Part shown: piece by piece, positions 1-43,755 of the stretch
How positions within the stretch are numbered: the stretch's first letter is position 1
Layout: the number at the start of each line of letters is the position of its first letter
The notes under the pieces: model-generated
Told to the model about the DNA's origin: nothing
Databases searched by the model: none
The model's input: only the letters and a program-made list of their open reading frames with translations
Made by a program: the position numbers and the translations under genes
Source: a virus
Virus record (IMG/VR): IMGVR_UViG_3300042936_000127
Coordinates: 1 to 43,755 of that record
DNA length: 43,755 bases
Direction: 5' to 3' (one strand)

Positions 1-2
1 AA

Positions 3-152
3 ATGGTTAGTGATGGAACAACAGGACGTACAGGAAAGAAAGCTGTAGTTAGTGGTATATACAGAAGTGATAAAGATTATATTGCTCTAACAAGAGGAGA
101 GACATTTCCTCCTTCACTTGATTTATTCTGGATATTAGTAGTAAGCGTTTAA
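3..152 (+). CDS. Small protein, possibly a degenerate zinc-ribbon; 5' end may lie outside window
   Basis: A 49-residue frame begins with ATG two bases into the window and ends in TAA, 12 nt before the next gene. The frame is open to the window edge, so the true start could be upstream. The layout SGIYRSDKDYIALTRGETFPP (residues 17-37, read as two parts SGIYRSDKDY and IALTRGETFPP) resembles small phage and bacterial rubredoxin-like or YjzC-like proteins, where a Gly-x-Tyr strand is followed by a Gly-Glu-x-Phe-Pro-Pro turn. Zinc-binding members have CxxC pairs at these places; here there is no cysteine at all. It appears to be the first visible gene of the plus-strand operon. That it is coding is likely; the family link is my inference from motif layout and is weak. 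Confidence 0.55.
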   Translation: MVSDGTTGRTGKKAVVSGIYRSDKDYIALTRGETFPPSLDLFWILVVSV

Positions 153-164
153 ACAATAATAAAT

Positions 165-443
165 ATGAGAAACCAATTTTTTTACACCAGAAAGGTGGAA
201 GACAAAGAGTTTAGAGACTCTTTTAACATTGATATGGTCATTAGAACTGTATCTATTGAATCAGGAGAGACTATTGTCTTATTAGATGATCTTCATGAAC
301 TAACTAAAGAAGTTCCAGAAATCAATCCTAAAACCAACAAAGTAACTAGACTTAAGAGAGTTACAGAGAATGTGCAATCAGAAATCTATCTTAACAAAGA
401 AGATGCTGAAAGATTTTATAAACTAACAGAACACAAAGACTAA
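165..443 (+). CDS. Hypothetical protein, 92 aa
   Basis: I do not recognise this family. The protein is small, charged and soluble-looking, with no cysteines, signal peptide or membrane segment. Its first half is strand-like (IDMVIRTVSIESGETIVLLDD, residues 22-42 in two strands) and its end is a charged helix (NKEDAERFYKLTEHKD). The stop overlaps the next start as TAATG, so the two are probably translated in a coupled way and belong to one operon. It could be a small virion or regulatory protein; nothing in the sequence decides this. Confidence 0.8.
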   Translation: MRNQFFYTRKVEDKEFRDSFNIDMVIRTVSIESGETIVLLDDLHELTKEVPEINPKTNKVTRLKRVTENVQSEIYLNKEDAERFYKLTEHKD

Positions 444-724
444 TGGGAAATTTAATTGGAAATAGAATATTCTTAGAATTACCTAAGAAAGAAGAAAGTA
501 AGCTTATTGTAGATGAAAATACAAAAGAAGCTTTAGAAAAAGAAATGTTAAAGAAAATGAATAAACTAACTATTCATAGTGTAGGTGATACAGTGACAGT
601 TCTTAAAAAAGGAGATGTTGTATTAGTGGATCCAGCAGTGTTACAAAGAGCACCATTGGTTCCCTTATCAGAAGAAGAAACAGTTATGTTAGTTTCTCCT
701 TTTGATGTTATATATAAATGGTAA
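443..724 (+). CDS. Small beta-rich protein, possibly GroES-like
   Basis: This 93-residue protein starts at the TAATG junction with the gene before it. The order of elements, a first strand with IGNRIFLELP (residues 5-14), a central VGDTVTVLKKGDVVLVDP (47-64) and a final strand near MLVSPFDVIYKW, is the pattern of a 10-kDa GroES-type chaperonin barrel, where a Gly-Asp turn follows the mobile loop. Residues 20-40 form a Lys/Glu-rich helical segment in place of the usual mobile loop. Phages do encode GroES-like co-chaperonins for capsid folding (established for T4 gp31), but this assignment is by eye and could be wrong. The next gene begins right after its stop. Confidence 0.75.
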   Translation: MGNLIGNRIFLELPKKEESKLIVDENTKEALEKEMLKKMNKLTIHSVGDTVTVLKKGDVVLVDPAVLQRAPLVPLSEEETVMLVSPFDVIYKW

Positions 725-725
725 C

Positions 726-1490
726 ATGGAACAAAAAAAAGTAGGTATTGTAATTCTTGCAACTAATGCATATTTTGTGTTAGGTGTAAACTTTATGAGA
801 AAGTTTTCGCATCATTATAAGGGTGATGCAAAGATCACTTTTTACTTCTTCTCAGACACAGATCCTAAAGAGTACATAACAGATGACATGGATGTGCAAT
901 ATATACATCAAATACATGATAGCTGGATAAATGCTACTAATTCTAAATTTGTTAATATACTATCGTTAGAAAACTGTGATAGTGATTATTTAATATATGT
1001 AGATGCTGATACTAGTGTAAGTAGAGATTTTACTGAAGAATGGTTTATTGGTGACACTGTTGGATTAGAACACTTTGGTAACAATGGTTGGATGAAAGAT
1101 GTTAAAGGTTATGATAGAAATCCAAAATCTAAAGCTTATGTTCCTCATGACACTCCATTATTCCAGATGTATTATCATGGATGTTTATTTGGAGGTAAGA
1201 AAGATAAGATGATGGAAGTGTGCAAAGTGCTACGTGATAATCAAATTGAAGACAAAAAGATCCCATACGAACCAGGAGTGAATGATGAGAGTTACATTAA
1301 TCAGTATTACCACTACAATCCACCTACACTAACTGTATATTTAGATAAGTATATGTTTAACGTTAGTGATAAAGGAGGAATTGAGCATAACAGAGATGTT
1401 AATTTCAATGTAGAGGATTTGAAAAAAGAAATGTTAGCTAACAGAAATAACTTATATGATTTACAGAATGGTAAGTTAATAGTGAGATGA
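726..1490 (+). CDS. Glycosyltransferase, GT6 (ABO-like) family
   Basis: Predicted retaining glycosyltransferase adding a galactose-type sugar to an acceptor glycan. The 254-residue reading from the ATG at 726 is preferred because it follows the previous stop by 1 nt; an upstream in-frame ATG at 702 would overlap that gene by 23 nt. Family marks are the metal-binding DAD at residues 93-95 in LIYVDADTS, the acceptor-site block FQMYYHGCLFGG (146-157), and NDESYINQYY (186-195), which correspond in order and spacing to the GT6 DxD, GGxF and WHDESHLN blocks. Many bacterial GT6 enzymes replace DxD by NxN; this one keeps the metal motif. Cyanophage GT6 genes are known. It overlaps the GT61-like gene by 4 nt (ATGA), so the two likely act on the same surface glycan, of the virion or the host. 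Confidence 0.78.
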   Translation: MEQKKVGIVILATNAYFVLGVNFMRKFSHHYKGDAKITFYFFSDTDPKEYITDDMDVQYIHQIHDSWINATNSKFVNILSLENCDSDYLIYVDADTSVSRDFTEEWFIGDTVGLEHFGNNGWMKDVKGYDRNPKSKAYVPHDTPLFQMYYHGCLFGGKKDKMMEVCKVLRDNQIEDKKIPYEPGVNDESYINQYYHYNPPTLTVYLDKYMFNVSDKGGIEHNRDVNFNVEDLKKEMLANRNNLYDLQNGKLIVR

Positions 1491-2806
1491 TATCAAGTTA
1501 TACAACTATAGATAATGGTACTAGTATAGAATATAAAAATTTATATTCTATACATGGTACTATTTATTTTTTATCAGTGGGTGATGTAGATTTACCATAC
1601 GTAAAGAAGTTTACCATATCATATGATTGGAAACCAACTGTAATGAAGTTTGATTCTGAAGAAGAGCTTATCACTTATGTTCAGAACTTAAGTAATATAA
1701 AAAGCATAGATCTATCTGTACTATCTGATAATCTATGGTATGGAAATGTAGGACATGGTTTATTTGATGTTCTCTATCCTATTTACTTATCTATGCTAAA
1801 ATTTGGTTATGTCAATGAGCCTTTTACTTTTCTATCTATGGACTGGAGTTGGAGAGAGAACATGATGTATAACACTATCAAGTTGTTTACAAAACAAGAC
1901 TTGTTAGAATACACAAAATTAGATAAAAGTATAACATATCACTTTAAAACATTAGTTGCAGGTACAGATATTGCAGGCAATAGAGTACAGAATAAAGAAG
2001 TTTTTCTATATGGTAAACAATGGGATGGCATACAGCAGTTCAAAAAAAGACTACTTGATGTACATAACATAGCTACAGATAGACCAATTAACCATGTACC
2101 TAATGTAATTATTGTAAATAACAAGAGGTTTAATAAACAAGATCTAGAAGTGATTAATAATGTAGTGAGACAAATGTCTCCTATATGTAACATAAAGTTT
2201 GTTGATTGGGAACGTGATTATAGAGGAAACAATTCCTCTAGATTTATAGATCAGATGAAAGATTTCCAAGATGTAGATATACAAGTAACTGCACCTGGAA
2301 CAGGAATGATGTATGTACCACTGATGAAAAAAGGAGCAGTAAATGTTAATATTGGATTCATAGAACATACACAAACTAATGGTGTAAGAGGTAACTTAAA
2401 GATATTAGAATCTAAACATGCAGATCATTTAGTGCCTGCATACATGGAACAACCAATATGTGCTGGAACATATTATGTTACATCGTTATATTACGATAGA
2501 TATAAATATAATAATCTAGAAACTCAACCTCTTATAGATATTATCAATCAAGCAATCCAGATAGTAAAATCTGGACAGATCATTGAAGGTAATGTAGGAA
2601 AAGATGGTGAGGTGTTCAGAGAGTATTGCAAAAGAGCACAGGATGGTGATGCGTTATGTAAATCATTAACAGAAGCATCATTGCATGTTGAGTTTTTTGT
2701 TAATGAACATCCTTATGCAATGATTCCAACTACAGATTTAAATTTACTTAGATTAATAAAAAATGAATTAAATTATGACAGAAGTTACGAAATACACTTG
2801 GACTAA
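1487..2806 (+). CDS. Glycosyltransferase, GT61/DUF563-like
   Basis: A 439-residue soluble protein starting in the ATGA overlap with the GT6-like gene. Two blocks suggest the GT61 (DUF563) fold: GHGLFDVLYPIY at residues 89-100, matching the N-x-x-H-x-L-x-D region, and VTAPGTGMMYVPLM at 267-280, matching the block where the family usually has a Gly-Ala-His-Gly-Ala-Gly motif before a conserved loop. The His of that second block is absent here, so catalytic competence is uncertain. The last part (about 340-439) is less family-like. Its position between a GT6-like transferase and a methyltransferase suggests stepwise building and capping of one glycan. GT-B fold and sugar donor are inferred from family, not visible. 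Other large GT-B families cannot be excluded. Confidence 0.6.
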   Translation: MISSYTTIDNGTSIEYKNLYSIHGTIYFLSVGDVDLPYVKKFTISYDWKPTVMKFDSEEELITYVQNLSNIKSIDLSVLSDNLWYGNVGHGLFDVLYPIYLSMLKFGYVNEPFTFLSMDWSWRENMMYNTIKLFTKQDLLEYTKLDKSITYHFKTLVAGTDIAGNRVQNKEVFLYGKQWDGIQQFKKRLLDVHNIATDRPINHVPNVIIVNNKRFNKQDLEVINNVVRQMSPICNIKFVDWERDYRGNNSSRFIDQMKDFQDVDIQVTAPGTGMMYVPLMKKGAVNVNIGFIEHTQTNGVRGNLKILESKHADHLVPAYMEQPICAGTYYVTSLYYDRYKYNNLETQPLIDIINQAIQIVKSGQIIEGNVGKDGEVFREYCKRAQDGDALCKSLTEASLHVEFFVNEHPYAMIPTTDLNLLRLIKNELNYDRSYEIHLD

Positions 2807-3431
2807 TACCATAGGAGGTATAGAACTAAAATTTGAAGACATAGCTACATCAAACACTGTACCTTTTGTGTTTGGAGAACTAAGATCAGACTATTATGGA
2901 TTAGAACAAATCCAGTTATCTAAAGATGATATTGTTCTAGACATAGGTGCTAATGTAGGAATGTTTTCTATATATGTAAAAAAGAAGTTTGGGTGCAGGG
3001 TTATTGCATTTGAACCAGTGCTATCTAATTTTGAGCAGTTTCAGAAGAACATCATCTTAAATGGTTTATCCTTATCAGATATTGAGCTACACAATACAGC
3101 TATAACAGATGTAGAAGATGGTGAGATTAGAATAGGTACTCCAAAAGATAATACAGGAGGATCTTCTGCATTTTACCACACTAATACAATGCCTGTGTGT
3201 AAAACTGAAACAATAGATAAGTATATAACAGAAGGTTGTACATACTTAAAAATAGATTGTGAAGGAGGAGAATACGCAATCATTCCTACAATATTAGATA
3301 AACTTAATAAGTTTAAATATATAGGAATTGAGTATCATAAGTTTCTTTCAGAGCAAGATCCAATAGCTCTACACAAATTACTAGAGTCTAATTTCAATGG
3401 AAAGATATTTTATAAAGAATATGGTACATAA
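2775..3431 (+). CDS. FkbM-family SAM-dependent methyltransferase
   Basis: A 218-residue class I methyltransferase, probably O-methylating a sugar hydroxyl. It shows SAM motif I VLDIGANVGMFSIY at residues 54-67, the acidic end of strand 2 in IAFEP (E80, which holds the SAM ribose), and the FkbM signature LKIDCEGGEYAII at 158-170 with D161. Length and spacing are typical of the family. The chosen ATG lies inside the end of the previous gene (32-nt overlap), longer than other overlaps here, but no better in-frame start precedes the conserved core. It is the last gene of the plus-strand operon and stops immediately before the hairpin terminator. With the two transferases it would cap a glycan, protecting phage or altering a receptor; that role is inference. 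Confidence 0.88.
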   Translation: MTEVTKYTWTNTIGGIELKFEDIATSNTVPFVFGELRSDYYGLEQIQLSKDDIVLDIGANVGMFSIYVKKKFGCRVIAFEPVLSNFEQFQKNIILNGLSLSDIELHNTAITDVEDGEIRIGTPKDNTGGSSAFYHTNTMPVCKTETIDKYITEGCTYLKIDCEGGEYAIIPTILDKLNKFKYIGIEYHKFLSEQDPIALHKLLESNFNGKIFYKEYGT

Positions 3432-3462
3432 AAAAACCCCCTCTATTACAGAGGGGGTTTTT
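3432..3462. terminator. Bidirectional intrinsic terminator
   Basis: A perfect hairpin: AAAAACCCCCTC (3432-3443) pairs with GAGGGGGTTTTT (3451-3462) around a 7-nt loop TATTACA. Seven G:C-rich pairs are flanked by A on the left and T on the right, so the RNA from either strand ends in a U-tract. It begins directly after the FkbM stop codon and lies 32 nt from the last stop of the minus-strand operon, as expected at a convergent junction. Confidence 0.93.
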
Positions 3463-3494
3463 CTTCAGAAAAAAAGAAAGAAAAACAAAGAATA

Positions 3495-3668
3495 TTATTT
3501 TGACAATCTCTTTTGCTTCATAGGAAGCATAGGAGATTTACGTTGTGATTTTGTATCAGACTCTTTCATCCACATAGGATTCTTTTTGCTAGGGATAGCA
3601 ACTTTAGGAGCCATTCTTGGTGCTCCACTCTTCTTGGCTTTACCAAATGTTTCTTTTTTAGCAGCCAC
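3495..3668 (-). CDS. Small basic protein, 57 aa, GTG start
   Basis: A short reading frame begins with GTG inside the end of the upstream gene (11-nt overlap) and ends 32 nt before the terminator, filling an otherwise empty 190-nt gap. The product is Lys/Arg/Pro-rich with few acidic residues (AAKKETFGKAKKSGAPRMAP at the start, KQKRLSK at the end) and resembles in composition the neighbouring basic proteins. If GTG is not used, the first internal ATG (codon 19) would give about 39 residues. No family recognised. It is the last gene of the minus-strand operon. The overlapping open frame on the opposite strand runs through the terminator and is not credible. Confidence 0.6.
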   Translation of the reverse strand: MAAKKETFGKAKKSGAPRMAPKVAIPSKKNPMWMKESDTKSQRKSPMLPMKQKRLSK

Positions 3669-4194
3669 CTTTACATTTTTTCATTGATCCACCAGATTTA
3701 GCTTTATTTACAGACTTACCATTTTTACCCATTAATCCACCAAGCATTCCACCTATTCCTCCTGATTTACCTCCACCACCCATTAATCCACCAAGAGCTT
3801 TTCCAGCTAATCCTCCAATCATAGATTTTCCTGCTCCACCTAACATTTTTCCTAAGAAAGCTTTTTTAACTGTAGCACCTTTCTTAGCTTTTTTTGTAGC
3901 AGCTGTAATAATATCAGCTCTTGTAACACCTGGGTTTTTATCAAATCCAGCTTTAACAGATTTCATTCCTAATGATGTTCCATTTTTAGCTTTACTAACA
4001 GTTTTACCCATCTTACCTCTTGGTAAGCCTGTCATTTTCTTTTTATATTCCATTTCTTTTCTAGTAAAAGGAGGGGTTGTTCCCTCTCCACCACCAATTG
4101 TAGGAACTCCTCTTTTATCCTTCATTGGAGGATAGCTATCAGCAGGATTAGTTGATTTTTTTGTTTTTTTAATAGGTTTTTTAGGTTGTAACAT
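3658..4194 (-). CDS. Lys/Gly-rich protein with glycine-zipper region, 178 aa
   Basis: Unknown family. The N-terminal 115 residues are basic and disordered-looking (many Lys, Pro, Thr). Residues 119-156 form an almost uninterrupted glycine-rich stretch with Leu/Met/Ile spaced among Gly (GGLAGKALGGLMGGGG inside it), like glycine zippers that pack into membranes or assemblies. A motif SKAKNG at 67-72 and its near copy NKAKSGG at 163-169 match a motif repeated in the 285-aa neighbour and in the large virion protein at the right end. The tail SMKKCKGGC has two cysteines. Such composition fits a DNA-condensing or membrane-active virion component; this is inference only. Confidence 0.8.
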   Translation of the reverse strand: MLQPKKPIKKTKKSTNPADSYPPMKDKRGVPTIGGGEGTTPPFTRKEMEYKKKMTGLPRGKMGKTVSKAKNGTSLGMKSVKAGFDKNPGVTRADIITAATKKAKKGATVKKAFLGKMLGGAGKSMIGGLAGKALGGLMGGGGKSGGIGGMLGGLMGKNGKSVNKAKSGGSMKKCKGGC

Positions 4195-4215
4195 GATTAT
4201 ATATTTTTTAGATTA

Positions 4216-4488
4216 TTAACAATTCCATTTACGAAGAGCAAGAGTTTTTCTTGTTGGTTCACCATTAGGCTTCTTAGCAGGGCCTTTAACTCCTGACATT
4301 CTAGCACAGAATGATTTTCTTCTATTAGCTGCTTTACTTCCAGGTTTTAACTTAGAAGGTTTAGTTGTTACAGCCATTTTTAATTTGCTACCAGGATTTT
4401 GTTTTCTATAAGAAGCAACACCCTTTCTGTTTAGGCCTCCTTTTGGGTCTTTTCCCTCAGATCTTTGCCAAGCTGCTGTCTTTGCCAT
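4216..4488 (-). CDS. Small basic phage protein, DUF6321-like
   Basis: A 90-residue, strongly basic protein. The blocks KDPKGGLNRKGVASYRKQN (residues 13-31), RRKSFCARMSG (56-66, Cys61) and the C-terminal LRKWNC are the hallmark order of a small family common in phages of marine and gut bacteria (I associate it with DUF6321), often found near structural genes but without known function. Two cysteines, one central and one terminal, are kept. It starts at a TAATG junction with the upstream 285-aa gene, so translation is probably coupled. Nucleic-acid binding is plausible from charge but unproven. Confidence 0.85.
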   Translation of the reverse strand: MAKTAAWQRSEGKDPKGGLNRKGVASYRKQNPGSKLKMAVTTKPSKLKPGSKAANRRKSFCARMSGVKGPAKKPNGEPTRKTLALRKWNC

Positions 4489-5345
4489 TATTTCTTAGAT
4501 TTAGCTTTAATCTTCTTCTCTTGTACTAACATTTGCTTTGTAGGCTTCTTTCCAGATCCTTTATTAGCTCTTATGTTATCCCAAAGTCCTCTTCTAGACA
4601 TAGAACCATCAGCACGTTTAATCATTCCTCCATTCTTTTTTATTACAGGTTTTACTGTTCTTAAAGAATCACTAGGATTATTTCTTATTTTAAAGTTAGC
4701 TATTTTCATAGCTGTTGCTTGATCAATAGATTTACCTTCATATTTTCTCTTACCTTCAGGTCTAGTTACTTGTTTGGTGTAAGTGTATTCGTTACCATCT
4801 TTAGTAAAAGATTCTCCATTCTGAGCACGTTTAATCATTGCACCAGCTTTAGCTTTCTTAATAGGACCACCATTTCTTCTTCTGGCCTCTCTTCTAACTC
4901 TTCTTTCACTTGCTGCTTGTGATCCAGAACATCCTGGTTTATCATTACCAATGCATCTAAGTTGACCACTATCATCCACTTCACTTTTTTTCTTACGTTC
5001 TTGTGCTGTATATATAGAATCATTTTTAGCAAGTTGCTGCTCTGTTAGTCCTGTACCCTTCACTCTTTGCTTAGTAGAAAAGTCTTTTAATAAACCTTTA
5101 AGAGAATCTTTTTCACGTACTAATTCAGGAGTCAATGGTTTACTACCAGCTTTTTTCTGAAAATCTTTAAGATTTTGTCTTAGTCTAGCTTGTTCTTTTA
5201 TGTTTGCTACTGTACTATCTCTTTTAGTCATTACAGCACCAGCCTGTGCTTTTTTGATTGTACCACCAGTCTTTAATGTACTTCCTTTAAAAGGACCCTT
5301 CTTTTTAATAAGAGGACCATTAGGAACTTTTGTTATCTTAGACAT
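4488..5345 (-). CDS. Basic repeat protein with GG-x-IK-[KR]-A motifs, 285 aa
   Basis: Unknown function. Four copies of a short motif stand out: TGGTIKKAQAG (27-36), NGGPIKKAKAG (158-168), IKRAQNG (171-177) and NGGMIKRADG (238-247). The C-terminal block after the last copy, RRGLWDNIRANKGSGKK (251-267), is a segment I have seen in other small phage proteins. Residues 45-122 look like charged coiled coil; a Cys pair sits at 131-139 (CIGNDKPGC), followed by an Arg-rich run (148-157). It overlaps the HNH gene upstream by 8 nt and the next gene downstream by 1 nt. A virion-associated nucleic-acid binding role would fit but is inference. Confidence 0.82.
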   Translation of the reverse strand: MSKITKVPNGPLIKKKGPFKGSTLKTGGTIKKAQAGAVMTKRDSTVANIKEQARLRQNLKDFQKKAGSKPLTPELVREKDSLKGLLKDFSTKQRVKGTGLTEQQLAKNDSIYTAQERKKKSEVDDSGQLRCIGNDKPGCSGSQAASERRVRREARRRNGGPIKKAKAGAMIKRAQNGESFTKDGNEYTYTKQVTRPEGKRKYEGKSIDQATAMKIANFKIRNNPSDSLRTVKPVIKKNGGMIKRADGSMSRRGLWDNIRANKGSGKKPTKQMLVQEKKIKAKSKK

Positions 5346-5961
5346 AATATTTGTTTATTTTATGAGTTATTAATCTTAATGCTTTTGGATCATTTATATG
5401 TTGTAAAGCATGACATTTTAAACAAAGTGTAATACCATTACTAAAATCAAATTGTAGCTCAGGAAATTGACTTCTATGTTTCATATGATGAGCTTGTAGA
5501 ACATCTTTATTAGTATCTCCACATAACTGACAAGTATAACCATCTCTTTCTTTAATCTTCAAAGACCATTGTTTAAGAGCAAGTTTTACATTTTTATTAT
5601 GTAAATGTTCCTTCCATTCATAATGATTAACTCCTTTATTAAATTCATTAGCACATGATTTAGAACAGAAATTATGTTTTCCTATCTTGTGTTCTTTTCT
5701 TTTAAAAGTAGTTTGACAACTGTTACAAGTTATATCAACTATATCAGAAGATTGATTTTTAACTTTACAATCATAACTGCAAAATTTAGCATCTTTATTC
5801 CATTCCTGGACTTCAAATTCTTTATTACAATCTTGACAGTTTAATATAACTCTTTTCTTTCTTGATGCTTTAGCACAATCATATCCACAATACTTACTAG
5901 CTTTTGTACCTGAGTAAGTATTATCACAATGTAAACATATTTTATCTATACGTTTAAGCAT
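5338..5961 (-). CDS. HNH homing-type endonuclease with three zinc fingers
   Basis: Predicted DNA endonuclease of 207 residues. Three tandem Cys4 finger-like units precede the nuclease: C9/C12 with C25/C29, C42/C45 with C61/C65, and C79/C82 with C99/C103. The HNH domain follows a basic helix (KQWSLKIKERDGYTC): zinc pairs C144/C147 and C180/C183, His pair H158-H159 (AHHM), Asn175 and H184. This layout is that of free-standing HNH homing enzymes of phages, in which fingers give DNA specificity. It is the only clearly mobile-type gene in the window. It lies within a run of small basic-protein genes and is fitted tightly between them (8-nt and 1-nt overlaps), so it is either long resident or replaces a spacer. 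Confidence 0.9.
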   Translation of the reverse strand: MLKRIDKICLHCDNTYSGTKASKYCGYDCAKASRKKRVILNCQDCNKEFEVQEWNKDAKFCSYDCKVKNQSSDIVDITCNSCQTTFKRKEHKIGKHNFCSKSCANEFNKGVNHYEWKEHLHNKNVKLALKQWSLKIKERDGYTCQLCGDTNKDVLQAHHMKHRSQFPELQFDFSNGITLCLKCHALQHINDPKALRLITHKINKYYV

Positions 5962-6128
5962 TATTTTTTCTTCTTGGCTATACTTTTAAAAGTTTTTGCT
6001 AAAGTATAACGCTTAGATCCAGGTTTACATGTTGGTCCACCAAATTTAGCTCCTGTACAAACACCCTTTGTTCCTCTACGTTTTATAGAAGCTGCAGCTT
6101 TTTGCATCCATTTTTTATCAGTGGCCAT
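5961..6128 (-). CDS. Small basic protein with two cysteines, 55 aa
   Basis: Short frame joined by TAATG junctions on both sides: its ATG overlaps the stop of the upstream gene and its stop overlaps the HNH start. The product begins MATDKKWMQKAAASIKRRG and holds GVCTGAKFGGPTCKPGSKRY, with two cysteines 12 residues apart, then a Lys-rich end. Composition matches the neighbouring basic proteins and some small phage proteins with the same Gly-x-Cys-x-Gly and Pro-Thr-Cys-x-Pro-Gly pattern. Coupled junctions, conserved-looking motif and full use of the gap make it a real gene despite its size. Function unknown. Confidence 0.78.
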   Translation of the reverse strand: MATDKKWMQKAAASIKRRGTKGVCTGAKFGGPTCKPGSKRYTLAKTFKSIAKKKK

Positions 6129-6337
6129 TATTTCTTTTTTGAAACTTTAGCACCAGACTTAGCTGTTTGTTTTGTAGCACCAAGTTGTTTATCCTTAGTA
6201 AGTTTAGGTGTTGACTTAGCACCAGCTAATGTTTTCTTTTGTACTTTAGTCCAAGCACCTTTAGGGTCAATACCCTTATCTCTTTTAGTAGAGGCTTTAA
6301 GTCCAGTTAGACTTCCACCTTTTGTTTTATTTGCCAT
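6128..6337 (-). CDS. Small Lys-rich protein, 69 aa
   Basis: Very basic, low-complexity protein (Lys, Thr, Gly, Ala) without membrane segment or cysteine. It contains DKGIDPKGAWTKVQKK (residues 20-35), whose Asp-Pro-Lys-Gly turn resembles the one in the DUF6321-like neighbour. It overlaps the gene on each side, 1 nt downstream and 11 nt upstream, in the same tight operon. It could bind DNA or be a small internal capsid protein; no family is recognised. Confidence 0.75.
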   Translation of the reverse strand: MANKTKGGSLTGLKASTKRDKGIDPKGAWTKVQKKTLAGAKSTPKLTKDKQLGATKQTAKSGAKVSKKK

Positions 6338-6527
6338 AGCGTTTAAATGTTATATTGGGTTTAACTATTATTTGGGAATGTGTATATTGCCACATCTCTC
6401 CAGTTTCATTAAGTACAATTGTATAGATGGTGTCTGTTTCATGACCATAATCAGTCACTAACCATATCACCCCATCTCCCTTGGGTGTTGTAACATCTAT
6501 CCTATTCTTAGGTTCGTATATTCTCAT
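6327..6527 (-). CDS. Hypothetical protein, SH3-like, 66 aa
   Basis: A short beta-rich protein reading like a small barrel: a KGDGVIWLVTDYG strand pair (residues 16-28), TIYTIVLNETGEMWQYTHSQI (34-54, described here as two strands joined by an Asn-Glu-Thr-Gly turn) and a basic tail. This layout, a short protein stating a DYG turn then a TGE-x-W hairpin, recurs in small hypothetical proteins of other phages. Function unknown. It overlaps the downstream gene by 11 nt, and a 7-bp hairpin lies in its leader. Confidence 0.75.
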   Translation of the reverse strand: MRIYEPKNRIDVTTPKGDGVIWLVTDYGHETDTIYTIVLNETGEMWQYTHSQIIVKPNITFKRYGK

Positions 6528-6551
6528 AGAGAAGTGCTTAGATTATCTACG

Positions 6552-6576
6552 TCTGGTTCTTAATCACCCAACCAGA
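6552..6576. repeat. Inverted repeat in leader of the 66-aa gene
   Basis: TCTGGTT (6552-6558) and AACCAGA (6570-6576) are perfect 7-bp complements with an 11-nt loop, located between two minus-strand genes. No T-tract follows on the minus strand, so it is not a standard terminator. It could be an RNA processing or stabilising hairpin, or chance. Confidence 0.4.
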
Positions 6577-6584
6577 ACTGTTTT

Positions 6585-6824
6585 TTAAAGATCTTTAGAA
6601 GACACTTCTTCCATAGCCTCTTTAACAATGTCTAATTCAACGCCTTTTGCCATAACTCCCTCAATAGCAGCATTAGCTTGTTGAGCTAATAAGATCTTTG
6701 CAGCTTCTTCTGTGTTAAGAATAGCTCTTAAAGAATTAAGAATTAGACCAAATTCTCTTCCATTGAATTCGAATTTGTCTTCAGGTCCCCAAGTGTAACG
6801 CTTGTTAGGATCATACTGTGCCAT
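6585..6824 (-). CDS. Hypothetical protein, 79 aa
   Basis: Soluble, mildly acidic protein with a helical core: RYTWGPEDKFEFNGREFGLI (residues 9-28) followed by a long predicted helix EEAAKILLAQQANAAIEGVM (39-58). It looks like small conserved proteins found near virion genes in Bacteroidota phages, but I cannot name a family. Its leader shares AAAACCAAyTACATTATG with that of the glycosyltransferase gene at 10886-11902. A 60-nt spacer separates it from the collagen-like gene downstream. Confidence 0.8.
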   Translation of the reverse strand: MAQYDPNKRYTWGPEDKFEFNGREFGLILNSLRAILNTEEAAKILLAQQANAAIEGVMAKGVELDIVKEAMEEVSSKDL

Positions 6825-6884
6825 AATGTAATTGGTTTTAAAATTAACAGTAAATGTATATAATGTTTCTTATATATACAAATA

Positions 6885-7943
6885 TTAATAAATTTTTGTT
6901 AATGTAAAGTTTCTTGATAGTATTGAATTACCTGCATCTGCTGTATCCCATTGTGCAGTTATTACAATTGTATTACTTATTGTTGTATCAAACGTTGTAT
7001 TATTAATTTCACTTAAGTCATATCCTTCAAATTGAGTTCCTCCATTTCTAATATAAGAAAATAATCCTCCAGATGAAATAGATGCTACTGTGGGTCCTCC
7101 TAATGTTCTAACTGTAAAGTATAAATTCATTATCCAATTCTTATTAGTTGCAGCAGCCATGTCAATTATACCAGTATCTGCAAGAAGTATTCCTGTCAGT
7201 GTTCTAACACGAACATGTAATGTTGCTGAACTTCCACAAGAAATTATACCATCTAATGCACATGTAAAAGAATCTCCAACAGAGAACCCATTTGCAGGTA
7301 CAGTAAGAGAGCCAACACCAGGCCCAATCATTGTTGTCTCTACTATTGTAGCAGTTACAGGCGTACTATCAGCTGTTTGAGCAAATAATCCAGTAAGTCC
7401 TGCAGGTCCTTGTGGTCCAACATCTCCCTGTACACCCTGTACACCCTGTACACCTTGTATTCCTTGAATTCCTTGAGGTCCTTGTTCACCTTGTGTTCCC
7501 TGTGGACCAGTAGGTCCTTGATCTCCTTGAGGACCTTTTATATCTCCAGCATCAAACCATGCTGTACCATTCCATGTCATCAAAGAACCATCACTTAATA
7601 AAATCCATGCATCTCCTATATTAGCTCCAGGAAGACTACCAGCTCCAGCATTAAATGCTGCAAGGTCTGCATAAGACCCTAAAATAGTTACAGAGTTACC
7701 TGCAGTTCCTTGAGGACCTTGATCTCCAGTTTGTCCTTGCTCACCTTGTATTCCTTGAATTCCTTGTTCACCTTTTTGACCTTGAACTCCTTGAACTCCT
7801 TGTGGACCTTCAGGACCTTGTGGACCAGGAACACCTGGACCAGCAATACTTTCTATTAATTGATCTAAATTAAGCCATCCTTTATAACCTATACAAGGTT
7901 TGCATAATTGTTGCCAGAACCCTGCTTTTATCCATGTTGCCAT
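6885..7943 (-). CDS. Collagen-like tail fibre protein with IKxGFW docking module
   Basis: A 352-residue predicted fibre. N-terminal module MATWIKAGFW...GWLNLDQLIE (1-31) is shared with the 197-aa fibre at 10287-10880. Two collagen-like Gly-x-Y tracts follow (about residues 35-81 and 137-184), rich in GPQG, GVQG and GIQG triplets, separated by a compact insert (82-136: GDAWILLSDGS, TWNGTAWFDAG) that occurs in other phage collagen-like fibres. The C-terminal beta domain (about 190-352) is unlike any other in the window and probably contacts the receptor. Triple-helical stalk formation is established for phage collagen-like proteins; receptor specificity is unknown. Cys14 and Cys17 in the module could form a trimer-linking or metal site. 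Confidence 0.9.
   Translation of the reverse strand: MATWIKAGFWQQLCKPCIGYKGWLNLDQLIESIAGPGVPGPQGPEGPQGVQGVQGQKGEQGIQGIQGEQGQTGDQGPQGTAGNSVTILGSYADLAAFNAGAGSLPGANIGDAWILLSDGSLMTWNGTAWFDAGDIKGPQGDQGPTGPQGTQGEQGPQGIQGIQGVQGVQGVQGDVGPQGPAGLTGLFAQTADSTPVTATIVETTMIGPGVGSLTVPANGFSVGDSFTCALDGIISCGSSATLHVRVRTLTGILLADTGIIDMAAATNKNWIMNLYFTVRTLGGPTVASISSGGLFSYIRNGGTQFEGYDLSEINNTTFDTTISNTIVITAQWDTADAGNSILSRNFTLTKIY
7392..7535 (-). repeat. Collagen-like Gly-x-Y codon repeat, second tract
   Basis: Coding repeat of 9-nt units, including three consecutive near-identical ACACCCTGT units on the plus strand at about 7429-7455 (GVQG on the protein). A matching first tract lies at about 7701-7841. The repeated units are prone to slippage and recombination, which could vary stalk length. 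Confidence 0.85.
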
Positions 7944-7944
7944 A

Positions 7945-8229
7945 TTATTCTAAATTTATTTCAAATGTTATAACACTTGATGTTTTTATTGATTTACTCA
8001 TATCTATTCTTATCTTGAACATGTTACAGAACTTAAGAATTTCTTCTATAAGCATATTGTTATACTTAGGAAGACTTGCTGCTATTCTAAAATGATAGGC
8101 ATGTGGCTTCTTTGTTATTTCTATAGAACATAATTCATCAACAGATTCTATAACACCTAATAAAGAAGCAATGAACAATTCATCATTGTCTTGCATTCTA
8201 TTAGGAAAGAATCTTCTGTTTACTTGCAT
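7945..8229 (-). CDS. Hypothetical protein, 94 aa
   Basis: No family recognised. The sequence reads as an alternating alpha/beta protein with strands SIEITKKPHAYHFRIAAS (residues 35-52) and SSVITFEINLE at the end, and a helix NNMLIEEILKFCNMFKI (57-73). Its start immediately follows the upstream Dps-like stop (no gap), so the two are probably co-translated. It is small and soluble; it may be an adaptor or a fibre-assembly factor, but this is a guess from position. Confidence 0.78.
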   Translation of the reverse strand: MQVNRRFFPNRMQDNDELFIASLLGVIESVDELCSIEITKKPHAYHFRIAASLPKYNNMLIEEILKFCNMFKIRIDMSKSIKTSSVITFEINLE

Positions 8230-8643
8230 TTATGACAATGTTAGTAGGTAACGTGTTTTTGCTGCTTCTCCAGATAATGCATCTGCAAGGTTGCATACAT
8301 CATGATAACCATTCTTCTCACCATATGCTTTCAAAGCTGAAGCAAAGGATAGAAGATCTGATACACATTGACCAGCTGTACAGTTTGTAAGAGCTTCTAT
8401 TTTATATGGAGCAGGTCTTTTACCTGTATATCCCATAATCTTTTCAATCAATCCATCTTTGAAATCATGTACATAATCGTACAATGCTCCTGTGGCTTGA
8501 TGTTCTGCATAACTAGTTGTTTGCCAATGAGTCAAATGTAATTGCTCATGGAAGTATGTTAGTTTAGCAGCAATACTTTCTAACGAAAGTTCTCCTCCTG
8601 AGCTATTTAACATATCTTGAGGGAATAATGATTTAATTGCCAT
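8230..8643 (-). CDS. Dps/ferritin-like four-helix protein (DUF5856-like)
   Basis: A 137-residue helical protein. The block LHLTHWQTTSYAEHQ then GALYDYVHDFKDGLIEKIMG (residues 35-71) aligns with the Dps ferroxidase signature (HW...H...D...E): H39 then W40 for the first His, H48 for the second, D63 and E67 for the acidic pair. Spacing from H48 to D63 to E67 (15 and 4) equals that of E. coli Dps (H43, D58, E62), while H39-H48 is three residues shorter. So iron ligands may be retained. DUF5856-type ferritin-like proteins are known in tailed phages but their role is not. It lies amid fibre genes, unlike a typical stress gene, suggesting a virion or assembly function. Confidence 0.75.
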   Translation of the reverse strand: MAIKSLFPQDMLNSSGGELSLESIAAKLTYFHEQLHLTHWQTTSYAEHQATGALYDYVHDFKDGLIEKIMGYTGKRPAPYKIEALTNCTAGQCVSDLLSFASALKAYGEKNGYHDVCNLADALSGEAAKTRYLLTLS

Positions 8644-8672
8644 GTTGTTTAGTTTTTATTTTATTATTTTAT

Positions 8673-9107
8673 TTATGGACAATTACTACATCCAGTAATA
8701 AATGTTACAAACTTTTGTTCTGCTCCATGGTTAGCTGTTCTAACCTGACCATCATATGATATAGAGAGTTGTCCTGGTGGTAAATTACCAAATTCATTAC
8801 CTGTAAGAATAGTTGAATTACAAAAAGTTGTTCCATCACCTGATACAAAAATTACACCTCCTCCTACTCGATCACAAGCATTTGAACTCTTCTCAGCTCT
8901 ATATACTAAATCTTGAAAACGTTTAGCTTCAGATGTAGTTGTGGTAGTGGTAGTGATTGGTATATAGTTACAACATTCATTTGCATCTATTTCTTGCCAA
9001 TTACCAACCTTTGGTTTAAATGCTTGTACAATTAAACTACTTGGTATAATACGTCCTGTTCCATCAAATCTTACAAAAGCTTTAAGCTTGTTACTACTTG
9101 TTGCCAT
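8673..9107 (-). CDS. Fibre protein, FDGTGR docking module plus short tip
   Basis: A 144-residue predicted fibre. Residues 1-47 are the module LKAFVRFDGTGRIIPSS...WQEIDANECC, identical at 33 of 46 positions (hand alignment) to the 68-aa protein next door and also present in the 261-aa fibre. A Thr-only linker (residues 52-58) leads to a short C-terminal domain with five cysteines (ACDRVGGGV, FCNSTI, GCSNCP). The module recurs with different tips, so it probably anchors the protein to a common particle site. Cysteine-rich tips suggest disulphide stabilisation outside the cell. Function inferred from architecture only. Confidence 0.8.
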   Translation of the reverse strand: MATSSNKLKAFVRFDGTGRIIPSSLIVQAFKPKVGNWQEIDANECCNYIPITTTTTTTSEAKRFQDLVYRAEKSSNACDRVGGGVIFVSGDGTTFCNSTILTGNEFGNLPPGQLSISYDGQVRTANHGAEQKFVTFITGCSNCP

Positions 9108-9109
9108 GA

Positions 9110-9316
9110 TTAAGGTGCTGCTGTGGTCGTACTAGTAGTAGTTGGAGCAGCAGTTGTTGTGCTAGTGGTAGTAGGATTACAGCACTCGTATGCTGGAATC
9201 TCTTGCCATTTACCCACTTTAGGTTTGTTTTTACGTAATATAAGACTACTAGGTACAATTCTACCTGTACCATCAAACCTAACATATGCTTTTAGTGGTC
9301 TGTTATTTGTTGCCAT
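9110..9316 (-). CDS. Truncated fibre: docking module plus Thr-rich linker only
   Basis: A 68-residue protein made of the FDGTGR module (1-47) and the linker PTTTSTTTAAP repeated twice, then a stop. No C-terminal domain is present, unlike its two paralogues. The stop is 2 nt before the next gene starts. It may be a decapitated fibre that lost its tip by deletion through the repeated linker, or a natural short plug/adaptor. The module itself is intact, so it could still dock. The linker is encoded by a 30-nt unit duplicated with synonymous differences. Confidence 0.75.
   Translation of the reverse strand: MATNNRPLKAYVRFDGTGRIVPSSLILRKNKPKVGKWQEIPAYECCNPTTTSTTTAAPTTTSTTTAAP
9113..9175 (-). repeat. 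Duplicated Thr-rich linker repeat
   Basis: Two 30-nt units each encode TTTSTTTAAP, differing only at synonymous positions. Such ACN-triplet tracts also occur in the 144-, 260- and 512-residue fibres and are the likely junctions between docking modules and tips. Confidence 0.85.
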
Positions 9317-9321
9317 GATTT

Positions 9322-9456
9322 TTATTTATTTCTATTAGCCTCTGAAGCAGCTTTTGCTTCTTCACGAGTCATTCCTTCTTTAATAAAATCAGAGAATCTT
9401 TTATCTTGAGCATCTCTAATTGCTTTTTCTTCTGGAGTTACTTTTCTTATTGACAT
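9322..9456 (-). CDS. Small hypothetical protein, 44 aa
   Basis: A short frame fills the gap between two fibre genes. The product (MSIRKVTPEEKAIRDAQDKR, then FSDFIKEGMTREEAKAAS) is a charged helical peptide: two amphipathic helices joined by a Gly-Met turn. It has a typical AT-rich leader (GTTTAAAATTTAAATATC before ATG) and ends just before the leader of the 68-aa gene. Helix composition and the filled gap argue that it is real. It could be a fibre-associated adaptor or small chaperone; no evidence decides. Confidence 0.68.
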   Translation of the reverse strand: MSIRKVTPEEKAIRDAQDKRFSDFIKEGMTREEAKAASEANRNK

Positions 9457-9468
9457 GATATTTAAATT

Positions 9469-10254
9469 TTAAACGTTAACAATTACATCCCATCCTTTAC
9501 CTTCTAGGCTTGTTTTAGCTAAAAGTCCTGCAGCACTTGGAACAGCATTTGTGCCACCAACAAGTTCAACATATCCATTACTCAGACCATTATCATCAAG
9601 AGTGATGAGTATATGATCTACAGAAGCTTCTGTTAAAGCATTGTCCATCACCTCAAGATCATTCAAGTTTACACAACCTGTAATGTTTATATGTACTAAT
9701 CCTGTACCAATGTTATATAGCTGTGTAATAGTAGTGATGCCTGTAAAATCTAAAGAATTGAATTCCATATTATCACCATCCCATTCATCAATACCCTCTA
9801 GTTGATAAAGGTTACTTATTGCTACAGAATTACCAGGACCAAACCCAATTTCAAAATCTTGAAGTTGAGAAGGATTATCTATACATAGATATACAGTGTG
9901 AGGAATTACACCTTCTAAATCATATTCAAAATCATAACTTCCACCAGCAGCAAGAGAAAAACTCTCACTCACTGTAGATGTCCATTGAATACTTCCTGTT
10001 AAATTAGGTCCTCCATTATTTTTAGTATCTAATGTAAATCCATACAATCCAGTTTCACTATCTGCAACAGCTTGTATTGCTATACAGCATCTATATGAAG
10101 TTTCTGTAGAAGGTACACAGCATTCATATGCTTGTACTTCTTTCCAATTACCATTCTTAGGTTTATTACGTCTAAGTACAGTACTTCCTGGTACGATTCT
10201 ACCAGTTCCATCAAAGCGAGAATACGCTTTTAAGTCACGTTTGTTTGGTGTCAT
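9469..10254 (-). CDS. Fibre protein, FDGTGR docking module plus leucine-rich-like tip
   Basis: A 261-residue predicted fibre. Residues 1-46 are the FDGTGR module (LKAYSRFDGTGRIVPGS...AYECC). A beta domain (about 50-145) follows, with SVAISNLYQLEGIDEWD marking the start of a leucine-rich segment: FNSLDFTGITTITQLYN and LVHINITGCVNLNDLEV. The end, VDHILITLDDNGLSNGYVEL, GGTNAVPSAAG and GWDVIVNV, is a common C-terminus of phage leucine-rich tail proteins. The tip probably binds a surface ligand. It has no poly-Thr linker, unlike its paralogues. Fibre assignment is inferred from architecture and neighbourhood. Confidence 0.85.
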   Translation of the reverse strand: MTPNKRDLKAYSRFDGTGRIVPGSTVLRRNKPKNGNWKEVQAYECCVPSTETSYRCCIAIQAVADSETGLYGFTLDTKNNGGPNLTGSIQWTSTVSESFSLAAGGSYDFEYDLEGVIPHTVYLCIDNPSQLQDFEIGFGPGNSVAISNLYQLEGIDEWDGDNMEFNSLDFTGITTITQLYNIGTGLVHINITGCVNLNDLEVMDNALTEASVDHILITLDDNGLSNGYVELVGGTNAVPSAAGLLAKTSLEGKGWDVIVNV

Positions 10255-10286
10255 TTTATTTTATATTTAATTGTTAATATTTATTA

Positions 10287-10880
10287 TTAATTGTACACTT
10301 CTATTTTTATTGTAAATGGCATTACATCTCCTATAGTAAATCCTGATAATGCTAATTGAGAATCATTTATTCTAACTAATCCACCTCCTTGAAAAAGAAA
10401 ACCAGTACTCATAAAAGATTGTGGAGACACAAAAGTTTTATTTTGTAAAAATACAGGTAAGTTACTATCTAAAAAAAAACTACTATTAGTTCTAATAGAA
10501 GGAGTTAATATTATTCCTAAAGTGTTTTCAATTATTTCAAAGGTAGGAAGAACAGAAGAAATTGGCTCTATTAATTCAGAACCATTTGTCCAAGTTGTAG
10601 GAGTAGTACCTGTTGCTACAAAAGGAACGTCAGTTGCAACATATCCCACATTTGAAAAATCGTCCCCTGGTGCTAAATATGATACCATATAAGTAACTCC
10701 TATTACTAAAGGTGTGCCACTAGAAATAATAGGATATGTTCCTACTTGAGTAACTAAAGCAACATATGACTTATAATTAGCTCCAGAAGAATTATCTTGA
10801 ATTAATAAATCTAAATTAAGCTCTCCAGCTAATTTATTTCTTTTTTTATTCCAAAAGCCAGGTTTGATAAATGTAGGCAT
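10287..10880 (-). CDS. Fibre protein, IKxGFW docking module plus shared domain X
   Basis: A 197-residue predicted fibre. The start MPTFIKPGFW...GELNLDLLIQ matches the module of the collagen-like fibre (6885-7943). From NYKSYVALVTQ onward it aligns with the 221-aa protein at 14280-14945: both contain a LxIGxTY strand, a DFxNVG turn, the invariant VATGTTPT followed by W, then a long beta domain ending in EVYN/RVYN. So the same C-terminal domain X is carried on two different docking modules. This is direct evidence of domain exchange in the region. Ligand unknown. Confidence 0.85.
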   Translation of the reverse strand: MPTFIKPGFWNKKRNKLAGELNLDLLIQDNSSGANYKSYVALVTQVGTYPIISSGTPLVIGVTYMVSYLAPGDDFSNVGYVATDVPFVATGTTPTTWTNGSELIEPISSVLPTFEIIENTLGIILTPSIRTNSSFFLDSNLPVFLQNKTFVSPQSFMSTGFLFQGGGLVRINDSQLALSGFTIGDVMPFTIKIEVYN

Positions 10881-10885
10881 TATAT

Positions 10886-11902
10886 TTAATAATTTAAGTT
10901 ATATTTTTCTTTTATTTCGTTTAGCTTAGTGGCATAAAACCACGTGCAATATTTTTTTGATTGTTCATTATTAAGAATCATATCTAAGTTAGGATCTTTT
11001 GTTGGATCTGTTCCCATGTGATATTTGCCTTTATAAAAAGCTGGGTATCCATTACCTGTCTCAGAAACTATCCCTGCATTATGAAAGATGGTGTGTGTAT
11101 CTAATTTAATGATTGGATCTGTAGCCCAAGCAAATGCTAGTTCCTTCACCACTTTAGTTTCTTGTTCTCTTACCCATATATTCCAAAGGACTGCCCACAT
11201 ATCAGCACACCAACTTTGGAATCCAGCGTTTTCATCTTTAAAGAATTCTCTATTCACTTGTTGTAAATAGGTTCTTATAAGAATACAATCATTCATCACC
11301 TTACTCCAGAAGTCAGCATCTACATTCTTTAATAGATATTGAGCTCCTCCTGAATGATCATTATTAGCTTCAGCTATTTCTCTGCTTATTCCAACAACAC
11401 TTGCTATCTCAGCAAGAACATCTCTTGTTTTATACTCTTCCAGTTTCTCTGGTAGCACTTGATGTATCTTACTATCAAAATACTTAGCGTTAATATAACT
11501 GTTTGTATCTGATAGGTAGTTAACATCATCTTCCAAAAACTGATCCACATTGAAATCCTTCATAAACAGAATGTCTGAATCACAATAGAATATAGCACAA
11601 TCACTTAATTCTGGATGTTTCTTGAAATGTTTCCAAAGAACATATGGTCTTAATACAGGAATATATATTCCAATTAATTTATTCAAATCATCTTCATCTT
11701 CATAGAAGTGGAACTCTGCTTCTGGATATAGATCTTCTATCTGTTTCCATTTTTCTGTGTTTTCTCTTCCTTTAGCAGAAAAGATTAAGTTGATTGCTTT
11801 GTCAGAATGTCCTATTTCTTTAAGACTTTCCATCCATAAGTTCACTTGCCATGTGTAATAAATATCACTAGGACAAGCCTGAATAAATTTTAATTCTTTC
11901 AT
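10886..11902 (-). CDS. Predicted GT-A glycosyltransferase
   Basis: A 338-residue soluble enzyme-like protein. CAIFYCDSDILFMKDF (about residues 102-117) has a DSD in place of the DxD metal motif after a hydrophobic strand, with an upstream IPVLRPYVLW block, and later GFQSWCADMWAVLWN and HTIFHNAG. The start SDIYYTWQVNLWMESLKE resembles the beginning of the hydroxyproline/serine glycosyltransferase group (HPAT-like), where a WQ motif is followed by a long helix; this link is tentative. It stands alone among fibre genes rather than with the plus-strand sugar genes, hinting that it modifies a fibre, perhaps on its Ser/Thr-rich linkers. Acceptor and donor are unknown. Confidence 0.72.
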   Translation of the reverse strand: MKELKFIQACPSDIYYTWQVNLWMESLKEIGHSDKAINLIFSAKGRENTEKWKQIEDLYPEAEFHFYEDEDDLNKLIGIYIPVLRPYVLWKHFKKHPELSDCAIFYCDSDILFMKDFNVDQFLEDDVNYLSDTNSYINAKYFDSKIHQVLPEKLEEYKTRDVLAEIASVVGISREIAEANNDHSGGAQYLLKNVDADFWSKVMNDCILIRTYLQQVNREFFKDENAGFQSWCADMWAVLWNIWVREQETKVVKELAFAWATDPIIKLDTHTIFHNAGIVSETGNGYPAFYKGKYHMGTDPTKDPNLDMILNNEQSKKYCTWFYATKLNEIKEKYNLNY

Positions 11903-11929
11903 AATGTAGTTGGTTTTGGTTTATTATTT

Positions 11930-13468
11930 TTAAACTGTTACGATTGTTACTGTATTATTTGCTTGTAGGTATTGGATATCTCCATCTGGATTACCACTAT
12001 TACAAGTCGTTAAAGCTGATGGTACTGTTAGTGTTATTGTTTTTCCAAGTATTAAAACAAATACAGCATTATCTCCTACTGTTTTACCTAAATTTATACA
12101 AGATGGTAGGTTAACTGTTGTTAATGATATACATTGGTAGAAACACCCATTACCAGCAATGGTTAAACTTGGTAAATTAATTGTTTCTACGAATGAACAA
12201 GTGCTAAAACAACCCACACCAGCAGTAATTAGTTGAGGTAAATCTACTGTTGTTAAACCAAAACAAAATATAAAACTATTATCACCTGCTGTAGTTAGTT
12301 CAGGTAAATCTACTGTTGTTAAATTCGAACACGATCTAAAACAATTATCACTAATAGTAGTTATTTGAGGTAACTCTATTGTTATTAAACCATAACACTC
12401 TACAAAACAATAAGAACCTGAATAAACAACACATCCTTGGTCTACAATTGAAACGATTTCAACTTTGTCTTTAAACTTTTCACTTATAAATGAAATATTT
12501 TCACCACCTTTTAATATTACATTGTTCCCAAAAATGGTTACACCAGTAAAAGGTATTGAACAGTAAGGAAAGTCAAAGAATGTGTTCCAATCTCCTACAT
12601 TAGTAGCATCTCCTACTAATACATCTGCAAATATGATGTCAGAAAACTCAATGGTTAAATCACCTGAATATCCTGTAAATGGTATGTAAGGTTGTCCATT
12701 TATCATTAAACTATTATTCATACCTAAATAATGTATATCTCCATCAGATGACCCATTATTATTTGTTAATAAAATAGGATTAAATGTTGCAGTTATACTG
12801 TTACTGAAGATTAAATTAAATACTTTATCATCACCAACTGTCCCACCTAAGTTTGTACAAGATGATAAATTAATTGTTGTTAATGATTTACAATAGTAGA
12901 AACAATATTCACCAGCAGTAGTTAAACTTGGTAAATTAACAGATAATGAAGGAATCTGATAACCTAAAAGAGAAAATGCATATTCGCCTGCAATTAATAA
13001 ATTAGGAAGACTCATATAACTAACATTTGTACATCCTACATAATTAGTAGATCCAAATCCACCATATTCAACTTCTACAATACAACCAGCACCATCATCT
13101 ACTTCTAATAAATATGATCCAAGTTCATCTTCTTGGTCAAATAACATTTCTTTAATAATGATGTTAGAACCTCCATAAAGTTTCACTTCATCACCTGTAA
13201 TACTAACAGATGTAAATGGTGTTCCAAATGATGGAAGATCGAAATATGTGTTCCAGTTTGCTACATTAGATGAGTCACCAACAATAGCATCCACCTGTAT
13301 TATATTAGAAAAAAGCATTCTGAGAGGTAGAATAACTGTAGTAGTAGTAGTGGTAGTAGGACAAGGTCCTGTACACATTTGAGTATTTAATATATCAAGC
13401 TGTTTTGAAATAGCCCATAATAGGTTAGCTCTTCCACTCCATCCAATTTGTTTATTTGGTATAGCCAT
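11930..13468 (-). CDS. BspA-like leucine-rich fibre protein with QIGW docking module
   Basis: A 512-residue predicted adhesin. Residues 1-31 are the QIGW module (QIGW...NLLWAISKQLD), shared with the 260- and 221-aa proteins. CTGPCP and seven Thr form the linker (32-44). Two tandem modules follow (about 47-255 and 270-512); each opens with a block like FSNIIQVDAIVGDSSNVANW / FSDIIFADVLVGDATNVGDW and ends with DGDIxYL. Inside, BspA-type repeats of about 23 residues (CFxxCxxLTTVxLPxLTTAG) recur. BspA-like repeats mediate surface binding in many organisms. It has no signal peptide, as expected for a phage virion protein. Ligand unknown. Confidence 0.88.
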   Translation of the reverse strand: MAIPNKQIGWSGRANLLWAISKQLDILNTQMCTGPCPTTTTTTTVILPLRMLFSNIIQVDAIVGDSSNVANWNTYFDLPSFGTPFTSVSITGDEVKLYGGSNIIIKEMLFDQEDELGSYLLEVDDGAGCIVEVEYGGFGSTNYVGCTNVSYMSLPNLLIAGEYAFSLLGYQIPSLSVNLPSLTTAGEYCFYYCKSLTTINLSSCTNLGGTVGDDKVFNLIFSNSITATFNPILLTNNNGSSDGDIHYLGMNNSLMINGQPYIPFTGYSGDLTIEFSDIIFADVLVGDATNVGDWNTFFDFPYCSIPFTGVTIFGNNVILKGGENISFISEKFKDKVEIVSIVDQGCVVYSGSYCFVECYGLITIELPQITTISDNCFRSCSNLTTVDLPELTTAGDNSFIFCFGLTTVDLPQLITAGVGCFSTCSFVETINLPSLTIAGNGCFYQCISLTTVNLPSCINLGKTVGDNAVFVLILGKTITLTVPSALTTCNSGNPDGDIQYLQANNTVTIVTV

Positions 13469-13477
13469 TTTTTATTT

Positions 13478-14260
13478 TTAATCTATTATACAACGAATTG
13501 ACAAACCATTCTTCTTATTGCTGGAGCCTATGCTGACATTGCTGTTGCTAGAAGACATGGATCGAGAAAAAGCAAGTGAAGCACCATTCTCTGTTGAACT
13601 CCAAAACCAAGTACTGGTGTTAAGATTGGCAAATAGACCAGAGCTAACACGAAAACCTGCTCCAAAACCTGTAAAGCCACTACTATTGATTGCTCCTGTA
13701 TTGGGAGTTTGCCAATGACACAATCCTTGTTCTTTCATTTTACCACCAGCTCCAGTTGCTCCTCCTAAAAAGTCTGTCAATGTGATCCATTCAGCATCTG
13801 TTGGAATATGTTGTCCAATAGGTGCTAATCCCCTTGGGTCATTTACTGCATACCAATTGTATAATTTACCATAAATTGTACCATTAGCAGTGTTGTTTGC
13901 ATAGTGACACCATGCACCAGTTGTTAATGCTGCCCAAGCTGCAGGGTCTGTTACTTCTGGTATTGGGTCACCATTTCTATATGTAGTTACATCTAAATTA
14001 CATTTTGTCCAAGTTTGTGTTCCTATTGTAACAGGAGCTTCAACACAATTTAAACAAGTTGTTGTTGATGTGGTCGTTGTTGTTGTAGGTGGTAATGTAG
14101 TTGATGTAGTAGTGGTAGTAGGAGTTGGTGTAGTGGTAGTGGTAGTAGTAGGGCAAGGACCAGTGCAAATAATAGAATTCATCCTATCAAGTTGTTTTGA
14201 TATTTCCCATAAGAGATTATCTTCTTGAGACCAACCTATTTGTCTATTACCTATTGCCAT
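13478..14260 (-). CDS. FISUMP-domain fibre tip with QIGW module, candidate variable region
   Basis: A 260-residue predicted fibre. Residues 1-30 are the QIGW module; CTGPCP and a long Thr/Pro linker (37-68) follow. Residues 73-258 read as the Fibrobacter succinogenes major paralogous domain (C-type lectin-like): IGTQTWTKCNLDV, IYGKLYNWYAVND, HIPTDAEWITLTDFLGG, FWSSTENG and SIRCIID are the family blocks. Such domains are known targets of diversity-generating retroelements. Codons for residues 238-248 (AGC AAC AGC AAT GTC AGC ATA GGC TCC AGC AAT) end in C eight times of eleven, unusual in this AT-rich genome, as expected if AAC codons were mutagenised. No reverse transcriptase is in the window. 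Confidence 0.87.
   Translation of the reverse strand: MAIGNRQIGWSQEDNLLWEISKQLDRMNSIICTGPCPTTTTTTTPTPTTTTTSTTLPPTTTTTTSTTTCLNCVEAPVTIGTQTWTKCNLDVTTYRNGDPIPEVTDPAAWAALTTGAWCHYANNTANGTIYGKLYNWYAVNDPRGLAPIGQHIPTDAEWITLTDFLGGATGAGGKMKEQGLCHWQTPNTGAINSSGFTGFGAGFRVSSGLFANLNTSTWFWSSTENGASLAFSRSMSSSNSNVSIGSSNKKNGLSIRCIID
14057..14152 (-). repeat. Thr/Pro-rich linker triplet repeat
   Basis: A 96-nt tract of mostly ACA/ACT/ACC triplets encodes residues 37-68 of the FISUMP fibre (PTTTTTTTPTPTT, LPPTTTTTTSTTT). It is a microsatellite-like sequence that could slip or recombine with similar linkers in the 512-, 144- and 68-residue fibre genes. Confidence 0.85.
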
Positions 14261-14279
14261 TTCTTTCTTTCTATATTTA

Positions 14280-14945
14280 TTAGTTGTACACTCTTATTTC
14301 AAATGTTACAGCATATTGATCACCACCATCATTACATATTATATTATCCTCATAAGATATACTAACTGTTCCTGTGTATATAACTAAATAACCTGGTTGA
14401 ACATTTTTATCAAGAGAACACAACACTCTCATTTGTAAAGGATCTGTAGATGATTTAGTATTAACTGTATCACTTATAAAAACAGTGGTTTTGTCTATTG
14501 TAAATAAATCATTAGATCTACATATATATGTACCTGCTGAAGAATATTCAAACCAAATATTTCCTATTGTATTTTCTAGCACTATTGCTGTTGGGGCTCC
14601 TATGTCATAAATTAATTGTCCATCTGCCCAAGAAGTAGGAGTTGTTCCTGTAGCTACAAACCATGTTCCATAATCATTATTAGGTGCACCAACATTTGTA
14701 AAATCAAATCCAGAACCTGTATCTTTTATACGATAAGTTCTTCCTATTATTAAATCCCCACCACTTAACACATCAGGGCTACTTGCCCCACTCTGTGTTA
14801 ATAAAGCTGTAAACACTTTATAATTAGGTGTAGCTGCTTCTTTTAAACCAAACAATACACTTGTTAGTTTATTAAGCTGTTTTAGTATTTGCCACAATAG
14901 GTTTGATTCTGTTCCCCAACCTATCTGTCTAGATGGTATTGCCAT
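14280..14945 (-). CDS. Fibre protein, QIGW docking module plus shared domain X
   Basis: A 221-residue predicted fibre. Its first 31 residues (QIGW...NLLWQILKQLNKL) are the QIGW module, but there is no poly-Thr linker. From NYKVFTALLTQSG it carries domain X found in the 197-aa protein (LIIGRTY, DFTNVGAP, VATGTTPTSW, ending FEIRVYN). The combination shows that domain X was joined to different anchors in the same genome. It is the first gene of a run of three QIGW-module proteins. Receptor unknown. Confidence 0.85.
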   Translation of the reverse strand: MAIPSRQIGWGTESNLLWQILKQLNKLTSVLFGLKEAATPNYKVFTALLTQSGASSPDVLSGGDLIIGRTYRIKDTGSGFDFTNVGAPNNDYGTWFVATGTTPTSWADGQLIYDIGAPTAIVLENTIGNIWFEYSSAGTYICRSNDLFTIDKTTVFISDTVNTKSSTDPLQMRVLCSLDKNVQPGYLVIYTGTVSISYEDNIICNDGGDQYAVTFEIRVYN

Positions 14946-14956
14946 TTTATTTCTTG

Positions 14957-15304
14957 TTATATTATTAGTAAATAAATTATCGATGCTATTATTCCTCCAT
15001 ATGCTCCTGCATATATATCTAAATAGTCAAATGGTATTTCATATTTAGATTTGTAATTGTAATACCATTCTCTTGCCCAGTTCATAGTGTATCCTTGAAA
15101 CCATCCTATTACTACATAAACCCAAAAAGGTCCACCATCAAAGTTCATGAAATGATATGCAAATATAAAAGAAGCTAATACAATAACTATTGATAAAGAA
15201 AAATGTAGGTATCTGCGTTCTTTAAAGAAGTCTTTGAAGAATATCTGTGGAAAACTTGTAAAGAAAGTTGACATAGTTTTCAATAATTCTATAAATGTAC
15301 TCAT
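14957..15304 (-). CDS. Integral membrane protein, 115 aa
   Basis: Predicted inner-membrane protein with about three hydrophobic segments: HFSLSIVIVLASFIFAYHF (residues 34-52), FWVYVVIGWFQGYTM (60-74) and AGAYGGIIASIIYLLII (99-115). Charged loops include RREW-like NWAREWYYNYKSKYEIP (75-91) and FDYLDIYAG. The pattern of a positively charged segment followed by an Asp-containing final helix with Gly-Gly resembles other small phage membrane proteins, but I cannot name one. With the 119-aa neighbour it forms a two-gene membrane pair inside the fibre region. Superinfection exclusion or a lysis accessory role are possibilities. Confidence 0.8.
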   Translation of the reverse strand: MSTFIELLKTMSTFFTSFPQIFFKDFFKERRYLHFSLSIVIVLASFIFAYHFMNFDGGPFWVYVVIGWFQGYTMNWAREWYYNYKSKYEIPFDYLDIYAGAYGGIIASIIYLLII

Positions 15305-15335
15305 ATTTTTTTATTTTAATTACAAAGATATTAAA

Positions 15336-15695
15336 TTATTTTTGTATTTCTTTACATATTTTAAGCCATTCTTGATATTGACTTTTTGTTAAATTTGCAT
15401 ATGGATAAAATCCATATTGAAACTTCTGAAACTTATCAAACTCTTCCCATTTTGCAGGATAAAATCTAAAATATATAAATCCAAAAAACAAGGCTGTTGC
15501 TAACAATGCATACAACACCCATATAAAGAATGTAGGTGTTGGATAATCAGGATTAGTTACAGCAAACCACCCTGTTATAACCATTAAAGGATATATAATT
15601 CTACTTGCTCTAGGAGCATTGTACATTTTTCCAAACAGATTAATTGTGTAGTCAAGTACAAAGTTTTTGACTAAAAATTCTCTTATTGTTTTCAT
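15336..15695 (-). CDS. Membrane protein with two TM segments, 119 aa
   Basis: Predicted membrane protein. Hydrophobic segments are at about residues 33-46 (IIYPLMVITGWFAV) and 56-76 (FFIWVLYALLATALFFGFIYF), with an N-terminal basic stretch and a soluble C-terminal tail rich in Tyr, Phe and Lys (FYPAKWEEFDKFQKFQYGFY). No family recognised. It lies 31 nt upstream of the 115-aa membrane protein gene and probably shares its transcript and function. Both interrupt the row of fibre genes. Confidence 0.8.
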   Translation of the reverse strand: MKTIREFLVKNFVLDYTINLFGKMYNAPRASRIIYPLMVITGWFAVTNPDYPTPTFFIWVLYALLATALFFGFIYFRFYPAKWEEFDKFQKFQYGFYPYANLTKSQYQEWLKICKEIQK

Positions 15696-15710
15696 AATTT
15701 TTATTTGTTA

Positions 15711-16997
15711 TTAAATATTATATGATGCTAGTTGTGCACCAGTTGTTGCCACTGTACTAGCATTCTGTAATCTATCACCAATACTGTTTGCTACAAACCC
15801 TGATGATATTAAGTAGTTCCAACACTGAGCAGGTGTCATAAGTAATGTACCTACAGTGTTATCTACTAAAACTCCTTGTAATACATTTGCTGCAGATGGA
15901 ACTCTCATTGTTCCTGTTAACTCATTTGATGCACCATAAATAGTGCCAAATCTAACATCACCTACTATAGGATTACCTAATGGTACTCCAGCTGCATATA
16001 AAATCCTATCTCCTCCAGTTGATATTTGAAATAACCAGCTAGAAGTATTACTATCAATAGTAACTCTAGGAGCAACAACAGCCATGTTATTTAATGTGTT
16101 TATAACATTTCCACTTATTTTTACATAGGTTGCTGAAGCATACCCACTTGTTAAAGCAAAATTTGAATAAATAGCAGGTGCTCCAAAACCTACTGTAACT
16201 ATTCCTGTAACTGAAATACTAGCTGCTGCTGTACCATTTATAATAGCTGGTTGAGTAGTTCCTCCTGTAACATTGCCAATTACATTAACTGCTCCTCCTG
16301 TTGTAAATACTGATGGTGAAGTTGATGATAATAAATTTCCAGTAACATTAAATGTTCCTGCATTAACAGCAACAACAGAAGCACCTATTCCTGCACTTGT
16401 GCTATTTGAAGTTATATTTCCTGTACAGTTTACAACAGCTCCAGTTGCAGTACTTGTAATTGTAATAATAGCATTATTATTTGCATTTGCACTATTATTA
16501 ATTAAATTTCCTACAACATTGACTGTTCCATTACCAGTAACTTGAATAATATTTTTATTATTACTTCCAGAACCACCTCCATAATCAGTTGTAAAACTAC
16601 CATTTATATTTAAAGTGCCAGTACCTGATGATCTTATACCTGCTGTTGCTGTTGCTATAAGAGTACCAGAACTAACTAAAGAACTTCCATTAAATGTGGC
16701 TGTATTACCAGCAGCTAATGTCATTTCAATAACTGCCAAAGATGCTATTCCAGAATAAAAAGGAATTGTTGCAGTACAAGTTAGATTACCATTGTTTGCA
16801 TATATAAATTGACCACCCACTGTAATTACTGGAGAAGCCAATGCTGTGTTTCTAACTGATAATACAGTGAATGTGCCATCAATAGTAACAGTAAATGTAT
16901 TAGCATACACGTCATCTGCACTTGTTGGTACAGTACCTCCATTCCAAGTAGCTCCACTACTCCAGTTACCAGATGCCACTGCATATCTTACTGCCAT
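15711..16997 (-). CDS. Beta-helix fibre protein, GNW/ADDVYAN module (short form)
   Basis: A 428-residue predicted fibre, paralogue of the 570-aa protein upstream. The N-terminus (SGNWSSGATWNGGTVPTSAD, then DVYANTFTVTIDG) is a G8-like module: a tryptophan-rich strand, a Val-Pro turn and an Asp-Asp before repeated strands. The middle (60-270) is a Val/Thr/Asn/Gly-rich series of short strands (NVTGNLLSS, INVTGNV-type units), as in right-handed beta-helices. The last about 170 residues are nearly the same as in the paralogue (SSWLFQISTGGDR, GDRLQNASTVATTG, ASYNI at the end). It lacks the discoidin-like insert of the long form. Confidence 0.85.
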   Translation of the reverse strand: MAVRYAVASGNWSSGATWNGGTVPTSADDVYANTFTVTIDGTFTVLSVRNTALASPVITVGGQFIYANNGNLTCTATIPFYSGIASLAVIEMTLAAGNTATFNGSSLVSSGTLIATATAGIRSSGTGTLNINGSFTTDYGGGSGSNNKNIIQVTGNGTVNVVGNLINNSANANNNAIITITSTATGAVVNCTGNITSNSTSAGIGASVVAVNAGTFNVTGNLLSSTSPSVFTTGGAVNVIGNVTGGTTQPAIINGTAAASISVTGIVTVGFGAPAIYSNFALTSGYASATYVKISGNVINTLNNMAVVAPRVTIDSNTSSWLFQISTGGDRILYAAGVPLGNPIVGDVRFGTIYGASNELTGTMRVPSAANVLQGVLVDNTVGTLLMTPAQCWNYLISSGFVANSIGDRLQNASTVATTGAQLASYNI

Positions 16998-17009
16998 AAT
17001 TAAATATTT

Positions 17010-18722
17010 TTATATATTATAACTTGCTATTTGACCTCCTGTTGTTGCTACTGTAGCAGCATTTTGTAATCTGTCTCCAATACTATCAGTAGTGAAACCA
17101 CTTGAAATTAAATAATTCCAAAAGTCTGCTGGTGTCATTAATAGTGTTCCTGTTGTTGCATCAGTTAATACACCTAATAGCACTGTTGCAGGTATAGGCA
17201 TAGCTAATGTACCTGTAAGTTCACTTGATGCCCCATATACTGTGCCAAGTCTAACATCTCCTATTGCAGGATTACCTAAAGGCACACCTGCTGCATATAA
17301 TGTTCTGTTACCACCTGTACTTATTTGAAATAACCAACTTGATGTATTTGTGTCTATTGTCACTCTTGGTGCTACAATAGCCATAACATTATTTGTATTA
17401 ACTACATTGCCTGATACCTTCACAAAAGTACCTGACGCATATCCTGACGTAAGAGCAAATGATGAATATATCGCTGGTCCTCCTGTGCCTGCTGTAATTA
17501 TTCCTGTTACTGATATTGTAGCAGCTGTTGTTATATTAAAAATAGCTGCTTGAGCTGTTGAACCATTTACGTTCCCTATTTGTGTATAATTAACTGCTCC
17601 AAATAATGCAACAGCTGGTGATGTTACTCCTGTTGTATTTCCTGTAATATTTATATTTCCAGAACTTGCAAAAACAGGACTTGATGATGTGGCTGGATTT
17701 GTAGAACCTGTAACATTACCAGTTATATTAATAGTCCCTCCAGTATTCATTACTAAAGTATTAATATTATTACCTGCATTATTAGTAGAAGTAAGATTAC
17801 CAACAATATTAAGCGTACCTGTAAGTGTTACTGAAATCATTGATCTACCAGTAGTACCATCAATACTATAATTACCATTCAGATTTAATGTTCCTGTACT
17901 TGAATGCCTGATAGCAAAAAAACTACCAGTATTTGTAAGAGTTAACATGCTACCAGTAAAAGTACCTATATTTGGACTTGGTAAAGTCATTTCTAAAACT
18001 GGGACTGATGCTGCTCCTACAACAATAGCAGGAGAAGAAGTACAAGTTAAATCACCTCCATTAGCATATATGAATTGCCCTCCTGCTGCGCCTCCATATA
18101 CACTAGCTGTAGATTCTGTTAATTCAAATTCTCCAATAGTTGGTGGTGTTCCTGCTGATACTACAGCTGTTATGTTTATTCTGTAATATGTATAAGATGT
18201 TATATTAGCTAAAACACTACTTACATAATTACCACCTAATGATATTACAGCACCTGTAACTGTATCTAATGTTGTATAAGAAATACCATCATTTGAACCT
18301 TGGAATGTCCAAGCAGTTGGAAATGATAATGTAGTAGAACTAATCATTCTAAGAATATATCTCTTTATAACTTTTCCACTTGGAAATTGATAACCTAATG
18401 TTCCTGTATTACCTGTACCTGATTGCCAAAATGTAGTGTTAGAATCTTGAGAAAAAGCATTCCAAGAAAGGTTAGCTCCAGTTTGAGAAGATGCAAAAAC
18501 TATCCCACTTGGAGTGCTATTAGAAGTCATTGCAGGAGTTGCAATATTAGGAATAGAAATAGGAGAAGCTGTATTTCTTATAGTCTGTACTGTATATGTT
18601 CCATTTATGGTAACAGTAAAGTTATTTGCATATAGATCATCAGCAGTTGTTGGAACAACACCATTGTCCCAAATTGCTGGATTATTAAAATTACCTGTAG
18701 CTACTGCAAATCTTATTGGCAT
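17010..18722 (-). CDS. Beta-helix fibre protein with inserted F5/8C discoidin-like domain (long form)
   Basis: A 570-residue predicted fibre. N-terminal GNW/ADDLYAN module (1-52) and C-terminal region match the 428-aa paralogue. Residues about 58-205 are an extra domain that reads as a discoidin (F5/8 type C) carbohydrate-binding fold: AFSQDSNTTFWQSGTG, LGYQFPSGKVIKRYIL, FPTAWTFQGSNDG, then YRINI and GEFEL at its end. After it the paralogous sequence resumes (GGQFIYANGGDLTC). A binding domain has thus been inserted into, or lost from, otherwise similar fibres. F5/8C domains commonly bind sugars; the target here is unknown. Confidence 0.87.
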   Translation of the reverse strand: MPIRFAVATGNFNNPAIWDNGVVPTTADDLYANNFTVTINGTYTVQTIRNTASPISIPNIATPAMTSNSTPSGIVFASSQTGANLSWNAFSQDSNTTFWQSGTGNTGTLGYQFPSGKVIKRYILRMISSTTLSFPTAWTFQGSNDGISYTTLDTVTGAVISLGGNYVSSVLANITSYTYYRINITAVVSAGTPPTIGEFELTESTASVYGGAAGGQFIYANGGDLTCTSSPAIVVGAASVPVLEMTLPSPNIGTFTGSMLTLTNTGSFFAIRHSSTGTLNLNGNYSIDGTTGRSMISVTLTGTLNIVGNLTSTNNAGNNINTLVMNTGGTINITGNVTGSTNPATSSSPVFASSGNINITGNTTGVTSPAVALFGAVNYTQIGNVNGSTAQAAIFNITTAATISVTGIITAGTGGPAIYSSFALTSGYASGTFVKVSGNVVNTNNVMAIVAPRVTIDTNTSSWLFQISTGGNRTLYAAGVPLGNPAIGDVRLGTVYGASSELTGTLAMPIPATVLLGVLTDATTGTLLMTPADFWNYLISSGFTTDSIGDRLQNAATVATTGGQIASYNI

Positions 18723-18725
18723 TTA

Positions 18726-19016
18726 TTATAAATTTTTATCAATTATAAACTGCTGCAATGCTCCCATAATAGTAACTGTAGCTGTTGTTGCAGCAGAATC
18801 TCCACTTTCAAAAACATCCATGTATGTTATAGGAATAGAATTGTCAGGAAGACTCACTGAGCTTCCATCTTCTAACACTCTATAAGGTGTTAAACGCATA
18901 GCTACACTACCACCTATATCAGTTGGTTTAACCAATGGTGATATTGCTAAATTTACCATAAAATATGGGTAAACATTTCCATCTACTTCAATTGGGTTTG
19001 TACTTGTAATTGGCAT
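18726..19016 (-). CDS. Hypothetical protein, 96 aa, fibre-region adaptor candidate
   Basis: No family recognised. The protein is beta-rich (ISPLVKPTDIGGSVAMRLTP, residues 26-45; IPITYMDVFESGD, 61-73) with a short C-terminal helix (MGALQQFIID). It has no cysteines, linker or docking module. Its start is preceded by the A-rich leader AAAAATAAAAATT. It lies between the 409-aa fibre and the 570-aa beta-helix fibre and may join fibres to the baseplate; that is a guess from position. Confidence 0.75.
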   Translation of the reverse strand: MPITSTNPIEVDGNVYPYFMVNLAISPLVKPTDIGGSVAMRLTPYRVLEDGSSVSLPDNSIPITYMDVFESGDSAATTATVTIMGALQQFIIDKNL

Positions 19017-19028
19017 AATTTTTATTTT

Positions 19029-20258
19029 TTATGTATATATTGCTATTTCTCTATCTGTCCAAGCTACGTTTGTAGCAGTTGCAATGGTTATTGAACCACT
19101 TGCTCCTATTGTTAATCTTGTTATTGTCCACACTGTTGCACTTTCACTCACACCTGTTCCTAAAGCCACACCACAATAGTTTATATTATTGTTAGTAGAG
19201 TTGTTTGCATTTCTTCTTGTAGATGCATTCTGTTTATCATTAAAGGTTGTCCAATCTGCAGAACTTAAAGCTCCTCTTGATGTTGCACTTGCTGTAGGTA
19301 AATCAAATGTATGTGTAGTTCCTGTTGAATTGACAACAAAATCAGTTCCACTTGTACCTGCAACCATTGTTTGTGTAGCTCCTGTCAAAGAATTTAAAGA
19401 AGTTATTGCTGACGTAATATATGTAGTTGTATCTAAAGCAAATGTACCAGCTGCTGTCATTATAACAAATGGCGTGCCTGTAGTCCATGTTGGATAGTTT
19501 AATGCTCCCCAAGTACCAACAGTTGGTATTGTTGGAAATGTTTGCCAAGTTTTATCACCTCTCCAATATTCAGATATTGTACCTGGTGTTATTCCAGGTT
19601 CTTTGCTATTCCAAACTGTTGCACTTGCTATTCTACTATCTGCAAGAGTTCCTGTCCATCCTAATGTAAGACTTGTAGCAGCTAATAATGCTGTAGATGG
19701 TGAACCACCTAATGTAAGAGTGACATTTGTATCATCTGTTTTTGTAAGAGCAGCTGGTGTAGGAAGAGGTATGGTTGCCCAAGTTGCTATTGTGCCATCT
19801 GTTGTTAAGAACTTACCATTATTTCCTGTTTGTGTTGGAAGAGCATCGACTGTCTGCCAGCTAGCATTTGTACCATCTGTCTGTAAATATTTACCATTGT
19901 TTCCTGTTTGAGAAGGAAGACTACTAATAGTCCAAGTTCTATCTGCTGACAAATCAAATGTTACACCATTAATTGTCAATGTTCTAGATATAGGAACATA
20001 GGTTCCAGATAAAGAAGGGAGATCACTAGCCTGTATTGTTCTAAAAGAAGGAAGACCACTTCCTGAATTAGGAGAAGCATAAAATAATTTTTGTGCTTGT
20101 GATATTTTAGAAAAAGAAATATTAGGTGTACTTGTAGGAGATGTTACTACAGAATTAAACAAAGGAGAAAGATTTCCTGCAGAAAAAGATGTAACTGTTC
20201 CAGTTCCAGGAAGTCCTGAAGATTTTATCTTTCCATATTTATCGTATACTTGTATCAT
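19029..20258 (-). CDS. Tail fibre protein with TDGT repeats, 409 aa
   Basis: A long, Thr/Ser-rich, low-charge protein typical of phage fibres. Two direct repeats of 26 residues, [17 protein letters not shown] (114-130) and [17 protein letters not shown] (140-156), are the well-known GKxLxTDGTxxxW unit of tail fibres. Other common fibre blocks are [13 protein letters not shown] (22-34), [19 protein letters not shown] (92-110), [15 protein letters not shown] and SLTGATQTM. The C-terminus ([21 protein letters not shown]) may be the tip. It starts in an ATGA overlap with the upstream 99-aa gene, whose stop is TGA. It is the longest protein without a docking module and may be the main side fibre. 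Confidence 0.9.
19779..19919 (-). repeat. Direct repeat in fibre gene (TDGT unit)
   Basis: Two 63-nt copies spaced 78 nt apart encode the repeated GNNGKxLxTDGTxAxW unit. Copies are similar but not identical in DNA, so they are not a recent duplication. Confidence 0.85.
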
Positions 20259-20554
20259 GTTGTTTCTGCTGAAATGTAATACGTTGTGTCAAGTTGTGTA
20301 GATTCTAAACGTAGATAATCTCCTTGAGAAAGCGTATAAATAGTTGTGTCTCTTACAGAATCTCCAGCATCAAGATCAAACCTATAAATAGGAATTTCAT
20401 GTATACCAGGACCTGTTTCAAATCTATTAACTGTTAGTGTATAATTAGAGTTTATATTATTTATAACAATTAAAGAAATTTCCATAGATGTAGTTGTACA
20501 AACAATTTTTGTACTACAATCTAAAGCAATTTTTCCTTGATATACTACATTCAT
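20255..20554 (-). CDS. Hypothetical virion-type protein, 99 aa
   Basis: No family recognised. A beta-rich protein without membrane segment: [19 protein letters not shown] (residues 9-27) with two cysteines, then [10 protein letters not shown] and [17 protein letters not shown]. The segment [18 protein letters not shown] resembles the repeated strand-turn pattern of tail spike or tail-tube-like proteins, but a name would be overreach. Its TGA stop overlaps the fibre gene start (ATGA). It is one of two genes in the window that end in TGA. Confidence 0.75.
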
Positions 20555-20583
20555 TATACTGTTCCTTGATATATTACTTCCAT
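20554..20583 (-). other. Nine-codon ORF mimicking the start of the next gene
   Basis: ATG to TAA encodes MEVIYQGTV and its stop overlaps the start of the 99-aa gene (TAATG), which begins MNVVYQGKI. The two starts are near-copies in DNA (GTAATATATCAAGGAA versus GTAGTATATCAAGGAA). It overlaps the end of the 49-aa gene in another frame. It could be a leader peptide for coupled translation or the remnant of a tandem duplication of a gene start. Confidence 0.5.
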
Positions 20584-20723
20584 ACGTCTAGTGTCATTGT
20601 CATAATTCCAACATATAGAACATATGTGTCAAAATTATATTTTTCATCAGCATACATAATCTCCCAACCTAAAGCTAGTCTATCATGTGGCCAATGGAAT
20701 GCTATTTGTAATTGCCATTCCAT
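20574..20723 (-). CDS. Small hypothetical protein, 49 aa
   Basis: Short frame starting in a TAATG junction with the 46-aa gene. The product, MEWQLQIAFHWPHDRLALGW, then EIMYADEKYNFDTYVLYVG, has the look of small phage proteins with a His-Trp-Pro strand followed by an Asp-Glu turn and a hydrophobic strand (VLYVGIMTMTLDVW). Similar short proteins with GW-x-x-x-x-x-DE occur in Bacteroidota phages as I recall; the function is unknown. Junction and filled gap support it. Confidence 0.72.
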   Translation of the reverse strand: MEWQLQIAFHWPHDRLALGWEIMYADEKYNFDTYVLYVGIMTMTLDVWK

Positions 20724-20863
20724 TATACTTTTCCTTGCCCTCTATAAAGCTTCTTGTAGTTTTTAGAAGATTTTAAGTTAGATGTTTGTGATTTAGAATG
20801 TATACCAGGACGACTGATGTCTGGTATTACACGTTTTTGTACTGTGTTGGTTACCTTTGCCAT
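20723..20863 (-). CDS. Small basic protein, 46 aa
   Basis: Short frame joined by TAATG to the endolysin stop upstream and to the 49-aa gene downstream. The product (MAKVTNTVQKRVIPDISRPG, ending NYKKLYRGQGKV) is Lys/Arg-rich and disordered-looking. No family recognised. The coupled junctions on both sides make it a likely real gene. Possible role: small virion or accessory lysis protein. Confidence 0.72.
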   Translation of the reverse strand: MAKVTNTVQKRVIPDISRPGIHSKSQTSNLKSSKNYKKLYRGQGKV

Positions 20864-21354
20864 TATTTAAAATATAAATTTGATTCTGCTTTTCTTCTTC
20901 TAACAAGTCCTGCTAGCTTAACACCACCAGCTGTAATGTATTTTGTTTCAAACCATTTTTGTATTTGCTCTTTAGGAGCTTTTTGATTAATAAGTTTAAA
21001 TAATGTATCTGATCCTCCTGTATTATATGTATAACTAACAAGAGCATCAAATTGATTTTGTGTTAATGAGATTTTTATTTTAGATGAAACTATTCTTTCA
21101 AATACACCAAGATCTTCAACAAGTGCTTTCTCAGCTTCTTGTTTGTTATCTATTGTAATGTTAGCGTAAGCTTCTTGTTTGTCTTTGGTTCCTTTTAAGA
21201 ACTGACCATTCTTGTTTCTCATAGCTCTTCCATATCCTTCTGTCCAAACTTGAGCTGGGCACATCTTAGGTTGAAGCCCAATCATAGAAGAATCTCCATC
21301 ATGTAGAGATTCAAACTCTTTAATCAGACTAAGACCATTTACACTTGTTCTCAT
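20863..21354 (-). CDS. Endolysin, GH24 (T4-type) lysozyme
   Basis: A 163-residue muramidase that cuts the glycan chain of peptidoglycan. The catalytic Glu is in LIKEFESLHDG (E15), and the Thr of VWTEGYGR aligns with T26 of T4 lysozyme (WTIGYG in many members). The body has the family blocks LTQNQFDALVSYTYNTGG (residues 108-125), then a C-terminal GLVRRRKAESNLYF, which is the R-R-x-x-E-x-x-L-Y/F end. The Asp between Glu and Thr is less clear, a small cause for caution. There is no signal peptide, so it needs the holin for export. It is followed by two small genes and preceded by the membrane-anchored 194-aa gene. Confidence 0.9.
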   Translation of the reverse strand: MRTSVNGLSLIKEFESLHDGDSSMIGLQPKMCPAQVWTEGYGRAMRNKNGQFLKGTKDKQEAYANITIDNKQEAEKALVEDLGVFERIVSSKIKISLTQNQFDALVSYTYNTGGSDTLFKLINQKAPKEQIQKWFETKYITAGGVKLAGLVRRRKAESNLYFK

Positions 21355-21360
21355 GGTTTA

Positions 21361-21945
21361 TTATTTTTTATTTAAGTTGATTTTCCAATATGTACCAACA
21401 CCAAATATTAATGTTCCATCAAAATTCACACCAACGTTAGCTTGATATACTCTGTCCTTCCTGTCTTTATATAAGACACCAGGGGTAAATGATTGTAGGG
21501 TTCTCCTGTCACCAAACAAGTTACCTCCTATATACAATTGTCTTTTAGGATCTTGTTGTTTTATAATTGTAGTTGTCTTAGTGACAAGAGGTATCTTATA
21601 GTTTTTGAAGATGGTTCTTTCTTTAAGACTATTTTGAAACACTGTGTCTATAACTGTTATTGTTCCAAGACTGTCTAAAGCTATTGTGTCTTTATATGTT
21701 GTTCTTCTGTTATATTCTTTCATGCATTCTTCTACATTAGCAAATATAATTTTCTCAAAAGGAACGTATTGTATTTTATCTACAGTGACCTTCTTGATGA
21801 TTGTGTCAATTGTTTTCTTCCATATAGTATCATATTTAGTTATGACAACTGGTTCTTTAGGAACAATTGTAGACTCACAGCTTCTCATTAATATAATGAT
21901 GATTGCAAGGATTATAATTACAATATATTTATAATCAAATTTCAT
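21361..21945 (-). CDS. Membrane-anchored periplasmic protein, possible spanin analogue
   Basis: A 194-residue protein with an N-terminal membrane anchor (YIVIIILAIIIILM, residues 7-20) just before a Cys (RSC, 23), then a periplasm-like body of repeated Asp-Thr-Ile strands (YDTIWKKTIDTII, DKIQYVPFEKIIF, IDTVFQNSLKERTIFKNYK) and a C-terminal beta part (YIGGNLFGDRRTLQSFTPG, GVNFDGTLIFGVG). This layout of anchor plus elongated domain with an outer-membrane-like beta end occurs in Bacteroidota phages next to holin and lysozyme. A spanin-like, outer-membrane-disrupting role is inferred from position. It is not a recognised Rz homologue. Confidence 0.7.
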   Translation of the reverse strand: MKFDYKYIVIIILAIIIILMRSCESTIVPKEPVVITKYDTIWKKTIDTIIKKVTVDKIQYVPFEKIIFANVEECMKEYNRRTTYKDTIALDSLGTITVIDTVFQNSLKERTIFKNYKIPLVTKTTTIIKQQDPKRQLYIGGNLFGDRRTLQSFTPGVLYKDRKDRVYQANVGVNFDGTLIFGVGTYWKINLNKK

Positions 21946-21946
21946 A

Positions 21947-22459
21947 TTAATTTTTTATATCATCAACATCGTTAGAAATCTCTTTTGCTCTACTAAGAAA
22001 ACGTTTAACAGCTTTCAATATATCAATTTTCAATGCTTCTTCTATGTTTTCTTTAATTGATGTTATTTCTACAACAATAAGAAATATACATACAAGTTTT
22101 GTAGCAAAGAAATTAATTGAAACAAAACTTAAAAAGAATTCATTTAATAAAAATTTATCTATTGGAAATAATACTAAAACTGAAAGCTCATAAAGAACTA
22201 GTTTACTAATTATTTGAGAAAGTTTTCTACTACGAATAGAACACCAGCCTTTTAGCTTCACAGATTTATAAATTCCTGTGAATGTGTCAAACATAATTAC
22301 AAGTCCAACTGCTACAATTAGTCCAGTGATAGGGGCAAAGAACAACGTTAGTCCTGCTAACACGTTCAGAAAGAATGATTTCATTTTATAATCTTTAGTA
22401 TAAGCAAAAATAGACATTTCTATATTATTATTTTCGATGATATTTAAAGTTTTGCCCAT
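21947..22459 (-). CDS. Holin, Phage_holin_4 (Bacteroides) family
   Basis: A 170-residue inner-membrane protein. Three hydrophobic regions are at about residues 28-64 (LNVLAGLTLFFAPITGLIVA, then FDTFTGI), 85-105 and 108-132. The block VGLVIMFDTFTGIYKS followed by SRKLSQIISKLVLY is the signature of the Bacteroidota-phage Phage_holin_4 group: a hydrophobic segment, FDTFTG and a basic helix. It makes the membrane hole that lets the endolysin out. The start could instead be the Met at codon 26, which begins right before the first hydrophobic segment; the longer form has an unusual acidic, Asn-rich N-terminus. It lies 22 nt below the 1646-aa gene. Confidence 0.82.
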   Translation of the reverse strand: MGKTLNIIENNNIEMSIFAYTKDYKMKSFFLNVLAGLTLFFAPITGLIVAVGLVIMFDTFTGIYKSVKLKGWCSIRSRKLSQIISKLVLYELSVLVLFPIDKFLLNEFFLSFVSINFFATKLVCIFLIVVEITSIKENIEEALKIDILKAVKRFLSRAKEISNDVDDIKN

Positions 22460-22481
22460 AATATAGCATAAAGTTATATTA

Positions 22482-25400
22482 TTATCTTATGCCATATTGT
22501 GACTGCATTTTTATTCCAAGATCCTTTGCAAGTTCAGGATAAAACATTGGTAGATATCCAGCTGCTTGATTTGATATAGGGAATGATTTCATTAAATATT
22601 TAATTGGAGTGGCATCATCTTGTATCTCATCATTATCAGTAATTATTCCATAATTTTCAGAAAGAAAATTTGTAAAAAACTTTCTATAATTTTCTAAAAG
22701 TCCTATAGAAGGGAATATACCTCCTTTACCTCCAATCAAATCAATAGGAGTTGTAGGTTTATAAAAATACATAAGCTCATCTGTTAACTTATCTGTTGCT
22801 TTAAGTAAAAACTTATATTGATTTTTAACAATAGCTTCTTCATCATCATCAGGAGCAGCTGCTTTTAATAATGCTAATAAAGATATTAAGCTTAATAGAA
22901 TAATTACATCTACTGCTTGATTTTTAATATTTTGATTTACAAGAGCTATGAACTCATCTTCTGTCATTTCAAGTTTCTTTCCTGTATTAGCTTCATATTC
23001 TGCTTGCTTTCTTTCGTATAATGTTCTAACTTGTTCTAACCAAACATCATCATTGCCTGCAATTGCAGATGTAAGATTTTTAACTGATTTAAAAAAGTCT
23101 TTAGATAATATATTAAATATCATTCTCATTCTTCCCCATTCGTAAGCATCTGATGCAGCATTGTATTTTAAATCACCAATACGCATATCAACAAGTCTAG
23201 GAATCCAGTTTTTAAATACCATCATAGAAGATGTATATACATTCATGTTTATAAGTCTTCTATTTTCTTCACTCATAGAACCAAGAGCATCTGCTGTAAA
23301 ACTTTGTACAAGTCTTCTAAGTTCTATTACAGAATCAGATTTTTTATCTACACCAGGAATAACAAACTCACCATCTATAACTTCTCCTAGTTGTAGCACT
23401 CCTTTAGTTTCAATTAATTCTTTTACGTCTTTTTCAAATTTATCAGATCTTGCTTTTCTTTCTTCTTGTGTTCCAGAATAAAAAGCTTTATACTCATCTG
23501 TATTTCTTAAATACTCTCTTGCATTAATTATTTTTCCATCTTCAACAATTGTGTTTTTAAGGAATGTGTAGAAATTTAAAGCTTGCACAGCTTCATCTCC
23601 ATTTCTCATTAAGAACATTAAGAAATCTTGCACTCCTTGTTCATCAAGTTTATTTAATGAAAGTTTTCTTGCAGCATTTCTATTATAACTTTCAACAAAA
23701 GGAGCAAAATAATCAAGAGCAGCTAATGCTTTTTGTCTGTCTTCTCCTCTAGTCATTTTACCTGCAAGCATCCACGTTTGTGTTTTCAAAAAATCTGTCT
23801 TTGTAAAATACTTACCAGCATTAATTAATCCATTAGCTGTTCCACCAAATAAGTTAGAAATAGCAGACAAAGGATTTAGTCCTAATGTAGTTATTTGAAA
23901 CTGTGTATTTAATGCATCTAAAAATTTATTTGCTGATAATTGTCTTTCTTCTAAATTTTCTGGAAATATATTCATTCCTAATTTTTCATTAAGCGATTTA
24001 CCAAATCCAGATATTTTACCAAGGGCCATATCAAAAACTTCACTTTGAACATACTTCTGTTGATATACAACAGATTTAATCATGTCTTCTAGAAGCTTAG
24101 AATTCTCTAAGTTATTAGGATTAAATCTTAAATCATCTCCTTCTTTTAGCAAAGAACCAAATGTCGAAGTCATTATAGATTTTTTATTTCTTTCTATTCT
24201 TAATAGCTGTAAACTTCTTTCTTCAATATCTTTTAAGTTTTTAAACTTAATAGCATATTCATTATACAAAGCCATTGTTTTAAAAAGATCTGTAGAATAA
24301 CCCTCTCCAAGATCTTTTGTAAAATATTTAGGAATAGAATTTACTAACTCACCTGTAACAGGATCTTGTTGTCCATATCCAACTTCATTTTCATCCATTG
24401 ATATGTTTCTAAGAAATTGTTCACCTAGTCCTCTAGATTTACCATCAAATACAAGTCCTTCTGTAAAACCTTGTCTTATCCATGGAAGAAATCTTCTAGC
24501 AGCCTTGCCATTTAAATATCCTACTGATTGAAAATATTTATTTCTTTCTACAATATAATCATAGAATTTTTTAGCTGGAGCATTCTCAGGTTTAGTAAGT
24601 TCTTTCCATTCTGCAGATTCCCATTTATCTACTATTGGAAATTGTTTAACTTCTTTATATATCATCCATCCATTAGAGTTTCTATTTGAAAGATCATATT
24701 TATTATAAACCTTAGCCATGTCTCTTTTTATAGAAGCTTTTACTTCTTCTTCTGTACCAACTCTAGGCTTTGATAATATTTCTTGTATTTCTTTCTCAGT
24801 TACTTCTTCTAAATGTGCTCTATATAAATCTTTATTAATGTTTTCAAGTACCCACTCATAATCTTTTTTAGCTATTCTTGATTTTAGTTCAGTATAAAAG
24901 TCACTAGAATATTGATCAATTAATTCATTCTTATCTTTTTTCATAAGAATATTAAAATAATCACCAACGTTCAATCCTCTAGCAGATGCCCATTTTTGAT
25001 AATCATCTTTTAAATTATTTAATCTTTTTACTTGTTCAGTAGTTTCTATATTAGCTAAACCAAACGCTTTATTAGCAAGTTTATATAATGTTTGAATGTT
25101 TGCAACCTGTATTGTAGAAATACTAGAAAACCATTTACTAATACCTTTTACCACCTTCTCTGGCGTAGAGCTAGTGTTATTAAACTTCTCTCCAAATGTT
25201 TCATCTAGTTCTTCAAGTTCAGATATAAAATCTTCAACTTTATCTCTAGTAGCACTAAGGTCTAGTTTTAATTTATCATTTTCTTCTGTCTCATCAGTAA
25301 GCAATGCTCCTAGTTGTTTAAGATCTAGATAAGGCTGCAATGCTTCAAGATGTATTCTAATCATTCCTGCAAATGCATTTATCTTATCAGCATCTACCTC

Positions 25401-27422
25401 TGAAGGTTCTTTGCCCTCAAAGTCATTTTTATATCTTTTCAACAACATTGAAACTTGTTTGTTCAATATCTTTGCTTGATTAATTAATGGAACAACATTT
25501 CCTTTAATTTGTAAATGTCTAATAGCTTTATATAAAGAATTTAATTGCTCAGCTTTACTTGATCTTTCAGATTCATTAACTTTCTCTTCAGCAAGCTTTC
25601 TGTATGTAGCATTAAATTTCTCTATTAACTTATCAATTTTTTTATTTCCTGTTTTTTCATCCATTGTTCCCAAAGGAAGTAAGTAATCTTCTTGGATGTT
25701 CTGAACATTTACACTTCCTATTTTTACTTCTAAAAGTCTAGGAAGAATTTCTTTTTCAAAATCAGCTTTTGTGTATTTAGCTAATATAGGAATCATTCTT
25801 GTTTGATCAAAGTCTTGACTCTTTACATTATAATTAGTAGCTACAATGTCTTTGTATTTACCCATCTGTATTCTCCAAGCTTCTACTTTATACCAAGGAA
25901 TATCTTCATACTTATCTGTATCAAGATCCATAAACTTCCAGTCAAGTATAGTCACTTTACCCTCAGGAGTGACAGCAATAAAGTCTACAGTTCCAGCTAT
26001 TTTTCTTTTCTTATCAAATATCTTAACCTCAGACATGAATCTAGTTCCTGGAGATTTTTCATCAATTGATAAAAGACGTTCTTGTAGATTATCTCTAAGA
26101 ATTTCGTACATTCTCCTATTATTAGGATTAAGTTCTGAAACATAATCTTCATCATCTAACATTTGATCTCTCAATAATCCTGTTTCTGGATCTACAAGCA
26201 CCTTTAAAGCATGTTCAATATCAGCATGCCCTGCAGTTCCTTTTTCTGCCTTTAATGTATTTACAGCATCCTCAAATGCTGTCTTACCTATTTGTGGAAA
26301 TATTCTTTCGTAAAATTCTTTTGCAAACTCAGAAACTCTTTTAACAGATTTTATACCATCTAATTCGTATACACCATCATTTGTTCCTATTCTCTTAGAG
26401 GTTTCTAATAAATCATTAAACACTTGTTCTCCTTTTTGTAATTGGAAATAAGCACTTGCTTTAGAAACATCAATGTCTTCTACACTTGCTAGTCTACCTG
26501 CCAATACATCCATAGAAGCTTTATCAAAACCAGCTTTTAAGAATCTAGGAGTTAACCAATCAAGAATCCTTTGCCAAAAACTTCTTGCTAAAACATCTTC
26601 CATTCTATCTGCTAACACTTGAGCAATAGCTTCTTCTTTAAGTTTAGCTATGTCACGTCTTCCATCTTTTTGATATAATGGATGATCTCCATATAAAGCA
26701 ATCACTTCATTCAATTTTGAATGATCATTGATTTCTTTAAGGAGTTGTTGATATAATTTAGGATTGGTTTGTTTAATAATCTCTACAGCAAAGTGCATAG
26801 CTTCTTCTGGTAGAGCAACATCTTCTTGTCCTTCTACCACTTGAATAAGCTTCTGCATTATAAGAGCTACACCATTGGCATTTTGTTTCTTTCCATTTAC
26901 AACAATGTTCTCAACTAGTTTATAGTCAACACCAATTTGTTTAATGAATTCCTTCATCAATTTAATTAGTTGTGGTGAAGCAGCTTTCTGTCCTTCTTTT
27001 TGTAACTGTAACATAGGTGAAATTTCACCTTCTTCAATATTTATATTAGCTTCTTGATTAAGTTTATCAAATTCCTTTATTTGATTTTCTTCATCTACTT
27101 CTTGTTGTATTTCTGCTATTTCTTCTTCTCTTTGAGCATTTAATAAATCTAATTGTTTTTTAGAAGGATTTAATTCCACAACACCTTTTCCATTTAAAAA
27201 TATAGAATAAGCAATATCTCCTATATTCTTATAACCCTCATTTATTGCTTTATTAATAGCATTAGCTGTTGTATCAGCTACACCTTTATAGTTGCTTTGA
27301 TTAATTTTTCCATTAGGAGAATCTATTATACGAATATATTTATCCCCTTCTTGATATTCAAACCAAGGTTTATTATTTAAAACCTTTTTTGTTATTCTTT
27401 GTATACCTAAATCACAACTCAT
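22482..27422 (-). CDS. Large virion protein with PD-(D/E)XK nuclease-like domain, 1646 aa
   Basis: A giant protein of the virion-cargo type. Residues 395-520 show the RecB/Cas4-type nuclease pattern: H399 in GTAGHADIEHAL, D480 in AGTVDFIAV, D494-x-K496 in ILDWKF, and a QxxxY motif in WRIQMGKYKDI. All core residues are present, so it may be active. Around residue 210 a motif LPEEAMHFAVEII resembles the Glu-Glu-x-x-His-Phe helix of zinc-peptidase-like regions in other phage giants. Residues 600-760 and 850-930 look like coiled coil, and 1503-1520 (VDVIILLSLISLLALLKA) is a hydrophobic helix. It is downstream of the RNA polymerase gene and is likely ejected with it. Its exact job, perhaps host DNA attack or DNA entry, is unknown. 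Confidence 0.85.
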   Translation of the reverse strand: MSCDLGIQRITKKVLNNKPWFEYQEGDKYIRIIDSPNGKINQSNYKGVADTTANAINKAINEGYKNIGDIAYSIFLNGKGVVELNPSKKQLDLLNAQREEEIAEIQQEVDEENQIKEFDKLNQEANINIEEGEISPMLQLQKEGQKAASPQLIKLMKEFIKQIGVDYKLVENIVVNGKKQNANGVALIMQKLIQVVEGQEDVALPEEAMHFAVEIIKQTNPKLYQQLLKEINDHSKLNEVIALYGDHPLYQKDGRRDIAKLKEEAIAQVLADRMEDVLARSFWQRILDWLTPRFLKAGFDKASMDVLAGRLASVEDIDVSKASAYFQLQKGEQVFNDLLETSKRIGTNDGVYELDGIKSVKRVSEFAKEFYERIFPQIGKTAFEDAVNTLKAEKGTAGHADIEHALKVLVDPETGLLRDQMLDDEDYVSELNPNNRRMYEILRDNLQERLLSIDEKSPGTRFMSEVKIFDKKRKIAGTVDFIAVTPEGKVTILDWKFMDLDTDKYEDIPWYKVEAWRIQMGKYKDIVATNYNVKSQDFDQTRMIPILAKYTKADFEKEILPRLLEVKIGSVNVQNIQEDYLLPLGTMDEKTGNKKIDKLIEKFNATYRKLAEEKVNESERSSKAEQLNSLYKAIRHLQIKGNVVPLINQAKILNKQVSMLLKRYKNDFEGKEPSEVDADKINAFAGMIRIHLEALQPYLDLKQLGALLTDETEENDKLKLDLSATRDKVEDFISELEELDETFGEKFNNTSSTPEKVVKGISKWFSSISTIQVANIQTLYKLANKAFGLANIETTEQVKRLNNLKDDYQKWASARGLNVGDYFNILMKKDKNELIDQYSSDFYTELKSRIAKKDYEWVLENINKDLYRAHLEEVTEKEIQEILSKPRVGTEEEVKASIKRDMAKVYNKYDLSNRNSNGWMIYKEVKQFPIVDKWESAEWKELTKPENAPAKKFYDYIVERNKYFQSVGYLNGKAARRFLPWIRQGFTEGLVFDGKSRGLGEQFLRNISMDENEVGYGQQDPVTGELVNSIPKYFTKDLGEGYSTDLFKTMALYNEYAIKFKNLKDIEERSLQLLRIERNKKSIMTSTFGSLLKEGDDLRFNPNNLENSKLLEDMIKSVVYQQKYVQSEVFDMALGKISGFGKSLNEKLGMNIFPENLEERQLSANKFLDALNTQFQITTLGLNPLSAISNLFGGTANGLINAGKYFTKTDFLKTQTWMLAGKMTRGEDRQKALAALDYFAPFVESYNRNAARKLSLNKLDEQGVQDFLMFLMRNGDEAVQALNFYTFLKNTIVEDGKIINAREYLRNTDEYKAFYSGTQEERKARSDKFEKDVKELIETKGVLQLGEVIDGEFVIPGVDKKSDSVIELRRLVQSFTADALGSMSEENRRLINMNVYTSSMMVFKNWIPRLVDMRIGDLKYNAASDAYEWGRMRMIFNILSKDFFKSVKNLTSAIAGNDDVWLEQVRTLYERKQAEYEANTGKKLEMTEDEFIALVNQNIKNQAVDVIILLSLISLLALLKAAAPDDDEEAIVKNQYKFLLKATDKLTDELMYFYKPTTPIDLIGGKGGIFPSIGLLENYRKFFTNFLSENYGIITDNDEIQDDATPIKYLMKSFPISNQAAGYLPMFYPELAKDLGIKMQSQYGIR

Positions 27423-27443
27423 AATTTATTATTTTTATTGCCA

Positions 27444-30400
27444 TTAGCATTTAAAATCATCTTGGTTAAAATCTGTATTAAGACCTAAGTCTTCTTCTGT
27501 AAACAAATCTAATTGTTCTCCTGTTTGTACTACTTCCTCTGTTTGTAAAGGTACAACTTCTTCTGCAATCTGTGGAGCAAATTGATTTACTATCTCATCA
27601 TCTGAAAGCTCTTCTTGAATTGTTATAGAACCATTATTAATAACAGAAGGAGTGAAACTTGTATTAAATTCTACAGCTCTATTACCATCTCCATATACAT
27701 TAACTTGTTTATAATAATAATTATATAAAATCTCACCTGTTTCTTTATTAACAGTAGGAGTTATTAATGGAATAAGATTGCCATACTCATCTAAGTTAGT
27801 TGTATATACCTTCTTGTAATAATATGCATCATAAAGATCTTGCGATCCTTTTTGTTTCATTAATACATAATCTTTAGCTACAACTTCTCTTCTTGTAGCT
27901 ATATTAACTTTACTTCCATCTCTAGCTGTTATCACTTTAGGAACTTTAATAAAATCAGAACCTAGTTGAAATGAATTATATTTATCATTTAAAACTAGCA
28001 ATCCTTTCTGCGAACCTTTAGTTTGTTTAAATGCTGGTATATAATACAATATTTCAGTTTCTCCTGTATTAGGATCCAAAATTTCATCTCTTTCTAATTT
28101 AGAAGGATTTGCAAAAGGAACATAATCCATAAATACATCTTTGTTGCTAAAATTGTTTCTTTCAAACATAGCATTAGAAAAAGATTCTAAGTTTATGTTT
28201 GGTTGAAGATTGTTTATTATAGGAGCAATTTTAGAAGCGTAGTCTTCTACAGGAATAATGTTTCTTATAGATATAGCAGATTGAGCTGTTCCTTGTAATA
28301 TAGCAACATTAATAATATCATTATAAAGACTATTAAGTTCTGCGTTACCATCTCTTAATTCTCTCATCATTCCTACATATAGGTTTTCACTATATGCATC
28401 TTTAACATTTGCTTTTAATTGTATAGACTTAGCTCCATCTTCTCTATTACTAAGTACAGGAACAAGATCTTGTAATAGTTTTATAGAAGGATATTTTTGT
28501 TTAGCTTTTTCTAATTTAGTTACAACAGCTGTTGCAGAATCTACAAGCTCTGGTTTAATTAAATTGTAATAAGTTCTGTCATTCTGTATAATGTAATCTA
28601 TAAAAGAATTGTTAATCAAATTAGCAATCTTCATATAATCATCTGCAGACATGTATTTTCTTGAAGCATATTTCTTAAGAGTATCAATCATGTATGCTTT
28701 TATCTTAGGATCTTCTGTTTTCATTATTGCTCCAAAAGCATTGAATGATTTTCCTAATAACTCAGCTTGCTTTCCTATAAATGTATTTTCTAATACGTCA
28801 TTAACATTAGAAATCAAATTAAAATTACTTGCAGCAATTGTTCCTAATTGCTTTTTGAAATATAAATCTGAACTACCAAACTTTGTTGTATCATAGTTTG
28901 TAGCTTGTGTATAACTAAATAACTGATCTGCTAATATTTTATATTTAATAAACTCATTTAATATTAATTGTTGTTCAGCATTTTTTGCAGCATCAAATTT
29001 TCCTTTCTCTGCATATTGTGATATATTACCTAATAATCCTTCTACAGATATACTAGCATCTTCTATTGCTTTTTCTGTTGTAGGGAACATATTTCTTATG
29101 TAAGTAAGATTATCTTTTCCCATAACACTTTTTGATCCTATACCATCTAAGTATTCTAAATACTTTTCTATAATAGGTTGGTTCAAGAAATATATTCCTG
29201 AATTTCCAGCACCTATAGATTCTAAGAACATAAATGTAGAAACTACTATGTCACTCTTTATAATTTTAGTGATGAATGGTTTATTTGCAATATCCACAAA
29301 TGCTGTAGCATATCCAGAAAGTCTTTGTGAAATAAATTGTTTAAGATCAGCTGTTCTTGTTCCTGATAAAGAAACATAAGTTTGTCCATCAACTTCCAAT
29401 GTATTATGAGGAAGAACAATAGATAGATCTTTTACAAACTTACGTTCATTCTTAGGAAGAAGAGGTAATTTAGAAGGATCTAAATACACTTTACTCTTCT
29501 GTCTTAACGAAAGATTTGTAATATTAACAGCTGCTATACCAACCCATCTCTTACCAGTGATGAATGCATGACGCATGTTAGTCATAAAGTTTCTATTAAT
29601 AAGTTTTCCTTTTACATTTGTTTCACTATACCCTCTAGCATTGTCTAGCACTTCAGAAATTTTCTCAAGACCTGCGTCATCTATAGGTGTAATTAGTTTA
29701 ATAAAGTTTTCTTCAAGTGTAAGAAGTTCTTCTAATGATTCATAGTATTCATTCTCAAGAGATTTTTTATACATTGAATTAACTTCTGCTGTTCTTATTT
29801 CAGCATTCAAATTAGAATCAGTTAACCTATCTAATTGTTTTTCTATTTCAGCTCTAAACATAAAAGGATCTTCATATTTATCTTGTATAGAAAGAATGTA
29901 TTCTCCATACTTATTTAATAATCCTTTAGTATCTTCTAATCCATAGATCAATATATCAATAGCTTCTATAAGTTCTGCTTTCTTTAAAGCTTTTCTTTCT
30001 GTTGATTCATCATACACCTTTGTGAAGAAATCTTTTGTAGCTTGTTCAGAACCTTGCCATTTAATTAATTTTACATTTCCATTCTTATCAACGTATACAG
30101 ATTTAAGATAGATGTTTAATTTATCAATATCAAAGTCACTTCCTGCTTTTTTAGTAATCTCTGAAGGAACCACCACTGTATATCCCATGTATTGTGGTAA
30201 AAATCCTTTCACTCTAAATACTTCTACAGAAGATAATGCTTGTGTTGGAATTCTAAATCCTATACCAGTTAATATCTTTTTACCTTCTTCTGTATTTAAA
30301 TAATCAATAATTTGTTTATCTGTTTTGTTTCCAAACTTACCTTTAAACCAATGAGGAAGCATCACTTCACAGTAGCGTGAACCATCTTTATCTTCATAGA

Positions 30401-33400
30401 ACTTAAGTGTATCATCTGTAAGCATTACATCTTTCTTCTCTTCTTCTGTAAGAGTTTTATATTTAGCTTTAGAAATCTTAACCCATCCTGTATCAGTTTT
30501 CATAGCAAGACTTCTTCCTTGTGTAGCTTGCTCAAACATTGTAACAGGAACCTGTACGTGTGGAGCTCCACTCATTGCAGGAGAAATTAATGCTTTATTC
30601 ACCATAGAATAAAGAATACTTTTTATTTGTGTATATGAAGGAGAAGCTTCAAATGGCATAATAAATTCACCATCTTCATTTAATTGAATTGTATCAATAG
30701 CATTTTCAGAAAGATCTCTACGCATCATTTCATACATAAGAGTTTCTGATATTATTTGTTTGTTCTCAAGAGCATATGTATCTCCAAGATCTACAACACC
30801 AAGTCTTTTAAGTAATTCATTATATGCATTCTCATTAAGCATATTTAATGCTTTATTGTTTCTTTCGTATGCTTTCTTACCTTCTTCAGTAATAGCCTCA
30901 CCATTTTCATAAAGATCTGAACTAGCTAGTTTTGTAAGCTGAGATCCTCTTGTCTGCGTCTTTTCTCCTTCAGACATAGTTTCTACTTGTGTACCATATG
31001 CTATCCAAGGAACCTCTGTTACATTATTAAACTTCTCTGTATTAAATGTACCATCTATATTGTAAACATTGTGTAATCCTTCTGCTCCCACCTTTCTACC
31101 AGTTGTAACAATACTATACCCAATGTTTTGATCAAACATTTGAATATACATTTCTTCTAGATTAGTTCCTTCAACCATATTGTAATATAAAGGAATCTGA
31201 GAAGTTTTGTCTAATACAAGATCTATTTCTGTTTTGTTAAACTTATTTCCAGATACAATAGGTTTTCTCACAGCAAGAGTATGCTTAGGCATATCAGAAG
31301 CTAATAGTTTATTGTCAAGCTCTCTTAGTTTGTCACTTGTGTATTCTTTGATTTTCTTTTTATCAAATGCTCTTCTTGTATAAGCCATTTGCCATTGATG
31401 GAAAGCTTCAGCTTGAGCTGACCACTGTCCTTCTTTAAGAGCAATCTCTTTATGTGTATTATCCATCAACCAAGACATTGCATCTGTTTCATCTGTTTTT
31501 GCAAATTCATTCTTGATTTCTTTAGGGATATTAGGAAGAGTGGCAATACTACCAACAATCTCTACAGTGTTAAGTGTAACAGTGTTGGTATATGATTTAT
31601 AATTATGATGACCTGGTGTCTTAGCATCTAACTCAATACCATTTACAGAATTGTATTTGTCATTTAAAAAGTTATTATACTCTGTCATATTAAATGTTCT
31701 TCTTCTTCCAGATAGAAATGATTTAATACGTTTTGTTTCATCTAGTTTTCCTTTCTCAGTTTTGAATTGATATGGATCTCCAAATAAAACTTTATGATAT
31801 TCTTGATTGTTTATTTGATAATTTATATTAACAAAATTTATAACGTTTAATAGCTCATCAAATGTTATTACACCAGCTAAGTTATATTTATTTAAAAACT
31901 CTGTATCAAATTTATTAATAACATATTCATCCTCTTCAACCATCATGATTTGGTTAGAGTTTAATAATATATCAATTGTTTCTTTTGACATATCCTCAAC
32001 AAAATCTTTTATAGAAGAATTTATATCTCCTCTATTATCAGAAATGTATGTTTGTATATCATCATAAGTTTTTCCACCTTCAATCATTGATTCTATTTTA
32101 TCAACAATTGTTTTTGGAAGAACATCTTTCATTATTCTAAGTTCTTGAGACCTAGCTCTTTGATAAATGTTTTGTGTTCTATCTGCTAATGCTAAATTAA
32201 TTTCATCATTCAAATAGTTATTATATATACTGTATACTTTATTCCAATGTTTACCTTCAATAACATCTTCCATAGAAATGACATTACCTAAGTTCATCAT
32301 CCACTCTGTTGAACTATCTCCAGGAATAAGCACATAGTAATTACCATTAATATTTTGGTTTATCTCTTGTACAAATCTTTGACCTTTAGATAATTTAGCT
32401 GTAGTCTTTGCTGCTCCATCAAGTAAATTTTTACTTCCCTGTATGTATCCAACTTTAATTTCAGCAATTCTAGTTCCTTCTTTATCAAAGAAAAGTCCTC
32501 CTGGTTTTAATATTTCACTTCCTCTAGAATATACATCATTTAATTGAGGCATTTTCTCTAGAAGTTCTGTTAATGTTTTAGATTCATTAAATGTATTCTC
32601 AAAATAAGAAGGAGCATTGTTTTCTGAGAAAGCACCAATACGTTGTCCTTCTACACCAAAATATGTAGAATCTTGATTAGGATTATTAACTCTAGTATAC
32701 AATTCAGCTAATGTTCTCAATGGGCCATTGATAGCTAATCGCTTAGCATCAAATGTCATTAGGTCATTATTCTTCCCTAGTTGTGTATATATTTTAGATA
32801 CAGCTTTATTAAATTCTTTTACCTCTGTAGTTGTATCTCCTTTTATAATAATATCTCTATTACTAAGAGCATTATAAGTTCCTTGATCAAATTCTATTCC
32901 TAGTGCATTTAAGAACTTAAGTTGATCTATAGATTTTTTAAAACTAAATTCTTTAATTGCTACAGTGTTTATTTTATATACTTTTTTATCATAGCTAATT
33001 AATCCACCTTCACCTTTACCAATAGTACGCATGTTATTAATCCATCCATCAGTAGTTTGTTTAACTGTTGTGAATAGATTTGCAGATCCTGTATATACAT
33101 CTCCTTCTTCAGACGTGTATTGAATTAATGCTTCTGGCTTTTGTCTAGAGAATGTATTAAAGAATTGTATAAATAATTTCCAATCTGATTCTCCAAAATT
33201 ATTAAAATCAAATTCATGTGTAACTGTATTACCTCCTAATGATACAAACAAAGAAAGATAGTTTGAGTCTTCTTTTGCAAGTTGTATAAACTTATTAGTA
33301 AACTCAACAGGATCATTTGTATTGTGAAGTCTATCTAGCAATGTAGAAAACACTCTATTAAAGTTTAATATTTTAAATCCTTCATTAGATAGACTATATG

Positions 33401-36400
33401 CAGCAGGTTTTAATGGTGTTAATTTTTCAACATTAGTTTGGTTTAATGCTTTTCTTTCTGACAACGTAGAAAGTAAAAACTTAAGAGCTCCTGTAGAATG
33501 TTTCTTCCAATCTACAGAAAAAGGTTCTGGAGCATAATCTCTTGAATTAGCATTCTCATCATTTATAGTTACCACTTCATCAGCGTTAAATGATATACCT
33601 CTTGTTCTTATTGAATTAATAGTTCTTTTTACAAGTTCATTATATCTCTTTTCTCCTAATGCAGCAACTTTACCTTTACTTATATAGTTCTCTTTAACTT
33701 TATCAAACACTTCATTCCCTGTTAATTGTTCAGGATTGAATAAAGCATCTTTATTCCCTTCTCTAAATATGATACGACTAACTTGAAATACCATATCATT
33801 GATATAGTTGTTAGTTTGTTCTTCTGTAAGTCCTTGTATTGCTCTATATTCTGGAGATAATGCTTTCGCTCTCTCAGATAATTTTGTTTCTTTAAACTTA
33901 CCAGAATCAATTGCTTTAAACAACTCATTTTTCATTGATGGTTTACTTACAAATGATTTGAAGAAGTCCATAATTCTTTTAAACAAATTACGTACAGATT
34001 CACCTAACGATCTAGCAGGAAGTTTACCAAGTCTAAAATCAGCAAAGTCATCTGCTATTCTTTCTTTAGCTTGTTTATCTGTAGCATCAATGTATGCTAT
34101 TTTCTTACCTGATTGTCTATCTATAAACTCTCCTTTTTTATTTCTGAATTCATTTAACAAATTATTCTTTTCAGTTTCTGTTAAGAAGTCTGCATATATA
34201 GCTTCAAAGATTTCATGATATTCTGTACCTCTTAGTCCACCTCTAACAAACTTAGCTACACCATTTTCAAATACACCCCATGCTGTTATGTTACCTCTTT
34301 TAATAATGTTTTCTAATATCTCAAAAGGAATAAAAGGAACATTCTTAGCATGCCATTCTTTAAATGCTTCTAATTCAGAATTTGTCATTCTATCAGACGA
34401 ATCATCTTCTCCAACCATTCTAAACTCAGGAGCATCATCTTCTTTTATTATTTTAGAAGGATCATAAGGAGCATCTTCTGCAAGTTTTTCTTCTATTTGT
34501 GTATCATACTTAGTATTTAAAACACCATCTGTAAAATAACCAATATTTAAACTAGATGGCAATTGTGTTTTTGCAACATCTTGTATAAAGTTTTCATCTA
34601 AATAGTTTTCTAGTTTATCTTGTAAACTTTTTCCATTAGTATTTTCAAGAGTTAATCTATCAATTGCCCCTATAAACATATCTAAATATCCTCTATGAGG
34701 AGACTTACCTTCAGCTAAATCAAATAATATTTGTTTTAATTGTTCTTTAGTAACTATACCTGTAGTAGAACTTACTCCAGCAGGCATTAATAAATTATCA
34801 TTAAAAATATTTACAGCATTTCCTTCTGAAGTTATATGTGTTATAAACAATAAATTATCAGGTAAACTATTTACTTTCTTTTCTATATCAGCTTTCTTAG
34901 CTTCTATATCTTGTTGAGCTACAACTTCTGGTGGAGCTATTGGTTGTACAACTTGTTCTTCTACAGCTGTAGGAGTAGCTTGTTGTTCTGCTAATGTTTT
35001 GTTTAATGATTGTGTTATTGCTGCTTTAAAATATAACTTAGCTTTCTCCTCGTTTGAATATGTTTTATCAAACTGCTCTATTTCTTCAGGAGACAGCTTT
35101 GCCTTTAATGAACTATCAATAGTTTTAATCTTTACTGGATCTGTAGAAAGATCAGAGATTGTTTGGTTACTTTTTACATCCACTGCAACTTCTCCTTCAG
35201 GAGATAGTGTTGCTGTAAATAATATATCTCCTGAGTTAATAGGAAACTTTTGAGGAGTAGATGTATTCACTTCATATTCTCCAATTTTATTTTTGTCTTG
35301 TGTAGGAGCTGGTTTAGCTTCTTTGACAGGAACTTTATCATATGGAAGAATATCTGTACCTGTTATATATGAATACTTTTGTTTGTATGAATTTGTATTA
35401 TCTGTTGGTTTAGCTGTATGTGTAATCAAAGGAGTTTCTCCTACAGATCTTGCAGATCCATCAGGATTTTTACTAGCTAATAAAAATGATTGATAGTTAG
35501 GCCATACAACCTTTGTTAGGTTTCCATCTTTGTCAGCTACATATTCTGTAAACTCTTTAGATGTTCCTAAATCAGTTAGAGTTTTATTGTTTACACTAAT
35601 AAATGCTTCTTGTAAAGCATCCATTAATTCTTGTTTTCTAGATTCAATTTGAGAAAAAGGAAAAGATTTATCTCCTATTTTAAAATTCATTGTTGCAGTG
35701 TCAATACTTATTTGACTAGGAGTAGTTGGGCTTCCTTTAAATTTAAAATATAAAACATTCTTTAAGAATGTAATATATCCATAATCAGGTTTACCTGCTT
35801 TAGCTGTGCTAGATTTAGCAATTAAATCTTTAGCCATTGCATTTATTACATGGAATACATTATTAGCTTGTTTGTTAGTTAACACTTTATTATTTGCAAA
35901 GTCTAACAAATCACCAAATCTAATTAATGTTGTTCCTTCAGGAAAAGATAATAGTTCTGCATTGTTTTCTACTTGTCCAGTAGTAACAACTTCAATCAAT
36001 CCATTATGTTCAGCAATTATTTTATCTGCATTTGGTCCAAGTATATCAGACATGTGATTGTCTTCATATACACCATTAACTATATTTTGATTTGGTATAC
36101 CTCTTGATATAGCAAATGGATAAGGTGTATATCCAGTTTGTCCAAACAGTTCTTGTCTGAATATTTTATATGCTTCTAATGCTATGTCAGCTTGTTCTTC
36201 TTGCCCTTTTCTAATTTTTGTATATCCTCCTTCTGTAAATAAACTAGCAGAAGTCATTGTTTGAAATACAACATTATCAAGTATAGTGTCTGAGTCTTCT
36301 CCTATTTTATTTAACTTCTCTCCTTTTTCATTAACAAAAAAGTTTCCTTCAGGTGTTTGTATAATAAACACTTGAGCCATGAATCCCTTTTCAACATTAG

Positions 36401-39400
36401 TTTCATCTTCTGTTAAAGGATCTGTGATGTTTTTATTATAAGATAATTGTATAAGCCCTTCAAGTCCTAATTCATTTACGTTACTAGGAGTGACAATGAT
36501 TGCTTTTATTTTATTTCTATTCTTAAAGAATTTAAAATTATTTAAGAATGTTCTAGCTCTTTTTATATGAGGAAGATTGTTAGCTTCATTACCTGCTGTA
36601 TCTTCAGAAGGAGATGTTGTAGCCAAGAAAACTATATCAACATCTTTAGCTTTACTATCTGTACCAATAAATTCACCTGGTGTAGGAGAAACAGATTGTA
36701 CAGAACCTGCTGTAGGTGCTAATTTTTCTAATTCTTTATCAAGAGTTTCTTTATCCTTAGCAAGTTTCTCTTCTTCTGTTTGTATTTTTTCATATCCTTT
36801 AAGAAGAGAAGGGTTTATATTCTGAATATTACCAGCTAAGTCTTCCACTTTAATTGTACCATCCTCATTTAACCCAATAACTTTTACTGTAGTTAGTTCT
36901 GCAAAATCTACGTTAAGATCATCAGCAGCCTGTTTAGCTTCTATTTGTGTATCATAAAAAGTAATTTCACCTGTAGGAGATATCACTTTAAACTGCTCAC
37001 CAGCTTTTCTAACTTTAGCAGTAGAGAAACCAGGAACTTGATATTCTCTACCAACTTCTGCTGTTTCTTTCTTACCAGTCTTATTTAAGAATCCAAACTT
37101 CTCATCATCTGGAGATGTTATTGTTTCAGCTTGTTCTTCTTTTTCTTTCTGAATTTCTTCCTCTTGTGCAAAGTATTTATCAAATCCTTTCTCTGTAGAA
37201 AGATCTTCAAAACTTGTAGCAGCTTGTTCTTTTCTAGCATTTAATTTATTTAAATCTTCAGCATATTCTATAAGACCTGTGCTTTGATCTATTCTTAAAT
37301 TGTTAGGTTGAGAAAAATCTTGACCAGCTAATTCAAAATTAATTAATTCATTAAACAATTTTGCATCATCAATTTTATTAGAATTTAAAGCAATGCTTAT
37401 TTTCTCAGATAGAGTTCTAAGTTTTTTAATCTCTTCACGTTTAGCTGTTCTTTCTGCAGGAGAAAGATTAGCAAGGGACTCACTTAATAAGTTTGCTTTT
37501 TGTTGATATGCATCACTTAATTCTTTTAATCCTTTTTCACTTGTTGTTAATGTTAAAAGATCATTTGTAAGAAGAGGGTTTATGTTTGATATAGCTGTTT
37601 GTATATCTGCAATTCTTTGATTAGAGTCTTGTTGAGTATATGAAAAATTTGCAAGGTCTGTTTTCCAGTTATTGAACATGTTATATTTTAATGACTCAAC
37701 TTTTTCATCATCTGTCTTAGGATCTATGATTCTACTGTAAGGATTATTAAATGTTGAATTTAAAGATGTTGATATGTCATTAATGTTATTAGCTTTAGTT
37801 ATCAACGCATCAACATACCCACTCACTGTAGATTGATTTGAACTATTGAAGTCCATACCAAATGTTTTTTCAAATTCTTCTTTAGGAAGATCTTTTAACA
37901 TATTTAATTGTTCAATTGTAACGTCATGCATTCCTATAGGAATACGAGAGTTTACAAACCCAAAGAACATATCAGATTTTAAATTCTTAAACTTAAATAT
38001 GTTTCCAGAATTAACAGCTTCATTCATCTGCTTTGCTATCTCAACACTTCTTGATGTATCTTCATACTTATCAGAAAGCACACCTGTCATTCCATATTGA
38101 TTTAATATGTTAAGTGTACTATTAAGTCTTTGATTGTCTGCTTTTGATTTACCTGTAACTCTATCTACAACAGGTCCAGTGATAGCAGCTGTAATAGCAC
38201 CAATCACCATACTTTCTATACCTTCAGAAGAACCAAATTGTTCAGCCATTCCTTTAGAAGTAGAAGCCATTGCTTCTTTTACAAAGTCCCAACTTTCTTT
38301 TCCTGATTTGTATTTTCTTGTGTAATAATCTTCTACACCTTTTTGTGTAGCAAACTGCCCACCTTCTTCATAAACACCTTCTGTGAATATATTAATTGCT
38401 TTTGGTTTTGCAAACTCCCAAGCTTTACCAGAAAATGTTTGTGGAAGTTTCTTTTCAAATGTGTCAAGAGTTCCTTCTTTAAGACCCACTTTACCTGCAG
38501 ATCCAAAATCTTTTAATGCAGAAGATGTAATTCCTTTTTGTGCTCCTGTAAATGATTTAAATAAATTACCAAACTGAACAGAGTTAGATACAGTTAGAAG
38601 AGCCATGTTCATACCAAATCTAGTATTCATAGCATCTGTAGCATAATCTTCTATTTGTTGAATTACTTCTGGTGTAGGATCTTCACCAAAGTTATCTATT
38701 TTATATTGTTCTGTAAGTTGTTCCTTTATTGTTCTATAAGATTCTCTTGATTCAATAGCTGCTTCTGTTCTCGCAGATCCATATATAGACATTCCATATC
38801 TAAATCCATTATTTAATTTTGTGGCAGCAGCAAGTTGTCCAAGTCTTTCAATGTTCAATAATGTTTTTTCAGATTTACCAGCAGCTCTAGCAAGATCTAA
38901 CACCTTATCAACTTTATTAGTACCTGCAAATAATTTATTTAAATATAAAGAAGCTCTTCCCAATTGAGCAGCAACTAATGGAACTGCACCAACTCCTTCT
39001 GTAACAGCACCAATTATAGCATCTTGAGCAATAGCACCTCCAATTGCTCCCACCATAAATCCTGAATTCTTTAGAATTTTATCTCCCCAGAAGTTTGCTG
39101 ACCCATATGTAAAAGGAATAGCTGTAGCAAGTCCTCTTGACTTTTCATATTCTGTTACATAGTTAGGAAAGTAATCTTCTACATTCTTAATCCAATCATC
39201 AATAGATGCTTCATATCCATCAGGATTTGAAAGGTCTTTTAAACTAAGATTTTTTGCAGCAGATATTGTATTAGGAATTGTAGCAAATGATTGACCAAAT
39301 GTTCCTAATGCAAATGCTCCCATTTTAATAAGACCATTTCCTAATTGTGAAAGTCCTGATTGTTGTAAGCCATATACATTTTCAAGATTAATACCTCTTT

Positions 39401-39671
39401 CATATAATGGATAACGTTGATTAGCAAGAAGTTCACTTTTAGAAACCATACCAAAAGGAGAGTTAGGAGTTCTAATAGTTGATCCTTTAAAAAATCTAGC
39501 TTCTTCTGGACTTATTCCTCTAAAAGAATCATTGTATTGTCCAGGCATAGCTAGTCCTATTTGAGAATCTATCTCTCTATCAGCACCTAATCCAGAACCT
39601 ATATTTACATCTTCTTGATCATAGTTTCTATTTGAAACATTATCTATAAGATCATTATCAAAAATTGGCAT
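27444..39671 (-). CDS. Giant single-chain virion RNA polymerase of crAss-like phages
   Basis: A 4075-residue protein. The catalytic motif is DFDID at residues 3179-3183 (AGSDFDIDKLN), after a strand with YTVVVPSEITKKAG. In cellular polymerases the beta-prime motif is DFDGD; crAss-like phage virion polymerases carry DFDID, with three Asp for the two Mg ions. The protein is much longer than the best-studied relative (about 2180 residues, phage phi14:2), so roughly the first 1700 residues are additional. The N-terminus (about 105-235) has Gly/Ala-rich hydrophobic segments that could insert in a membrane. A zincin-like helix YHEIFEAI is at 1819 with the second His replaced by Glu. The polymerase would be ejected and transcribe early genes. 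Start and stop are unambiguous. Confidence 0.92.
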   Translation of the reverse strand: MPIFDNDLIDNVSNRNYDQEDVNIGSGLGADREIDSQIGLAMPGQYNDSFRGISPEEARFFKGSTIRTPNSPFGMVSKSELLANQRYPLYERGINLENVYGLQQSGLSQLGNGLIKMGAFALGTFGQSFATIPNTISAAKNLSLKDLSNPDGYEASIDDWIKNVEDYFPNYVTEYEKSRGLATAIPFTYGSANFWGDKILKNSGFMVGAIGGAIAQDAIIGAVTEGVGAVPLVAAQLGRASLYLNKLFAGTNKVDKVLDLARAAGKSEKTLLNIERLGQLAAATKLNNGFRYGMSIYGSARTEAAIESRESYRTIKEQLTEQYKIDNFGEDPTPEVIQQIEDYATDAMNTRFGMNMALLTVSNSVQFGNLFKSFTGAQKGITSSALKDFGSAGKVGLKEGTLDTFEKKLPQTFSGKAWEFAKPKAINIFTEGVYEEGGQFATQKGVEDYYTRKYKSGKESWDFVKEAMASTSKGMAEQFGSSEGIESMVIGAITAAITGPVVDRVTGKSKADNQRLNSTLNILNQYGMTGVLSDKYEDTSRSVEIAKQMNEAVNSGNIFKFKNLKSDMFFGFVNSRIPIGMHDVTIEQLNMLKDLPKEEFEKTFGMDFNSSNQSTVSGYVDALITKANNINDISTSLNSTFNNPYSRIIDPKTDDEKVESLKYNMFNNWKTDLANFSYTQQDSNQRIADIQTAISNINPLLTNDLLTLTTSEKGLKELSDAYQQKANLLSESLANLSPAERTAKREEIKKLRTLSEKISIALNSNKIDDAKLFNELINFELAGQDFSQPNNLRIDQSTGLIEYAEDLNKLNARKEQAATSFEDLSTEKGFDKYFAQEEEIQKEKEEQAETITSPDDEKFGFLNKTGKKETAEVGREYQVPGFSTAKVRKAGEQFKVISPTGEITFYDTQIEAKQAADDLNVDFAELTTVKVIGLNEDGTIKVEDLAGNIQNINPSLLKGYEKIQTEEEKLAKDKETLDKELEKLAPTAGSVQSVSPTPGEFIGTDSKAKDVDIVFLATTSPSEDTAGNEANNLPHIKRARTFLNNFKFFKNRNKIKAIIVTPSNVNELGLEGLIQLSYNKNITDPLTEDETNVEKGFMAQVFIIQTPEGNFFVNEKGEKLNKIGEDSDTILDNVVFQTMTSASLFTEGGYTKIRKGQEEQADIALEAYKIFRQELFGQTGYTPYPFAISRGIPNQNIVNGVYEDNHMSDILGPNADKIIAEHNGLIEVVTTGQVENNAELLSFPEGTTLIRFGDLLDFANNKVLTNKQANNVFHVINAMAKDLIAKSSTAKAGKPDYGYITFLKNVLYFKFKGSPTTPSQISIDTATMNFKIGDKSFPFSQIESRKQELMDALQEAFISVNNKTLTDLGTSKEFTEYVADKDGNLTKVVWPNYQSFLLASKNPDGSARSVGETPLITHTAKPTDNTNSYKQKYSYITGTDILPYDKVPVKEAKPAPTQDKNKIGEYEVNTSTPQKFPINSGDILFTATLSPEGEVAVDVKSNQTISDLSTDPVKIKTIDSSLKAKLSPEEIEQFDKTYSNEEKAKLYFKAAITQSLNKTLAEQQATPTAVEEQVVQPIAPPEVVAQQDIEAKKADIEKKVNSLPDNLLFITHITSEGNAVNIFNDNLLMPAGVSSTTGIVTKEQLKQILFDLAEGKSPHRGYLDMFIGAIDRLTLENTNGKSLQDKLENYLDENFIQDVAKTQLPSSLNIGYFTDGVLNTKYDTQIEEKLAEDAPYDPSKIIKEDDAPEFRMVGEDDSSDRMTNSELEAFKEWHAKNVPFIPFEILENIIKRGNITAWGVFENGVAKFVRGGLRGTEYHEIFEAIYADFLTETEKNNLLNEFRNKKGEFIDRQSGKKIAYIDATDKQAKERIADDFADFRLGKLPARSLGESVRNLFKRIMDFFKSFVSKPSMKNELFKAIDSGKFKETKLSERAKALSPEYRAIQGLTEEQTNNYINDMVFQVSRIIFREGNKDALFNPEQLTGNEVFDKVKENYISKGKVAALGEKRYNELVKRTINSIRTRGISFNADEVVTINDENANSRDYAPEPFSVDWKKHSTGALKFLLSTLSERKALNQTNVEKLTPLKPAAYSLSNEGFKILNFNRVFSTLLDRLHNTNDPVEFTNKFIQLAKEDSNYLSLFVSLGGNTVTHEFDFNNFGESDWKLFIQFFNTFSRQKPEALIQYTSEEGDVYTGSANLFTTVKQTTDGWINNMRTIGKGEGGLISYDKKVYKINTVAIKEFSFKKSIDQLKFLNALGIEFDQGTYNALSNRDIIIKGDTTTEVKEFNKAVSKIYTQLGKNNDLMTFDAKRLAINGPLRTLAELYTRVNNPNQDSTYFGVEGQRIGAFSENNAPSYFENTFNESKTLTELLEKMPQLNDVYSRGSEILKPGGLFFDKEGTRIAEIKVGYIQGSKNLLDGAAKTTAKLSKGQRFVQEINQNINGNYYVLIPGDSSTEWMMNLGNVISMEDVIEGKHWNKVYSIYNNYLNDEINLALADRTQNIYQRARSQELRIMKDVLPKTIVDKIESMIEGGKTYDDIQTYISDNRGDINSSIKDFVEDMSKETIDILLNSNQIMMVEEDEYVINKFDTEFLNKYNLAGVITFDELLNVINFVNINYQINNQEYHKVLFGDPYQFKTEKGKLDETKRIKSFLSGRRRTFNMTEYNNFLNDKYNSVNGIELDAKTPGHHNYKSYTNTVTLNTVEIVGSIATLPNIPKEIKNEFAKTDETDAMSWLMDNTHKEIALKEGQWSAQAEAFHQWQMAYTRRAFDKKKIKEYTSDKLRELDNKLLASDMPKHTLAVRKPIVSGNKFNKTEIDLVLDKTSQIPLYYNMVEGTNLEEMYIQMFDQNIGYSIVTTGRKVGAEGLHNVYNIDGTFNTEKFNNVTEVPWIAYGTQVETMSEGEKTQTRGSQLTKLASSDLYENGEAITEEGKKAYERNNKALNMLNENAYNELLKRLGVVDLGDTYALENKQIISETLMYEMMRRDLSENAIDTIQLNEDGEFIMPFEASPSYTQIKSILYSMVNKALISPAMSGAPHVQVPVTMFEQATQGRSLAMKTDTGWVKISKAKYKTLTEEEKKDVMLTDDTLKFYEDKDGSRYCEVMLPHWFKGKFGNKTDKQIIDYLNTEEGKKILTGIGFRIPTQALSSVEVFRVKGFLPQYMGYTVVVPSEITKKAGSDFDIDKLNIYLKSVYVDKNGNVKLIKWQGSEQATKDFFTKVYDESTERKALKKAELIEAIDILIYGLEDTKGLLNKYGEYILSIQDKYEDPFMFRAEIEKQLDRLTDSNLNAEIRTAEVNSMYKKSLENEYYESLEELLTLEENFIKLITPIDDAGLEKISEVLDNARGYSETNVKGKLINRNFMTNMRHAFITGKRWVGIAAVNITNLSLRQKSKVYLDPSKLPLLPKNERKFVKDLSIVLPHNTLEVDGQTYVSLSGTRTADLKQFISQRLSGYATAFVDIANKPFITKIIKSDIVVSTFMFLESIGAGNSGIYFLNQPIIEKYLEYLDGIGSKSVMGKDNLTYIRNMFPTTEKAIEDASISVEGLLGNISQYAEKGKFDAAKNAEQQLILNEFIKYKILADQLFSYTQATNYDTTKFGSSDLYFKKQLGTIAASNFNLISNVNDVLENTFIGKQAELLGKSFNAFGAIMKTEDPKIKAYMIDTLKKYASRKYMSADDYMKIANLINNSFIDYIIQNDRTYYNLIKPELVDSATAVVTKLEKAKQKYPSIKLLQDLVPVLSNREDGAKSIQLKANVKDAYSENLYVGMMRELRDGNAELNSLYNDIINVAILQGTAQSAISIRNIIPVEDYASKIAPIINNLQPNINLESFSNAMFERNNFSNKDVFMDYVPFANPSKLERDEILDPNTGETEILYYIPAFKQTKGSQKGLLVLNDKYNSFQLGSDFIKVPKVITARDGSKVNIATRREVVAKDYVLMKQKGSQDLYDAYYYKKVYTTNLDEYGNLIPLITPTVNKETGEILYNYYYKQVNVYGDGNRAVEFNTSFTPSVINNGSITIQEELSDDEIVNQFAPQIAEEVVPLQTEEVVQTGEQLDLFTEEDLGLNTDFNQDDFKC

Positions 39672-39684
39672 ATTTTTATTTTAT

Positions 39685-42324
39685 TTATTTAAACAATTTA
39701 ATAACTGTATCTGGTCCTATGGTAGATAATAATTCTTGAGCCTGCATGCTATTAATATATCCTCCACTATTTATAACTTTATCATCCCAATCTTTTCCTG
39801 TAGCTTTGTAATAAATTCTAACTTGAAATAAATCAGTTAAAGGATTTCCTGTATTATTTTTACTACCTTCAATATCAGCTCTAACTTTTGGAGCTATTCT
39901 TGAATTGTTTATTCCAGGCAATAAAGGATTATATCCAGATATTTGTGCAGTGGAAGCATCTTTTGTATTGTTTGTATTTGTTGTTTTTGTTGGAGAACTT
40001 TGTATAAATTTAGTGAGGGTTGTCATAGGATTTAAATATGAATATTCAGGAACCCATTGATTAAATTCATCTGCAGATAATTTTATTTTTACATTATCAG
40101 CTCCTCCTGTTAACAATAATGTTGCTCCTCCATCAGGATTTTTTACATATGTATATCCTTTACTTTTACTTTCATTAAATGCATTTAACTTATCAATATT
40201 AAAGTCATCTGGTTTTTCAGAATCTAATGAACCAAGCTCATTATATTGTGTAGTTTTTAATCCTATGATTTGTTCAATAGTACTTATATCATTTTTATTC
40301 TCTGAATTTATTTGAATTTTCATTCCTTGTACTGTAGGACTAAGATCGTATAAAGTTTTAGATTCAGCCTCTTTTTGTTTTTTTACTAATTTATTAACAT
40401 CTCTAGAAGTGTTTTTATTTATTATATTAATTTGATTAGCAATCACTTGTTCATCTGGAGACAATGATTTTTTATTATAACTTTTATATAGAGCTAATGC
40501 GATAGGATATTTTTTCTTTCCTTCATATTTTTTTAATATATCATCTGTCATCATATATCTTGAGTCATATCCATCAGCTGTTTTAACATTATATTGCTTA
40601 ATGTATTTACCAGCTTCATCTTGAAAATCATATAATTCTTTTGCTGTGTAAACTGTACTTCCAATTCTTACACCATTTTGTTTATTGATAACTTTTTCTG
40701 CATCAGCAGCAAAACCTGATCCTGCTTTTTTAGCAGCATCTATTCTTCTACTTGTAAAATTTTTAGAATTACTTAATGCTTGAATTTCTTTTAATAGTTC
40801 TCTTTTATTATTATCATCTATTTCATTAGGATTTTGTAAATACTCTTCATATACCTCATTAGCTGTTTTCATTGCTTCTGCTACTTGTCTTGGATCTTTA
40901 GCATTAAAATTAGGATTTAATAATCTTGCTAATTTTTGCTTTGCTGTACCTAAACCTTGATTGATCTGTGCAAGAGTTAAATCTTCATCTTCTACACTAA
41001 ACTTAGTAAAATCTGTTTCAAGAGGTGCATCAGTTACAATAGGTTGTAACTTTTTAGCTTCTTTTCTTTTTGCTATTGCCTCTTCTTCTTTTAATGCAAG
41101 CTCTCTTAAATCTATTGCATAGTCTGCTGCCTTCTCTCTTTCTCTTTGTCTTTCTTTGGCCACATCAAATTCAAATTGCTTAACACTCATTATTGCTTTG
41201 AATCCTGGGTTATCATTATATTTTACAGACTTTGTTTCATTATCAAGATCTTTGGCAAGATTAGTTAAATACTTTTGTGTATATATTTTAGTTTTATATC
41301 CTATCTCTTCTCCCTCTGTATCAATTTTTTCAAGATCTTGTTGCATCTCCTTGTCAAAACCTCCTTCATAAACAAGAGCTCTAGCTTCTTCTATTTGTTT
41401 TTTAAGACTTGTTTTTTGTTCTGTAGTTAGTTGTTTAGTTTCTAACATTACTGTAGCATCTACTATAGCATCTGAATATATTTTTTTCTTTTCATCATAG
41501 CTTGTTATGATTTCATTTTGATAATATGTATAATCTTTATCTCTATATTTATACTGTGCTGTAATTCCTAATTGTCTTATATCAGTTTCATCAAGACTAT
41601 CGTAAAAGTTATTTAATATTTTTTCTGCCCCTATACCTTTAAATTTAGTAGTGAGCATTACTTGATCATATTGTCTTTTTCCTCCTTTAGAAGCATCTAA
41701 AGATTGCGTACCATCAGGATTAAAATAAATATCTTTACCTGTTTTTGCATCTCTAATCCATGGATCATCTACTTCATAATCTGCTTCTTTTAATTTAGAA
41801 TGCAAGTCTCTAAGCTTCTTATCTACATCTTTATATTCAATATATTGACCATTAAAAGATTCTCCTACTTCTGAACTATTTATATATTCAGATGCTTGCA
41901 GATTAAAAACATATTCATTTTCTGGAGAAGATTTACCATCTTGTATTGCCTTTTCTTTTCGTTGTTGTTCTTTTCTCAATTTAGCTGTAGAAGCTACAGC
42001 ATTTTGAATATTGTTATCTTTTATAAGAGAGTTTGTCATTCCATTTACAGAGTTAACCATCTGTGCATTAGAAAAATCTGCCATTGCAAATATTCTTGTA
42101 TCATTACCAAGTTGATTTATCTTTGATTGTAGATATGCTCTATCTGAGTCTTTAACTATGTCAAGTCCTGCAATGTTATCAATATTTGTTTGTATCTTTT
42201 GTACACCCTCATCATATTGTTTTTGTTTTTCCATACCAACTTTAACCATTGCCTCAACAGGAAGTTGAGATACATATGGATTAAAATTGGTAAGCAATTG
42301 AGGATTATCTGTCCATGATGCCAT
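39685..42324 (-). CDS. Large virion protein, crAss-like cargo/ejection protein candidate, 879 aa
   Basis: An 879-residue, helical, highly charged protein without a hydrophobic segment. The N-terminal block NFNPYVSQLPVEAMVKVGME (residues 14-33), followed by YDEGVQKIQTNIDNIAGLD and YLQSKINQLG, is one that I associate with large structural or ejected proteins of crAss-like phages, encoded beside the virion polymerase. Coiled-coil-like stretches are at about 340-420 and 650-700. It has no enzymatic motif I can see. It is 13 nt upstream of the polymerase gene, in the same transcript, and probably sits with it in the particle. A promoter candidate lies just upstream of its start. Confidence 0.85.
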   Translation of the reverse strand: MASWTDNPQLLTNFNPYVSQLPVEAMVKVGMEKQKQYDEGVQKIQTNIDNIAGLDIVKDSDRAYLQSKINQLGNDTRIFAMADFSNAQMVNSVNGMTNSLIKDNNIQNAVASTAKLRKEQQRKEKAIQDGKSSPENEYVFNLQASEYINSSEVGESFNGQYIEYKDVDKKLRDLHSKLKEADYEVDDPWIRDAKTGKDIYFNPDGTQSLDASKGGKRQYDQVMLTTKFKGIGAEKILNNFYDSLDETDIRQLGITAQYKYRDKDYTYYQNEIITSYDEKKKIYSDAIVDATVMLETKQLTTEQKTSLKKQIEEARALVYEGGFDKEMQQDLEKIDTEGEEIGYKTKIYTQKYLTNLAKDLDNETKSVKYNDNPGFKAIMSVKQFEFDVAKERQREREKAADYAIDLRELALKEEEAIAKRKEAKKLQPIVTDAPLETDFTKFSVEDEDLTLAQINQGLGTAKQKLARLLNPNFNAKDPRQVAEAMKTANEVYEEYLQNPNEIDDNNKRELLKEIQALSNSKNFTSRRIDAAKKAGSGFAADAEKVINKQNGVRIGSTVYTAKELYDFQDEAGKYIKQYNVKTADGYDSRYMMTDDILKKYEGKKKYPIALALYKSYNKKSLSPDEQVIANQINIINKNTSRDVNKLVKKQKEAESKTLYDLSPTVQGMKIQINSENKNDISTIEQIIGLKTTQYNELGSLDSEKPDDFNIDKLNAFNESKSKGYTYVKNPDGGATLLLTGGADNVKIKLSADEFNQWVPEYSYLNPMTTLTKFIQSSPTKTTNTNNTKDASTAQISGYNPLLPGINNSRIAPKVRADIEGSKNNTGNPLTDLFQVRIYYKATGKDWDDKVINSGGYINSMQAQELLSTIGPDTVIKLFK

Positions 42325-42364
42325 AATCTTTTTATTTTATTGCATGCTTATCACATGCCATTAG

Positions 42365-42395
42365 CAAATTTAATAGAAAAAATTAGAACTACCAA
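42365..42395 (-). promoter_or_regulatory. Candidate Bacteroidota primary-sigma promoter
   Basis: On the minus strand, TTGG (42395-42392) is followed after exactly 19 nt by TAAATTTG (42372-42365), matching the Bacteroidota consensus TTTG-N19-TAnnTTTG at all fixed bases of the -7 element and three of four in the -33. It lies in the longest noncoding gap of the window (112 nt), before the 879-aa virion gene. The predicted transcript starts near 42358. Host polymerase would read it as a late promoter. In an AT-rich genome chance matches occur, so confidence is moderate. Confidence 0.45.
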
Positions 42396-42436
42396 TACTT
42401 GTAATAAATACTGGTAATTCTTTATAATTAAAATAG

Positions 42437-43755
42437 TTATAAATTTTTGTATGCGCTTACAATAGAACCATTTTTAGCTTTCACTTTACCACCATTCTTT
42501 TTATCACCAATACCAGGAGTTTTACCTGCAGCATCTAATGTTTCGTCAGTAACTGTTGTAGTTTCTTCAATAGGCTCAAAGCGTAAAAAGTTTCCTTGTT
42601 CGTCATACACCTTACGCATGTTAGCAGTTCTGCTACCTTTATCATACATGTTAGGAAGGTTAGCTTGCCAAGGAGCATTCATGTTTATAGCTTTTCCTGA
42701 TGGAGAATATCTATAATTGTATAAGTTTTCATATATACCAAGTTCTCTATTCTGAAGTTTATGTTTAGCATATTTATCAGTGATAGAATTTAATGCAGCT
42801 TGTGCAACAGCTTTTGTATTACTCTTAGCTTGTTCCTGTCTTGTATACTGTCTATCAAATATATCTAAGTTCTTAAGCTTAGCCTCATTAAGAATGTCTC
42901 TGTTATTATCATATACGCGAGAACGTTCAGCTTGATTCATTCTAAATTGATCTCCAAGAACTTTCTCATTAGCAGCATATTTCTGAGCAGCAAATTGTGC
43001 AAGAGCAAATGGATTATTTGCATATAGTCTTTTTATAGAATCAAAATCTGCTTGGTTAGCATTTAATTGATCTTGTAAAGAAATATCATATGGTGTGCCA
43101 AGATCAGGTTGGTAACCTTGTGCTTGTACAGGTTCTAATCGATTATTTACAATTGAACTAATTTCTGGATAAATTTGAGATTGATCAAATGCTTCTTGAT
43201 TTGAAGGTCTAATAAAAGGAAGTACTTGTCCTACAGCATCTATCCAAGGATTTCTTTTTTTAGCATTTTCATCATACACTTTATCTTCTTCGTATATATC
43301 TGCCACTTTATCTGTAGCTACAGATGGATCTTTTTGTTTAGCAGCTTTTATTCTTGCAGTGACAGTTTGCTCTCCAAGATCACCATCTACAAATACCTTT
43401 GCAGTTGATCCAGTTTTTGCAGCTTCTTCATTAAATCTTCTTTGGAAATATTTTACATCATCTTTTTTCTTAGGATCAAAGTTAGTAAAGTCAAACCAAG
43501 AGGAATTATCTTTTTTAAATTGTTCATATTGTTCTGGTGTCACTTTGCCCCATGTTCCTGATGTAGTTTGTTTTTGTCCTTTAGGAATTTCTGCCATTGC
43601 TTCACCCACTTTTGTTTCTTTTTCAGGTATATCTTCTGATTTAGTTCTTAAGTGATATTTACCATCAGCTTCTAATTTATATCCTTTTGCAATAGCTTCT
43701 TTGACTGTCATTTTATCACCTTTGATTTTGTCACCATCTTTAGCTTTTTTGATTG
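42437..43755 (-). CDS. Virion protein with peptidoglycan-binding-like domain, N-terminus outside window
   Basis: The frame is open to the right window edge: 14 codons precede the ATG at 43711 and read KKAKDGDKIKGDK, matching the protein's own composition, so that ATG may be internal. From it, 424 residues are visible. Residues 84-123 (DVKYFQRRFNEEAAKTG, then FVDGDLGEQTVTA) resemble a peptidoglycan-binding PG_binding_1 domain, which has LQ, DGxFG and T at these places. The rest is helical. The C-terminus KNGGKVKAKNGSIVSAYKN holds the GG-x-VK motif also seen in the small basic proteins at the other end. It is upstream of the promoter candidate and the other large virion genes, so it is likely part of the same ejection set. 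Confidence 0.82.
   Translation of the reverse strand, partial: IKKAKDGDKIKGDKMTVKEAIAKGYKLEADGKYHLRTKSEDIPEKETKVGEAMAEIPKGQKQTTSGTWGKVTPEQYEQFKKDNSSWFDFTNFDPKKKDDVKYFQRRFNEEAAKTGSTAKVFVDGDLGEQTVTARIKAAKQKDPSVATDKVADIYEEDKVYDENAKKRNPWIDAVGQVLPFIRPSNQEAFDQSQIYPEISSIVNNRLEPVQAQGYQPDLGTPYDISLQDQLNANQADFDSIKRLYANNPFALAQFAAQKYAANEKVLGDQFRMNQAERSRVYDNNRDILNEAKLKNLDIFDRQYTRQEQAKSNTKAVAQAALNSITDKYAKHKLQNRELGIYENLYNYRYSPSGKAINMNAPWQANLPNMYDKGSRTANMRKVYDEQGNFLRFEPIEETTTVTDETLDAAGKTPGIGDKKNGGKVKAKNGSIVSAYKNL

Follow-up and report, generated by a model that had tools for sequence, protein, structure and literature searches.

A FISUMP fibre tip of a putative crAss-like phage, probably captured from a bacterial diversity-generating retroelement and since decaying

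The tip of a 260-aa fibre protein, the presumed receptor-binding protein of an apparently crAss-like phage, is probably a captured and decaying variable repeat of a diversity-generating retroelement (DGR) and not the live target of a DGR belonging to the phage. Four observations bear on this reading: a signature of C-ending codons in the tail of the protein, the register of this tail with bacterial DGR templates, the absence of a reverse transcriptase (RT) and of a template in 96.8 kb of the phage genome, and a graded series of corresponding tails in related phages. The first-pass annotation had proposed that the tip might be a DGR target. The part of that proposal concerning origin stands, supported by a gap-free template register with C kept on AAC codons; the part concerning a live target does not, given the missing RT and template, the changes at non-adenine positions and a diverged 3' end.

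The window, that is, the whole stretch of DNA analysed, is a 43,755-base IMG/VR record in which Rfam and tRNA scans gave no matches. Its giant proteins match mainly those of crAss-like phages and the DNA-polymerase relatives of the phage are 100-117 kb long; from its large virion and RNA-polymerase-region protein matches and its genome size, the phage would be placed in the Crassvirales. The fibre (Table 1) consists of an N-terminal module (about residues 1-35), a Thr-rich linker (37-68) and a FISUMP domain (69-260). The C-terminal FISUMP domain, previously read from the translation, is borne out by a match of Pfam Fib_succ_major (PF09603) to residues 77-258 (E=1e-41; 143.7 bits against a curated cut-off of 33.9), and the structure model of residues 69-260 is confident (pLDDT 95). 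A PDB fold search with this model gave no significant match, the best being 4eps (E=0.25), followed by several C-type lectins at E>0.4, so that the lectin fold is taken from the family and the literature (PMC4159848, PMC8144416); 4eps is a Bacteroides fimbrial protein that has been superimposed on a DGR target (PMC4159848). Receptor binding is likewise suggested by the fibre context and the literature (PMC8144416, PMC8143477).

Table 1. Features of the fibre locus in the window
Feature	Position	Strand	Evidence
FISUMP fibre gene, 260 aa	13478..14260	minus	ORF; PF09603; structure model; N-terminal module common to both neighbours
Variable-repeat-like tail, residues 210-257	13490..13633	minus	gap-free alignment to 20 bacterial FISUMP-DGR templates
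C-ending codon run, residues 232-247, read as a probable fossil of template AAC codons	13520..13567	minus	9/16 codons ending in C; template register
3' end ATT CGT TGT ATA ATA GAT TAA, putative diverged homing region	13478..13507	minus	sequence comparison
Companion fibre gene, 512 aa, BspA-type leucine-rich repeats (LRR)	11930..13468	minus	PF13306 E=3e-28
Upstream fibre gene, 221 aa	14280..14945	minus	N-terminal module 56% identity over residues 1-32

Codons 238-248 read AGC AAC AGC AAT GTC AGC ATA GGC TCC AGC AAT, with 8 of the 11 ending in C, exactly as counted in the first pass, which had also called the run atypical for the genome. The wider comparison agrees: 9 of the 16 codons at residues 232-247 end in C, against a background of 6.0% across the 13,783 other codons of the window, and this count is the highest among 13,305 sliding 16-codon windows, the next gene reaching 6 (binomial P=8e-8; about 0.001 after correction). 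The serine codons of the tail are AGC or TCC in 6 of 9 cases versus 4% elsewhere (p=5e-7). In the rest of the FISUMP domain the frequency of C at third positions (C3) is 0.09; the anomaly is therefore restricted to the tail, and a domain-wide codon bias can be ruled out.

FISUMP proteins form a reported class of cellular DGR targets (PMC4159848). A pattern with adenine at the variable positions (GCNTGGAACCGCAACHTGAA), scanned against 84,980 bacterial and archaeal species genomes, recovered 29 loci, about 20 of which are FISUMP template repeats (with translations such as FNNIGNNGNWWSSTENNTNNAWNRNLNYNNGNVNRNNNNKKNGFSVRCLRD) in records titled Flavobacterium, other Bacteroidota, Fibrobacteres and CPR. 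For 15 of these approximately 20 templates a DGR-type RT (GLPIGNLTSQ, YVDD) lies about 0.8 kb downstream, and several of those with no RT in sight are located at contig or locus ends. At the loci with the target gene within reach, template and target differ at 0-7 of 61-70 non-adenine sites and show 15-24 adenine changes, the best pairs being identical through the 3' end CGTTGCCTCAGGGATT. These pairs are genuine DGRs and served as positive controls. Further matches were found in 16 genomes among 395 of one class, several of them with an RT. The cellular FISUMP DGR family with an RT near the template (L223, L226-L229, L232, L235, L236, L238, L241-L243, L247-L249, L264, L265, L268, L276, L282) is widespread, occurring in Bacteroidota, Fibrobacteres and CPR records.

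The tail of the window's fibre (WFWSSTENGASLAFSRSMSSSNSNVSIGSSNKKNGLSIRCIID) aligns codon by codon, with zero gaps, to a template of this class (NWWSSTENNTNNAWNRNLNYNNGNVNRNNNNKKNGFSVRCLRD). The third bases of template AAC codons are kept as expected of a relic, C3 being retained at 6/10 template AAC columns versus 3/24 other columns (Fisher p=0.009). In the structure model the template-AAC positions alternate along the strands at model residues 161-168 and 174-180, an arrangement which, taken from the model's secondary-structure line, would be expected of one exposed face. The mismatches are not confined to adenines as closely as in the bacterial pairs: 22/45 adenine but also 17/57 non-adenine positions (30%) differ from the best bacterial template, the phage's own template being possibly another. 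At the 3' end, the homing region of the bacterial repeats (GTT CGT TGC CTC AGG GAT T) faces the diverged counterpart given in Table 1, and a bacterial-type IMH homing site was not found there (ATTCGTTGTATAATAGATT, versus GTTCGTTGCCTCAGGGATT in the bacterial repeats). This dissimilarity of phage 3' ends from the bacterial homing region counts against the known bacterial templates as the source of any direct homing. No donor was found for the window's tail, the only sisters of its AFxR...NVxIG backbone being the same phage and L055/L298. Because the register test is modest and the non-adenine divergence high, descent from a template is deduced mainly from fresher relatives.

These relatives came from a scan of viral contigs that returned 79 loci, one from the same phage; in the remaining loci the best segments are 41-63% identical. 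Among 71 distinct phage FISUMP tails, about 15, the window's included, have a C3 of 0.47-0.65, compared with about 0.08 across the other parts of the domain, and many others have 0.00-0.12 at the same place. The C-rich tails have a common backbone, for example GCC TGG nnC CGC nnC CTG, with NNC codons between. The freshest tail, on the L046 contig, mismatches its template at 3/55 non-adenine positions (5%), nine more do so at 9-14% and the most decayed at up to 65%; ten phage tails thus agree with bacterial templates at 86-95% of the non-adenine sites. This series bears on the best-surviving alternative, according to which the tip is a Ser/Asn-rich loop of an ordinary lectin, with chance or locally imported codon usage and no DGR history. 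The alternative could accommodate the many non-adenine differences from the nearest template and a register test reaching just p=0.009, and FISUMP tails vary anyway, for ligand binding; it does not, however, account well for the tail being the window's densest C3 run, nor for the C-poor relatives, which under the same protein constraint have C at only 0-2 of 10 template AAC columns, against 7-10 in the fresh DGR-like tails. Ordinary lectin variation is for these reasons considered rather unlikely.

More than one source is suggested by the fresh tails, some of which go with an L240-like and others with an L223-like template lineage. In the phages that carry fresh tails, the scaffold has about 60-68% nucleotide identity to bacterial FISUMP genes and its third positions match at 0.42-0.54, meaning that it is saturated, whereas in the tails the third positions that face a non-adenine template base agree with the better template at 0.78-0.91. 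In a tree of the scaffold without the tail, which has few well-supported branches, the C-rich tails need 14 changes, versus 14.1 with shuffled labels, so a single vertical origin is not favoured. Taken together, conserved tail third positions on a saturated scaffold and unclustered labels indicate that tail and scaffold seem to have separate histories, the tail being exchanged or rewritten on its own. A young-looking tail is not necessarily a young transfer, since RNA function may keep templates conserved. One related contig carries two tandem FISUMP genes (L009:10001-11202) whose tails both have their match in one bacterial template lineage and differ in their adenine-position changes.

In the proposed course of events, the last approximately 50 residues would descend from a variable repeat generated via mutagenic retrohoming from an AAC-rich, Bacteroidota-type FISUMP DGR template. 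Phages of the group would repeatedly acquire such tails, most likely through recombination with host-type DGR target genes, each captured tail being placed onto an older phage FISUMP scaffold and yielding a new receptor-binding surface with no need of a phage-borne RT. Ordinary mutation would follow, the tail drifting back toward the AT-rich codon usage of the phage, a path along which the window's tail would be about half-way. Both the capture by recombination and the fresh-to-decayed direction of the series are what we infer from the tails compared here.

A different possibility is that aquatic crAss-like phages carry the variable repeat only and let the DGRs of their hosts, with template and RT, rewrite the tail-fibre tip in trans during infection. 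Templates and RTs of exactly this class are present in Bacteroidota genomes, and some tails are 95% identical to templates at non-adenine positions while sitting on phage scaffolds, the mosaic expected of trans-homing. In addition, two contigs closely related to the window's phage, L072 (whose terminase is 90% identical) and L074, are distinguished over about 5.2 kb by just three positions, which fall within four bases (L072:10452-10455) and all lie opposite template adenines (AGC GTC versus AAC TAC), with no RT in the contig. The difference could reflect recent DGR mutagenesis, which it resembles, or else assembly mixing or recombination; it suggests that positions opposite template adenines are still changing in close relatives and to that extent counts against decay as the whole story. 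Against rewriting in trans, the bacterial 3' homing region is missing from the phage tails, and the window's tail, itself far decayed, has the same sequence in two strains of the phage that have 10 differences at 16,195 sites elsewhere. Tails are likewise identical among four strains of a relative with a fresh tail (L020/L021/L023/L024), which diverge by up to about 1% elsewhere. On this evidence, rewriting by host DGRs is regarded as improbable.

The first-pass annotation had seen neither an RT nor a template repeat in the window, and profile, motif and repeat searches gave the same result. Its suggestion that both be sought elsewhere in the genome could be followed in two further records of the same phage: G001 (99.94% identical over 16.2 kb), which adds 4.05 kb to the left of the window, and G041 (99.994% over 16.7 kb), which adds 48.9 kb to the right. 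The combined 96.8 kb contain no RVT_1 (PF00078) match and no DGR-RT motif, and an adenine-tolerant template search over them found nothing above noise. The remaining approximately 15 kb are spanned by the congener G049, whose DNA polymerase is 92% identical to that of the window's phage, and in which no RT was found. RVT_1 was above cut-off in none of more than 60 further related phage records, a good many of which are 100-117 kb long; as a positive control, the search detected the RT in 4/4 DGR-bearing bacteria. Viral contigs were also scanned with two patterns made from templates and with the translation of one template, a scan that may have lost Asn-rich templates to BLAST's complexity filter. 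Apart from chance matches, these scans gave one FISUMP gene and a single variable-repeat gene present in two records (L121/L122), and no template with an RT. Since the lack of an RT and template was part of what the first-pass annotation itself had named as speaking against its proposal, the live reading fails, save for a possible host-encoded DGR. A live target of a phage-encoded DGR sited in the 15 kb outside the covered sequence, conceivable because some crAss-like phages of the gut do have complete cassettes (PMC7290462), is extremely improbable and was rejected, as G049 is colinear across that stretch and no related record searched has an RT.

That FISUMP domains are DGR targets and that crAss-like phages contain incomplete DGR cassettes is already known, the latter having been reported in 66/91 gut crAss-like genomes (PMC7290462). 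The cellular Fib_succ_major DGRs of Bacteroidota and neighbours (PMC4159848) share with the window's fibre the Pfam domain, a C-terminal variable region, the gap-free codon register with a template and the C kept at AAC columns. In Flavobacterium sp. CYK-55 (L242) template and RT lie beside the target, 0 of 63 non-adenine sites are mismatched and the 3' homing region is intact, whereas none of these features was found in the phage, with its 30% non-adenine mismatch. The DGR cassettes of crAssphage LMMB and kin (PMC7290462) likewise target a fibre protein of crAss-like phages, but there the cassette is phage-encoded and the target is a tail-collar fibre protein; the window's phage has a FISUMP target, and no phage RT or template was found among the relatives searched. 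In Bacteroides uniformis (Bacuni) phages (PMC8143477), DUF1566/Fib_succ_major proteins are also DGR targets, in this case of a DGR carried in the phage's own genome, of which the window's phage shows none. No description of the FISUMP class in aquatic relatives, of bacterial source templates or of graded decay was found in the literature searched. A series of phage tails matching bacterial templates and graded from near-intact to fully decayed, in phages with no RT seen, appears to be new. If the proposed reading is true, phages would take binding surfaces that are already diversified from the targets of bacterial DGRs, and variation in host range could outlast the DGR or do without it. A simple screen for fossil variable repeats in AT-rich phages would then be to look for C-ending codons that line up with the AAC columns of a template.

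The surroundings of the fibre gene are rich in reused modules. The N-terminal module MAIxxRQIGW recurs in three adjacent genes, including the FISUMP and LRR pair, whose modules are 73% identical over residues 1-45. In G049 the upstream 221-aa gene is kept and neither the FISUMP nor the LRR gene is present between flanking genes colinear with those of the window, so the pair constitutes an accessory fibre module (11930-14260). A second reused fibre N-terminal module (RFDGTGRIxP...) is found in three successive genes at 8673-10258, their DNA being 61-70% identical, and two paralogous fibre-like proteins of 428 and 570 aa are encoded at 15711-18722 (DNA 72% identical over 300 bases). The fibre cluster also includes a collagen-repeat protein (6885-7943; PF01391, E=2e-17), and an HNH-endonuclease-like protein, recognised by eye from a HHMKHRSQFPEL...CLKCH motif, lies amid structural genes at 5338-5961.
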